From Verrucomicrobiales bacterium (GTDB lineage: Bacteria; Verrucomicrobiota; Verrucomicrobiia; Verrucomicrobiales; V1-33), in NCBI GenBank assembly GCA_028293125.1, contig JAQGPJ010000086.1, forward strand, positions 1-50,480: a stretch of 50,480 nucleotides of DNA, written 5' to 3'. The first letter of the stretch is position 1; every line of letters begins with the position of its first letter. A program made the translations under genes and the position numbers. Shown in pieces: positions 1-50,480 of the stretch. Below the pieces are notes generated by a model. It made no database searches and was not told the DNA's origin. It worked only from the letters and a program-made list of their open reading frames with translations.

Positions 1-672
1 ATCACGGACAACACCGAGCAGGCGCTGGAGCTGTCCGCCCTGGCACAGTCCCGCGGACTGGTGCTGCAGGTGGGGCACATCGAGCGCTTCAATCCCGTGA
101 TGGGGTTGCTGGAGGAGCGGCTCACCAGCCCGCGCTTCATTGAGGCCCATCGGCTCTCCCCCTTCCCCAACCGCAGCACGGACATCGGCGTAGTGCTGGA
201 CCTGATGATCCATGATCTGGAGATCATCCTGCACCTCGTGAAGAGTCCTGTGGAGAGCGTGGACGCCGTGGGCGTGCCGGTGCTGACCCGCCGGGAGGAC
301 ATCGCCAATGCCCGGCTGCGCTTCGCCAACGGCTGTGTGGCCAACATCACCGCCAGCCGCATCAGCCCGGAGCGCCTGCGCAAACTGCGCGTCTTCCAAA
401 GCGATGCCTACCTCTCCCTTGACTATCAGGCCCAGGAGGGCAAAATCTATCACAGCGAAGGCATGTCCATCGTCTGCGAGGATGTGAAACTGGAGCGCGA
501 CGAGCCCCTGAAGCTGGAGTTGGCGGCCTTTGCCGAATGCGCCCGCCACGGTCTGCGTCCCCGCGTGGGGGGCCAGGAGGGGGCGGCGGCGCTGGAACTG
601 GCCATGCGCATCACCCGGCTGATCCGGGAGGGCGGCCATGCCTTGGATGCCACCATGCCCTTTCCGGTCTGA
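1..672 (+). CDS. Gfo/Idh/MocA-family oxidoreductase, 3' part (5' end outside window)
   Basis: The frame is open from base 1, so the N-terminal Rossmann part is missing. What remains resembles the second half of Gfo/Idh/MocA proteins: a segment with VGHIERFNP, then the SPFPNRSTDIGVVLDLMIHD stretch, where the conserved H-D pair sits near the catalytic histidine of the family, then a beta-sheet substrate domain. These enzymes oxidise or reduce sugars with NAD(P). The stop codon overlaps an ATG in front of lpxB, so the two are probably co-transcribed. In Acidithiobacillus the family member GnnA, which oxidises the 3-OH of UDP-GlcNAc for lipid A, lies in an lpx cluster. A similar role here is an inference, because no GnnB-like aminotransferase is visible. 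Confidence 0.85.
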   Translation: MTDNTEQALELSALAQSRGLVLQVGHIERFNPVMGLLEERLTSPRFIEAHRLSPFPNRSTDIGVVLDLMIHDLEIILHLVKSPVESVDAVGVPVLTRREDIANARLRFANGCVANITASRISPERLRKLRVFQSDAYLSLDYQAQEGKIYHSEGMSIVCEDVKLERDEPLKLELAAFAECARHGLRPRVGGQEGAAALELAMRITRLIREGGHALDATMPFPV

Positions 673-689
673 TGATAATTGGAGATCGT

Positions 690-1820
690 ATGCCTGGCAC
701 CATGAATTACCTGTTTATCCTTGCGGGCGAGCGCAGCGGCGACCGGCATGGGGCCGGCGTGATGGAGGAACTGCACCGGCTGTCCCCGAATCTGAAAATC
801 CACGGCCTCGGCGGCGGGGAGATGCACGCCCTGAGTCCGCAGGTGACCGATTGGGTGGAGGAGGCCGGGGTGGTGGGCATCGTGGAGGTCCTTAAAAAAT
901 ACGGCTGGTTCAAACAGAAATTCAGCGAAACCCTGGCACGGATCCGGGAACTGAAACCGGACGCGGTGGTGCTGATCGACTATCCTGGCTTCAATCTCCG
1001 CCTTGCCCATGCCCTGAGGGAAGGCGGATTCACCGGGCGCATCATTTATTACATCAGTCCCCAGGTCTGGGCCTGGCACCGGGGCCGTATCCCTAAAATG
1101 GCGGCCACCCTTGACCTCATGATCTGCATTTTTCCCTTCGAGAAGGACCTCTATGAAGGGTATGGCCTGCCCACGGTCTTTGGCGGCCATCCGCTGGTGG
1201 AGTACCACCGGCGGAACAGCAGTCCTGATATTCCAAGGGAGACCAATCTTATCGGCCTTTTCCCTGGGAGCCGGCGGCGGGAGATCACCAAGCTGTTTCC
1301 CATCCTGCTGGAGACCGCGCGCCGGATGAAGGCCGCTGACGGCTCACTGCAATTTGCCGCCTCCGCCGCCTCTGAAAAACTGGCGGCCCTGATGCGGACC
1401 ATGCTGGAGGCGGCTCCGGTGCCGGACCTGACCATTGAGACGGGCACCATGCACACCCTCATGCGCCGGGCGGAGTGCGGAGCCGTGGCCAGTGGCACCG
1501 CCACCTTGGAGGCGGCCATCCACGGCCTGCCCCACTGCCTCATCTACAAAGTTTCCACCGGCACCTATCTTTTTGCGCGGGCCGTCATGCGGGTAAATTA
1601 TTTGGGCATTGTCAATCTCATCGCCAAACGGCTGCTGGTCCGCGAGTTTCTTCAGAAGGACTGCTCGCCGGAGCGCCTTTGCGATGAGCTGCTGCGCCTG
1701 CACCGCAGTCCGGAGACCCGGGAGCGGCTGGTGGGGGATCTGAAAAAGATCGTGGACACCCTGGCCGCGGACGGTGCCTACCACCGGGCCGCGCAGGCCA
1801 TTCTGGACACCGCCTCCTGA
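690..1820 (+). CDS. lpxB: Lipid-A-disaccharide synthase LpxB
   Basis: LpxB joins UDP-2,3-diacylglucosamine and lipid X to form the beta-1,6-linked lipid A disaccharide at the inner face of the cytoplasmic membrane (GT19). At 376 residues it is full length. Family signatures are AGERSGD near the N terminus, YYISPQVWAWHRGR (about 120-133), HPLVE, GLFPGSRRREI (about 190-200) and ASGTATLEAA (about 267-276). I chose the ATG at 690 because GGAG lies 5 bases upstream. An ATG at 672 that overlaps the previous stop (ATGA) and one at 702 are also in frame. The gene implies an outer membrane with LPS or lipid A. A hairpin terminator candidate follows. Confidence 0.95.
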   Translation: MPGTMNYLFILAGERSGDRHGAGVMEELHRLSPNLKIHGLGGGEMHALSPQVTDWVEEAGVVGIVEVLKKYGWFKQKFSETLARIRELKPDAVVLIDYPGFNLRLAHALREGGFTGRIIYYISPQVWAWHRGRIPKMAATLDLMICIFPFEKDLYEGYGLPTVFGGHPLVEYHRRNSSPDIPRETNLIGLFPGSRRREITKLFPILLETARRMKAADGSLQFAASAASEKLAALMRTMLEAAPVPDLTIETGTMHTLMRRAECGAVASGTATLEAAIHGLPHCLIYKVSTGTYLFARAVMRVNYLGIVNLIAKRLLVREFLQKDCSPERLCDELLRLHRSPETRERLVGDLKKIVDTLAADGAYHRAAQAILDTAS

Positions 1821-1866
1821 ACCGGCGGCTCAGTCAGTCAGTCAAGAGAGGTCCCCGCTGTTCCTT

Positions 1867-1906
1867 CCGCCCCGATATGGAGGCTCGGGGCGGATTTCTC
1901 TTTTCT
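1867..1906 (+). terminator. Intrinsic terminator after lpxB
   Basis: A perfect 9-bp inverted repeat (CCGCCCCGA at 1867-1875, TCGGGGCGG at 1885-1893) encloses a 9-base loop and is followed by a T-rich stretch. It lies between lpxB and the start of cinA, so cinA probably has some transcription of its own. Confidence 0.6.
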
Positions 1907-1929
1907 TGGCAAACGTCCCGGAGTGTGTG

Positions 1930-3198
1930 ATGGGCCTTGTCATGCGTCTTGAAGTCATCAACACCGGCACCGAACTCCTCCTGGGCAGCACGCTGAACAC
2001 CCACCTTGGCTTTCTGGGGGAAACCCTGCTGCCACTGGGCCTGCGGGTGGGCCGGCAGGTGACCATTCCGGATGGAGAGATCATCCGGGATGCGGTACTG
2101 GAAAGCGTGGGCCGCGCGGACATTGTCATCGTCACCGGGGGGCTGGGGCCGACCAGCGACGACATCACGCGGGAGCTGATCGCGGAACTCCTCAATTTGC
2201 CTCTGGAGGAGAACGAGGGCGTGATGCGGGTCATCCGCCTCATCCTGAGCCGCCGGAACCGTGAGCTCAATGAGCAGACCCGCCGCCAGGCCATGGTGCC
2301 GCGCGGGGCCACCGTGCTGGCCAACGCCTGGGGGACTGCTCCTGGCCTGTATCTGCCGCCGCATCCCGTGGCCGCCGCCGGCGGGGAGCTTTCCCCGCAT
2401 CTCATTCTGCTGCCCGGCCCGCCACGGGAGCTGCGCCCCATGGTGCGGGAGGTGGTGCTGCCGCTGCTGGGGTCCATCTGTGAAGGCCGCACGGTTCCCC
2501 GCGGCATGAGAAACTTCCGCATCGCCAATCTCGGTGAAAGCCAGGTCGCCGCCACGGTGGAGGAGCCCATCACTTCCTTGGGCGATGTGGAGCTGGGCTA
2601 CTGCGCCCGTGCGGGCGAGGTCATCGTGCGGGTGCTGGGCACGCCCGAGCACTTGGCGGCGGCGGAGACCATCGTGAGCGCCGCTTTCCCCGAAAACTAC
2701 TACTCCGCCCAGGAATTCCCGCTGGAGCACACCGTGGTGGATCTCCTGACCCGCATGGGACAGACCGTCAGCACCGCGGAATCCTGCACGGGTGGCTTGG
2801 TGGCGCACCGTCTGACCAATGTTCCCGGCGCCTCGGCGGTGTTTCCAAGGGGTTATGTCACCTATGCCAACGACGCCAAAACCGATATTCTGGGTGTGCC
2901 CATGGAGTTGCTGGCCAACCACGGAGCCGTGAGCGCGGAGGTCTGCGCCGCCATGGCCGAAGGCTGCCGCGCGGCGGCGGACACGGACCATGCCCTGGCC
3001 CTCACCGGCATCGCCGGGCCCGGCGGGGGATCGGACGTCAAACCCGTGGGCACCGTCTTCATCGGTCTGGCCTCCCGGGGCCACGGCCAGCCGGTGGTGG
3101 AGCACCATATCTTCAATGTGGAGCGCGAAACCTTCAAGCAGCTGGCCTCGCAGATTGCGTTGGACCTCCTGCGCCGGCGGCTGATCCGGCTGATCTAG
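1930..3198 (+). CDS. cinA: CinA-family nicotinamide-nucleotide amidohydrolase
   Basis: A two-domain CinA protein of 422 residues, the normal length. The N-terminal MoCF/COG1058 domain holds VTGGLGPTSDD (about 69-79); in studied homologues it has ADP-ribose pyrophosphatase activity. The C-terminal PncC-type amidase domain holds the serine motif AESCTGG (about 282) and TGIAGPGGGS (about 358), and converts NMN to nicotinate mononucleotide in NAD recycling. The ATG at 1930 has GGAG 6 bases upstream. An ATG 12 bases downstream is a possible alternative. The stop codon TAG lies in a CTAG that is shared with the end of the convergent broken toxin gene. Confidence 0.95.
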   Translation: MGLVMRLEVINTGTELLLGSTLNTHLGFLGETLLPLGLRVGRQVTIPDGEIIRDAVLESVGRADIVIVTGGLGPTSDDITRELIAELLNLPLEENEGVMRVIRLILSRRNRELNEQTRRQAMVPRGATVLANAWGTAPGLYLPPHPVAAAGGELSPHLILLPGPPRELRPMVREVVLPLLGSICEGRTVPRGMRNFRIANLGESQVAATVEEPITSLGDVELGYCARAGEVIVRVLGTPEHLAAAETIVSAAFPENYYSAQEFPLEHTVVDLLTRMGQTVSTAESCTGGLVAHRLTNVPGASAVFPRGYVTYANDAKTDILGVPMELLANHGAVSAEVCAAMAEGCRAAADTDHALALTGIAGPGGGSDVKPVGTVFIGLASRGHGQPVVEHHIFNVERETFKQLASQIALDLLRRRLIRLI

Positions 3199-3678
3199 GA
3201 CTGCATCCGCCGCATCCGTGCGCGTTCCAGCACATACTCAACTTGGCTTTATGGATACGAAAGTTGGTCGCACACAGCTTTGCAATTGCCTGCTCCAAAT
3301 CCAGCAGCCCGTGAATATCAGCGGTCTCCAGCAGGTTGATAGTTCCTGCCGGCACGATGGAGCGGGCTTCCGCCGCCCTCCAGGCTTGGCGGTCATCCAT
3401 CAGAATCACCGGTATATTCCGCTCCAACGCCAGTGAAATGGCCTCTGTCTCACCCGCATCCAGCGCCAGTGATGCATCAATCCGCAGCGGACTCACAACC
3501 TCCACCCATTCCGGCAATTTTGCTGCCCATGTAAAAACCGCAGGCGGAGTTTTGGGATGCTGCAGCTCGCGCCATACTGCCGGAGGGATGAGCACTTTTT
3601 GGAAAAGCTTGGGCAGGAGCTCAATTTCTCCGATCAAAACCAAGTAATTGATTGGCAAATATCGGAAATGACTGTCAT
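3195..3678 (-). pseudogene. DUF3368 (PIN-like) toxin, broken by two frameshifts
   Basis: The central frame matches DUF3368 PIN-like nucleases, which are partners of UPF0175 antitoxins: PINYLVLIGEIELLPKLF, LDAGETEAISLALE, then LMDDRQAWRAAEAR and GLLDLEQAIAKL. The natural ATG at 3678 sits inside the antitoxin stop (TGATG) and reads MTVISD. This is the expected PIN start with its first catalytic aspartate, but it leaves frame about 18 bases in; five bases stand where six are needed before PINYL. A second one-base loss near 3239-3243 puts the normal tail (EYVLERARMRRMQS, ending at 3195) out of frame. Read as one frame, the protein would need a TTG start at 3658 and would lack the first acidic residue. 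Probably inactive. Confidence 0.8.
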
Positions 3679-3941
3679 CATCGCTTGAGAAAATGGCTCA
3701 AAGCAGCGCTGTTGCGCTCATAGTCCTCGGACGTGAGCTCCAGCATAGCGCCATGGTCCTTCAGAAATTTCTCCGTCTCGTTGAATTCCAAATCGAGCAT
3801 GCGGCTCACCTGCCCTCTCGAAAGCTTCCCGTCCTTGTATCCTTCCAAAGCCAGCATCTCCAACACACGACGGCTGGAATGCGGGCCATCAAGGCACAGT
3901 GAGTGGGCAATTTGGTCAGGGACTTCGACAGAAACCAGCAT
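3678..3941 (-). CDS. UPF0175-family antitoxin
   Basis: An 87-residue protein with the UPF0175 core: LEMLALEGYKDGKLSRGQVSRMLDL followed by ETEKFLKDHGA. The family is annotated as antitoxins of DUF3368/PIN toxins; the SRGQV segment resembles a small DNA-binding helix pair. The stop overlaps the toxin start (TGATG), the usual arrangement for coupled translation. The reading frame is intact although the toxin is broken. This suggests a decaying module in which the harmless partner has lasted longer. Confidence 0.85.
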   Translation of the reverse strand: MLVSVEVPDQIAHSLCLDGPHSSRRVLEMLALEGYKDGKLSRGQVSRMLDLEFNETEKFLKDHGAMLELTSEDYERNSAALSHFLKR

Positions 3942-4158
3942 CCCACGATTATATCAGGTCTTCACGGCTGAATCAAGCAAAGCGGTGCAGCTTCTGTATG
4001 CACACTTGCTGAGGACTGAAAATCCGCCGGAGGGAGCTTTGGAAATGCCTCCAAAAGACTTCCCGTCGGGCGGCTTTCCATGCTTCCATCCGGAACTGGC
4101 GGGATGCGGTTTGGAATTCCTCCTCCCTCCATTCAGGCCATCCCGATCCTTTCCCCCT

Positions 4159-5628
4159 ATGAGCCCATCCGAACCCACTCCCGGACAGACTGCAAAGCCA
4201 GGGTTTCTGGAACGCCGGTTCCAGCTGGGGCGGAACGGCACCACAGTCAGTCGGGAGATCATGGCCGGTCTGACCACCTTCGCCGCCATGGCCTACATTC
4301 TGGTGGTGAATCCCTCCATTCTGCAGAGTGGCGGAATGCCGCAGGGGGCGCTGGTCACCGCCACAGCGGTGGGGGCGGCGGTGGCGACCCTGTTGATGGC
4401 CTTCATGGCCAATCTGCCCTTGGCCTTGGCTCCCGGCATGGGCATCAACGCGTTTTTCGCCTATACAGTGTGTCTTGGAATGGGGGTTCCGTGGCAGGAT
4501 GCCCTGGGTCTGGTGCTGGTGAACGGGGTGCTTTTCCTGCTCCTTTCCGTGACCGGGGTGCGGGCCAAAATCGTGGCCGCTCTGCCCCATTCCCTGAAGG
4601 CCGCAGTGTGCGCCGGGATCGGGCTTTTTATTGCCTTCATCGGACTTAAAAACGGCGGGCTGGTGGTGACCCATCCCGTCACTTTGGTCACCCTGGGTGA
4701 CCTGAGCTCACCTCCGGTGGCTCTTTTTGCCGGAGGGCTGCTGCTCACCTGCGTGCTGGTGGCGCGGGGAACTCCGGCGGCCATTCTCATCTCCATGGCG
4801 GTCATCACCCTGGCAGGATTGTGGGTGCCGGATGGCAAAGGGGGAGTTCTCACCACCCTGCCCCACAATGCCTTTTCCCTGCCGGCCTCCTTGAACGACA
4901 CGTTTCTGAAGCTCCGTTTCCACTTTCTCATCAACGATCCGTTCAAAGCTCTGCCGGTGATTCTGACCCTGCTGCTGGTGGACATGTTCGACAACATCGG
5001 CACCCTCATCGGAGTCACCAAACGCGCCGGCCTTATGGACCAGGACGGCAACATCCCAAAGCTGCCGCAGGCGCTGGCGGCGGATTCCCTGGCGGCGATC
5101 GCCAGCGCGCTGCTGGGCACCTCCACGGTGGTCAGCTATATTGAAAGCGCCACCGGTGTGCAGGCCGGCGGGCGCACGGGCCTGACCGGCGTGACGGTGG
5201 CGGTCTGTTTTCTACTGGCCCTGTTTCTGACGCCGGTGATCCTGATGATTCCCGCAGTGGCTGTGGCCCCGGCGCTGGTGGTGGTGGGCATCCTGATGTT
5301 TGAAAGCGTGGCCGAAATCGATGTCCGCCGGTTCGGGAACGCCGTCCCCGCCGTCCTGACCCTGATGATCATGCCCGTGACCTTCAGCATCAGCACGGGA
5401 ATCGGAATGGGCTTGATCGCTCTGGTGGTTATGCAGGTGGGCCTCAGGATCGGTCGCAGCCAGTCCGCCGCCCCTGCGGATGGTCCCCCTCAAAATGATG
5501 ATACCGGCTCGCCCGCCGGCAGCGGCAGCCCAACCAAAGTGACTCCCTTCACGTGCGCTTTGGCCATGATCTTTGTGCTGCATTTTCTGGAAAAGTGGAT
5601 TTTCCAGCTGTTTGGGCACGGGTCCTGA
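4159..5628 (+). CDS. NCS2-family purine permease (AzgA/PbuG-like)
   Basis: A 489-residue inner-membrane transporter of the AzgA subgroup of NCS2 permeases, which carry adenine, guanine or hypoxanthine with protons. Motifs include TFAAMAYILVVNP, LAPGMGINAFFAYTV (about 93-107), the long DMFDNIGTLIGV segment (about 275-286) and STVVSYIESATGVQAGGRTG. About a dozen hydrophobic segments run along the chain. The start at 4159 gives the usual short hydrophilic N terminus; the frame extends further upstream without family similarity. Substrate is not fixed by sequence. A hypoxanthine phosphoribosyltransferase at 25540-26088 would fit purine salvage. Confidence 0.92.
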   Translation: MSPSEPTPGQTAKPGFLERRFQLGRNGTTVSREIMAGLTTFAAMAYILVVNPSILQSGGMPQGALVTATAVGAAVATLLMAFMANLPLALAPGMGINAFFAYTVCLGMGVPWQDALGLVLVNGVLFLLLSVTGVRAKIVAALPHSLKAAVCAGIGLFIAFIGLKNGGLVVTHPVTLVTLGDLSSPPVALFAGGLLLTCVLVARGTPAAILISMAVITLAGLWVPDGKGGVLTTLPHNAFSLPASLNDTFLKLRFHFLINDPFKALPVILTLLLVDMFDNIGTLIGVTKRAGLMDQDGNIPKLPQALAADSLAAIASALLGTSTVVSYIESATGVQAGGRTGLTGVTVAVCFLLALFLTPVILMIPAVAVAPALVVVGILMFESVAEIDVRRFGNAVPAVLTLMIMPVTFSISTGIGMGLIALVVMQVGLRIGRSQSAAPADGPPQNDDTGSPAGSGSPTKVTPFTCALAMIFVLHFLEKWIFQLFGHGS

Positions 5629-5809
5629 AAATCATCTCTCCCTTTTTCAATCCGCCGGCTGTCTCCCTAACCCCTAAAATAACAAAAATCCGCTCTTCCC
5701 GATGTCATCCCGAATAAAAATCCGCCGATGGACATTTGCCAAGGCAAACAATCCACCAGCGGAGAACGCTTTGAAAACAGTGGGGCAAGCCGCTGGAAGC
5801 GGCGGATAA

Positions 5810-6598
5810 TCAGCGCTTCAGGTCGCTGGTTTCAGGAGCAGTGGCGGTTTTCACCACCGTCACCTCACGGGCAACCAAACGGTTTCCATCCTTCACATAT
5901 GCCACACTCAGGGGTGTGCCGAGAGGCAGGTCACTGACCACCACAGGCTGACCGGAGGCGTTGAGGACCACCGTGCTGGGCTCCGCAGCGTAAACCACCG
6001 GATCAGACTGGCCGGGCACGGTCACCGTGATTCTTCCTTTTTCCGTAGCAGTCAGCACGCCATTCACCGTGGTGGTGCGGACGGTGGTGGTCTCCGCCAC
6101 GGTTTTGCCGCCCGGCTTGAGGGTTTCGCGCATGGTCAGGGTGGTGGTGCCATCAGGGAGAGGAACCTGAACCCGTTGCACCTGAAGATCCGCAGCCACC
6201 AAAGTATTGCCGTCCTCGGCATAAAAGAGCTTCACCGGCACTCCATTCACCAGCAGCGACGAGGCCACCGGCTTGCCGTCAAGATCGGTGAATTTGGTGG
6301 CGGAATTGACGGTGAATCCAATAGGCTCCGTAGCTTTTTTGGTGCGGATCATGATTCTGTTTTGCTCACCGCCAATTGTGGTGATGGTTCCCTCCACACT
6401 GGTCAGGCCCGGACGCGGCAGCACCGACTCAGTGGTGCGGGTTTCCGAGGTCTCCACCGTTCCGGCGGCATTGGTGCGGGTTTCCGTTTTCTCCTTGATC
6501 TGCGTGTTCTGCGCGGACAACAGGCCGCCGGAGGCCAGCAGCGCGAAGGCAGTCAGACTGAAGGAGGGACGGATGTGGGTGACGGATGGGGTTTTCAT
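5810..6598 (-). CDS. Secreted protein of unknown function
   Basis: A 262-residue protein that I do not recognise as a named family. It begins with a signal peptide (SLTAFALLASGGLLSAQ, cleavage after about residue 30). The mature part is rich in Thr and Val, with short repeated beta-strand units: two related blocks, each with a V-N-x-x-T/G pattern and a phrase like KLFYAEDGNTLVA or SVAYVKDGNRLVA near its end. This suggests a duplicated small beta domain. The ATG at 6598 precedes the signal peptide; the frame is open upstream but has no signal there. Two hairpins lie in the leader. The protein is probably periplasmic or surface-exposed. Confidence 0.75.
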   Translation of the reverse strand: MKTPSVTHIRPSFSLTAFALLASGGLLSAQNTQIKEKTETRTNAAGTVETSETRTTESVLPRPGLTSVEGTITTIGGEQNRIMIRTKKATEPIGFTVNSATKFTDLDGKPVASSLLVNGVPVKLFYAEDGNTLVAADLQVQRVQVPLPDGTTTLTMRETLKPGGKTVAETTTVRTTTVNGVLTATEKGRITVTVPGQSDPVVYAAEPSTVVLNASGQPVVVSDLPLGTPLSVAYVKDGNRLVAREVTVVKTATAPETSDLKR

Positions 6599-6951
6599 GG
6601 AAGGGTTGGGTTGGAGTTGGCAGCCGGGACAATCAGTCCCTGGCTGCACAGCACCGGTTAAAACCTTCACTGCAAAAACCCGGCCAAAGCCGGTTTTACG
6701 GGGAAATCCTCATGAAGACCCTTTCCTTTTGCTGACTTTTTGCGGGATTGGCGTCCCCTTTCCGCAATCTGCAAGACTGAGCAAAGATACCCAGTTCCGT
6801 TTGTCGTCATACGAGGGAAGAGCGGTTTTCTTCATGATTTTCAAACAGATTTCCCCGATGCAATGTCTTATTCAGGAGAACGTGCCGCAGGCAGTCTCCT
6901 GGCTTCCTGCACGTCCGTTTGTCTGTTTAACGGTTTTCACGTCCGCCCGCC
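6599..6951. other. Divergent intergenic region with structured leaders
   Basis: A 353-base gap between two divergently transcribed genes, so it should hold both promoters. It contains a hairpin at 6621-6646 (GGGAC/GTCCC extended by CAGCC/GGCTG with one bulged T), a terminator-like hairpin at 6671-6697 and a 7-bp hairpin with an inner 4-bp stem at 6873-6901. I cannot place a convincing -35/-10 pair. Confidence 0.6.
6671..6697 (-). terminator. Terminator-like hairpin in the leader of the secreted-protein gene
   Basis: On the minus strand, AAAACCGGC pairs with GCCGGGTTTT around a TTTG loop, and the stem runs into a T-run. It lies about 75 bases upstream of the start at 6598. If the promoter is upstream of it, the hairpin would act as an attenuator; otherwise it may only insulate the two divergent genes. 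Confidence 0.35.
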
Positions 6952-9261
6952 ATGCTCCGCCTGAACTTTGCCCCCCGGCTGATGCTGGCGATGATGCTCA
7001 TCGTCACCCTGGTCGCCGGCAGTATTTTCGCGGTGACGCGCGGCAAGCTGGAGACCGCTTGGAGTGACATCATCGAAACCCGTTTTTATTCCCAGACCGA
7101 AAGCCTGGTGACCATGCAGAGGGCGCGGCTGAGCAGCATCCAGGAACGCTGCCGGGAACTGGCGGCCTCCGGGACGGTGATCAGGGCGCTGGAGTCCGGG
7201 AGCGGGGAATTGCCGGAGGAAATCTACCGGGAACTGCTGGCCAAGGCATGGGTGGTGCAGGCCTCTGCAAATTCATTCGATGAGCCTGGCCGGCAGACCG
7301 CACGGGGCCTGGGACCAGGACCCGGCAGATTCCAGAGCCCGGATCCCGCATTGGCAAAGTGGGATGATTTTTTCAGGGGCCAATTCCAAAGCGGTTTGTT
7401 TCAGGCTCCACCGGCGGAGGCTCCACCCCGCTTTCCGGTCGGCAGGCCGGGTGCGGCTCCGGCTTTGGCTTCGGTTCCGGAGAACGCCAGTGCCTCCGGC
7501 CAGCCCCAGCCTTCTCCTCCCGGGCCTCCCTCCCTTTCCCCTGATGGTAAAAACCCTGGAATCCGCAACAGCGGCAATGCGGGCCCGCGTTCCGGGAACG
7601 GCGCGGACTTCCGCCGCCGCCGTTTCGGGCGTCCGGATTTCGGGCGTCCGGATTTTCTGAATCTGGCCCTGATGGACGTGGATGGCCGGATCCGCACAGT
7701 GCGCTCCGGCGGCGGTCCGGATCATGAGAAAGACTGGCTGGTGAGGAACAAAGTCAGCCGCGTGCCCGCCGCCCAGGAGGTGGCCTATATGGTCATCAAA
7801 CCGGATGGCCGTTTCCAACCGCCGCCTGGTGACCGCAGCAAGGCCCCGGATTCCGCCCCATCGGGCAATGCCGGCAACAGCAACAAGGCAGGATCGGAAA
7901 CCCGCCCGGCGGTGTTTGGAATGCCGCTGCGCGAGGTGATCATCACGCCCATCAAAAAGCCGGGCAGCGATGCCCCTTTGGGGGCGCTGATCGTGGGACT
8001 GCCGGTATCCAATTACGGCGAGTCCGCGCTGTATGACCTGAAACGGCAGGGCCATCAATCCGGCGATCTTTTCACCGGCCAGTGGATCGATGACCAGCTG
8101 TTCAGCTGGACGATTCCTGAAGCGGCGAGGGAACCCGTCAGCCGGATGGTGCGGCAAAATCTCGCCGGGGCCGGGCAGGACCAGGATGGGGGCGGGAGTG
8201 GAGACGGGAGCAGGATCAACATCGACGGCAGGCCCTATCAGATCCTCCTCCGCAGCCTGAACACCTCACAGTCCACGCCGCCGGCCTATCAGATTACTCT
8301 TTTTTCCCTGGCGGGGCTGGAGGCGCAGAAAAAGGAGGTCCGCCTCCAGGTGGTCGGCTACTCCGCCCTCGCCTTCGTGGCGGCCATGCTGCTGAGCTGG
8401 CTGCTGGCCCGCCGGTTGGTGAATCCGGTGCAGGCGCTGGTGGAGGGCACGCGAAAAATCAAAAACGGCCAGTATGACACCCGCGTGGAGGTCACCACCC
8501 GCGACGAGCTGGCGGATCTGGCGTCCTCCTTCAACGAGATGGCCGAGGGCCTGCGGCAGCGGGAGCGCTACCGGGATATTCTGTTCCAGGTGTCCGACGA
8601 CGATATTGCCCGGAAACTGATCGAAACCGCTTGTCTCGGCGGAGAGCGGCGGGAGATTTCCGTGCTGTTCTGCGATATCCGCAGCTTCACCGCCACCACC
8701 AACGGCATGGCGCCGGAGGGCATCATCGACATGCTCAACGAGCATATGACCGCGCTGACCGCGATCGTACACAAGCATCATGGGGTGGTGGACAAGTTTG
8801 TGGGGGATCTCATCATGGCCATCTTCGGTGCCCCCAAATCCTACGGTGACGACGCCGGCAATGCCGCCGCCTGTGCGCTGGAGATGGTGGCCCGCCGTGA
8901 GGAGCTGAACGAAACCACGGCCCACCCGCCTTTACTCATGGGCATCGGCATCGCCAGCGGCACCGCCGTGGCGGGCTGCATGGGATCGGAGCACCGGCTC
9001 AACTACACGGTGCTGGGAGAGCCGGTGAATCTCGCCTCCCGGCTCTGTTCCGCCGCCGGTCCACGCGAGGTCATCCTGGACCCGCACACCGTTTCGCTTC
9101 TAAGTGACCGGGCGGTTGGACATCAGCTGAAGCCCCTGCTTTTGAAGGGGTTTCCGGAGCCTGTGCCCCTGTTTCATCTCACCCGGCTGGATGCGGCGGG
9201 ATTCCAGGAGACGGACGCGGCCCATCCCCATCATTCCTCCGGTGTGGGCACGGCGGCGTGA
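6952..9261 (+). CDS. Membrane-bound class III adenylate/guanylate cyclase with HAMP domain
   Basis: A 769-residue sensor cyclase. One transmembrane helix lies at about 7-29, then a periplasmic region of about 435 residues, a second helix (about 468-490), a HAMP linker (RRLVNPVQALVEGTRKI to about 545) and a C-terminal class III catalytic domain. Catalytic features are FCDIRSFT (first metal aspartate, about 575), VDKFVGD (lysine and second metal aspartate, about 613-618) and VLGEPVNLASR (Asn/Arg that stabilise the transition state). The lysine favours ATP over GTP. The periplasmic part contains a Pro/Gly/Arg-rich low-complexity segment (about 115-235) with RRRRFGRPDFGRPDF. The ligand is unknown. 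Confidence 0.9.
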   Translation: MLRLNFAPRLMLAMMLIVTLVAGSIFAVTRGKLETAWSDIIETRFYSQTESLVTMQRARLSSIQERCRELAASGTVIRALESGSGELPEEIYRELLAKAWVVQASANSFDEPGRQTARGLGPGPGRFQSPDPALAKWDDFFRGQFQSGLFQAPPAEAPPRFPVGRPGAAPALASVPENASASGQPQPSPPGPPSLSPDGKNPGIRNSGNAGPRSGNGADFRRRRFGRPDFGRPDFLNLALMDVDGRIRTVRSGGGPDHEKDWLVRNKVSRVPAAQEVAYMVIKPDGRFQPPPGDRSKAPDSAPSGNAGNSNKAGSETRPAVFGMPLREVIITPIKKPGSDAPLGALIVGLPVSNYGESALYDLKRQGHQSGDLFTGQWIDDQLFSWTIPEAAREPVSRMVRQNLAGAGQDQDGGGSGDGSRINIDGRPYQILLRSLNTSQSTPPAYQITLFSLAGLEAQKKEVRLQVVGYSALAFVAAMLLSWLLARRLVNPVQALVEGTRKIKNGQYDTRVEVTTRDELADLASSFNEMAEGLRQRERYRDILFQVSDDDIARKLIETACLGGERREISVLFCDIRSFTATTNGMAPEGIIDMLNEHMTALTAIVHKHHGVVDKFVGDLIMAIFGAPKSYGDDAGNAAACALEMVARREELNETTAHPPLLMGIGIASGTAVAGCMGSEHRLNYTVLGEPVNLASRLCSAAGPREVILDPHTVSLLSDRAVGHQLKPLLLKGFPEPVPLFHLTRLDAAGFQETDAAHPHHSSGVGTAA

Positions 9262-9309
9262 ATCCTTGCGCCGACGGGTGTATTACGGCAGCATGGCGGG
9301 CAATTCCGT

Positions 9310-10317
9310 ATGTCCACCGCCTCCGATTTCTCCTCCCCTTCTGTTCCCGCTTCCGGGCTTCCGGCGGCTCCCGCGTTTACGCTTGGCCGCCTGAGGCTGG
9401 ATCAGCATGAGGAGGCCGCCGCCGTCATTCATCGGTCACTGGTGGAGTATTACGGACGGAATCTCAACCAAAGCGGTCGGTTCGGGGACGACTGGCGTCC
9501 ATTCATGATCATGCCGGAACTGTACGAAGCCTTGGATCCGGGCTGCGCCATCACCGCCTGCGGTGTGGACGACCGGCTGCTGGGGGTCTGCTTTTACCAT
9601 CCCCGGGAAACCCATGTCTCCCTGGGCATCGTGGCCACGGATCCTCTGAGCGGAGGCCGGGGAGTGGCGCGGGCCATGGTGGCGGAGGCGCTGCGGCTGG
9701 CGGACGGGGGCGGCCTGCCAGCGCGGCTGGTGTCCAGCGCGCTGAATCTGGATTCATTCTCCCTCTACACCCGGCTGGGATTTGTGCCCGGTCAGGTGTT
9801 TCAGGACATGCAGTTTCCGCCAGACAGGCTTCCTCCGCTCTCCGACAGTTCGAGCGTGCGCCCGGCCACTTCTGCGGACGTCACGGCCATGGCCGACCTT
9901 GAGTTTTCCCTTACAGGGATCCGCCGGGAGAAGGATTACGCCTTTTTTCTGCGTGATCCGGAAAACGGCTGGAACACTCTGGTGTCCGAATCCCCGGAGG
10001 GCGCACTGCGCGGCTTTCTCTGCGGTGTCCGGAGCGGCGGCACCCGCATGATCGGTCCCGGAGTGACCGCTGGCGGAGAAGCAGCCTGGAATCTGATCAC
10101 CGCCCAGCTGCACCTCCATCCGGATACCCGGCCGGTTTTTCTCGTCCCTGTGAAATGCGCAGACCTTGTGGCCCGGCTGTATGCGGCGGGAGCCCGCAAT
10201 GTAGAGCTGCATCTGGCCCAGACACGGGCACTGCCCAACTCCTCCTCCGGTGCCGCCGCATTCCCGCTCAGCCCGGACGCGGTGGTCATCCCCACTTTTC
10301 TTCCGGAAAGCGGTTAG
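9310..10317 (+). CDS. GNAT-family N-acetyltransferase
   Basis: A 335-residue protein. The N-terminal half is a clear GNAT domain: the acetyl-CoA motif lies in SLGIVATDPLSGGRGVARAMV (about 100-120), followed by NLDSFSLYTRLGFVPG, the conserved end of the fold. The C-terminal half (about 175-335) looks like a second, degenerate GNAT-like domain without a clear CoA loop. The substrate cannot be told. It follows the cyclase gene by 48 bases on the same strand, so co-transcription is possible. The ATG at 9310 is the only plausible start before the domain. Confidence 0.8.
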   Translation: MSTASDFSSPSVPASGLPAAPAFTLGRLRLDQHEEAAAVIHRSLVEYYGRNLNQSGRFGDDWRPFMIMPELYEALDPGCAITACGVDDRLLGVCFYHPRETHVSLGIVATDPLSGGRGVARAMVAEALRLADGGGLPARLVSSALNLDSFSLYTRLGFVPGQVFQDMQFPPDRLPPLSDSSSVRPATSADVTAMADLEFSLTGIRREKDYAFFLRDPENGWNTLVSESPEGALRGFLCGVRSGGTRMIGPGVTAGGEAAWNLITAQLHLHPDTRPVFLVPVKCADLVARLYAAGARNVELHLAQTRALPNSSSGAAAFPLSPDAVVIPTFLPESG

Positions 10318-10379
10318 GATATCCGGTGCGGCCTGGTGCGGCCCGCCCCGCCTGCGGTTTTCCCGGAATGGGATAACCG

Positions 10380-12314
10380 TCAGGCCGGGGTTTTGAGAAG
10401 CGGCTGGATCAGCTCCTGCACCGTGGTGCCTTTGATCAGGAAAACGCCGGGAACCAAGCTGTGGCGGCCATAATACAGGATACGACCGCCTTCGACACTG
10501 CCCATGGGCGCGAACTCCAGACGGATTTTCTCCACTTTCGGAGTGGAGCTTTTGACACTTAGAACCTCATAAGTGGCCTCGATCACAATAGGGGCCTGGG
10601 CCAGCGCCTCAAGGCTTTTTTCGGATTCGCTCTGCCAGGAGGCAACCTCCAGATTGGCCAGCACCGGCACCAGGCGCTCCGCGGCCTGGATATTGAGCAG
10701 AGGGGTCACATCTTCCCCACCGCGGGTGGCGGTCCACTCGAATTTCAGCGGCTTGTAGGTCAGATCCACCGGGGGGACCGCGCCCACCGCCTGATGCAGG
10801 GTCTGGAGCTGCTGGGGGTCAAACGACGGCAGCTCCAGCGTGCGCCAGCGGATGATCTGCCTGGGGATGATCTGGAGCGCCTCCGGCCCCACTTTGTAAA
10901 CATAGGGCTCGCCGGCGAAGTTGGCGTAGCCGGGCTTGCCGGGCAGCAGACCGAAGCGCAGGACCCGGCTGTTGTCTGTGGTCACGGGTCCGAGCTGCTT
11001 AAGACTCAGATGCGGGCTGCTGGCGAAAATGAGGGTGGCGACGGGCTTGTCAAAACCGAAGACAGCCTTGTCGGTCAGAGTGTCGCTGACAAAATCGACC
11101 TCGGACTCGTTCAGGGTGTTGATCAGCGAGACCACCCGGCCGCCGTCGGCCTTGATGAAATCCTCGGTGCCGGTTTTCCGGACATACCAGTTGTTGCCCA
11201 CACGGTACAGCTGGACGGAATCCGCTCCCTCCGGTAGCTGCACCTCCAGAAAGGTGACTTTGACGGGATCGATATTCCCCAGGTGCTGATCGCGGAAAAT
11301 GTTGGGACTGTCGATCTGGGCGAGATCATCCACGAGGGCTTTGTCCACTTTGAACTCCGCGCGCCGCTCGCTGTCGCGGCACAGGGCGGATTTGGAGCCG
11401 GCGGCGGGATCGGGATAAAAGCTAAGCGTGGATCCCTTTTTATCCGGGTCCCTGACTCCCCAGAGCGTGATTTCCACGATGCTGGGGTCGGTTGGCGCGG
11501 CGGTGTTGGATCCGGCGGGGGTGAAGGACTGGATCCGGGTGCTGGCCAGTTCCTTCAGAAATTTGCCCACCAAGTCCTGATCGGCCCGCGCATTGGCCAG
11601 CGGGCGGGTGATCACCCACAGGGAACTGTCATCCGGCGCGGTGATGGGACGGCTCATCTCGATGACGCCCTCGCCGCGTTTCACGGAGACCCTGCGCAGG
11701 TTCTCCGGCTTGTATTTCAGGAGACTGGGATCTCGGTAGGCATCCGCCGGCTGGGCGGCGAACTCGTGGAGATCGGGGTGGACCAGGTAGATGTCCCGGC
11801 GGCTTTTGACTCCGTCGAAGCGGAGATACATGGCATTGCCCAGAGGGGCGGTGCGGCCCAGCCGCAGACTGACCAATTTGCCGCCGCCGGGCTTGCGGTA
11901 GGTGAGTTCGATCTCACTGCTCTCGTCCAGTCCCAGTTCGGATTCCCTGACCCTGCCCGAGGTCACTTCGTTCTCATCGATAGTCTCCAGAATTTTGGCT
12001 TTGGCCACAAAATCCAGCATGGTGGTGATAGCTTTGGGATCGGCACGGTCCTTCAGTCCCCGGGCAATGTCCCAGGTTCCGTCATCCTGTTTGCGAAAGG
12101 CGAAATTGCCGGCTCCGCTTTTCAGGTCGATGCCCGCCACCTCCTCCGGCGTCACCTCCGGGGCCGCTTTGCCCTCCACCAGCACATCCCCCTCCAGATC
12201 AAACACCAGATACCCGGCAAGATTGCGGGGCGGCTGCCGGCGCTCATGTAGGAAAATATAGCAAAGCAGTCCCGCGGTGAGCAGGAACAGCAGAATCGTG
12301 GTGCGGATCTTCAC
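10380..12314 (-). CDS. DUF4340-domain protein of an ABC-2 export locus
   Basis: A 644-residue protein with one N-terminal membrane anchor (TTILLFLLTAGLLCYIFL, about 5-22) and a large extracytoplasmic part made of repeated DUF4340 units (for example AGNFAFRKQDDGTWDI and DLVGKFLKELASTRI). It starts with GTG at 12314. It is last in a four-gene minus-strand operon, after an ABC ATPase, an ABC-2 permease and a GldG-type protein. This gene order recurs in many bacteria. The substrate is not established; a link to gliding is known only for Bacteroidota. Its role is probably as the periplasmic partner of the complex. Confidence 0.85.
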   Translation of the reverse strand: MKIRTTILLFLLTAGLLCYIFLHERRQPPRNLAGYLVFDLEGDVLVEGKAAPEVTPEEVAGIDLKSGAGNFAFRKQDDGTWDIARGLKDRADPKAITTMLDFVAKAKILETIDENEVTSGRVRESELGLDESSEIELTYRKPGGGKLVSLRLGRTAPLGNAMYLRFDGVKSRRDIYLVHPDLHEFAAQPADAYRDPSLLKYKPENLRRVSVKRGEGVIEMSRPITAPDDSSLWVITRPLANARADQDLVGKFLKELASTRIQSFTPAGSNTAAPTDPSIVEITLWGVRDPDKKGSTLSFYPDPAAGSKSALCRDSERRAEFKVDKALVDDLAQIDSPNIFRDQHLGNIDPVKVTFLEVQLPEGADSVQLYRVGNNWYVRKTGTEDFIKADGGRVVSLINTLNESEVDFVSDTLTDKAVFGFDKPVATLIFASSPHLSLKQLGPVTTDNSRVLRFGLLPGKPGYANFAGEPYVYKVGPEALQIIPRQIIRWRTLELPSFDPQQLQTLHQAVGAVPPVDLTYKPLKFEWTATRGGEDVTPLLNIQAAERLVPVLANLEVASWQSESEKSLEALAQAPIVIEATYEVLSVKSSTPKVEKIRLEFAPMGSVEGGRILYYGRHSLVPGVFLIKGTTVQELIQPLLKTPA

Positions 12315-12363
12315 AGTTCAGAGGGCTTTTGTGAATTTTACGGACAGGAACCGGGGCCGGCGG

Positions 12364-13989
12364 TCAGCTCCGGCGGGAGCTCCACACCATCAGCCCGGTC
12401 ATAAGCGCCGTGAGCGGCAGAATGATGGCGGTGGTCCAGAAAATCCGCTGCCACTGCCCTGGCTGGATCTGGATGGCGAACTTGTGTTTGGCCTTGTCCG
12501 TGGTGCTGTCATTGGGTGCCACCACATCCCGGTGCATCATCCAGTTGATGGAGCGGATGAGGAAATCGTACTTGGTTTTGGACATCGCGTCCGGGTCCGC
12601 AAAACTGCTGTTGCTGAAAACGATGAGCCGGGAGCTCTTCATCTGCACCCGTGGATCCCTGGCGGCTCCGCGCTCGGCGGCAGCAATGACATAAAGCGGC
12701 CCCTTGTTGTCGTCACCGTCAGGAGTGGGATCATAGGCTCCGAAATCCTTTTCCCCCCAAAAATCGGACGAGGCGGACAGGACGGGCTTCACATCGATGT
12801 TCTCCGCCCGCTGTTTCTCGGTCCCCGTTTGAATTTTAAGGGATTTGGTTTGACCGGTCAGGGTCACGCTGGAGCTGACAATGCCGGAGCTCAGCGGTGT
12901 GCCATCCAGGAATCTCGCATTCTCGACCAGGAAGTTTTTGATCACCCCGCCCGTGCCTTTGGTGGAGTTCATGATCCGGTCGGCCTGCGGCACGATGCCA
13001 TACTCACTGAGAAACTTGTCCAGCAGCGGGGTGTCGTGCTCGGGATTGAGCATCACACAGAGAGAGTGCCCCGGGGTTTCCAGATAATTTTTCAGGATGG
13101 CGATCTCCCGCTCGGTCCCCTCCTCGGGGGCAATCCAAATCAAAGCCTCGGCGTCCAGCTTCTCGTCCTTGAGCATGATGGAGTAGGGCTCGAACTCGAT
13201 ATTCTGCAGCAGGCAGATGTCACGGACACGGTCAAAGGCCGAGGTGCCGTCGGGTAGACGGCGGGGCACGCCCAGACCGGCCACGATGCCCAGTTTGGGC
13301 TTCTCCGTGGTGGTCACCCCCAGGATGGCGGAATTGAGCAGACTTTCCCCTTTGAAGGCTTGGGCAGTCAACGTTTTGGGATCGATATCGTAGAGGGCCG
13401 CCTCCGTGATCCAGCGCTGGGCGCCGCCCGTGGCGGCGGTGGCCGCGGAGGCCCCCGGCATCTCCGCCTGCACCAGCACGCCGTTCCGGTCAAAATTGGT
13501 TTTGGTCCGCAGTCCCTGCTGCACCTTGAACGTCTCCCATGCGGAGGTGTCCCGGAGAGTGTCGATCACTTTGACCTCCAGCTTTCCCTTCATGGTCTCC
13601 TTGTACTGCTGGAGGAGCGCATTGAGGTCCTTTTCCGTTTCATTGCCCCGCACCGCCAGCACGGTGATGCGGACCGGAACGGTGACCTTTTTCAGAAACT
13701 CCACGGTCGTCGGCGCCAGAGTGAAGCGCTTCTCGTAGGTGTTGTCCCACTGCTTGAAATGCCGGGAGGCCAAGTAATTCACCAGACCGTAGAGCACCAG
13801 TCCCAGAAAGAGCTGGGTGGCCACATTGAAGGCGATGCGCAGGCGTTGGATGTGCGGCACCTCCGGCGGGCCCGGAGACGCGGAGGGAGCCAGGGTCTCC
13901 ACCGTATCACTGGACGGCGGGGCATCCCCGGCAGGAGGGGTGGAGGGCAGCGGCTCCGGTGAGGTGTCAGGAGGGGAATCCTTCGTCAT
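12364..13989 (-). CDS. GldG-family ABC exporter auxiliary protein
   Basis: A 541-residue protein. A Pro/Ser-rich cytoplasmic N terminus (about 1-45) leads to a membrane helix (FLGLVLYGLVNYLA), a long periplasmic part with the GldG-type fold (LPDGTSAFDRVRDICLLQNI, LIWIAPEEGTEREIAILKNYLE, HSLCVMLNPEHDTPLLDKF) and a C-terminal helix (about 517-540). I took the ATG at 13989; a TTG three codons upstream is in frame. No Shine-Dalgarno is visible. It is encoded between the permease and the DUF4340 protein and probably forms the extracytoplasmic part of the transporter. Confidence 0.87.
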   Translation of the reverse strand: MTKDSPPDTSPEPLPSTPPAGDAPPSSDTVETLAPSASPGPPEVPHIQRLRIAFNVATQLFLGLVLYGLVNYLASRHFKQWDNTYEKRFTLAPTTVEFLKKVTVPVRITVLAVRGNETEKDLNALLQQYKETMKGKLEVKVIDTLRDTSAWETFKVQQGLRTKTNFDRNGVLVQAEMPGASAATAATGGAQRWITEAALYDIDPKTLTAQAFKGESLLNSAILGVTTTEKPKLGIVAGLGVPRRLPDGTSAFDRVRDICLLQNIEFEPYSIMLKDEKLDAEALIWIAPEEGTEREIAILKNYLETPGHSLCVMLNPEHDTPLLDKFLSEYGIVPQADRIMNSTKGTGGVIKNFLVENARFLDGTPLSSGIVSSSVTLTGQTKSLKIQTGTEKQRAENIDVKPVLSASSDFWGEKDFGAYDPTPDGDDNKGPLYVIAAAERGAARDPRVQMKSSRLIVFSNSSFADPDAMSKTKYDFLIRSINWMMHRDVVAPNDSTTDKAKHKFAIQIQPGQWQRIFWTTAIILPLTALMTGLMVWSSRRS

Positions 13990-14044
13990 TTTGGGCAAAT
14001 AGGGGGAAAAGGGGAATCGGATTGGGCCACGCCGGGCTTCGGCT

Positions 14045-14803
14045 TCAGGCCTTCCAGCGGCGGTATTCCAGCACCTGATGGGTGGCGGTCAGCAGGAAGG
14101 CGGTGCCGCTGAGGTAATAAACCAGGGCGCGGGAGTCAATGAGGCCCATGGTGAAGTAATCCATGTGCCGCACGGTCACCGCCTGGTCGATGAAGGGACG
14201 CAACTGATCGGGGTTGTTCTGTGAGATATACATCAGGAAGTAACCCGCCAGGAAGTGCAGTAGCATCAGAGCGAAAGCCAGAATGGCCGCGATGATCTGA
14301 TTTTTGGTGAACGCCGAGGCCAGACAACCCATGGCGAGGTGGAAAATGCCGCTGAACAGGATGATGGTATAGCTGCCGATGAGAGCTCCCGGGGGAATTT
14401 CGACCTGACCTTTCATGATCCAGTTCAGCAGGCCGAAATACAGCAGGCCCGGCAGCCAGAGCACGATGTAGAAAATCAGCGCCGAGGTGAATTTGGCCAT
14501 CAGCACCTGCCAGGTGCGCACCGGGGCGGTGAGCAGGCTCTCCAGAGTGCCCTGCCGCTGCTCCTCGGCGAACAGCCGCATGGTGATCAGGGGGAAGAGG
14601 AAAAAGTAGTAATACCAGAACCACTGGGGGAAAAACGTCCACCGGACGATGCTGAACTCCGAGGGCTTCTCCCGGAGAAAGCTGATGGAGGCGCTGAAGG
14701 ACACCCCGGTGATGGCCATGAACAGCGCCAGCACCACCCAGGCGACAGGGGATTGGAAAAACGCCCGGAGTTCCTTGCCGAGCAGAATGAGAAAGGTTCG
14801 CAT
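14045..14803 (-). CDS. ABC-2 type permease (GldF-like)
   Basis: A 252-residue membrane protein with about six hydrophobic helices: the first is in SPVAWVVLALFMAITGVSFS, the second in WYYYFFLFPLITMRLFAEEQRQGTLE, which carries the ABC-2 family signature E-E-x-x-x-G-T-L-E, then ALIFYIVLWLPGLLYFGLL and others. It is the membrane part of the exporter whose ATPase is the preceding gene in the operon. The family has GldF of gliding bacteria and NosY-like permeases as relatives. Substrate unknown. Confidence 0.9.
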   Translation of the reverse strand: MRTFLILLGKELRAFFQSPVAWVVLALFMAITGVSFSASISFLREKPSEFSIVRWTFFPQWFWYYYFFLFPLITMRLFAEEQRQGTLESLLTAPVRTWQVLMAKFTSALIFYIVLWLPGLLYFGLLNWIMKGQVEIPPGALIGSYTIILFSGIFHLAMGCLASAFTKNQIIAAILAFALMLLHFLAGYFLMYISQNNPDQLRPFIDQAVTVRHMDYFTMGLIDSRALVYYLSGTAFLLTATHQVLEYRRWKA

Positions 14804-14872
14804 GAATGAAATGGACTTCGGAAAAGGGAAAACCGGCGGGTAGACTCCTCCGGCCCGCAGGGGGAGGAAAAA

Positions 14873-15808
14873 TCAGTCGCGCTGGGTCAGCTCCACAAAA
14901 ACATCCTCCAAGGTGGCCGTATGGCGGGTCAGTTCGCGCAGGGGCCAGTGTTCGGCCTGCGCGAGCAAGTGCAGGGTTTCGCGGATGTCATCAGGTCCCG
15001 GCTCCACCCGCAGTTCAAACCGCTGCCACCCCTCCCCGGCATCCGAGGAGGTGAGCCGGCGCACATGGGGCAAAGCCTGGATTTTGTCCTGGGCGGCGGC
15101 GGCATCGGCCTTCACCTCCAGGGTCACCACTCCGCTGGACTGGAGATTGGCCGCCAAGGCATCCGGGGTGTCATCCGCGCGGATGCGCCCTTTGTTGATG
15201 ATGATCACGCGGCGGCAGCTCATCTGGACCTCACTGAGAATGTGAGTGGACAAAAGGACCGTATGCTCCCCGGCCAGTTGGGTGATGAGGTGGCGCACTT
15301 GGCGGATCTGATTCGGGTCCAGACCGTTGGTGGGCTCATCCAGAATCAGCAGGCGCGGTTTGTGGACCAAAGCATCCGCCAGTCCCACACGCTGCCGGAA
15401 GCCTTTGGAAAGGTTGGAGATCATTTTTTTACGGACTTCGCCCAGCCCGCAGTATTCCATGGCCCGCTCCACGCTGCTTTTCACCCCGCGGATGGGCACA
15501 CCCTTCAGGCCGGCGCGGAAGCTCAGGTACTCAATCACCCGCATGTCCTCGTAGAGCGGAACATTCTCCGGCATGTAGCCGATCTCCCGGCGGGCCTTCA
15601 GAGAGTCCGTGAAAACATCGTGGCCTCCAATGCTGGCCTCCCCGCTGGTGGGCGGCAGGTAGCCGGTGAGCATGCGCATGGTGGTGGATTTTCCTGCGCC
15701 GTTGGGGCCCAGAAATCCCACGATCTCACCCTTCCCCACTGCGAAGGTGATCGCATCCACGGCGGTGCGGCCCACAAAGCGCTTGGTCAGATTTTTAACG
15801 TCAATCAT
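14873..15808 (-). CDS. ABC transporter ATP-binding protein (GldA-like)
   Basis: A 311-residue ATPase that energises the ABC-2 permease encoded downstream. The Walker A is GPNGAGKST (about 34-42), the Q-loop region reads GYMPENVPLYEDM, the signature is NLSKGFRQRVGLADAL, the Walker B is LLILDEP, and the switch histidine is in LLSTHILSEV. About 90 residues follow the nucleotide-binding domain, as in ABC-2 drug/lipid exporter ATPases. The ATG at 15808 places MIDVKNLTKRF at the N terminus, the standard start. This is the first gene of the operon, so the promoter should lie between it and 16113. Confidence 0.93.
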   Translation of the reverse strand: MIDVKNLTKRFVGRTAVDAITFAVGKGEIVGFLGPNGAGKSTTMRMLTGYLPPTSGEASIGGHDVFTDSLKARREIGYMPENVPLYEDMRVIEYLSFRAGLKGVPIRGVKSSVERAMEYCGLGEVRKKMISNLSKGFRQRVGLADALVHKPRLLILDEPTNGLDPNQIRQVRHLITQLAGEHTVLLSTHILSEVQMSCRRVIIINKGRIRADDTPDALAANLQSSGVVTLEVKADAAAAQDKIQALPHVRRLTSSDAGEGWQRFELRVEPGPDDIRETLHLLAQAEHWPLRELTRHTATLEDVFVELTQRD

Positions 15809-16113
15809 GCGGGAAGCTGGAGGGAAAAGAAAGGAAAAGCCGGGGTCCGGCACCCGCCGCAGTCCGGGCGGGTCCGTTCTTTAACTGCCCCCGCCGGGAT
15901 TGACAAGGAAAGTTCTCGGACTTGCGGGAAGGTTGGGACGGATGGGCTGCTTTGATGAAAAAGGACCTTGGAGAAATAAAAAGCGTAAATGCCTGAACAG
16001 GTACAAAAAAATTTGCAATAAATTGAGTAATGTTGTTTACATAAATGCGTAACATCCAGTGTCTTAAGGAATTCTACATTCTGGAAGTTTCTTTGAGACA
16101 CTGCAAAAAGTAT
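15809..16113. other. Divergent intergenic region, AT-rich on the right side
   Basis: A 305-base gap between the exporter operon and the CAP-protein gene. From about 15955 onward it is much richer in A and T than the surrounding DNA. It carries an 8-bp inverted repeat (CAGTGTCT at 16057-16064, AGACACTG at 16096-16103) that ends 10 bases before the CAP gene. I cannot assign exact promoters. Confidence 0.6.
16057..16103 (+). promoter_or_regulatory. Inverted repeat in the leader of the CAP-domain gene
   Basis: A perfect 8-bp inverted repeat with a 31-base spacer ends 10 bases before the ATG at 16114. As RNA it would fold into a stem beside the ribosome-binding region; as DNA it could be an operator. 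Either role is an inference. Confidence 0.35.
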
Positions 16114-17304
16114 ATGAAATTCCCTTTTTCGCGCATCTGGGGTTCTTTCTCCCGTTGGTCTTTCTGCATTTTAATGGCAAATACAGGTTATGTGTCTGCC
16201 CAGCAGACGGAATGGGTATACCACAAAACCGCTGACGGCCAGCATCCCAGTGCCCTTGAGCAGCAAATGGTTTGGCTCATGAACCACGCACGGGCCAATC
16301 CGGCAGAGGAGGGAAATTTTCTCGCGGACACAGGCGATCGCGAAATTGACATTGGAATTCTGCAGTTTCTTGTTAATTTGAACAGAATGAAGTCTGAGTT
16401 CAAAACGATCAAACCGGCTCCGCCGGCAACTTTTGACCGCCGGCTGTATGATGCCTCCCGACAGCACGCCGAATACATGATCCAGAGGAATGATCAGACA
16501 CATGACCGGCAGAATGAGTTCCTGAATGACTGCGGATTCGACTGGCAGGATGCCCGGCTGAGCATTTACGCCTATGGATCAAACGCGCTCATGACCCACG
16601 CGGCACTGAACATCGACTTTGGGGGCCCTCCTTCCGAGGGGGGGATGCAGGAGGGACGCGGACACCGGGTGGCCATCATGTCCATGCTGCCGAATGTGGA
16701 CCTCAGCAGTGTCGGACTGGCTTTGGTTGCGGAAAACAATCCATTCACCCAGTTGGGCCCCTATGTGTTCAGCGGAGTCTATGCCTCAGCCTATGTGGGT
16801 TACGTGCCCGACAATTACAACCGGTTCATCGTGGGCACCGCTTGGACTGACCGGAATGGAAATGGCAGGTATGATCCGGGCGAGGGACTGAACGGCGTCC
16901 GCGTGCAGCTGGACCGTGGCCGGTATTATGCCGTGACCGGTGTTGCCGGGGGATTCTCCATCCCCGTGTTCGGAACCGGCAAATACGTCATCACCTACTC
17001 CGGCGGGGAATTCCCCGGCACCCGGTTTTGGCAGGTCCATCTTGGCAATGCCAGTGTGCTCGCCGAGGGTGAAACCTCCACGCTGGCCACCGCTCCCCCG
17101 GTGCCGCCGGCGGCCACCCTGCGTCGGGAATCCCCTGGATCCATGATGCTCAGCTGGGTGGGGGGCAAAGGGCCATGGCAGGTGCAGGAGGCTGAGACCG
17201 TCAAAGGGCCATGGCGGAATGCGGACTCCGTCACCCAGGAAACCTCGGTTGTCATACCCACCACTGAAAAATCAAAGTTCTTCCGGGTGGTCAGTCCGGA
17301 TTGA
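16114..17304 (+). CDS. Secreted CAP-domain protein with SdrD B-like module
   Basis: A 396-residue exported protein. A signal peptide ends near residue 29 (GYVSA-QQ). A CAP/SCP domain (about 40-230) starts with MVWLMNHARANPAEEG and includes DRRLYDASRQHAEYM and GRGHRVAIMSMLPNVDLSSVG; the histidines in QHAEYM and GHR match the usual CAP cavity ligands. Next comes a beta module with WTDRNGNGRYDPGEGLNGV (about 243-262), a calcium-loop pattern seen in SdrD B-like repeats of surface proteins. The C terminus (about 335-396) resembles a small beta-sandwich. Enzymatic activity cannot be inferred. The start was chosen for the signal peptide; the upstream in-frame codons lie in AT-rich leader. Confidence 0.85.
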   Translation: MKFPFSRIWGSFSRWSFCILMANTGYVSAQQTEWVYHKTADGQHPSALEQQMVWLMNHARANPAEEGNFLADTGDREIDIGILQFLVNLNRMKSEFKTIKPAPPATFDRRLYDASRQHAEYMIQRNDQTHDRQNEFLNDCGFDWQDARLSIYAYGSNALMTHAALNIDFGGPPSEGGMQEGRGHRVAIMSMLPNVDLSSVGLALVAENNPFTQLGPYVFSGVYASAYVGYVPDNYNRFIVGTAWTDRNGNGRYDPGEGLNGVRVQLDRGRYYAVTGVAGGFSIPVFGTGKYVITYSGGEFPGTRFWQVHLGNASVLAEGETSTLATAPPVPPAATLRRESPGSMMLSWVGGKGPWQVQEAETVKGPWRNADSVTQETSVVIPTTEKSKFFRVVSPD

Positions 17305-17410
17305 AGTCCTGCCCAGTGTAATGACCGCCGGTGCCGGCGATGACCGGTGGGCTATTGCCATTGCCGCAGCCGTGCCAGCTTCCCAGGTTTTCACTGCCGC
17401 ACCCAAAAGT

Positions 17411-17445
17411 AAGAGCCCGGCCTGAATCAGGCCGGGCTCTTTTGT
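17411..17445. terminator. Bidirectional intrinsic terminator
   Basis: A nearly perfect palindrome (AAGAGCCCGGCCTGA at 17411-17425, its complement at 17427-17441) has A-tracts on the left and T-tracts on the right. It can end transcription of the plus-strand CAP gene and of secDF, which converge here. Confidence 0.85.
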
Positions 17446-17475
17446 GAACCGGGATGAGGCTCTCTAGCTGATTTC

Positions 17476-20010
17476 TCAGGAGGGAGCCGTGCCGGGATTG
17501 ACGCCCTTCACCGGCTTGGCCTGCTTTTCCGGGGCTTCACGCTCCATGGTGCTCAGCGCCTCAAGGCGGAGGGCGTCCGCATCCAGAATCTGCTTGCGCA
17601 GGTTCAGTTTGCGCCTCGTGGCCCACCACAGCACCGTGGGGGAGGCGATGAAGATGGTGGAGTAAATCCCCGTGAGCATCCCCACCAGCATGGTGAAGGA
17701 GAAGTCCGACATGGATTTGCCGCCGAACACAAACATGGACACCACTGCCAGGGAGGTCACCAGGGTGGTGATGAGCGTGCGGCTCAGGGTGGCGCTGATG
17801 GAGTGGTTGAGGATATCCGCCAGATCGCCCTTTTGGGTGCGCAGGTTTTCACGCACACGGTCAAAAATAACAATGGTGTCGTTCACGGAGTAACCCGCAA
17901 TTGTCAGGAAGGCCCCGATCAGAATCATCCCGATTTCCCGACCGCTGATGACGCAGACTCCGACGGCCACGGTGACGTCGTGGATCAGGGCGACAATGGC
18001 ACCCACCGCGAAGGCGAATTCGAAGCGGAAGCTGAGGTAGATGAAAATGCCCACCAGACCGGCGATGACGGCGAGCACCGAATTGATCAGCATTTTCCGG
18101 CCCACAGCGGATCCCATGGTCTGGACATCCATGGCTTTGGCGATGTCGGGATATTCGCCGGACAGGTCCTTGCGCAGTTCCGCCATCACGGCCTCGGAGG
18201 TGCCGGGGCCGCTGCGGATGGTGAAGAAGAGGTCAGCCCCCAAAGGCTGCCGGGACTGCACATTGACAGTGGCGGCATCAAAGGCTTCCCCCTCCTTGTT
18301 GACCGTGGCGAAGTCAGCCAGGCTCTGATTGATTTTGTCCTCGGTCAGTCCCTTGATCACCGGCAGATTGATGGCGTCGCCACCGCGCAGTTCATAACCG
18401 AGGGAACGGCTGCCCTTCATCACCACCGCCCCGATGCACAGCAGGGTGACGATTCCGGAAACGGCGAAGCAGATCTTCCGCTTGCCCATGAAGTCGTAAA
18501 GCTTGTTATTGATCAGGTGCAGAAAGGTCAGCTTGTTCAGACCGAGCTTTACCAGCCACAGAAAACAGATGCGGGTGATGAGCAGGGACGAGAAAAGGGA
18601 GGCCAGCAGACCGATGGTCAGCGAGAGGCCGAATCCGTAGATGGCGCCGGTGGCGATCATCATCATCAGGGCCGCGGTGAGCAGCGTGGTGACGTGACCG
18701 TCGAAAATCGCGCTGAAGGCCCGGTCATAGGCGGCGTTGATGGCTGCGCTGAGGGATTTGCCGTGCGCGAACTCCTCACGCATGCGCTCGTAAATCAGCA
18801 CGTTGGCGTCAATCGCCATCCCCAGCGTGAGGATGATCCCCGCGATGCCGGGCAGAGTGAGCGTAAAGCCGAAAATCTGCATCAGCCCCAGCAGCAGCAG
18901 CAGGTTCACCACCAGTCCGATCACGGCGATGATGCCGGACAGACGGTAGTAGATCAGCATGAATAGCAGGGTGGCGGCAAGGCCCCAGTAAACCGAATTC
19001 AGACCCTGCTGGATGACCTCCTTGCCATAGGTGGGGGAGGTAGTGCTGGCCTGCTCGACTTTGAGCGGGTTCTCCAAGGGGTTCTCCATGGCGCTGGCGA
19101 GATCCTTGGCGCCTTTCTCCGTAAAATTGCCGGTGATAGAGAAGCGGTCCCCCAGCACGCTGTTGATGGTGGGCGCGGAAAGCACCACGTTGTCCAGCAC
19201 GATGGCCATGGGGCGGCCCTCATTCTCGGTGGAAAGCTTCTTCATCTGGGACGCTCCCTCGCTGGTCAGCGTCACCATGATTTCATAATTCAGATGCCCC
19301 GGCTGCAGGGCGGGACTGGCGGATTTGACGCTTTTGCCGGACATTTCTGCCCGGTTTTTCACATAAACCGTATTCGTGACTTTGGCTGCCGCGTCCTTGC
19401 CGGCGCTGTCCTTGCCATCATCGCGGTCCTTATAGGGCATCAGGGTGTAGCCGGGCTTGATGACCGTTTCCACCGCTGAAGGATTTGGCACGGCATAATA
19501 GGCCGTCTTCCCGCTTTCAGTCTTGTCGCCGCGGGGGGCCTGATTGTCAGGGCTCAGCAGGCGGAGCTCCAGCTTGGCGACCCGCTCAATGATGCCCCGG
19601 CTCTCGCGGATGTCCTCATCGCTCAGTCCCGGCACCTCGACATAAAGACCATCCGCTCCCTGGGGGGTGATGGTCACATCCTTGGTCCCCAAGGGATTGA
19701 GGCGTTTTTCGATGATCTCCTGCGCACTCCGGAGAGCCTCGGGATTCAATGACCGGCCCTCGGCCGGCTGCACCCTGACCAGAAAGGAGGCGCCACCTTG
19801 GAGGTCGATGCCCAGCTTCAGTCCCAGACCGATGCAGAACAGGCTGAAGGCGCTCAGAATGATGGCCAGCGCCGTGCCCACCTTCCGTTTTTTGTCGTCT
19901 GTCTCAGCCGCAAAATACCAAATGAAAAGCAGGGCCGCCGCAATGCCCACGACCATGACCATGTAGGGCAGATAGGGCTCAAAAGGCTTAAGTTGGTCTT
20001 TGAAATTCAT
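17476..20010 (-). CDS. secDF: Fused protein translocase subunit SecDF
   Basis: An 844-residue fusion of SecD and SecF, which use the proton motive force to pull exported proteins out of the Sec channel. The SecD half starts with a membrane helix, then GLKLGIDLQGGASFLV, periplasmic P1 regions, and helices with GIAGIILTLGMAIDANVLIYERMREE. The SecF half begins near residue 520 with a helix and LGYELRGGDAINL, a variant of the usual F-x-G-G motif, and includes YSVNDTIVIFDRVRENLR. Twelve membrane segments are expected. yajC lies directly upstream, and tgt before that, the classical tgt-yajC-secDF order. A strong terminator follows. Confidence 0.96.
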   Translation of the reverse strand: MNFKDQLKPFEPYLPYMVMVVGIAAALLFIWYFAAETDDKKRKVGTALAIILSAFSLFCIGLGLKLGIDLQGGASFLVRVQPAEGRSLNPEALRSAQEIIEKRLNPLGTKDVTITPQGADGLYVEVPGLSDEDIRESRGIIERVAKLELRLLSPDNQAPRGDKTESGKTAYYAVPNPSAVETVIKPGYTLMPYKDRDDGKDSAGKDAAAKVTNTVYVKNRAEMSGKSVKSASPALQPGHLNYEIMVTLTSEGASQMKKLSTENEGRPMAIVLDNVVLSAPTINSVLGDRFSITGNFTEKGAKDLASAMENPLENPLKVEQASTTSPTYGKEVIQQGLNSVYWGLAATLLFMLIYYRLSGIIAVIGLVVNLLLLLGLMQIFGFTLTLPGIAGIILTLGMAIDANVLIYERMREEFAHGKSLSAAINAAYDRAFSAIFDGHVTTLLTAALMMMIATGAIYGFGLSLTIGLLASLFSSLLITRICFLWLVKLGLNKLTFLHLINNKLYDFMGKRKICFAVSGIVTLLCIGAVVMKGSRSLGYELRGGDAINLPVIKGLTEDKINQSLADFATVNKEGEAFDAATVNVQSRQPLGADLFFTIRSGPGTSEAVMAELRKDLSGEYPDIAKAMDVQTMGSAVGRKMLINSVLAVIAGLVGIFIYLSFRFEFAFAVGAIVALIHDVTVAVGVCVISGREIGMILIGAFLTIAGYSVNDTIVIFDRVRENLRTQKGDLADILNHSISATLSRTLITTLVTSLAVVSMFVFGGKSMSDFSFTMLVGMLTGIYSTIFIASPTVLWWATRRKLNLRKQILDADALRLEALSTMEREAPEKQAKPVKGVNPGTAPS

Positions 20011-20118
20011 GGAGAATGGAAACGGAAGGGAAGCGCGGAGGCCCCGGCCACAACAGGTGCGCCCGGGCGGCGGATGTGCTGGGGAGCGGTGCGAGGTGGC
20101 GGACTCGTCTAGTCCAAC

Positions 20119-20490
20119 TCAGGACTTGGCAAGCGAAACAGCCGGAGCGGGCGGAGCCGCCTCAGGCTCGTCGGATTTTTTGGTGATGGTGGTGACACTG
20201 ATTTTTTCGATTTTGATCTTCACACCGTCCGCAATTTTCAAAGTGACCACGCGGTCGCTCACATTGGTCACCAGGCCGTGAATCCCGCCTGCGGCGATGA
20301 CTTCATCCCCGGTCTTCAGAGCCGCCAGACGGGCCTGATGCTCCTTCTGCTGACGGCGCTGGGGGCGGATGAGCATGAAATACATCATGACAAACAACAG
20401 CAACATCATGGGCAGCGGGCTGGAAAGCAGGCCACCCGGCTGAGCGGGAGCGGCGTCCTGAGCGAGGAAGGAGAGCGCGGACAGATTCAT
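20119..20490 (-). CDS. yajC: Preprotein translocase subunit YajC
   Basis: A 123-residue single-pass membrane protein that associates with SecDF. One helix lies near residues 25-44 (LPMMLLLFVMMYFMLIRPQRR; the RPQRRQQKEH boundary is the family signature), then a small beta domain with LKTGDEVIAAGGIHGLVTNV. A Pro/Ala-rich tail follows. The ATG at 20490 is preferred over a TTG three codons upstream; no Shine-Dalgarno is apparent. The gap to tgt is only 12 bases, so translation may depend on coupling. Confidence 0.95.
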   Translation of the reverse strand: MNLSALSFLAQDAAPAQPGGLLSSPLPMMLLLFVMMYFMLIRPQRRQQKEHQARLAALKTGDEVIAAGGIHGLVTNVSDRVVTLKIADGVKIKIEKISVTTITKKSDEPEAAPPAPAVSLAKS

Positions 20491-20502
20491 GGTCGTCAAA
20501 AA

Positions 20503-21648
20503 TCAGGAAGGGGGGGTGATTTTACTGGCAGTGTATCGGGACAAAAAAGCCGCGCGGTACGCGGCGAACACCCCCGCCTCCAGCGCCTCACGGGCATTGC
20601 GGACAAGGGACTGGTAGAAATGCAGATTATGCAGACAAATCAACCTTAATCCCAGGATTTCCCCCGCGCGGTGAAGATGGCGGATATAGGACCGGCTGAA
20701 ATCCGCCGTCAGCGGATGGATGCAGTCGGGGTCCAGCGGGCTGTGGTCGAACTCAAACCGCTTGGATTTGATATGGATCGGCCCGTCGCTGGTGTAGGCG
20801 GTGCCGTGCCGGGCCAGCCGGGTCGGCAGCACGCAGTCAAACATATCGATGCCCCGCGCGATCATTTCCAGAATCTGCGGCGGGGTGCCCAGCCCCATGG
20901 CGTAGCGCGGTTTATGGGCTGGCAGATGGGGGATGCTGTGCTCAATGGCCCGCATCATCTCCTCCTCCGGCTCCCCAACGCTGACGCCGCCCACGGCGTA
21001 GCCGTCAAAGTCCATGGCCGCCAGCTCCTTCGCGGCCCGCTCCCGCAGCCGGGCGTAGCCGCTGCCCTGCACGATGCCAAAATGATGCTGCCGCGCCCCG
21101 GTGTCGGTTTTGGGGTCATGTTTGGCGATCCATTCCTTGCACCGCAGCGCCCAACGCATGGTCAGATCCAGACTTTTTTCCGCCTCCGCCTCCCCGCAGG
21201 GCCACGGCGGGCACTCGTCAAACAGCATGGCGATGTCCGACCCCAGGACCGACTGGATCTCCATGGAGGTCTCCGGTCCGATGAAGCATTTCGATCCGTC
21301 CAGGTGGCTCTGGAAATGCACGCCCTCCTCCTTCACCTTCCGCAGTTTGGCGAGGGAGAAAACCTGAAAGCCCCCGCTGTCCGTGAGGATGGGACGCTGC
21401 CACCGGCTGAACCGGTGCAGGCTGCCGAATGAGCGGATCACATCCAAGCCGGGCCGCAGATTCAGGTGATAGGTATTCCCCAGAATCATTTGCGCCCCCA
21501 CCGCCTCCAGTTCCCCCGGCGAGCAGGCTTTCACCGTGCCCTGAGTGCCCACCGGCATGAAGGCGGGCGTCTCCACCACGCCGTGCGGCAGGGTCAGACG
21601 GCCGCGGCGGGCTTGGGAATCGGGATCGGTGCTCAGCAGTTCAAACAT
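20503..21648 (-). CDS. tgt: Queuine tRNA-ribosyltransferase with altered zinc site
   Basis: Tgt exchanges guanine-34 of tRNAs with GUN anticodons for preQ1 (bacteria) or queuine. At 381 residues it is full length. The active-site aspartates lie in ILTDSGGFQVFSL and GIDMFDCVLPTRLARHG; the base-binding region has GGVSVGEPEEEM. The oddity is the zinc motif. Where the family has C-x-C-x2-C before the SR-x-YxxHL helix, this protein reads DPDCIHPLTADFSRSYIRHL. The first Cys stays, the second is His, the third is Thr; the distal His (HNLHFY) is kept. First gene of the tgt-yajC-secDF group. Confidence 0.94.
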   Translation of the reverse strand: MFELLSTDPDSQARRGRLTLPHGVVETPAFMPVGTQGTVKACSPGELEAVGAQMILGNTYHLNLRPGLDVIRSFGSLHRFSRWQRPILTDSGGFQVFSLAKLRKVKEEGVHFQSHLDGSKCFIGPETSMEIQSVLGSDIAMLFDECPPWPCGEAEAEKSLDLTMRWALRCKEWIAKHDPKTDTGARQHHFGIVQGSGYARLRERAAKELAAMDFDGYAVGGVSVGEPEEEMMRAIEHSIPHLPAHKPRYAMGLGTPPQILEMIARGIDMFDCVLPTRLARHGTAYTSDGPIHIKSKRFEFDHSPLDPDCIHPLTADFSRSYIRHLHRAGEILGLRLICLHNLHFYQSLVRNAREALEAGVFAAYRAAFLSRYTASKITPPS

Positions 21649-21776
21649 GACAACCCTTTCCCCCTGCCGGCCCGCGTCGGGGGTTGCAAGGAGAAAAGCG
21701 TTTTGGGAGGAAGGTCACAGGCCCGGCCCGTGGACGCCGGCAGGCGCTTTTGCGCTGGAGGGATCGTCTCCGCGCC

Positions 21777-22376
21777 TCAGCCAATTACCTTGGCCCCCGC
21801 CGCCCGCATCTCCTCCAGCGCCCGCGCGCAGTCGCCTGCGGTCAGATCCACGCCCCGGCAGGCCTGAGACAGGACATTCACGCCAAATCCCTCCCGCAGG
21901 GCGTCCAGCACCGTGAATTTCACACAGTAATCCGTCGCCAGTCCGGCCACCCACAGTTCAAGGGCCCCGGCGGTCTTCAGCCATTCCCCCATGCCGGTGG
22001 AGACCCGGTGGCCGTTGTCGAAGAGGCCGCTGTAGCTGTCGATGCCGGCGTCCATCCCTTTCGGGAAAACACGGGCGATCCGCCGGGTCTCCAGCCCCGG
22101 GGCAAACAGCGCGCCGCCGGTGTTCCGCACACAGTGCACGGGCCAGAAAGTCTGGGGCAGGCCGTTCAGCTCTCCCTGGCTGTAAACCGCCTGTCCTGGA
22201 TGACTGGCCGCAAAGCTGCCATGGTCCGCCGGATGCCAGTCCTGGGTGGCCACAATGAGGTCAAACTCCGGCAGCAGCCGGTTCACCACGGGCACAATCA
22301 GATCGCCCTCCGGCACCGCCAGAGCCCCGCCGGGCAGAAAGTCATTCTGGATATCGATCAGGACGAGAGTTTTCAT
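21777..22376 (-). CDS. pncA: Nicotinamidase
   Basis: Converts nicotinamide to nicotinate, the first step of the deamidating NAD salvage route; pncB in the same operon performs the next one. At 199 residues it matches the cysteine-hydrolase family. The triad is D8 (LIDIQNDF), K106 (FPKGMD) and C151 (ATDYCV). Metal ligands D46, H48 and H52 lie in TQDWHPADH. Its start overlaps the stop of the macro-domain gene by four bases (ATGA), so the two are translationally coupled. Confidence 0.95.
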   Translation of the reverse strand: MKTLVLIDIQNDFLPGGALAVPEGDLIVPVVNRLLPEFDLIVATQDWHPADHGSFAASHPGQAVYSQGELNGLPQTFWPVHCVRNTGGALFAPGLETRRIARVFPKGMDAGIDSYSGLFDNGHRVSTGMGEWLKTAGALELWVAGLATDYCVKFTVLDALREGFGVNVLSQACRGVDLTAGDCARALEEMRAAGAKVIG

Positions 22377-22906
22377 GGATTGTTTTGAGGGGTGTTGGAT
22401 TCAGACCTCAGCAGATTTTCGTAACGCTGGAGGTCGGCGGCGGAAAAACAGCAGAAGAGGATCCGGTTTACCGTGGACGGGGTTTCCAAAAACCGGCGCA
22501 CTGCCGCCACCGCGATCTCCGCCGCGCGCTGCGGAGGAAATTGATAGACCCCGGTCGAAATGCAGGGAAAGGCGATGCTGGTCAGACCGGCATCCGCCGC
22601 CAGTTTCAAGGAGTTCCGGTAGCAGGACTCCAGCAGTTGCTCCTCTCCGCGGCCCCCTCCATGCCAGACCGGCCCCACGGTGTGTATGACGTGGCGGGCC
22701 GTCAGCTGGTATCCTTTGGTCATTTTGGCCTGCCCTGTCGGGCATCCGCGCAGCGCCAGGCATTCCTCCAGGAGCTCCCGGCCCGCGGCGCGGTGGATCG
22801 CGCCGTCCACCCCGCCGCCGCCCAGCAGGGAGGAGTTGGCGGCATTGACAATGGCATCCACATCCAGCTGGGTGATATCGCCCTGAAAGGTGGTGAGGGT
22901 GGTCAT
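22373..22906 (-). CDS. Macro-domain protein (YmdB/MacroD type)
   Basis: A 177-residue stand-alone macro domain that binds ADP-ribose. YmdB/MacroD relatives hydrolyse O-acetyl-ADP-ribose or remove mono-ADP-ribose from proteins. The signature is IVNAANSSLLGGGGVDGAIH (20-38), with GQAKMTKGYQL, HTVGPVW and the loop CISTGVYQFP (about 115-124). It lies between pncB and pncA and overlaps pncA by four bases. This placement inside an NrtR-linked NAD operon is notable because ADP-ribose is the known effector of NrtR regulators in other bacteria; a direct functional link is an inference. Confidence 0.93.
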   Translation of the reverse strand: MTTLTTFQGDITQLDVDAIVNAANSSLLGGGGVDGAIHRAAGRELLEECLALRGCPTGQAKMTKGYQLTARHVIHTVGPVWHGGGRGEEQLLESCYRNSLKLAADAGLTSIAFPCISTGVYQFPPQRAAEIAVAAVRRFLETPSTVNRILFCCFSAADLQRYENLLRSESNTPQNNP

Positions 22907-22975
22907 ATTAGAAAGAAAAGGATCAGAGTTGAGGATAATCCAGCAGGCAGCCCGCCAGCATGGCCGTTTCCGGTT

Positions 22976-24433
22976 TCACACGCTTTGCTGTCTGGCTTTG
23001 AATTCCTCAATCAGCGCCATCTTCCGGTCCCACAGGCCCCGCTCCAGTCCCGCAGGATAGGCGTGGGGATTGAGCAGGCGCTTCATGGTTGGATGCAGGG
23101 CGGCGAGCTGCGCCCGGCAGTGCGCTTGGATTTCCGGCAGAGACGGCAGGGGACTTGTCCATTCCCCGCCCCGGCAGACGGGCACCAGCAGATCCTTGCC
23201 GGTGGCATCCGGAGGAATCGCGAAGCGGCGCAGGGGATCGGCGGGATGCACGATTTCCGGGTGTTCCGGACAGCCGACCTCCTCGTCGAAGATCACATCG
23301 GCGCGGAACACGCCATCCACCTGATAGCGCCGCACCTGCTGGATGCCGGGATTGCTCACCTTCACACTCTGCTCGCTCAGCTTCACTTTGGGCTGCCAGA
23401 GTCCATCGTCACCGCGGATGGCCCCCAGCTTGTAAACTCCGCCCAAAGCTGGTTCCGATCCCCCGGTCACCAGCTGGGTGCCCACGCCCCACACGCCGAT
23501 GGCGGCGCCCTGTTGTTTCAGGCTTTCGATCAGATGCTCGTCCAGATCATTGCTGGCCACGATGACAGCGTTCGGAAAACCACCCTCGTCCAGAATGCGC
23601 CGGGCCTCCACGCTCAGCCAAGCCAAGTCACCGGAATCCAATCGGATGCCCGCCATTTCATGGCCGGCCTCACGGAGACGGCGGCCCGCCTCCACCGCGT
23701 GCCGCACCCCTTGCAGCGTATCGTAAGTGTCCACCAGAAAAACGCAGTTGTTCGGCATGGCGTCGGCATAGGCCGCGAAGGCCTCCGGCTCGGAGTCGAA
23801 CGACATCACCCACGAGTGGGCATGGGTGCCGCGCACCGGAATGCCCAGCCGCCGCGCCGCCAGCACATTGGAGGTGGCCGCCGCGCCGCCAATGAACGCC
23901 GCCCGGCTGGCCATCACCGCTCCATACGGACCCTGAGCCCGGCGCAGGCCGAATTCCAGCACCGGCTCACTCTTGGCCGCTCCGCAGACCCGCGCCGATT
24001 TGGTCGCGATCAGGGTCTGGAAGTTCACAATGTTCAGCAGCGCTGTCTCCGCCAGCTGCGCCTGCACCATCGGTCCCCGCACCCGGAGCAGCGGCTGGTG
24101 GGGAAAGACGACCGTGCCCTCCGGCACCGCGTCCACATCGCATTCCCAGCGCATCCCGCCGAGGTATTTCAGAAACTCCGGCTTAAACAGTGGTTTGCCA
24201 TCCCGCCCGGGCACCGAGGCCAGCCACTCCAGATCATCCGCCTCAAACCGGAACGCGCGCAGCCATTCCACCACATCCCCCAGCCCCGCCGCCACCGCAT
24301 ACCCGCCACCGAATGGCAGCCGGCGGAAAAACAGGTGGAACACCGCCTCCCGGTCCGCGCGTCCGGCGTGGAAATATCCTGCGGCCATCGAGAGCTGGTA
24401 AAGGTCGGTGAGGAGAGGGGAATTGCAGTTCAT
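22976..24433 (-). CDS. pncB: Nicotinate phosphoribosyltransferase
   Basis: Makes nicotinate mononucleotide from nicotinate and PRPP. At 485 residues it belongs to the longer bacterial class (TIGR01513 type). Visible features are [15 protein letters not shown] at the start, [10 protein letters not shown], the catalytic histidine region [11 protein letters not shown] (about 200-210), [12 protein letters not shown] and the phosphate-binding [20 protein letters not shown]. It is the second gene of the operon, 42 bases after nrtR and 69 before the macro-domain gene. Expression is probably controlled by the nrtR promoter-operator. Confidence 0.95.
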
Positions 24434-24475
24434 AAGTGGCGGATGATGATAACAAAGAAGGTTTGGAACAGGGTT

Positions 24476-25165
24476 TCACAGCTCAAAGTGAAAACCCTTC
24501 CGCTGCAGCGAGGTGTAGCGGCCGTGGTCGAAGCGGAAGAGCTGGGCGGGGCGGTGGGGGCCATCACGGCGGGTTTCATCCAGCGGGACCAGAAAGTCGA
24601 AGCCGAGGACCTTTTTACGGAAGTTGCGCTTGTCCAAAGAGGTGCCGAGCACCGACTCGTAAAGCTGCTGCAGCTGGGTCAGGGTGAATTTCTCCGGCAG
24701 CAGCTCAAACCCCACCGGCTGCCAGCGCACCTTGCCCCGCAGGCGGTCCAAGGCCATTTGGAGAATGTCCGCATGGTCGAAGGCCAGCGGAGGCGGGGTG
24801 GCGGCGGGGAACCAGCGGGCATCCACCGCGTCCGTGGAGGCGCGGGTGGTGTGGTCGGCCAGATTCACGAGTGCGTAGTAGGCCACGCTGACCACCCGCT
24901 CACGCGGATCGCGGTCCACGGCTCCGAAGGTGTAGAGCTGCTCCATAAACACCCCCTGCACGCCCGCCTCCTCCGCCAGTTCGCGGGACACCGCCCGGTC
25001 CAAGGTTTCGCCCTCCTGCACAAATCCGCCCGGCAGAGCCCATTGGCCTTTGAAGGGCTCCAGCCCGCGCTCGATGAGCAGGACTTTCAGCTCCCCGCCA
25101 TCAAGACCAAACACCACGGCGTCCACGGTCAGAGCAGGTCTGGGATATTCGTAAGTCCGGGGCAT
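24476..25165 (-). CDS. nrtR: NrtR-type Nudix regulator of NAD metabolism
   Basis: A 229-residue protein with a Nudix domain (about 10-140) and a C-terminal winged helix (about 150-229: [25 protein letters not shown]), the build of NrtR repressors. In studied NrtR proteins ADP-ribose releases the repressor from DNA. The Nudix box (residues 47-69, GFVQEGE then REL-EEAGV) is complete, so it may also hydrolyse ADP-ribose; many pure repressors have lost it. It heads the operon with pncB, macro domain and pncA. A 17-bp palindrome lies 11 bases upstream, so autoregulation is likely. Confidence 0.88.
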
Positions 25166-25169
25166 GGGG

Positions 25170-25199
25170 ATAATTAGTGTTTTTTTTACACTTTGTCAA
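25170..25199 (-). promoter_or_regulatory. Promoter of the nrtR-pncB-macro-pncA operon
   Basis: On the minus strand a perfect TTGACA (25194-25199) is followed after 17 bases by TAATTA or, shifted by one, AATTAT, a fair -10. Transcription would begin almost at the ATG (25165), which predicts a leaderless or near-leaderless mRNA. No other -35-like box is visible in the 84-base gap. Confidence 0.5.
25176..25192. promoter_or_regulatory. Palindromic operator candidate for NrtR
   Basis: AGTGT-N7-ACACT, with an uninterrupted run of seven T (plus strand) as the spacer. It sits exactly between the -35 and -10 boxes of the nrtR promoter, where a bound repressor would exclude RNA polymerase. No second copy is seen in the short gaps upstream of pncB or the macro-domain gene, consistent with a single control point. 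Confidence 0.55.
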
Positions 25200-25249
25200 A
25201 ACGAAAACAGTTCCTCTTCATTTTTCTTCATGGAATGGCTCCCTGCCTC

Positions 25250-25528
25250 TCACCCCCCCTGCACCGGAGGCATGACCGCCACCTCCGCGCCGGGCGGAAT
25301 CACCGCCTCCCGGTCCACATACTCCAGATTCACGGCCACCCGCAGACTGGCGTCGTGAGTCCGGAGAGCCGGCCACCGGATGTAAAGCTGCTCCAGCAGC
25401 GCTCCCCCCGTCAGGTTTCCATCATCACCGGCTGGCCAGTCCATTCCGCCGGTGCCGGTCAGATCGGGGAGGTGGCCGAAGAAGAGCAGTTTCAAAGGAT
25501 GGCCCGGTGCGGGGTCGGTGGCATTCAT
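25250..25528 (-). CDS. MoaD/ThiS-like sulfur-carrier protein
   Basis: A 92-residue beta-grasp protein ending in the di-glycine (PVQGG) that is adenylated and thiocarboxylated in MoaD and ThiS. The core has LKLLFFGHLPDLTG at the start, then LLEQLYIRWPAL, VAVNLEYVDREAVIPPGAEVAVMPPV, a typical MoaD order. No MoaE, MoaB or MoeB-like gene is nearby, so its pathway is unclear; molybdopterin synthesis is the first guess. It follows hpt by 11 bases and is probably co-transcribed with it. The start codon lies at the end of a short ATGAC-type repeat. Confidence 0.8.
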   Translation of the reverse strand: MNATDPAPGHPLKLLFFGHLPDLTGTGGMDWPAGDDGNLTGGALLEQLYIRWPALRTHDASLRVAVNLEYVDREAVIPPGAEVAVMPPVQGG

Positions 25529-25539
25529 GTCATGTCATG

Positions 25540-26088
25540 TCAGGCGAGGCGGGAGATGGCTTCGGGTTTCAGGACCCCGATGTAGGGCAGGTTCCGGTAC
25601 TGTCCCTGATAGTCGAGACCGTAGCCCACCACAAACTCATCCCCGATATCAAATCCCACATAATCCGCCTCCACCGCGCAGGCGCGGTCCTTCACCTTCC
25701 GCAGCAGCACGCAGAGCTTCACACTGGCGGCGCCGGCCTCCTCCGTAAAACGCCGGCTGATGGCGGCCAGCGTGCGCCCGGTGTCGAGGATGTCGTCCAG
25801 TAGAATGACGTGCTTTCCCTTCAGATCGGGCAGCCCCTTCTGGTGAAAGGTGATGACGCCGCTGCTCTCCACCCCGCCATGATAGGAGGAGACGGAGATG
25901 GTCTCGATCAGCAGCGGCAGCTCCACCCGCCGCAGCAGGTCCGCCATGAGGATGATGCCACCATGCAGGATGCAGACGATGGTTGGCATCCGTCCCTCAT
26001 AGTCCCGGGTAATGTCCCGCGCCATCCCGTCAAGGCGCCGGAGAATGGTGCCCTCGTCGAGCAGGACGTGGTCGATATCGTTATGCAT
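25540..26088 (-). CDS. hpt: Hypoxanthine phosphoribosyltransferase
   Basis: Makes IMP or GMP from hypoxanthine or guanine and PRPP. It is 182 residues long. The PRPP loop is VILLDDILDTGRTL (94-107), the flexible-loop region reads SVSSYHGGVESSGV, the LHGGIILMADLLRR helix matches the family, and the C-terminal base pocket region DYVGFDIGDEFVVGYGLDYQGQYRNLPYIGV is conserved. It is divergent from pdxH with only 33 bases between the starts, so the promoters must overlap or lie inside the neighbouring genes. Confidence 0.95.
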   Translation of the reverse strand: MHNDIDHVLLDEGTILRRLDGMARDITRDYEGRMPTIVCILHGGIILMADLLRRVELPLLIETISVSSYHGGVESSGVITFHQKGLPDLKGKHVILLDDILDTGRTLAAISRRFTEEAGAASVKLCVLLRKVKDRACAVEADYVGFDIGDEFVVGYGLDYQGQYRNLPYIGVLKPEAISRLA

Positions 26089-26121
26089 GGCGGGCGGCGG
26101 GACGGTGTGCTATGAGGCGTC

Positions 26122-26814
26122 ATGAGTACGGAAAACCCCACCCCCCGCAATGAGAAAGAAAGCCACGGCCTGGCCGGTCTGCGGCAGGACTACCGTCATG
26201 CCAGCCTGCGGCGGGGGGAGGCGGCGGCGGATCCGTTCGCGCAGTTTCACCGGTGGTTCGGGGAGGCCCGCCGGTCCGGCATTGTGGAGCCCAACGCCAT
26301 GACGCTGTCCACGGTGGATCCGGCCTCCGGCCAGCCCTCCTCCCGCGTGGTGCTGCTGAAGGGACTGGATGACCGGGGGTTCCTGTTTTTCACCAACTAT
26401 CAAAGCCGCAAGGGCCGCGAACTGGCCGCGCAGCCGCGCGCCGCGCTGGGTTTTTTCTGGAAGGAGCTGGAGCGCCAAGTGAACATCCGCGGAGCCGTGG
26501 AGCTGGTGACCCCGGAGGAGAGCGAAGCCTATTTCCACAGCCGCCCCCGCGACAGCCAGCTGGGCGCCCATGCCTCCACCCAGAGCAGTGTCATTGCCGG
26601 CCGCGAATGGCTGGAGGAGCGCTTTGAAATCCTGAACCGCAAATACCCCGAAGGCACGGAAATCCCCCTGCCCTGCACCTGGGGCGGCTACCGCTTGATC
26701 CCGGAGGCTATCGAATTCTGGCAGGGCCGCCCCAGCCGGCTTCATGACCGGCTCTGTTACAGCCGTGATCAGCAGGATAGGGTGGCGTGGCGGTTGGACC
26801 GGTTGAGTCCGTAA
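26122..26814 (+). CDS. pdxH: Pyridoxamine/pyridoxine 5'-phosphate oxidase
   Basis: An FMN enzyme that makes pyridoxal 5'-phosphate in the last step of vitamin B6 synthesis and salvage. It is 230 residues. Conserved parts are LRQDYRHASL at the start, the FMN-binding SSRVVLLKGLDDRGFLFFTN followed by SRKGREL (about 73-101), GFFWKELERQVNIRG, SRPRDSQLGAHAS and the C-terminal RLHDRLCY with RVAWRLDRLSP. The gene is single on its strand, and an inverted heptamer-repeat element follows. Confidence 0.96.
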   Translation: MSTENPTPRNEKESHGLAGLRQDYRHASLRRGEAAADPFAQFHRWFGEARRSGIVEPNAMTLSTVDPASGQPSSRVVLLKGLDDRGFLFFTNYQSRKGRELAAQPRAALGFFWKELERQVNIRGAVELVTPEESEAYFHSRPRDSQLGAHASTQSSVIAGREWLEERFEILNRKYPEGTEIPLPCTWGGYRLIPEAIEFWQGRPSRLHDRLCYSRDQQDRVAWRLDRLSP

Positions 26815-26817
26815 AAA

Positions 26818-26922
26818 AGTTTTCAGTCTTCAGTCTTCAGTTTTCAGGCTTTTGGATCTGAAAACTGAGCCGCAGCCTGAAGGTGCTGGTTCCGCGATTC
26901 TGAAAACTGAAAACTGAAAACT
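26818..26922. repeat. Inverted heptamer-repeat element 1
   Basis: The left arm has four heptamers in phase, AGTTTTC/AGTCTTC/AGTCTTC/AGTTTTC (26818-26845). The right arm has three copies of the complement GAAAACT (26902-26922), with one more copy at 26860-26866. The arms can pair into a long hairpin. It fills the gap between the convergent genes pdxH and ppk2. A related, shorter copy lies at 35288-35356, also between convergent genes. Confidence 0.8.
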
Positions 26923-26930
26923 TTCTCCTC

Positions 26931-27815
26931 TCATTCCTTGATCAGGGCCTCCCGGCAGGCGGCCAGTCCCTGCTGCTGGTCCTCTGACAGGACCGGCCAT
27001 TCAAGGTTCAGCTGCTTCATCTCTGTCAGGATGGCGGCGCTGACGAGCAGCCGCATGTCGCCCTTGTCGTCCGCCGGGATGATGTACCACGGGCTGTGTT
27101 TGGTGGCGGTGGCGGCGATGGCGTCGTGATAAGCCTCCTGATAATCGTCCCAGCAGGCGCGTTCCGTAAGGTCCGCATCATTGAATTTCCAGTTTTTGGA
27201 GGGATCGTCGATGCGCTCCAGAAAGCGCTTTTTCTGCTCGTCCTTCGAAACGTGCAGGAAGAACTTCACAATCCGCATGCCGTTCTCGGTCTGGTGCTTT
27301 TCAAAGTTCCGGATGGCCTGGTAACGCTGCTCCCAGAGCTTGGGCAGGGATTTCAGCGTGGAGGGAGGAAGCCGCTGGCCTTGCAGGATTTTGGGATGCA
27401 CGCGCACCACCAGCACCTCCTCGTAATAGGACCGGTTGAAGATGCCTATTTTACCCCGGCCCGGAAGCACTTTGTTGCTGCGCCACAGGAAATCGTGATC
27501 CAGTTCATCCAGGCTGGGCTGCTTGAAGGCGTGGACCTCCACGCCGTGCGGATTGATGCCGCTCATCACGTGCTTGATGGTGCCATCCTTGCCGGCGGCG
27601 TCCATGGCCTGGAACACCAGCAGCATGGCGTACTGGTCCTGGGCGAACATCTGCTGCTGCCGCTCGTCGATCTCCTCCTGATACTTCCTCAGCTTGGCCA
27701 CCAGCTCCTCCTTGCTGTCGTGGAGAGGCTTTTTAAGGGCTGTGGGCCGCTTTTTCAGGCTCAGCTTTTCATTGCCCGTGCAGCGGAAGTCCTCAACATC
27801 GATGTCCAGCGTCAT
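26931..27815 (-). CDS. PPK2-family polyphosphate:nucleotide phosphotransferase
   Basis: A 294-residue single-domain PPK2 kinase that transfers phosphate from polyphosphate to a nucleoside mono- or diphosphate. The Walker A-type loop is DAAGKDGTIKHV (72-83), the Walker B/lid region is IFNRSYYEEVLVVRVHP (about 122-138), followed by KLWEQRYQAIRNFEK and KFNDADLTERACWDDYQEAY, as in the subgroup that uses AMP and ADP. The exact acceptor is not settled by sequence. The ATG at 27815 gives the usual N terminus. The small membrane-protein gene lies 43 bases upstream on the same strand. Confidence 0.92.
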   Translation of the reverse strand: MTLDIDVEDFRCTGNEKLSLKKRPTALKKPLHDSKEELVAKLRKYQEEIDERQQQMFAQDQYAMLLVFQAMDAAGKDGTIKHVMSGINPHGVEVHAFKQPSLDELDHDFLWRSNKVLPGRGKIGIFNRSYYEEVLVVRVHPKILQGQRLPPSTLKSLPKLWEQRYQAIRNFEKHQTENGMRIVKFFLHVSKDEQKKRFLERIDDPSKNWKFNDADLTERACWDDYQEAYHDAIAATATKHSPWYIIPADDKGDMRLLVSAAILTEMKQLNLEWPVLSEDQQQGLAACREALIKE

Positions 27816-27858
27816 ACCGGCAGTCTGCCGCCCGCTTCCGCGCGGGTCAAGGACCCGC

Positions 27859-28230
27859 TCACCGCCGTTTCGACGGGTTGCCGGCATTGTCCGCAGCCAC
27901 TGGCAGGACATCATTCAGGCGGTGCTCCAGAGCCTCGGTCGCGCGGGCATTCTGATACAGACCGGTGAGCAGGATGATGATGCCAACGATCAGAAAGATC
28001 CAGCTGGCTGTCAGTCCATTGACCCCGATGGTCATCTGCTGGTGCAGCTGCTCCAGCTTCCGGTCAATCTCAGCGGGGTTGGCGCCATTGGCCGCGCGGC
28101 CGGACTGCACGGCCTCCAGACTCAGGCCATAAAGCCAGGACAGGACCACCTGCAGCACCACCCCGGTGAGAACGGAGCTGGAGCCGATGAAGATTTTCTT
28201 GCTGGGGGGGAGAATCACACCGGTTCCCAT
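27859..28230 (-). CDS. Small two-helix membrane protein of unknown function
   Basis: A 123-residue protein I do not recognise. Two membrane segments lie at about 14-36 (IFIGSSSVLTGVVLQVVLSWLYGL) and 74-92 (WIFLIVGIIILLTGLY). Between them is a polar helix likely to form a short coiled coil (EIDRKLEQLHQQM). The basic tail ends NPSKRR. Codon pattern and phase look genuine, and the gap to ppk2 is short, so they may share a transcript. The frame is open upstream of 28230 but overlaps the cytochrome gene there and lacks similarity. Confidence 0.65.
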   Translation of the reverse strand: MGTGVILPPSKKIFIGSSSVLTGVVLQVVLSWLYGLSLEAVQSGRAANGANPAEIDRKLEQLHQQMTIGVNGLTASWIFLIVGIIILLTGLYQNARATEALEHRLNDVLPVAADNAGNPSKRR

Positions 28231-28310
28231 GACCGGCCCTGATGCCGGCGGCAAGGGGGAGGTGGATGATTTCCATCCAGCGGCACGCCATCCGCCCGCG
28301 TGCGCCGGCG

Positions 28311-30716
28311 CTAACGCACCAGCCACGCCAGCAGATCCGCCAACTCCTGATCGGTCAGCCCCTCCTCCACGCCCATGGGCATGAGCGAACCGGCATCGCG
28401 GCTGATGCGGGCGATTCCGTCCCGCGGCGCCTGCATGGCCTGACCGCCGGGCTGCATGAGGCGCACGATTTCCGGGCTCTCCTCCAGCGTGATGCCGGCG
28501 GCCACGGAGCCGTCCTTCAGCGTGAGGGTGGTGCGGGCGTACTGCGGGGCCACCTCGCGGTCGGGATCGAGAATGGCCAGCAGCAGCAGAGGTTTGCCCT
28601 TGTTGCTGAAGCTGGCGCGGTCCGGCCCCACGGCGTGGCCGGCTTCCCCGTCGCGGTGGCAGACCGAGCACCGCTGCTCAAACACGGCAGCTCCTTTGGC
28701 GGCATCGCCGGGCAGGGTCAGCGCCGCCTGACGCAACGCAATCACCGCTGTGCGGTCCGGGGGCGAAGCCGGCAGCAGCTCCGCCGCCAGCTTTTTCACC
28801 TCCGCCCCGCTGCCCGACCGCCAGGCGGCGGCCATGGCCGGGGGAATATCCCCCGCCGTCAGCAATCCTGCCTGGATTTTTCCCAGCAGCAGCGCCGGCC
28901 CCCCGCTGCGGGAACCCAGTGCCGTCACCACGGCGGACCGCAGACCGGCGGGCAGCGCCTCCCAGTGCGGCAGCAGCGCCTCAGCCGCCTGCGGCACCTG
29001 ACTGACCGCCAGCAGCCTCACGGCATCACACTCCTTTTTATCCGTTGCCAGGACCAGGAGCTTTTCCGGCTCCGAACGCGCCAGCAGCTCCAGCGCCTTC
29101 AGGCGGTCCGCGGACGCGCCGCCGGTTTCCTCCGCCAGACGGGAAACAGGCTCCTTCAGGCCGGCGGGAGTCCGGATTTTCAAACGCGCCGCCAGATCCA
29201 GCGCCTGCGGCATCGGTAGATCAATGGAGCACCGCTTATAAAAAGCCGTCGCCTCCTCCTCATTCCTGAGGCTTGCCAGCAGAGTCCGGGCGGTGCGGCC
29301 CGACGGGGAATCCCGCACCGCCTCCCACCAGCCTTTCCAGCGGGCCGGGCGTTCGGAGTCCGGAGTGTCCACGATTTCCCGCAGCAGCGGCAGGGGGCCA
29401 GCAGCGGCGGATAATGCGGCCACGGCGCCGGCAGGACTTCCGGAGGCCGGTTCCGGCCTCACCCGCCAGATGCGGCCACGGTCGTTGCCGCTGTTCAGGT
29501 CCATTTTCGCCTTCAGATTCAGCGGCAGGGAATCCGGGTGTTCGATGTATTCCCGGCACATGTCGGCGATGTAGAGCGCGCCGTCCGGCCCGGTGGTGAA
29601 GCCCACCGGCCGGAACCAGGTGTCCGTGCTGGCCAGAAACTCCCGGTCCCGCTCCGATGCCGGGCGTTCCGCCACGGGGCCGTCCAGCGTCTCCCGGAAC
29701 TGCTTGCGGTGCACCAGATTGCTGCCGCAGTCGGCGATGATGGCGTCGTTCCGCCAGATGTGGACTCCGGAGGCCGAGGTGAAATACCCCGACGCCCTGC
29801 CATTCCCCTCCACCAGCCCCGGCACCAGACCGGACGCCCGCCAGTTGGTGCGCATCACCCGCCAGGGCTCGTCGGGGCTGATCCGGAACACCGGGGCCGC
29901 CGGACCGTCCAGCGCAATATCGACCAGCGTCTCCGGCACCGGCAGCCAGCCGCCCTCCCGCACCGGGGCGATCCATTGCAGGTGGTGGCTGTTGCTGCAC
30001 ACAAAGCGCCGCCCCCACCGGTCAAACGTCAGCCCGAACTGCCCCCCGCCCGGTTCCGCGCGGAAATTCAGTGTTTTGGGATCGAAGGAAAAGTCGCGGC
30101 CCCGCACGGAAATCCCCTGCCCCTCAGGCGTGCCGGGACGCCGGATAAGGCCGCCATTGGGGGCGGTGGCGCCGTAAATCCGGCCATCGGGTCCCGATGC
30201 CAGGCTGTTGACCAGCGCCTGCACATTCAGCCGGCCCATGCCGTCGCCGAATCCTGTGAAAATGACCTCCCGCTCCTCCATGAGACCATCGCCATCCGCA
30301 TCCCTCAGCCGCCAGATATCCGGAGTTGCCGCCACATACACCGCCTCCTGCCAGCAGAGCACGGAGGTCGCCCAGGCCAGCCCCTCCATGACCGTCTCCG
30401 AGGTTTCAAATACCCCGTCACCGTTGTTGTCCATCAGCCGGCGCACCCGTGACAATTGCTCGGCCCGCCGTTCGGAGTAATCCCGCATCTCCACCACATA
30501 CAGCGCCCCGCGTGCGTCAAAGCTCATGGACACCGGATCCATCACCTGCGGCTCCGCGGCGGCCAGGGAAACGGCTAATCCCGGTGCCGGATGCAGTGAT
30601 TTCAGCGCCTCCTCCGGGGACAGCGCGGGCATCCGCGGCAGGGTGGAGACCTCGGGGCCGGCATCCGCCATGACTTGAAGGGGAACCATGAGTACGAGAA
30701 GCTGGAACGCGCGCAT
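28311..30716 (-). CDS. PVC-type membrane-associated dehydrogenase with c-type haem
   Basis: An 801-residue exported protein of the TIGR02604 type, characteristic of Planctomycetes and Verrucomicrobia. The signal peptide is MRAFQLLVLMVPLQVMADAG. A beta-propeller dehydrogenase-like part (about 45-430) has VSMSFDARGALYVVEMRDYSE, GDGMGRLNVQALVNSLASGPDG and GFTTGPDGALYIADM with MCREYIEHP. A helical HEAT-like part follows, then a cytochrome c domain with CSVCH at about 683-687 and a likely axial Met in SLMPMG (about 779). Electron acceptor and substrate are unknown; the family is linked to polysaccharide use by genome context, not by assay. Confidence 0.9.
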   Translation of the reverse strand: MRAFQLLVLMVPLQVMADAGPEVSTLPRMPALSPEEALKSLHPAPGLAVSLAAAEPQVMDPVSMSFDARGALYVVEMRDYSERRAEQLSRVRRLMDNNGDGVFETSETVMEGLAWATSVLCWQEAVYVAATPDIWRLRDADGDGLMEEREVIFTGFGDGMGRLNVQALVNSLASGPDGRIYGATAPNGGLIRRPGTPEGQGISVRGRDFSFDPKTLNFRAEPGGGQFGLTFDRWGRRFVCSNSHHLQWIAPVREGGWLPVPETLVDIALDGPAAPVFRISPDEPWRVMRTNWRASGLVPGLVEGNGRASGYFTSASGVHIWRNDAIIADCGSNLVHRKQFRETLDGPVAERPASERDREFLASTDTWFRPVGFTTGPDGALYIADMCREYIEHPDSLPLNLKAKMDLNSGNDRGRIWRVRPEPASGSPAGAVAALSAAAGPLPLLREIVDTPDSERPARWKGWWEAVRDSPSGRTARTLLASLRNEEEATAFYKRCSIDLPMPQALDLAARLKIRTPAGLKEPVSRLAEETGGASADRLKALELLARSEPEKLLVLATDKKECDAVRLLAVSQVPQAAEALLPHWEALPAGLRSAVVTALGSRSGGPALLLGKIQAGLLTAGDIPPAMAAAWRSGSGAEVKKLAAELLPASPPDRTAVIALRQAALTLPGDAAKGAAVFEQRCSVCHRDGEAGHAVGPDRASFSNKGKPLLLLAILDPDREVAPQYARTTLTLKDGSVAAGITLEESPEIVRLMQPGGQAMQAPRDGIARISRDAGSLMPMGVEEGLTDQELADLLAWLVR

Positions 30717-30785
30717 CGCCTCCCATTACACCCGGAATCCGCCTCCGCTGTCAATGGCCGCCCACCGCACCGGAGAAAGCCCGCT

Positions 30786-32222
30786 TCAATGATGCCCCTG
30801 CTGGCGGGCGCGGTGCTTTTTGAACATCTCCAGTGTGGCTTCGCGGGCTTCTTTGTGATCCACCATGGGCGGGGGATAATCCGTTCCGGGGGCGGCGGAT
30901 TTACCCTCCGCCGGCGGATTCAGCAGGGCGGCCAGCGGAGCGTTTTTCAATTCCGGCACCCAGTGGCGGATGTAAGCGCCGGCGGGGTCGTGGGTCCTGG
31001 TCTGCGACCAGGGATTCTGGATGCGGAAATACGGGGCGGCATCGGCTCCGGTGCCGGCGCTCCACTGCCAGCCGCCGTTGTTGCTGGCGATCTCGGCATC
31101 AATCAAGGCCTGCGAAAACCAGCGCTCGCCCAGCCGCCAGTCGATCCGCAGGTCCTTGGTCAGAAACATGGCCGTGACCATGCGCAGACGGTTGTGCATC
31201 AGCCCGGTGGCCTTCAGTTCCCTCATGCCCGCGTCCACAAGGGGAAAGCCGGTCAGGCCCTCCTTCCAGCGCCCGAAATCCCCTTCGTCATAACTCCACG
31301 CCAGACCGCGCCACTGGGGATCGAACTCATGCTCCAGCACCTCCGGCCAGTGCCACAGGATCTGCATGTAAAAATCCCGCCACGCCAGTTCACTGATGAA
31401 GGTGCTGACACTTTTTTTCACGGCGGAACTGTCCGATTCCCGGCCCGCCTCCGAGGCGCGGTGATACAGCTCCCGGATGGAGAGGGTGCCCATGCGCAGG
31501 TCCTGGGAGAGCCGTGAGGTGGTGGGTCCCAAGGGAGTATCGCGGGTTTCGGCGTAGTGCGGCAGCACCTCCTCCAGCGCCTTTTTCATGCGCTGGCGGG
31601 CCGCCCGTTCGCCCGGCTCCGGCATGGAAATGCCGGACGGCTTCAGATCCCAGTCCCTCAGCGACGGCGCCCCTTCCGAAGCCATCCCCGGCGGAGTCAC
31701 CAGTGCGGTGACCGTGGGAACCATGGCCGGTTTTTCAAGGTTGCTCCAATTGTTCCGGTAGGGCGTGAAGACGCGGTAGGGTTTCCCGGCGGCGGTCAGG
31801 ATCTCGTTCCGTTCATGCAGGGTGGCATTTTGAAAACCATGCGCCCTGATGCCCAGCCGCTGGGCCAGTTTTTCCAGTCCGGCTTCGGTTTTGATGCCGT
31901 GGGGATCGGGGTCACGGTTGTAAAAAACCGCTTCGGCTTTGGTTTTGCTGATCAGTTTCTCCAACTCCTTCAGAGCCTCCCCGCGGCGGAAAATCAGCCG
32001 GCCACCCACTGCGGCCACGTTTTTCTCCAGCGAATCCAGACAGCCGGCCAGCCATTCCTGACGCGGCGCTCCGGTCCAGTGATGATTCTTCCGCCATGGG
32101 CTGATGACATACACCGGCACCACTTCATCCGCCGCCTGCGACGCCGCATGAAGCGCCGGATTGTCCGTCAGCCGCAGGTCGCGGCGGAACCAGTGGATCA
32201 CGCGGAAATGGGATTTGGACAT
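30786..32222 (-). CDS. phr: Deoxyribodipyrimidine photolyase / cryptochrome family
   Basis: A 478-residue flavoprotein that uses blue light to split UV-induced pyrimidine dimers. The N-terminal antenna-binding domain starts with VIHWFRRDLRLTDNPAL. The C-terminal FAD domain has TSRLSQDLRMGTLSIRELYH, ELAWRDFYMQIL, GFPLVDAGMRELKATGLMHNRLRM and NNGGWQWSAGTGADAAPYFRI, where the W and N-rich stretch holds the FAD contacts and part of the tryptophan electron path. Class I CPD photolyase is the best fit. It is preceded by a terminator that separates it from fumC. Confidence 0.94.
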   Translation of the reverse strand: MSKSHFRVIHWFRRDLRLTDNPALHAASQAADEVVPVYVISPWRKNHHWTGAPRQEWLAGCLDSLEKNVAAVGGRLIFRRGEALKELEKLISKTKAEAVFYNRDPDPHGIKTEAGLEKLAQRLGIRAHGFQNATLHERNEILTAAGKPYRVFTPYRNNWSNLEKPAMVPTVTALVTPPGMASEGAPSLRDWDLKPSGISMPEPGERAARQRMKKALEEVLPHYAETRDTPLGPTTSRLSQDLRMGTLSIRELYHRASEAGRESDSSAVKKSVSTFISELAWRDFYMQILWHWPEVLEHEFDPQWRGLAWSYDEGDFGRWKEGLTGFPLVDAGMRELKATGLMHNRLRMVTAMFLTKDLRIDWRLGERWFSQALIDAEIASNNGGWQWSAGTGADAAPYFRIQNPWSQTRTHDPAGAYIRHWVPELKNAPLAALLNPPAEGKSAAPGTDYPPPMVDHKEAREATLEMFKKHRARQQGHH

Positions 32223-32231
32223 GGCGGGATT

Positions 32232-32286
32232 TGGAAAAACAAAAGACAGGACCGGAAGGGCTTATACGAAGCCGATGCGGGTCCTG
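32232..32286 (-). terminator. Intrinsic terminator between fumC and phr
   Basis: On the minus strand CAGGACC pairs with GGTCCTG, with an inner stem GGCTT/AAGCC, and is followed by a T-rich run (complement of 32232-32246). It lies after fumC and just upstream of the phr start. Confidence 0.6.
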
Positions 32287-32406
32287 CCGCCGGAATCCGT
32301 GAATGAATGATTGAGGGGATGAAATGGATGGATGGGTTCAGTCAGTGGCGGTGACCAGCGCCGGGCGGACCCCATCATCCGCCCTGCCCCGGCCCACAGC
32401 CTCAGG

Positions 32407-33795
<1,389 letters not shown>

Positions 33796-34020
33796 AGGAG
33801 GAAAGGAAAAAAGGAACGGAACGGGGAAGCCGGCCGGTCGGCCCCTCGATGTGCGGGCACCGCCGGAACCCGGTGCATTCCGCAGTGGCCCGCCGGTGTC
33901 AAACGTGGAAACAGGATCAAGGGGCCGCTCGACAGTTCCGGGCCGGTGTGCTTGGTGGGAGGGACAAACGCCACCGGGCGGAATGCCCGTGCCTTCTTCC
34001 CCCCTGCCCGCCTCCCTCCC

Positions 34021-35271
34021 ATGAATCCCTACCGCCAGCCCATGCGCCGCCAGGCTCCCCCGGCCCCTGAATACACGCCGCCGCCCGGCAGTGAGAACTG
34101 GAGCGCGCCGTGGGTGCAGCTGAAGTACTTCACCTATCAGCCCACCGTCTATCCCCGCATGCTGGCCGGCAACTCGCCGAAGATCACCCCGGGGGAGATC
34201 GTCACCGTCTATGACAAGAACGGGGACCGCTTCGGCGCGGGATTCTACAACGCCCGCGCCCGCGTGCCGCTGCGCATGATCCACCACAGCGCGACGGAGC
34301 CGGCGGATGACTCTTTTTTCCTCAAAGCCCTGGAGCGCGCCGTGGAGCTGCGGCGGGATATTCTAAAACTGGACGCGGCCACCGAGGCCTACCGGGTGGT
34401 GAACTCCGACGGCGATGGTCTCAGCGGCCTCATCATTGACCGCTACGCCGACGTGCTGCTGGCCGAGGTCCACAGTCTGGGCGTCTGGCAGCGGCTGCCC
34501 GACTGGATGCCGCATCTGCATGAGATGCTGGGCACCAAGCGCCATCTGCTCCGCGTGGATGAGGATATTGCCCGCATCGAGGGCATTCACTCCGGCCCCG
34601 TCGTCCAGGGAGCGCCGCGGCTGGTCAAGTTCAAGGAGAACGGCGTGCGTTACGAAGTGGACTTTGAGGAGGGCCACAAGACCGGCTTTTTCTGCGACCA
34701 GCGCGAGAACCGGCTGCAGCTGTCCCGCATGGTCACCGGCAAAAGCGTGCTCGATCTCTGCTGCTACACCGGCGGTTTTTCCCTGGCGGCCAAACTGCTC
34801 GGCGGCGCGGCGGAGGTCACCGCCGTGGATCTGGATGAAAAAGCCATCGCTCAGGCCCAGCGGAACGCAAATCTGAACCAAGTGCGCGGCATCGACTGGG
34901 TCCACACCGACGCCTTCTCCTACGTGCGCACCAAAATCCGCAGTGAATCCCCGAAATGGGAGGTGGTGATCCTCGATCCGCCCAAGCTGGTCCACAGCCG
35001 CGACGAGGTGGAGGACAACGGTCGCCAGAAATACGAGGATCTCAACCGCCTCGCCATCGAGCTCACCGCCCCCGGCGGACTGTTTCTCACCTGCTCCTGC
35101 TCCGGTCTGGTCACCCCTTGGGAGTTCGAGCAGATCGTCACCAAAGCTGCCCACCGCGCCAAGCGCCGGCTCCAGTTCCTCGACGCCTCAGGTCCGGGAG
35201 CCGACCACCCCGTCATGTCCAACAGCCCTGAAGGCCGCTATCTCAAAGCGCTTTGGGCGCGCGTTTGGTAA
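34021..35271 (+). CDS. RlmI-like class I rRNA (cytosine-C5) methyltransferase
   Basis: A 416-residue protein with a PUA-like N-terminal domain (about 30-110, including [25 protein letters not shown]) and a Rossmann methyltransferase domain. The SAM site is [15 protein letters not shown] (about 242-256) with TAVDLDEKA. The catalytic region is [14 protein letters not shown] (about 317-330) and LTCSCSG supplies the conserved cysteine. RlmI methylates C1962 of 23S rRNA in E. coli; the same target here is likely but not proven. The first 20 residues are Pro-rich and not part of the fold. It is divergent from fumC. Confidence 0.9.
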
Positions 35272-35287
35272 CCCCAGTGAATTGGGG

Positions 35288-35356
35288 AGTTTTCAGTTTT
35301 CAGCGGCTTGGAGGCGGCGTTCGCGGGTTTTGAATCATGCCGGCGTGCTGAAAACT
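35288..35356. repeat. Inverted heptamer-repeat element 2
   Basis: Two in-phase AGTTTTC units (35288-35301) and a perfect 10-bp inverted repeat (AGTTTTCAGC at 35295-35304, GCTGAAAACT at 35347-35356). The units are the same as in the element at 26818-26922, and this one also lies between convergent genes. Confidence 0.7.
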
Positions 35357-35419
35357 GGCTCATGGGTCCGGCGGAACCCGACTGCGGGACTGCCGCGCCC
35401 CGGCAGGATACGCTGGGCA

Positions 35420-36343
35420 TCACTTTCCTTTCAGCAACGCGCTTTTCAGTTCCCTGGTTCGGGCGTCGATCTTCCCGGTTTTTTCACTGATGGTTTTGAT
35501 TTTGCTCTCCATTTGGTGGATGCGCTCCTGAAGCAGGCGGATGTGGGCACCCGCGGCGGCCAAGGACCCGGGACCGCTGCCACCGGCCCGCCATTCACCG
35601 CGGATCTGCCCGTTGATGAATTTGGATTCGTAAAACTTGTGCAGATCCAGCTCCGCAAAGAGGGAATTGGCGTCCGGCCCTGTGAGGACGCCGGGACGCT
35701 GATGGTAAAACGTCAGCACATCGGGCAGAACCGCGATGTCATAATGCCGCAGAAAATTGAGATTGAATATCCAGTCCTCGAGGACCGGATAGTCCTCCGG
35801 GTAGAGACCGGACAAAGCGAGCGCACTGCGGCGGTAGAGGAAGGCGTGAATGCAGAACTGGTTCACGATGGACAACTGAGGAAGCGTCACGGAGCGGAGA
35901 TGCGGGTTCATCACATACCCGCGGATGGGCTGGAGCCCTTCGGCGACGGTGGACTCCTCAATGACCTGGGTTTGGCAAACGGCTCCACCGGCACTTTGAC
36001 CGCACGGGGACTCCAGCAGACGGAGCATGGAGGCCAGGTAGTCCGGATGCCAGGTGTCATCGTCATCCAGAACCGTGACGAACTCCGTGTCTGAATGCGC
36101 CAGGGCATGATTGAGCGGCTGGCCCCTTTTCCCCGGCTCGGAAGGACGGAAGGGCAGCACCCGCGCACGTCCGGCCAGGGCCGGGGAGTGTTTTTCCAGA
36201 AGAGCGCTGACGGACAGGGCCGGGTCCGGGGTGACAATGAGCCATTCCCAATCCTGGCAGGTCTGCGCAAGGATGCTCCGCAGAGTCCGCTCCAGCAGCA
36301 CGGGGCGGTCAAGCGTGCGGGTGATGATGCCGGTGCGCTTCAT
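35420..36343 (-). CDS. Family 2 glycosyltransferase with C-terminal coiled coil
   Basis: A 307-residue protein. The GT-A fold opens with GIITRTLDRPVLLERTLRSI, the metal-binding DXD region is VTVLDDDDTWHPDYL (about 91-105) and LEDWIFNLNFLRHYDI supplies the acceptor-side acidic residues. Residues about 265-307 are a predicted coiled coil (RLLQERIHQMESKIKTIS) of the kind seen in several proteins of this cluster. No signal peptide or membrane helix is seen. It is the last gene of the minus-strand glycan operon. Donor and acceptor sugars are unknown. Confidence 0.86.
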   Translation of the reverse strand: MKRTGIITRTLDRPVLLERTLRSILAQTCQDWEWLIVTPDPALSVSALLEKHSPALAGRARVLPFRPSEPGKRGQPLNHALAHSDTEFVTVLDDDDTWHPDYLASMLRLLESPCGQSAGGAVCQTQVIEESTVAEGLQPIRGYVMNPHLRSVTLPQLSIVNQFCIHAFLYRRSALALSGLYPEDYPVLEDWIFNLNFLRHYDIAVLPDVLTFYHQRPGVLTGPDANSLFAELDLHKFYESKFINGQIRGEWRAGGSGPGSLAAAGAHIRLLQERIHQMESKIKTISEKTGKIDARTRELKSALLKGK

Positions 36344-36439
36344 GCTTTAAAAAAGACTGACGGATCACGGATATTACGGATGGATCAGAAACCCGGGACC
36401 GCTTTGGGGTCCTCCGGCTGCGGGTTCCCGCTCCGCCAT

Positions 36440-37204
36440 TCAGGTGGATGATTTGGAGGAAACGGGCAAGGCTCCGGGCGGGAGCCACCGGCGCTCCGAC
36501 CAGTTGTCCTTGATGAACCAGCGCTTTTTGGCTGCGGGATTGCGCTCCAGGAAGATGCGTTTGGCCCCGGCGTACTTTGACTCGTCATTCTGCTGACGGT
36601 ACGTTTCGTCCATGCTTACGGAAGGGTCGTAATTGGGATGCTCATGCACGAGGGCGATGTCCCGCGCGTCCACGACCACTCCGTCCTCATACGCCCGGAA
36701 GCTGAATTCATCGTCCGAATAGACGCCGGTGTAGGCCGGAGGCAGAAACCAGCCCTGCTGTTTCATGCGGGCGCGGGTGAGAATGGCCATGCAGAGCAGG
36801 TCGTCGCCGCGGTGACCGTCGCTGATGCGGAGCACTTGGGGTTTGCGGACCGGAATCAGACGCTCGGAAAAAATCCGGTCCCACTCCGGAACCGGCAGCC
36901 AGTCATCCGAAAGCTGCACCAGAATGTCGCCGGTGCAGTGGGCTGCGGCGAGATTCCAAGCTCCGATGCAGCCCAGTCCGGGCTCCTTCACCACATGCAC
37001 CGTATGTCCGCCCAGGGCGGCGGCCGACTCCGCATCATCCGCATCAATGGCGAAAATGTGCTCAATGCGCGCGGGTTCGGCGGCGGTGTCCAGCCATTTT
37101 TGGCGGCAGGACCGGGCGCGGTCGGGACGGCCCCGGGTGGCGTGCAGCAGAGAGATGACCGGAGGGCGGCGGAACCGTCTGAGAAAGGACTGAAGGAGGC
37201 TCAT
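36440..37204 (-). CDS. Putative glycosyltransferase, GT2-like
   Basis: A 254-residue protein with a shortened GT-A fold. The N terminus has ISLLHATRGRPDRARSCRQKW, resembling the nucleotide-sugar start of GT2 enzymes. GLGCIGAWNLAAAHCTGDIL and VQLSDDWLPVPEWD (a DD in the DXD position, about 114) follow. Later parts include YTGVYSDDEFSFRAYEDG and AKRIFLERN. It lies in the glycan operon between a GT2 gene and a methyltransferase gene. Activity is inferred from fold motifs and context only. Confidence 0.75.
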   Translation of the reverse strand: MSLLQSFLRRFRRPPVISLLHATRGRPDRARSCRQKWLDTAAEPARIEHIFAIDADDAESAAALGGHTVHVVKEPGLGCIGAWNLAAAHCTGDILVQLSDDWLPVPEWDRIFSERLIPVRKPQVLRISDGHRGDDLLCMAILTRARMKQQGWFLPPAYTGVYSDDEFSFRAYEDGVVVDARDIALVHEHPNYDPSVSMDETYRQQNDESKYAGAKRIFLERNPAAKKRWFIKDNWSERRWLPPGALPVSSKSST

Positions 37205-37225
37205 GGGTCAGTGGTTCTCCCGCGG

Positions 37226-38137
37226 TCAGTCCTCAACGCGCTGGAAAACCAGCATTTGAGGCCGGGAAAATTTGCGGAATCCGGTTCCGGCGGTGCGGTT
37301 TGAAAAATTCTCCAGCCGGAACAGACCGGAGGTCAGCCGTGGCCACCTTTTCAAAATAGAGCGCCACAGGCGGGAGCTTTTTTGATTCCGCCGGGAGCCC
37401 TCCTCAGGGGAATAGGAGGAGAGAGCATTATTGCCCCAGCCCAAGGGCACGGCGGCGCGCAGTTTGAAGCCGGCGTATTCCAAGCTGTCAACATAATGAC
37501 GGGAGGGGAACGGAAATTCGTAAACACCGTATTTCTGGCAGTAAGGATGGTTGGTCATTTGCCGGCGCATTTCCTGCGGGGTGTCAGCGAACCACTCCCG
37601 GATCATGACCCAGTGCCCGCCCTTTTTCAGCTTTTGCCGGATGGCGGCCGCCGCCATGGGGATGTTGGGAAAATGATGCACACAGTTCCGAGTGATCACG
37701 TTGTGGTAGAGCTTTTCATCCGCATACCATTGGGTGAGGTCGTTGCGGATGGTCAGCCGCCCGCCGAGGTCCTCCAGCCGGGTCTCCAGCCAGCCGGTAC
37801 CGGTGATCCACCGCGGATTGGGCTCCAGCAGTTCGACCTGCTGAAATCCGGAGGTGGCGAGGCTCCAGGCCAATTGGCCGCTGCCGCCTCCGATTTCACA
37901 GAGGGGATTTTTCCGTGAGATGCGGAAGACATGCAGGAGGTCGAGAATCTGCCGGAAGTCCAGGCTTTCCACATAACGCCGGAAGGCGAGCTCGCGGTCC
38001 GCCTCCCAGAACATGGATTCCACCCGGTATTTGGCGTCGGCATCACCCGCGGCGGCGGCACTGTTCTCCTCCAGGATCAGCTTTTCCCAGAGGTCAGGAT
38101 CCTCGCGCAGAGAGTAAAATTCGATCTTTTTTAACAT
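37226..38137 (-). CDS. SAM-dependent methyltransferase, putative sugar methylase
   Basis: A 303-residue protein. The SAM-binding motif is PLCEIGGGSGQLAWSLA (about 78-94), with VELLEPNP at the end of the second strand, and a third strand HNVITRNCVHHFPN. The remainder resembles the putative sugar O-methyltransferases found in surface-polysaccharide loci. The ATG at 38137 was chosen because the upstream GTG-started extension lacks similarity. It is preceded by a 150-base gap containing a 7-bp hairpin, so an internal promoter or partial terminator is possible. Confidence 0.75.
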   Translation of the reverse strand: MLKKIEFYSLREDPDLWEKLILEENSAAAAGDADAKYRVESMFWEADRELAFRRYVESLDFRQILDLLHVFRISRKNPLCEIGGGSGQLAWSLATSGFQQVELLEPNPRWITGTGWLETRLEDLGGRLTIRNDLTQWYADEKLYHNVITRNCVHHFPNIPMAAAAIRQKLKKGGHWVMIREWFADTPQEMRRQMTNHPYCQKYGVYEFPFPSRHYVDSLEYAGFKLRAAVPLGWGNNALSSYSPEEGSRRNQKSSRLWRSILKRWPRLTSGLFRLENFSNRTAGTGFRKFSRPQMLVFQRVED

Positions 38138-38259
38138 CAATTTCGGGCTGGGGCATGGGAGCGGGCGGTTATCAAACGCCGGGTTCCCGGCCACGCAAGC
38201 ATTATCCTCCCGCAGGCTCCTCCGGATGGGAGGAAGGCATGGGGTGACTGACGGAAGGA

Positions 38260-38282
38260 GGCCGCCACGGGTGTCGGCGGCC
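38260..38282 (-). other. Hairpin inside the glycan operon
   Basis: GGCCGCC (38260-38266) and GGCGGCC (38276-38282) form a perfect 7-bp stem with a 9-base loop in the gap between a GT2 gene and the methyltransferase gene. The following minus-strand bases are TCCTTCCG, only weakly U-rich, so it may attenuate transcription or stabilise mRNA ends instead of terminating fully. Confidence 0.35.
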
Positions 38283-38290
38283 CGAAGGCA

Positions 38291-39421
38291 TCAGGGCTTT
38301 GCAGGCTGCTGCCGCGAAGCCGCGGGCGATTCCAGTCCCAGCACGGAGCGGAGGAAGGAGGGAATGCGTCCGCGGTAGCGTTTCAGCGCCGTCTCCGCCA
38401 GCCGCGCCCGCGATTTCCATTCATCGCGCTCCCCGCGCAGGGTATTCACTTTCTGCTGGAGCACGCCGCGCTTGAGTGCCTGCTTCTCCAGCTCGGCTGT
38501 CAGTTTTCTCACACCGGTCAGACTTTCCAAGGGAGAGTGCGCCAGTGCCGTGATCAGGCTGGTTTCCGCCACCGGGTGCAGGCGGTGACGCAACGGCCCG
38601 CTGCGCAGGAACCCGAAGAGGAGCTCCCGCAGCCTGGCCTGCTGGATGGAATATTCCGCGGCATACATTTCCCCGAAATGCTCCAGGACATTCAGACGGG
38701 GGATGACGGAATCGTGGAAAATAAAGCGTCCGCATTCCCGGCGCACAAAAGCCGCCCGCAGCTGATGGGCATAACGGAGACCGTGCATGACATCACCGGT
38801 CTGCGCGCCGTCTTCGGGGAACGGCATGGTTTCAAAAATGCCGCGGCGGTAAAGATTGCTGGCGGAGCTGCCGAGCCAGGACTGGATCACGGTGCAGAGC
38901 CGGCAGAACTCCATGGCGAAAGCCATCAGCGAGAGCCCCTCCAAAAGGATAACCTCGCCTTCGGGATGACGCTCCAGAAGCTGATGAATGGGCCACCGCA
39001 GATGCGCCGGATGCTCCGTTTCGCCGCACACAAACCGCGGAGGCGCGGTGATCACATCGGGCTGATGCCTCTCCGCCATTCCGGCAAGGTAATGCAGGTC
39101 CTCCAGTGAAATGGTGTCACCCGCGGTGGAAATGTGGATCCAGTCACCGGTGCAGTGTCTGATCCCGTGATTCCAGGCGGCGTAAAGTCCGCGCGGGCGC
39201 TGGTGGAACTGCACATGGGGCCATGGGAGATTTTCCCGCAGAAATTCCAGAGTGCCGTCCGTGGAGTGGCTGTCCACCACCACGACCTCTTTAACCAGCG
39301 GAGCCCACCGGCGCATGTCCGCCATGCCGTCCGTCACCAGCTTCAGGCAGTTCAGCACGGGCACCACCACGGATACTTTTTGAAGCAGGGCATCGGCGGC
39401 CGGAAAAGCGTTCACGCTCAT
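38291..39421 (-). CDS. Family 2 glycosyltransferase with C-terminal coiled coil
   Basis: A 376-residue enzyme. The GT2 core has KVSVVVPVLNCLKLV, VKEVVVVDSHSTDGTLEFL (donor site, about 45-63), GLYAAWNHGIRHCTGDW and STAGDTISLEDLHYL, where the usual DXD is replaced by AGDT. Residues about 300-350 are strongly helical and charged (LEKQALKRGVLQQKVNTL), likely a coiled coil. The ATG at 39421 overlaps the stop of the upstream gene (ATGA), so translation is coupled. It should work on the cytoplasmic side of the membrane on a lipid-linked or protein acceptor that is not known. Confidence 0.86.
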   Translation of the reverse strand: MSVNAFPAADALLQKVSVVVPVLNCLKLVTDGMADMRRWAPLVKEVVVVDSHSTDGTLEFLRENLPWPHVQFHQRPRGLYAAWNHGIRHCTGDWIHISTAGDTISLEDLHYLAGMAERHQPDVITAPPRFVCGETEHPAHLRWPIHQLLERHPEGEVILLEGLSLMAFAMEFCRLCTVIQSWLGSSASNLYRRGIFETMPFPEDGAQTGDVMHGLRYAHQLRAAFVRRECGRFIFHDSVIPRLNVLEHFGEMYAAEYSIQQARLRELLFGFLRSGPLRHRLHPVAETSLITALAHSPLESLTGVRKLTAELEKQALKRGVLQQKVNTLRGERDEWKSRARLAETALKRYRGRIPSFLRSVLGLESPAASRQQPAKP

Positions 39422-40503
39422 AGACCCGCCTCCTTCCAAATCTCCTTCAGCGGTCTCACGGTGTTCCGGGTTAAATCAAACGCCGGCACCTCCCCGATCT
39501 CCCGGCGTCTTCCTTCCATGTCCAAGTGGGTGAGCTCACCCTCCGCCGAGCGTGATTCCCGGAAGCGCGCCTCTGTGAAGCATTCCGCCGGAGTCACGGT
39601 TTTGAATACCGGTTTCACACTGCGGTGGATGAAGAAAGCGTTGTTCCCCGCGCTGTTCACCCCGACAAGATCATAGCCTTTGCGGTCCGCGGCGGCGGCG
39701 GCGGCGGCCAGGGACATGCCGTAAAACAAATTGGAGGGATGAGCGGCGGTGCGGTGGAATTCATCGTCAGGCGGAACGGTCACCAAAGCCGAGGGCCCGA
39801 ACACACTGTTGTATTCACAGATGAGGATATCCGCCTGAATGCCGATGGCCTCAAGCACCCAGTAGTCCATGCCGTCAATGTCGATGCTGAGCAGTCCCGC
39901 CCTTGGCCCGAAGCCTTGGCCGGCGATGATTCCGTTCACATTGCCCGGAGTGAGGAATGCCGCCTTGGCGGTGAGACCATGGCGCCAATAAAGCTCGCTT
40001 TGCTTCACCTTTTGCATGTTGTCCTCCGAGCCGTCCAGAATCAGCCCGCGCCAATTGTCGTTGATCAGCAGGAACCGCGTGTTGGCCTCCGTGTAGGTCT
40101 CCACGCCGAACTCAATGAAACTTTTCTCCTCCGGCTGGAGATGGTGGATAAGGTGCTGGATGATGCCGTCCTCGCCCCATTGCGAGAAGACTTGGAACTC
40201 GACTTCGGAAAAGGGGGTCCCCGCAGGACGCCGGGCAAACCGCTCGACCGCCAGTTTGCCGCTGAGCAGCTGCAGCTTTTCCGCGCTCCGCTCCAGCGCT
40301 TCCAGTGAAAGGGCCGTGGAACTTTCCACCCCATCCAGGCGGGATTGCAGCACTTTGAGGCTGGCACCGCCCTCTTTTTGTCTGGTGCTTTGCTCCTTTT
40401 GTTTAGCGCTTAGTTTTTTGACATTCTCCTCCAGCCGTTTGAGCTTGGGAACGCACTCGGCGGCGAGACGCGTGCCGTGGCGGAAATTTTTAAAAAAGTT
40501 CAT
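39418..40503 (-). CDS. FkbM-like methyltransferase with N-terminal coiled coil
   Basis: A 361-residue protein. The first 90 residues are a charged coiled coil (LKRLEENVKKLSAKQKEQ). The rest resembles proteins of the FkbM/SAM-methyltransferase group in glycan loci: FSQWGEDGIIQHLIHHL, the motif SFIEFGVETYTEANTRFLL in the place of the SAM loop, WRGLILDGSE and LLSIDIDGMDYWVLEAI. The glycine-rich SAM loop is not classical, so the enzymatic activity is less certain than the fold. It overlaps its neighbours on both sides by four bases (ATGA), which ties it to the operon. Confidence 0.7.
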   Translation of the reverse strand: MNFFKNFRHGTRLAAECVPKLKRLEENVKKLSAKQKEQSTRQKEGGASLKVLQSRLDGVESSTALSLEALERSAEKLQLLSGKLAVERFARRPAGTPFSEVEFQVFSQWGEDGIIQHLIHHLQPEEKSFIEFGVETYTEANTRFLLINDNWRGLILDGSEDNMQKVKQSELYWRHGLTAKAAFLTPGNVNGIIAGQGFGPRAGLLSIDIDGMDYWVLEAIGIQADILICEYNSVFGPSALVTVPPDDEFHRTAAHPSNLFYGMSLAAAAAAADRKGYDLVGVNSAGNNAFFIHRSVKPVFKTVTPAECFTEARFRESRSAEGELTHLDMEGRRREIGEVPAFDLTRNTVRPLKEIWKEAGL

Positions 40504-41750
40504 CGGCGGGTGGAGGCGGCGGCAGGCGGGCGGTTGTTGGCTGCGGAACGCGCTGTTAGAGCGGTCACCATACCGTATTCCCTGGCCGATTTCAAGTGGC
40601 CGCGCAAGCGCTCAGGGGTGTCATCGCCCTGACCTTCGGAAAGATCCGGCCAGAACCTGCCCAGCAAATCCGCCAGTTCCCGCGGCGCGGCGCATCCGAA
40701 AAATCCCAACGCCTGCGGGGCCTGTTCCCGGTGCACGTCCAGATCCGAGCACATGAGCGGACGTCCCAGCGTCTTGGCATCCTGCACGACGGTGCTCCAG
40801 CCCTCAAACCGCGAGGGCTGAATGATCAGACTGCAGGCGCGCATCAGCTGAATCAGGTCCGCATACGGTATTTGACCGAGCGGGACCACCTGTCCGGAAA
40901 GGCCATTCCGGGCAATTTCCTGCAGAATGCGGGAAGTGGGACCGTTTGCCGGATCTCGGTAATCCGAGGGCAGGCCGGTGAATACAACCGGAACCGTCAC
41001 TCCCGCGGATTTGGCCAGAGCCGCTGCCTGGATAACCAATTGATGATTTTTGTGCGTCCAGAATTGATTGGCCACCATCGCGAATTTTGGGGGCAAATGG
41101 TAGGCGGCGGCGGTTTCCGCCGGATTGCCGGAGGGCAGCGTTTCAAAAACCAGATTCGACGGAAAGCGCGCGACCACGGCTTTGTCGGCAAAAGCGGGAT
41201 AAAGACGGCGGTAATCCGAGGCCGCGGATTCACTGGAGAACAAAACGGCATGGGAATGCTCCGCCTGCTGCGCGAAGGATTTTTCGCGGTGGGCGATGTC
41301 CTCCGGAGTGAAATACTCCGGAAGATGAATGTGCTGGAAGTCCGGGATCCACGAGATCACCGGCACGCCCGCCGCCCAAGGACTGCTGTTGTAAAGATCA
41401 ATGATGACATCCAAGCGGTGCGCGGCCGCCGTTTCGGCCCAGTCGGGCTGGCCATGACGCACGCACTGTCCCCAGCAGGCACCGGGCAGTTGTTTCAAGG
41501 ACCGCATTGTTTTTTCATCCGTGCGGTCCGCCAGCATTCCGAATTCAATGCCGCATTCCCCCGCCGCCATTTCCAGACTGCGGATGAACATCCGGTAGAA
41601 ACCGATGCCCGCGCCCCAGCCCGGATAGTTTTTGTAAACGACGCCCACCCGCGGCGGGGACGGTTCCGCCCCGCCGGGGGTCTCGATCATCGGGCTGAGC
41701 AGGGCCGTGCACCCCCGCTGCCTTTTGAGCAGATTGGCGAACAGATTCAT
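40500..41750 (-). CDS. Glycosyltransferase, GT4-like (GT-B fold)
   Basis: A 416-residue enzyme with two Rossmann-like halves. The C-terminal donor half has FAMVANQFWTHKNHQLVIQA, VPLGQIPYADLIQLMRAC and the family E-x7-E region IIQPSRFEGWSTVVQDAKTLG, with its two glutamate-position residues partly replaced (Q at the second). The N-terminal half includes DVIIDLYNSSPWAAGVPVISWIPDFQHIHLPEYF, typical of bacterial GT4 proteins acting on cell-surface glycans. The ATG at 41750 overlaps the epimerase stop, and the stop overlaps the next start. Confidence 0.85.
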   Translation of the reverse strand: MNLFANLLKRQRGCTALLSPMIETPGGAEPSPPRVGVVYKNYPGWGAGIGFYRMFIRSLEMAAGECGIEFGMLADRTDEKTMRSLKQLPGACWGQCVRHGQPDWAETAAAHRLDVIIDLYNSSPWAAGVPVISWIPDFQHIHLPEYFTPEDIAHREKSFAQQAEHSHAVLFSSESAASDYRRLYPAFADKAVVARFPSNLVFETLPSGNPAETAAAYHLPPKFAMVANQFWTHKNHQLVIQAAALAKSAGVTVPVVFTGLPSDYRDPANGPTSRILQEIARNGLSGQVVPLGQIPYADLIQLMRACSLIIQPSRFEGWSTVVQDAKTLGRPLMCSDLDVHREQAPQALGFFGCAAPRELADLLGRFWPDLSEGQGDDTPERLRGHLKSAREYGMVTALTARSAANNRPPAAASTRR

Positions 41751-42664
41751 GCCGTGGCGTCCTCCTTCCGCCACGCGGCGATGGTTTTGACCAAGGAATC
41801 CCGCAGCGGGGCCGGTGCCCATGAGGGGCATGCCGACTTGAAAGCGGAGATGCCGGCCACCCACCTCTGCGGGTCACCGGGCCGGGAAGCGTTCCGGCAG
41901 CGGATGGTCTTATGACTGTTCATAATTTCAATGATCATGGCTGTCAATCCTTTCACACCGGTCTCGGTTCCGGAAGCGAGATTGTAAATCCACCCCTGAG
42001 GCGGCTCCGCTTTCCAGTGTTCCACAAAGTCCAGCACTGCATGCCGCATGTCCCAGGCACTGAGATAATCCCGACTCTCCTGTCCGGTGCCCTCCAACAC
42101 GACCTCCCCGCCGGGCGCGAGGACCCGTTCATACAGCTCCCGCACCAGCAGCCGCTTTTGCGCGGGTCCGAAAAGTGAGAAAAGACGGAAGACAAAAACC
42201 GGCAGCCCCGCTTCCACCCGTGCCCGCTCCGCCAGGATTTCGCATTCCATCTTATGCCGTCCATAAGGAGAAATCGGGTGGCGCGGCGCATCCTCCCCCA
42301 CCGGCAGGCTGGCCGGATTTCCATAAACGGCGGCGCTGGAGGGAAATAGAAGAGCCGGACGCAGCGCCGCCAGCCGGACGGCCTCCAGCAGGGTTCCCCA
42401 CGTGCCCACCGAGGCCATGCGGTCCCCGGCGGGATCGCGGAGGGAATCCGCCACCGATGCCGAGCCGGCCCCATGGAAAATCACATCCGGCCGGAGGGAA
42501 ACGAGGGTTTCCGCCAAAGCGGCGGGGTCGCTGGTCCAAGGGAGCATGTCCGGTTTCCCGGCCGCGGCGCGGCTCATCAGCCTGACCGCATGCCCGCGCG
42601 CCGAGGCCTCCTCAGCTATGCACTGGGCGGCGAATCCGGAGCCTCCGGTAATTAGAAAAATCAT
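41747..42664 (-). CDS. NAD-dependent epimerase/dehydratase
   Basis: A 305-residue extended short-chain dehydrogenase. The NAD site is LITGGSGFAAQCIAEEA (4-20), close to G-x-x-G-x-x-A. HGAGSASVADS marks the middle of the fold, SSAAVYGNP (about 125) carries the catalytic Ser region, and YGRHK holds the active-site Tyr-Lys (about 147-151). VFRLFSLFGPAQ is the family substrate-site region. It probably epimerises, dehydrates or reduces a nucleotide sugar for the locus; the specific sugar cannot be told. It overlaps the downstream glycosyltransferase gene by four bases. Confidence 0.88.
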   Translation of the reverse strand: MIFLITGGSGFAAQCIAEEASARGHAVRLMSRAAAGKPDMLPWTSDPAALAETLVSLRPDVIFHGAGSASVADSLRDPAGDRMASVGTWGTLLEAVRLAALRPALLFPSSAAVYGNPASLPVGEDAPRHPISPYGRHKMECEILAERARVEAGLPVFVFRLFSLFGPAQKRLLVRELYERVLAPGGEVVLEGTGQESRDYLSAWDMRHAVLDFVEHWKAEPPQGWIYNLASGTETGVKGLTAMIIEIMNSHKTIRCRNASRPGDPQRWVAGISAFKSACPSWAPAPLRDSLVKTIAAWRKEDATA

Positions 42665-42681
42665 GTCCGGGAAGGGTGGGT

Positions 42682-43398
42682 TCAGCCGCCGGGAAGAGGT
42701 GTCAATTCCCGGATCACCCGCGCCGGATTGCCCGCCGCCAGTACCCCGGCAGGGATGGACCGCGTCACCACGGAGCCGCAGCCGATGACCGAGCCGCGGC
42801 CGATGGAGACCCCCGGCAGGATGACGGACTGGGGATTGATCCACACGTCATCGCCAATGGTCACCGGAGCGGTGAGGATGGAGCCTTTGTCCGCGGAATG
42901 CCCTTCCCGCAGCATCCGCCGGTAGCCGAGCGCCCTCTCCCGCGCATCCAGTTCGTGGCCATTGGTGGAGGTGATGAACACATCATGGGAGATCAGCACA
43001 TTGTCCCCGATCACCACCTGGTCGCCGGACCAGATCCGGGAGTTCACGCCCACGTAGCCGTGGCTGCCCATCCGTAGCGTCCCGCCGTAGGGGAAGAGCA
43101 GCAGCTCACCGCGCACATGGGTATGAGGGCCGACCGTGATGGCTCCGCGGTCTCCCCGTAAATTCTCCACCCGCGCCTCGGAGTGGAATACCGCTTCCGG
43201 GCCTATGCACAGAAGCACACGCTCCTCCTTCACCTCCATCGGCGGGGCGGAAGGCACGGGCACAGGCTCCGCCGGCGAAGGGGCGGGCGCTGGTTTTCCT
43301 TCTTTTTTGGCGCGGATCAGCTTTTCAAGCCGCCGAAGGTCGTCCTCCTGCCATCGGGAAAGCTTTCGCAGTATTTTAAACAGTCTGAAAAGCGACAT
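42682..43398 (-). CDS. Left-handed beta-helix (hexapeptide) acyltransferase
   Basis: A 238-residue protein. A charged N-terminal helix (about 12-35) and a Pro/Ala linker precede hexapeptide repeats such as VIGDNVLISHDVFI, APVTIGDDVWINPQSVILPGVSIGRGSVIGCGSVV and the ending VLAAGNPARVIREL, the signature of the maltose/galactoside O-acetyltransferase group. A catalytic histidine is likely in ITSTNGHEL. It probably O-acetylates a glycan residue. As the first gene of the eight-gene operon it defines the upstream end of the cluster. Confidence 0.88.
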   Translation of the reverse strand: MSLFRLFKILRKLSRWQEDDLRRLEKLIRAKKEGKPAPAPSPAEPVPVPSAPPMEVKEERVLLCIGPEAVFHSEARVENLRGDRGAITVGPHTHVRGELLLFPYGGTLRMGSHGYVGVNSRIWSGDQVVIGDNVLISHDVFITSTNGHELDARERALGYRRMLREGHSADKGSILTAPVTIGDDVWINPQSVILPGVSIGRGSVIGCGSVVTRSIPAGVLAAGNPARVIRELTPLPGG

Positions 43399-43754
43399 AG
43401 CGGAACAACCCCCTTGGCGGCGGGCGAAAGCGGCCATTCAATCCGCGGCCGGGGAGCAAAGCATGGGGATGGCCCGGCCGGAGGCGGATTTCACCCATTC
43501 ACCGCGTGCGGACACGGTCCACAGACGCCCCCGCGCCGGGGGTGCCACGGAAAGTGCCATTGGACAGGCCGGTGAAGTGTGGAGAAGCAAACGCTTCAAG
43601 TTCATGAAAAGAGGGGTGACGGAGGCAAAAATCCGGAAGGGCCTTTAGAATATCCCCTTCAGCCCGCTTGCAAGACAATTCCTGTCCCCCGCCCGCCTCA
43701 TGGCCGGATGTCCCTGTTTCCCTGCATCCCGGCTTTCAACGCGTAAAGCTGACG
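43399..43754. other. Intergenic region between the glycan operon and the XRE-ImmA module
   Basis: A 356-base stretch. Open frames on both strands are short and show no recognisable protein. Apart from the promoter candidate at 43647-43674 and a GC-rich palindromic patch near 43525-43545 (CCCCCGCGCCGGGGG type), I see nothing distinctive. Confidence 0.5.
43647..43674 (-). promoter_or_regulatory. Promoter candidate for the glycan operon
   Basis: On the minus strand CTTGCA and TATTCT are separated by 16 bases, a fair sigma-70 pattern about 250 bases upstream of the first gene of the operon. It is in the only relatively AT-rich patch of this gap. The match is not strong enough to rule out chance. 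Confidence 0.25.
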
Positions 43755-44966
43755 CTACGGCTGCGGGCCGATCCCCGGCATGGGGATGATCCTCGGCTCC
43801 GGCAGCATCCCGTGCAGCTGGTCCGCCGGCATGGCAAACAGGTCGCACAGAATCTCGGTGGGCAGCGGCAGCTCCGCCGACATGGCCGCCGCCTGGGCGG
43901 GCAGCCGGCTGTGGACCAGCCGCAGGCATTTGGCGGCCAGACGGCCCACGGTGAGGGGCACCTCCTCCTCGCAGGGCTCGGGCCGTTTGCCCTTCCAGCC
44001 TTTGGAGGAGATTTCCGCATTCAGGACCGTATAGCGTCCGGTGTCAATCCGGTCCAGATCATAGGCGCGGCGCACCATGGCCGACAGGGAGGTGCCCCAT
44101 TTCGGCTTGAGCCGCAGCAGCGCCGGCAGGGTCACCTCCCTCAGATCCTGCAGATCCTGCCGGAAAGCTTCGCAGGGCATCAGAAACGCCCCGGCAAAGG
44201 CATCCGCCTGCTGCTCCATCCGGCGCAGGGTAGCCCGGTCCAGCAGGTCATCCGTGGAGAGGTGCTGATGCAGGACCAGATGCGCCAGCTCATGGGCGGT
44301 GTCGAACCGTGTCCGCGACCGGGAATTCCGGTGCGTGCCCAGGAAAATGAAGGGTCGGGCATTCACCACGCAGGAGAAGGCGTCGAATCCTGTGCCGCCG
44401 ATCTTGGCGGGCACCACCAGCACACCCTTGGATTCCATCAGCTCCGCCAGCTGGTGGATGGGCCTATCCCCCAGGCCCAGCTCCCGGCGGCAGGTCATGG
44501 CCGCCGCCCCGGCGTCAAAAACCGCAGAACTGCCCAGCGCCTCCAGATTGGGAATCCGGCATTCCGGCAGCGCGATTGCCCGGCACACCCACGCCATGGC
44601 CTCGCCCGCCAGCTCGGCCAGCCGACTGGCCTGCAGGTTCAGCCGCCGCAGCCGGGCCGCCGCCGTGGAGCGGAAGGTGATCAGGGGGATCCGGCCCACC
44701 TCCGGCGGGATCGGGGATTGAAAATAAGCCGCCGGCACCGCCAGCAGCCGGGCCATGCGCACGGTGTGGGACATGTCCGGGCGTTTGCTGCCGTTCTCCC
44801 ACTGGGTGATGGCTCCGGGGCTGACCCCCAGATGGTCCGCCAGCGCGCTCTTGGTCAGACCGCGCAGTTCCCGCACCTGAGTGATCCTTTCCGGGATCAC
44901 CCCCTTCTCCCGCCACGGAAAGAGTTCCTGCTGCAGCGGTCTGATATTGTCTCCGGATGCCCCCAT
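43755..44966 (-). CDS. XRE-family regulator fused to ImmA/IrrE metallopeptidase
   Basis: A 403-residue fusion. The N-terminal XRE helix-turn-helix (about 25-80) contains LRGLTKSALADHLGVSPGAITQWENGSKRPD. The central ImmA/IrrE zinc protease domain has the metal-binding helix TAHELAHLVLH (HELAH, about 244), with E/D residues in RMEQQADAFAGAFLMP supplying the third ligand. The C-terminal part (about 320-403) is not recognised. In ICEBs1 and IrrE relatives such proteases cut or act on a repressor. Its gene follows a 224-residue unknown by two bases. Confidence 0.85.
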   Translation of the reverse strand: MGASGDNIRPLQQELFPWREKGVIPERITQVRELRGLTKSALADHLGVSPGAITQWENGSKRPDMSHTVRMARLLAVPAAYFQSPIPPEVGRIPLITFRSTAAARLRRLNLQASRLAELAGEAMAWVCRAIALPECRIPNLEALGSSAVFDAGAAAMTCRRELGLGDRPIHQLAELMESKGVLVVPAKIGGTGFDAFSCVVNARPFIFLGTHRNSRSRTRFDTAHELAHLVLHQHLSTDDLLDRATLRRMEQQADAFAGAFLMPCEAFRQDLQDLREVTLPALLRLKPKWGTSLSAMVRRAYDLDRIDTGRYTVLNAEISSKGWKGKRPEPCEEEVPLTVGRLAAKCLRLVHSRLPAQAAAMSAELPLPTEILCDLFAMPADQLHGMLPEPRIIPMPGIGPQP

Positions 44967-44968
44967 GG

Positions 44969-45643
44969 TCAGACAGCGACCCCTTTTCCATGATCCTCTT
45001 TCCTCTTTTCCCCGGCATGGCCGGTGGCCCCGGTTTCCTGGAACAGCGGGGCCAGTGCGAGCTGCGGCTCGGATTCACTCACGGGCTCGGTCTCAAACAC
45101 CGGCACCGGCCTTCTCTCCTCCATGATGTTGCCCGTCAGCTGCTCATACACCCACGGCTGCTCGTTGTCATAATAAGCCCGCAGGGCCGCGAATTTCTCG
45201 CCTGCATGCACCAGCAGCAGCTGCACGGTGTCGCTGGCCTGCGTGTCGTGCATGAAGGAGAAGGTGAACTGATTGCAGTCCCGCGCCTGACGGCGCAGAT
45301 CGCTGTCCGGCGGGCAGTCCTCGGGATGGGACAGATGCACCACCAGCGTGCGGGTGCTGCGGCCCAGCAGCTCCAAGGAAAAGGGGCCGCTTTTATTAGG
45401 CTGGAACTTCGCTTGGATGCCCTCCAGCCGGCCCTCGCAGCAGGCATGGTAAAGCAGGGCATCGATCATCACCCAGCGCAGGTTTCCCTGGGCGTACATC
45501 CGGTTGGGATTCATCTCCAGCGGGGTGCCGCTGGTCCCGACCGTCCGCCGGGACTCCCGGTAAGCCTGAATCAGGATCTCCCGGAGCACCGCCAGATTGG
45601 CCGGAGTCCAGTCCGCCTTTGAATCCTCAAGGTAATCGCTCAT
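44969..45643 (-). CDS. Unknown protein paired with the XRE-ImmA gene
   Basis: A 224-residue protein that I cannot assign. It is acidic in its last 50 residues (EERRPVPVFETEPVSESEP). The middle is mixed: LLGRSTRTLVVHLSHPEDCPPDSDLRRQ and TVQLLLVHAGEKFAALRAYYDNEQPWVYEQL. It is likely soluble: no signal peptide or membrane helix. The start at 45643 (ATG) is chosen over an in-frame TTG at 45649. The spacing of two bases to the XRE-ImmA gene indicates an operon, the layout of toxin-antitoxin or stress-protease pairs. Its role is unknown. Confidence 0.65.
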   Translation of the reverse strand: MSDYLEDSKADWTPANLAVLREILIQAYRESRRTVGTSGTPLEMNPNRMYAQGNLRWVMIDALLYHACCEGRLEGIQAKFQPNKSGPFSLELLGRSTRTLVVHLSHPEDCPPDSDLRRQARDCNQFTFSFMHDTQASDTVQLLLVHAGEKFAALRAYYDNEQPWVYEQLTGNIMEERRPVPVFETEPVSESEPQLALAPLFQETGATGHAGEKRKEDHGKGVAV

Positions 45644-45932
45644 GGCCAAACAACGTTCAAACGCCAGAAAAGGGCCTCAGGTATGACTTTTCAATTCAAT
45701 TTCTTTACCAGACTGCCTTTTTTGTAAAAATTTTGAACAAGGGGCGGATTTTTTCAATTATTGCACCGCTTGGGATCCACACACTCCCGGAATGGTCCAA
45801 GGGGGGGCGGATTTCACTGCGCCAGCCTCGTCAGGAATCAACCCATTCCTTTGGTAATAAAAGCGAAAGTCGGCGGAGCGGCCGGATGATTTTCCGTTTG
45901 TCAGGCCGGAACGGCTCCGCTTTTCTTTCCGC
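45644..45932. other. AT-rich divergent region between the XRE module and the four-gene operon
   Basis: A 289-base gap, clearly AT-rich from 45680 to 45770, that should hold both divergent promoters. It includes the attenuator-like hairpin at 45873-45928. I see no clean operator for the XRE protein. Confidence 0.5.
45873..45928 (+). terminator. Terminator-like hairpin in the leader of the HDO-desaturase operon
   Basis: GCGGAGC (45873-45879) and GCTCCGC (45914-45920) form a 7-bp stem, with GGCCGG/CCGG pairing inside, followed by TTTTCTTT. It ends about a dozen bases before the ATG of a plus-strand gene while the upstream gene is on the other strand, so a leader attenuator is the best explanation. 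Confidence 0.4.
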
Positions 45933-46736
45933 ATGTCTCTCACCGTGCTTCCGACCGTGACTCCGGAACAATCGCCGTCCCTGATGACCGTGGTGGATGA
46001 CTTGATGCGGCGGTTGCCGATTTTGGATAACGGCTATTTCCAAGGGCTGCGCGATGATTCCCTGAGCCGGGAGGATTTTGTGAGATCGCAGCGGCGGTTT
46101 TATTTCGCGGTGCGGTATTTCCCACGGCCCATGGCGGCCTTGATGGCCCGTATGCCGGTGTCCGCCGGGCGGCAGGGTCTGATGCACAACCTCTCCGAGG
46201 AGCACGGGTTTGTGGAGGGGGACGGTGGGGAGCACGGCGATGATCACGGGCACGGCCATGGCCATGGGGGGAGGTTTGATTTCCGCGCAGCGCATGATCT
46301 GACATTTCTCGCGTTTCTGGGCACGCTGGGGATTCCGGCGGCGGAGATGCAGCGGCAGCGGGAGGAGGCCGCCGTGCGGGCCTTCAACACGGCCCTGATG
46401 GGGACCTGCCTGATGGAGCGCACGGAACTGGCGTTCGCCTGCTTGGGGGTGATCGAATACGCCTTTGCCGATATTTCAGCCCTGATCGGGCGGCAGGTGG
46501 TGGCGCGGGGATGGATCCCGCAGGACCGGCTGGTGCATTATCATCTGCATGCGGAGATCGACAAACGCCATGCGGTGGACTTTTTCCGCGTGGTGGAGGG
46601 TGCCTGGCGGGAGGGAGGCGGACCGGCGGAGGCCGTGGAGGAGGGGCTGAGGCTGGGACTGTATCTGTTCAACCGCCTTTATGAGGATCTCGCGAAACCC
46701 GATCCCGATCCTGTTCCCGCCACTGCCACGCCATGA
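45933..46736 (+). CDS. Haem-oxygenase-like diiron oxidase (TenA/PqqC-fold) with His-rich insert
   Basis: A 267-residue helical protein of the HDO family (iron-containing redox enzymes such as UndA and BesC). Likely iron ligands are E89 or E90 (NLSEEHG), H121 (AAHDLTFLAFLGTLG), E175 (GVIEYAFAD), and H206, D210 and H213 (HAEIDKRHA), in the usual order. Between the first Glu and His lies an insert at about 100-112 with six histidines and two aspartates (HGDDHGHGHGHG), not expected in the family. HDO enzymes oxidise or cleave small acids and amines with O2. First gene of a four-gene operon; it overlaps the next by four bases. Confidence 0.8.
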   Translation: MSLTVLPTVTPEQSPSLMTVVDDLMRRLPILDNGYFQGLRDDSLSREDFVRSQRRFYFAVRYFPRPMAALMARMPVSAGRQGLMHNLSEEHGFVEGDGGEHGDDHGHGHGHGGRFDFRAAHDLTFLAFLGTLGIPAAEMQRQREEAAVRAFNTALMGTCLMERTELAFACLGVIEYAFADISALIGRQVVARGWIPQDRLVHYHLHAEIDKRHAVDFFRVVEGAWREGGGPAEAVEEGLRLGLYLFNRLYEDLAKPDPDPVPATATP

Positions 46737-47698
46737 ATGCCCTGCCCGTTTCCCCGGCCCCGCGTCTGGCGCCGGAACTGGTGAAACAGTGTCACCATGC
46801 CGAAGGCTGGCGGCATGGCCTGCGGCTGCTGTGTTTTGCGGCGCTGTGGCTGGCCGCTGCCTGGGCCGCGGTGGCGCTGGGCGGAAAGGTGGACGCCTGG
46901 TGGCAATGGGCGCTAGTTTGTCCGTTCTATTTGGTGTCGGCGGCGGCCCTGCACGGGATCAGCCTTTTCGCCCATGAGGCAGTGCACGGCACGCTGTCGC
47001 GGAACCGGGTGTGGAATGATCTGGTGGGAGCCCTGTGCGCGCTGCCGGTGCTGCAGAACCACGCCGCCTACCGGGTGCTGCATCTGCGGCACCACCGGCA
47101 TCTGGGAGAAGAGGGGGATCCGGATCATTACGCCAACTACACCCGCTGGTCATGGCTGGTGTTCAGCATGAACTGGCTGCGGCTGCTGATCGGTTATCCG
47201 GTTTATATCCTCGCCATTCCGGTGCTGGGGCTCAAACATGGCACCCGCGGCGCGCGGATGGTGATTCTGGCGGAGGTGGCGGCCGTCCTGGCCGTGGCGG
47301 GGGTCGTTTGGCTGTCGCCCATCCCGGCTGCCTGGGTGATCCATGGCTGGCTGATCCCCATGCTGCTGATCAACACCATGGTGAACATCCGGGGCATGAG
47401 CCAGCACACGCTGCTGGAGCAGGCCAGCGATGAAATCCAAGGCACGCGCACCATCCTGACCAGCGCCCCGGTACGGTTTTTCATGTGCAATGAGAACTAC
47501 CATCTGGAGCACCACCTCTATCCCGGTGTGCCGTGGCATCATCTGCCGGCGGTGCATGCGGCTCTGCGGCCGGAGCTGACGGCGCGCGGCGCGCCTTATA
47601 TCGGATCGTATTCAGCTTTTGTGCGGGAGTTCATGCGTCACAGCATCCGGCGCAGCCCTTGGGGATGGCGGCGAAGCAGAGCCGGCGGAAAGGCCTGA
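46733..47698 (+). CDS. Membrane fatty-acid desaturase/hydroxylase family protein
   Basis: A 321-residue integral membrane diiron enzyme. Four to six hydrophobic segments surround the three histidine boxes: HEAVH (about 82), HLRHHRH (about 118) and YHLEHHLYP (about 263). These bind the iron pair that uses O2 to desaturate or hydroxylate lipid tails. The boxes fit acyl-lipid desaturases and also carotenoid-type oxygenases; the substrate is not defined. The start overlaps the HDO stop (ATGA), so the two are coupled. The tail is basic (WGWRRSRAGGKA). Confidence 0.88.
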   Translation: MNALPVSPAPRLAPELVKQCHHAEGWRHGLRLLCFAALWLAAAWAAVALGGKVDAWWQWALVCPFYLVSAAALHGISLFAHEAVHGTLSRNRVWNDLVGALCALPVLQNHAAYRVLHLRHHRHLGEEGDPDHYANYTRWSWLVFSMNWLRLLIGYPVYILAIPVLGLKHGTRGARMVILAEVAAVLAVAGVVWLSPIPAAWVIHGWLIPMLLINTMVNIRGMSQHTLLEQASDEIQGTRTILTSAPVRFFMCNENYHLEHHLYPGVPWHHLPAVHAALRPELTARGAPYIGSYSAFVREFMRHSIRRSPWGWRRSRAGGKA

Positions 47699-47752
47699 GC
47701 GTGCGCCGGCGGGAGGAACGCGCCTTTCGCTTCTCCGCTCTGATTTTCTGCC

Positions 47753-48913
47753 ATGACAAACTTTGTGCCTGATCCTGCTTTTTCCTCCCCGCCACCGCCC
47801 TCCAGCCCAACGCCTCCGGCATCCGCGGAGTTCTGGGCGGAGGAGGCGGCAAAGCTGCCTTTGGCCTTTGCGCAGGTGCGGGAGGATCCCCGGCTGGATC
47901 TGGCGCTGGCGCGGAGGCTGCCGCCGGGTGCGGCGGTAGTGATGATCGCCTCGGGCGGGGATAGCGCCGCCTGTCTGGCGCGGCTGCCGCTTTCCCGGCT
48001 GCACCTGGTGGATATCAATCCGGCGCAGCTGGCCTTGGCCCGCTGTAAATTGGACTTGGCGGCGACGGTATCACCCGAAGAGGCGGCGGCTTGGCTAGGG
48101 CATGCGCCGCTGCCGGTGGAAATCCGGGCGGAGCGCATTGCGCACCGTCTGGATTCGCTTGGGCTGCCGGCGGAGGCGCTGGGCCCGCTGGAGACATTGG
48201 CGTCCTTGGGACCGGATCATGCGGGGCGGTACGAGCGCTGCTTCGCGGAGCTTCAGACGGCTTTGTCCCCTTGGCGGGAGGCATTGATCACGGTGCTGGG
48301 TTCGGCCGATCCGCCGGCGGCTGCGGCGGCGGTAGCCCCGGACACGCCACTGGGGCAGGCTTTGGACACGGCGTTCACGCGGGTGATGTCCCTGGCCAAT
48401 CTCGTGTGTCTGTTCGGCGAAGGCGCGACCCGGAATCCCCGCCAACCGTTTTCCTGTCACTTCCTGGAGCGGCTGCGGCTGGGGCTGGAGCGCTTCCCTG
48501 CCAGAGAGAACCCGTTTCTGCATCAGCTGCTGACAGGCACCTTCCCCATAAGCGGAGGATATGACTGGCTGTCCGAAGCCGGAAGCCCCGGCGGACCGCC
48601 CGGAGCGGAACCGGTTTTCCACTTGGGCGCCATGACCGCCGCGCTGGAGTCTATGCCGGCGGAAAGCATGGACTTCGCGCATTTGTCAAACATCCTCGAC
48701 TGGCTGTCGCCGGCGGAGGCGGAGGGCGTGCTGGCAGCGGCCTGCCGCGTCCTGCGACCGGGCGGGCGGATCATTCTGCGCCAGCTGAACTCCACCTTGG
48801 ACATCGCCGCGCTGGATTCGGGCATTGCCTGGGACTTGGAGGAGGGCGCACGCTTTGAGCAGGCGGACCGCAGCTTTTTCTATCCAGGCATTTTCACGGG
48901 CCGGCGGCGGTGA
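47753..48913 (+). CDS. DUF3419 (BtaA-like) 3-amino-3-carboxypropyl transferase
   Basis: A 386-residue protein. The family opening FAQVREDPRLDLALA and SAM-binding VVMIASGGDSAACLARL (about 60-80) with HLVDINPAQLALARCKL match BtaA, which moves the 3-amino-3-carboxypropyl group of SAM to diacylglycerol in betaine-lipid synthesis. The end has LSNILDWLSPAEAEGVLAAACRVLRPGGRIILRQ, as in BtaA. The first 30 residues are Pro/Ser-rich. No BtaB-like N-methyltransferase lies next to it. It follows the desaturase by 54 bases. The acceptor is therefore inferred, not shown. Confidence 0.85.
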   Translation: MTNFVPDPAFSSPPPPSSPTPPASAEFWAEEAAKLPLAFAQVREDPRLDLALARRLPPGAAVVMIASGGDSAACLARLPLSRLHLVDINPAQLALARCKLDLAATVSPEEAAAWLGHAPLPVEIRAERIAHRLDSLGLPAEALGPLETLASLGPDHAGRYERCFAELQTALSPWREALITVLGSADPPAAAAAVAPDTPLGQALDTAFTRVMSLANLVCLFGEGATRNPRQPFSCHFLERLRLGLERFPARENPFLHQLLTGTFPISGGYDWLSEAGSPGGPPGAEPVFHLGAMTAALESMPAESMDFAHLSNILDWLSPAEAEGVLAAACRVLRPGGRIILRQLNSTLDIAALDSGIAWDLEEGARFEQADRSFFYPGIFTGRRR

Positions 48914-48957
48914 GGTTGTGGGATTGTGAGGTTTTGACTCTCTGACTTTCTAACCTT

Positions 48958-50013
48958 GTGAAAATCGAGCCCCTCCTCTCCGCCCCTGATGCCTGTCTGA
49001 CCGCCGCGCTGGCGGAGTTCGAGCGCCGGTTTCTATATCCACTGGGGGAAAGGCAGCGCTTTCGCATCGCCCACGGGGCGGATTACCGGGCGTTTTTCCA
49101 AGCCATGGGGGAGGCGCGGGTGCTGATGGCCGTCAGGCGCGGCGGTCAGTCCGTGAACCAGCTGGGGACTAAAGTGGCTAAGCAAACCAACGAGGCTGGG
49201 GATCCTGAGGAGGTTGTTTCCATTCTGGGCACCTTGGCCTATGTCCGGCGGCATCTCCTGTTCCGAACGCAGGGAGCCGACAGCGCGGCACAGGCCTTGG
49301 AGTCACACTATTTCTGCGATTTGAAAGTGCGCCCGGAAGCCCGCGGCGTACCCGCGTTGGCCGGTCTGATTGCGGCGGCGAAGGCGGAGATCGAACCCGG
49401 CCCGCTGCACGCCTGCCACGCCATCGTCATGGACGGGACGGAGCGTCCGCCACTGGCCTACACCGGGCGGCTGGGTGTTCCGCAGTTCCAGAAACTGGGA
49501 GAGATCATGATCCTGCGTCTTCCCGCTCTGCATCCGCGCCCGGAGACGCACCCGTCAGGCGGGACCATCCGCGATGTCAGCAACGCTGATGTCAGGGACA
49601 TTCAACGACGCTTGGCTCCGTCGGGATTTCTGCTCACGGGCGGCGACAGCTCCCTACGCTCGATCATGCCGCCCCGCCCTCTCGCGGACGCGGAGGGTCT
49701 GGCCAGCGGCACCGTGGAGGACACACGGAAAGCAAAGCGCCTCCTCACCGAGGATAGCGGTGAAATTCTGTCCGCCCATCTCTCCGGTTTTGTCAGCACT
49801 TCGCCCGCACGGGGAGCCGCTCTCCTGCGCCAGGCACTGGCCGTGGCCTTGGAGGCGGGACTGCCGGCGCTTTTTGTTTCCATGCCGCGCGTTGAGGCGG
49901 GCGCTTTGTTGACGGAGTTGAACGATCCGGAAATCACTTTGGCTCCGGCCACTGTCTTTGGCCACGCCCTTCCTGCAGGACACGACTGGCGCGTCGATAC
50001 GGCGGAGATTTGA
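48958..50013 (+). CDS. GNAT-like acyltransferase, last gene of the HDO-desaturase-BtaA operon
   Basis: A 351-residue protein, GTG start at 48958, 44 bases after the DUF3419 gene. The N-terminal half resembles the N-acyltransferase branch of the GNAT fold: LYPLGERQRFRIAHG, ARVLMAVRRGGQSV, then SHYFCDLKVRPEARGVPALAGLIAAAK, which lies where the CoA/acyl loop sits (R-x-x-G), and PLAYTGRLGVPQFQKLGE at the end. The C-terminal half (about 205-351) is not recognised. The acyl donor and acceptor are unknown. As part of the operon it could acylate an amino group made available by the BtaA-like protein; this is a hypothesis. Confidence 0.6.
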   Translation: MKIEPLLSAPDACLTAALAEFERRFLYPLGERQRFRIAHGADYRAFFQAMGEARVLMAVRRGGQSVNQLGTKVAKQTNEAGDPEEVVSILGTLAYVRRHLLFRTQGADSAAQALESHYFCDLKVRPEARGVPALAGLIAAAKAEIEPGPLHACHAIVMDGTERPPLAYTGRLGVPQFQKLGEIMILRLPALHPRPETHPSGGTIRDVSNADVRDIQRRLAPSGFLLTGGDSSLRSIMPPRPLADAEGLASGTVEDTRKAKRLLTEDSGEILSAHLSGFVSTSPARGAALLRQALAVALEAGLPALFVSMPRVEAGALLTELNDPEITLAPATVFGHALPAGHDWRVDTAEI

Positions 50014-50015
50014 TA

Positions 50016-50216
50016 CTAAGGTTGAACCCAACCCTCCTGGATCATCTTTTCGATGACAACCGGCCGCAGTTGCTTCTGCATACTGGCCCGCCAGCTGTAA
50101 AGAAGACCGGCGCTGATGCGGAGCTCCTCGGCGAGCTCCTGAACGGGCATTCCCGTGGCCAGCAGTTCCGCGGCTCGGGCTTTGAATTCGGGGCTGTAAT
50201 GTTGGTTCTGCTTCAT
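50016..50216 (-). pseudogene. IS3-family OrfA-like transposase fragment
   Basis: A 66-residue frame beginning MKQNQHYSPEFKARAAELL with the helix-turn-helix LAEELRISAGLLYSWR of IS3-type OrfA proteins. After this helix the family normally continues into a leucine-zipper segment; here the sequence departs (ASMQKQLRPV) and stops, and no OrfB follows downstream on this strand. It reads as a relic. Terminal repeats of the element were not found. Confidence 0.55.
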
Positions 50217-50480
50217 GGTTTATTCTGGAGATTCCTGGTCCAGAAATCTACCGCGCCTCAGTTTCAGGTTTCAGGTTAAGAAATTCATAAAATAGGTCCA
50301 TGCCCACATGCTTCTCCTATCCGTGAGACCACTCTCCAAGCGCCATAAACTTCCCACGGGACATTGAAAAGCAATCAAAATGTTCGTGTGGATTTTTTAA
50401 TTGGTGCTATGGTTTCAACCAAGGAGGACCGGCGGATTTCCCGCTGGTTCCCTCCGGAAACCGTTCAAATTTCTGAGCGC
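50217..50480. other. Right-end intergenic sequence
   Basis: A 264-base region that is AT-rich from about 50270 to 50410. It has a TTTCAGG direct repeat at about 50260-50275 and no clear gene except a short open frame at the right edge. Confidence 0.4.
50409..50480 (+). CDS. Possible start of an unknown gene, cut by window end
   Basis: An ATG at 50409 opens a frame that runs to the end of the window (24 codons: MVSTKEDRRISRWFPPETV and so on). The N terminus is charged and shows no signal peptide. No Shine-Dalgarno lies upstream. Too short to assign or to confirm as coding. Confidence 0.2.
   Translation, partial: MVSTKEDRRISRWFPPETVQISER

Follow-up and report, generated by a model that had tools for sequence, protein, structure and literature searches.

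A conserved operon of a BtaA-like enzyme, a haem-oxygenase-like diiron enzyme and a predicted N-myristoyltransferase-like acyltransferase in Verrucomicrobiota and other bacteria

What could be the product of an operon that codes for a BtaA-like protein, two diiron enzymes and an acyltransferase, but for no partner N-methyltransferase? The question is raised by four plus-strand open reading frames at positions 45933-50013 of the window, the whole stretch of 50,480 nucleotides of Verrucomicrobiales DNA that was analysed. The frames lie at the coordinates given by the first-pass annotation (Table 1) and are tightly packed as it had described, with a 4-base overlap between genes 1 and 2, a gap of 54 bases between genes 2 and 3 and one of 44 bases between genes 3 and 4. 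A Pho-box scan found no Pho-box-like site near the operon, and promoter and terminator scans were uninformative. The family assignments made at that stage were also right, genes 1-3 matching PF14518 Haem_oxygenas_2 (2.8e-10), PF00487 FA_desaturase (1.4e-45) and PF11899 DUF3419 (1.7e-21; 77.2 bits against a cut-off of 28.2), respectively, and gene 4 being placed among the GNATs by its homologues and its structural model. Our search of the open-access literature returned no description of this gene set, and the four genes are a conserved, undescribed biosynthetic operon.

Table 1. Genes of the operon, with positions in the window
Gene	Label	Coordinates	Strand	Length (aa)	Assignment	Remark
1	HDO	45933..46736	+	267	haem-oxygenase-like diiron oxidase/oxygenase	
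2	DES	46733..47698	+	321	membrane fatty-acid-desaturase-type diiron enzyme	
3	BTA	47753..48913	+	386	BtaA-like (DUF3419) putative SAM-dependent 3-amino-3-carboxypropyl transferase	
4	GNAT	48958..50013	+	351	tandem-GNAT, predicted NMT-like N-acyltransferase	GTG start

Judged by its sequence, gene 1 is an HDO-type diiron enzyme with intact metal ligands. The residues presumed to bind the metals (E90, H121, E175, H206, D210 and H213) are invariant across 39 sequences, and a profile of 39 gene-1 homologues shows significant similarity to CADD (4-aminobenzoate synthase, 3e-18) and BesC (4-chloro-allylglycine synthase, 2e-11), with a matching ligand pattern. The genomic context of CADD and BesC differs from that of gene 1, however, and the sacrificial Tyr27 of CADD aligns with Phe36 in an alignment read by hand, so that gene 1 lacks the sacrificial residue of a CADD-type self-sacrificing 4-aminobenzoate synthase. 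Only the copy in the window has a His-rich insert, near residues 104-113. Gene 2 is a membrane desaturase or hydroxylase, with three His boxes (HEAVH 81-85, HLRHH 117-121 and HLEHH 257-261) whose residues are invariant across nine orthologues of 60-67% identity.

Gene 3 codes for a SAM enzyme of DUF3419/BtaA type, but one of a distinct subfamily. Its model (pLDDT 94.3) folds as a class I SAM methyltransferase into which a helical segment is inserted, and SAM methyltransferase chains are its best structural matches (Z 13). The family motifs SxG and VDxNPxQ are present, with S67, G69, N89 and Q92 invariant in canonical BtaA too. Gene 3 shares its family, its fold and, presumably, the transfer of a 3-amino-3-carboxypropyl group with the BtaA/BtaB pathway to betaine lipids (DGHS/DGTS). 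In contrast, it is 18-23% identical to canonical BtaA and another DUF3419 group (18% for the BtaA of both btaAB loci that we found), and it has a motif set of its own (LAFAQVREDP, ASGGD/ETA, VD.NPAQ, HLSNILDWL and RQLNS). Since gene 3 is only 18% identical to canonical BtaA, its acceptor may not be diacylglycerol.

The PF11899 match could be taken to mean that gene 3 is a plain BtaA that makes ordinary betaine lipid (DGTS/DGHS) next to three bystander genes, which is the least probable of the explanations considered here. The lack of a partner N-methyltransferase, pointed out by the first-pass annotation, holds for the operon itself; in the whole genome (99% complete), no btaB orthologue was found and a real btaB query gave only weak partial methyltransferase matches. 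The same genome has one DUF3419 gene and no second one was found. A relative (genome G079) carries canonical btaAB (locus L044) alongside the operon (locus L034), and the two systems are therefore not redundant; it was on this co-occurrence that the betaine lipid reading was rejected.

Examination of other genomes showed a neighbourhood that is kept far outside the circle of close relatives, although the unit that is conserved is smaller than the four-gene set first proposed. A trio made up of BtaA-like DUF3419 protein, HDO and GNAT-like acyltransferase is present in 58 of 67 loci from at least seven phyla, the exceptions being mostly cut contigs, while the desaturase is present in just 40. 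All four orthologues stand in identical order in eight relatives, which places the four-gene arrangement far beyond chance. Intergenic gaps within the trio have medians of -4 to 1 bases, genes 3 and 1 are fused in two phyla (Parachlamydiaceae and Dependentiae), and genes 1, 3 and 4 are inherited as one unit. When 388 genomes of the phylum were searched, five contained a member of the gene-3 subfamily (E below 1e-90), and the identical five, and no others, contained gene 4 (E below 1e-20); a GNAT-seeded search of Planctomycetota found gene 3 adjoining at all 14 places examined. A trio that travels together across phyla and occurs fused speaks against a BtaA with bystanders, and so do the other DUF3419 homologues of the phylum, which lack gene 4. 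Around the trio, a PAP2 lipid phosphatase gene was present in 18 of the 67 loci, never without the desaturase and in one case fused to it, and many loci (16 BTA-GNAT-HDO and 4 GNAT-BTA-HDO) have neither. In the genes flanking these minimal loci, Pfam scans recognised DnaA, MreB, PAS kinase, VTT, alpha/beta hydrolase and others, but none recurred as a sixth partner. Clustering of open reading frames outside the core showed conservation among near relatives only, and an apparent frame upstream of the core in locus L070 was a wrong-frame artefact.

Gene 4 had been described as a GNAT-like acyltransferase; the GNAT fold stands, and can be refined to a tandem GNAT resembling N-myristoyltransferase (NMT). 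No Pfam or NCBIfam family matches gene 4 itself, but GNAT-family matches were obtained in 26 of 50 aligned homologues (best 3e-6), and the model (pLDDT 92.7) is a tandem GNAT that over residues 1-351 matches eukaryotic NMTs along the whole length (Z 20.0, rmsd 3.6 A, 294 residues aligned) at about 10% sequence identity. The likeness was seen solely by fold comparison; when gene 4 and its profile were compared with solved structures by sequence only, nothing significant emerged. The PROSITE NMT signatures EINFLCxHK and KFGxGDG are in none of 63 gene-4 family sequences, and none of 50 family members matches the Pfam NMT family. An insert at residues about 61-86 is not shared by the homologues. 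The protein ends in DTAEI, with Ile351 as its last residue, and an Ile exactly at the end is found in 56 of 58 complete homologues (consensus [ST][AS]EI). Catalysis by NMT relies on the C-terminal carboxylate as its base (PMC7048800), a trait that has been termed unique to NMT among GNATs (PMC4964394). Based on its model, gene 4 is predicted to be a tandem GNAT of NMT architecture with a fixed C-terminal residue, and its chain, like that of the eukaryotic enzyme, would end as a carboxylate base requires. NMT-like N-acylation is therefore the best reading of the modelled protein, but a structural cause could also account for the fixed terminus. Unlike eukaryotic NMT, gene 4 is bacterial, shorter and part of a metabolic operon, and it carries neither the PROSITE nor the Pfam signature.

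A whole-length match to NMT would also be expected if gene 4 acylated proteins, as a prokaryotic myristoylation enzyme, or were a tandem GNAT of FemX or aminoacyl-tRNA type, with the operon modifying a protein or the cell wall. This is highly improbable, as gene 4 is obligately linked to small-molecule or lipid enzymes, and its loci contain no conserved peptide-substrate gene. Neither FemX nor tRNA-dependent families, nor other tandem or single GNATs, are among the best 50 structural chains listed, though such matches may lie further down. Another scheme starts from the LuxI-type enzymes of GNAT fold, which acylate SAM: gene 4 could first acylate the amino group of SAM, after which gene 3 would transfer the N-acyl-aminocarboxypropyl group or release an N-acyl-homoserine derivative. 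Genes 3 and 4 are indeed the pair most often linked (55 of 59 within 100 bases), but the closest fold among the best 50 chains is NMT and not LuxI, the LuxI family is unmatched in 50 gene-4 homologues, and the fusion of HDO with gene 3 argues that HDO, rather than the GNAT, acts next. We consider this scheme improbable. The N-acyltransferases OlsB, GlsB and GluB and the planctomycete OlsH/OlsI route resemble the operon in the N-acylation of an amino acid to a phosphorus-free aminolipid, which is predicted here. OlsB-type enzymes belong to PF13444 (PMC11631085) and OlsH is a GH3-like ATP-dependent enzyme (PMC12493201), and as described in these papers the pathways have no DUF3419 or HDO partners, unlike the operon. 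None of 50 gene-4 family members matches PF13444 up to E 1; gene 4 is an NMT-like tandem GNAT and not a single GNAT of OlsB type.

We put at even balance the proposal that the operon is a dedicated pathway to an N-acylated, oxidised amino-acid lipid with head-group carbon from S-adenosylmethionine (SAM). Its product is most likely an N-acylated, oxidised aminocarboxypropyl (homoserine-type) lipid rather than a betaine lipid, and most likely a new lipid, either of the membrane or exported. The first-pass annotation had proposed much the same. The conserved neighbourhood and the missing btaB orthologue clear two of the refuting conditions that it had set and, together with the newly found lipid-linked partners, support it in part, the product itself being what we infer. 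Gene 3 would move the 3-amino-3-carboxypropyl group from SAM onto a lipid hydroxyl, by analogy with BtaA that of diacylglycerol by default, which the PAP2 phosphatase of many relatives may supply from phosphatidic acid. In an order that the proposal leaves free, HDO, at times fused to gene 3, would oxidise the newly added amino-acid moiety, gene 4 would acylate the amino group from acyl-CoA or acyl-ACP with its C-terminal carboxylate as base, and the desaturase would modify an acyl chain or the head group.

A plasmid of Mycobacterium riyadhense carries a DUF3419-HDO-GNAT-MmpL operon, that is, the core trio beside an MmpL exporter, and this, together with PAP2, the fusion of PAP2 to the desaturase and the likeness of the gene 4 fold to NMT, suggests a lipid product. 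The core does not force a lipid, because many loci lack both the desaturase and PAP2. A small-molecule pathway, which we regard as a substantial but clearly weaker candidate, would have gene 3 attach the C4 amino acid derived from SAM to an acceptor other than a lipid, HDO convert it oxidatively (by fragmentation, ring closure or desaturation) and gene 4 N-acylate it, giving a lipophilic natural product that is exported and resembles a siderophore, a signal or an antibiotic, with the desaturase and PAP2 as optional tailoring. CADD and BesC, closest to the HDO profile, act on amino-acid-type substrates, the trio stands alone in many loci, the cargo of MmpL proteins can be a siderophore as well as a lipid, and a patchy, multi-phylum and partly plasmid-borne distribution is typical of specialised metabolites. 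Yet scans of the flanking genes found no NRPS, PKS, carrier protein, ligase, or consistent transporter or regulator accompanying the trio, and the presence of PAP2 and a membrane desaturase as partners, like the NMT-like long-chain acyltransferase fold of gene 4, favours membrane lipids. The most specific form of the lipid proposal remains tentative. In it, the product would be an N-acylated (and oxidised) homoserine-ether lipid, a new class of natural lipid, and its makers would be a BtaA-type enzyme and an acyltransferase of prokaryotes that equals NMT in both structure and mechanism, C-terminal carboxylate catalysis included.

If true, the lipid proposal would place a phosphorus-free, SAM-derived class of aminolipids beside the betaine and ornithine lipids already known. 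Its producers would be environmental Verrucomicrobiota and Planctomycetota, some Chlamydiota and at least one bacterium that has a mycobacterial plasmid. The proposal would also give a first function to the gene-3 subfamily of DUF3419 and a new substrate class to HDO enzymes. Gene 4 would be a bacterial counterpart of the NMT fold, making it possible to test where NMT and its unusual catalysis by a C-terminal carboxylate came from, with bacterial small-molecule lipid synthesis as a possible ancestral setting. The genes could then also serve as genetic markers in the search of unassigned lipidomes. The core is carried by the sequenced isolates Verrucomicrobium sp. BvORR034 and BvORR106, Haloferula sp. 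BvORR071 and Roseiconus nitratireducens JC645.

The four open reading frames described by the first-pass annotation were confirmed on the + strand, the first two overlapping by 4 bases and the later gaps measuring 54 and 44 bases, and the contig that carries them (G000:C52, 50480 bases) is the entire window. Gene 4 itself has no match in Pfam or NCBIfam; among its aligned homologues, Acetyltransf_9 was matched in 26 of 50 and Acetyltransf_1 in 24 of 50, with a best E of 3e-6.

Positions of the operon genes and of other features discussed in the text
Feature	Sequence	Position	Strand	Length	Family match
Gene 1 (HDO), haem-oxygenase-like diiron enzyme	window	45933-46736	+	267 aa	PF14518, 2.8e-10
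Gene 2 (DES), membrane desaturase	window	46733-47698	+	321 aa	PF00487, 1.4e-45
Gene 3, BtaA-like SAM enzyme	window	47753-48913	+	386 aa	PF11899/DUF3419, 1.7e-21
Gene 4, tandem-GNAT acyltransferase	window	48958-50013	+	351 aa	
His-rich insert in HDO	window	~46240-46272			
Insert in gene 4	window	~49140-49215		~26 residues	
HTH + IrrE-peptidase protein	window	43755-45649 (with the adjoining 226-aa protein)	-		NF052239 spr1629 repressor/antitoxin, 184 bits, below cut-off
Possible IS-element transposase HTH part	window	~50020-50220	-		
Operon remnant, G001	L036	2131-2540			
DUF3419-HDO-GNAT, then MMPL-family transporter	L116	10261-15922			
Gene 3-gene 1 fusion, Parachlamydiaceae MAG	L098	1506-3344		~610 aa	PF11899 then PF14518
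Gene 3-gene 1 fusion, Dependentiae MAG	L091	7911-9743		~610 aa	PF11899 then PF14518
PEP-synthase/RedH-like protein and second DUF3419 subfamily	L039	4112-7827			
PEP-synthase/RedH-like protein and second DUF3419 subfamily	L043	3451-7538			

Among 94 relatives, full gene 3 orthologues (~51-57% identity) were present in 8 genomes, and all 8 share the order HDO-DES-(x)-DUF3419-GNAT, where x is an additional gene of ~250-270 aa found in five of them and belonging to the PAP2_3 lipid phosphatase family (PF14378; 9e-11 for L055, which is the contig region of genome G093). In G001, a sister species of the same genus, the operon has decayed: what remains is the desaturase tail and ~50 initial residues of gene 3, after which the sequence is unrelated. 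Conservation of the neighbourhood outside close relatives, which the first-pass annotation had proposed as a check, was borne out when 84,980 species genomes were scanned once with the gene 3 alignment: genes 1, 3 and 4 occur together in 58 of the resulting 67 loci, across many phyla. These loci come from Verrucomicrobiota, Planctomycetota, Gammaproteobacteria, Vulcanimicrobiota (Eremiobacterota), Chlamydiota, Dependentiae, Elusimicrobiota, Myxococcota and one Rickettsiaceae MAG, several taxa resting on single MAGs, so that binning errors are possible. The real exceptions among the other nine are L101, L109 and L110; the remaining ones are truncated by contig ends, apart from L085, where tblastn finds all three genes. 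Adjacent core genes mostly overlap or abut (median gaps -4 to 1), with HDO either first or last, and in the gene 3 tree the HDO-first rows form a single 30-row group (support 100/99), except for the distant locus L111. The desaturase is present in 40/67 loci and PAP2 in 18/67, never without the desaturase.

Independent seeds gave the same association. The same 5 genomes, of 388 from the phylum, carry both the gene 3 subfamily and gene 4; DUF3419 homologues outside this subfamily, with E values of 6e-37 at best, lack a strong gene 4. A Planctomycetota search with gene 4 alone returned 16 strong places; gene 3 adjoins gene 4 in all 14 whose surroundings were examined, and HDO is also present in 10 of the 12 untruncated ones. 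Four distant gene 4 homologues from Chlamydiota (L175-L178, ~362-385 aa) have neither gene 1 nor gene 3 nearby. On a Mycobacterium riyadhense plasmid (L116, NZ_OY970457.1), the trio precedes a transporter of the MMPL family, which scores 1123 bits for TIGR00833 (cut-off 875), and the GNAT likewise ends in NTAEI. The trio, which here adjoins PE/PPE genes and recombinases, is thus found on a mycobacterial plasmid too.

The gene 3 model (pLDDT 94.3) has the core of a class I SAM methyltransferase, interrupted by a long helical insert. Identity to two BtaA proteins that adjoin a BtaB-like methyltransferase (L042, L044) is 18%, although E44-D45, S67, G69, N89, Q92, D372 and Y377 are common to all. 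Ordinary betaine lipid is an unlikely product, because the genome holds a single DUF3419 gene, the partner N-methyltransferase already reported missing from the operon has no convincing btaB orthologue elsewhere in the genome, and genome G079 carries a btaA-btaB pair (L044) as well as the four-gene operon (L034). Whereas canonical BtaB would methylate the free amine, the constant partner here is an acyltransferase. In Verrucomicrobiota, a second DUF3419 subfamily (motifs YAQVWEDAD and NLSDIFEYMS) directly follows a PEP-synthase/RedH-like protein and seems to mark a further DUF3419 pathway that is likewise uncharacterised.

Structural comparison suggests how this acyltransferase may act. The best 50 chains in each of two comparisons with the gene 4 model (pLDDT 92.7) were all eukaryotic N-myristoyltransferases (NMTs; Z 19-20), with ~290 residues aligned along the whole chain and most rows reaching the last residue of both proteins. 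Human NMT1 uses the C-terminal carboxylate of Gln496 as catalytic base (PMC7048800), an arrangement described as unique to NMT in a GNAT review (PMC4964394). Among gene 4 homologues whose 3' end is complete, 56 of 58 terminate in Ile and 1 in Val (consensus [ST][AS]E-I), whereas the ends of the other three operon proteins vary. Gene 4 is predicted to work like an NMT rather than called one, since no NMT signature motifs were found in the family sequences. The insert in the window protein is absent from aligned orthologues.

HDO profile matches were CADD (3e-18), BesC (2e-11) and UndA (entries 4wwj/4wwz/4wx0; 0.009). All 39 aligned sequences share E90, H121, E175, H206, D210 and H213, which fit the HDO ligand pattern. 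Read by eye, the profile alignment places Phe36 opposite the sacrificial Tyr27 of CADD. The window HDO has a His-rich insert (HGDDHGHGHGHGG) absent from aligned orthologues. In DES, every histidine of the three His boxes is invariant; its best NCBIfam match, GntB, lies far below cut-off.

Fusion of genes 3 and 1 into one ORF in L098 and L091 ties them to successive or coupled steps, and a 644-aa desaturase-PAP2 protein in L082 (Planctomycetota) ties the desaturase to lipid chemistry. Both gene 3-gene 1 fusion proteins start with a hydrophobic, signal-peptide-like stretch (e.g. MFKNFLIPLVLFSSPLLQAK) and the free-living versions differ; an exported or membrane-anchored SAM enzyme would be odd in intracellular bacteria.

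We propose that gene 3 would pass the SAM aminocarboxypropyl group to a lipid hydroxyl, HDO would then modify the amino-acid group so made, gene 4 would acylate the amine, and the desaturase, with PAP2 in many relatives, would supply or modify the lipid part. This whole route to a SAM-derived, oxidised, N-acylated lipid reaches beyond the sequence, structure and neighbourhood points, and we give it about an even chance, mainly because we infer both acceptor and product and because ~20 of the loci that carry the trio have neither desaturase nor PAP2. A search of an open-access library found no description of the gene set; the nearest routes, BtaAB, OlsB/OlsF-type (PF13444; PMC11631085) and planctomycete OlsH/OlsI (PMC12493201), use none of the operon's partners as described in the cited papers. 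We file the operon as a variant form of aminolipid synthesis in which the head group is transferred in the manner of BtaA; there is a real chance that gene 4 is something more novel.

Around the operon, the possible transposase part is a short ORF (MKQNQHYSPEFKARAAELLATGMPVQELAEELRIS...) directly downstream of gene 4, close to the contig end. A 226-aa protein without family match adjoins the HTH + IrrE-peptidase protein on the same strand, possibly forming a toxin-antitoxin-like pair.
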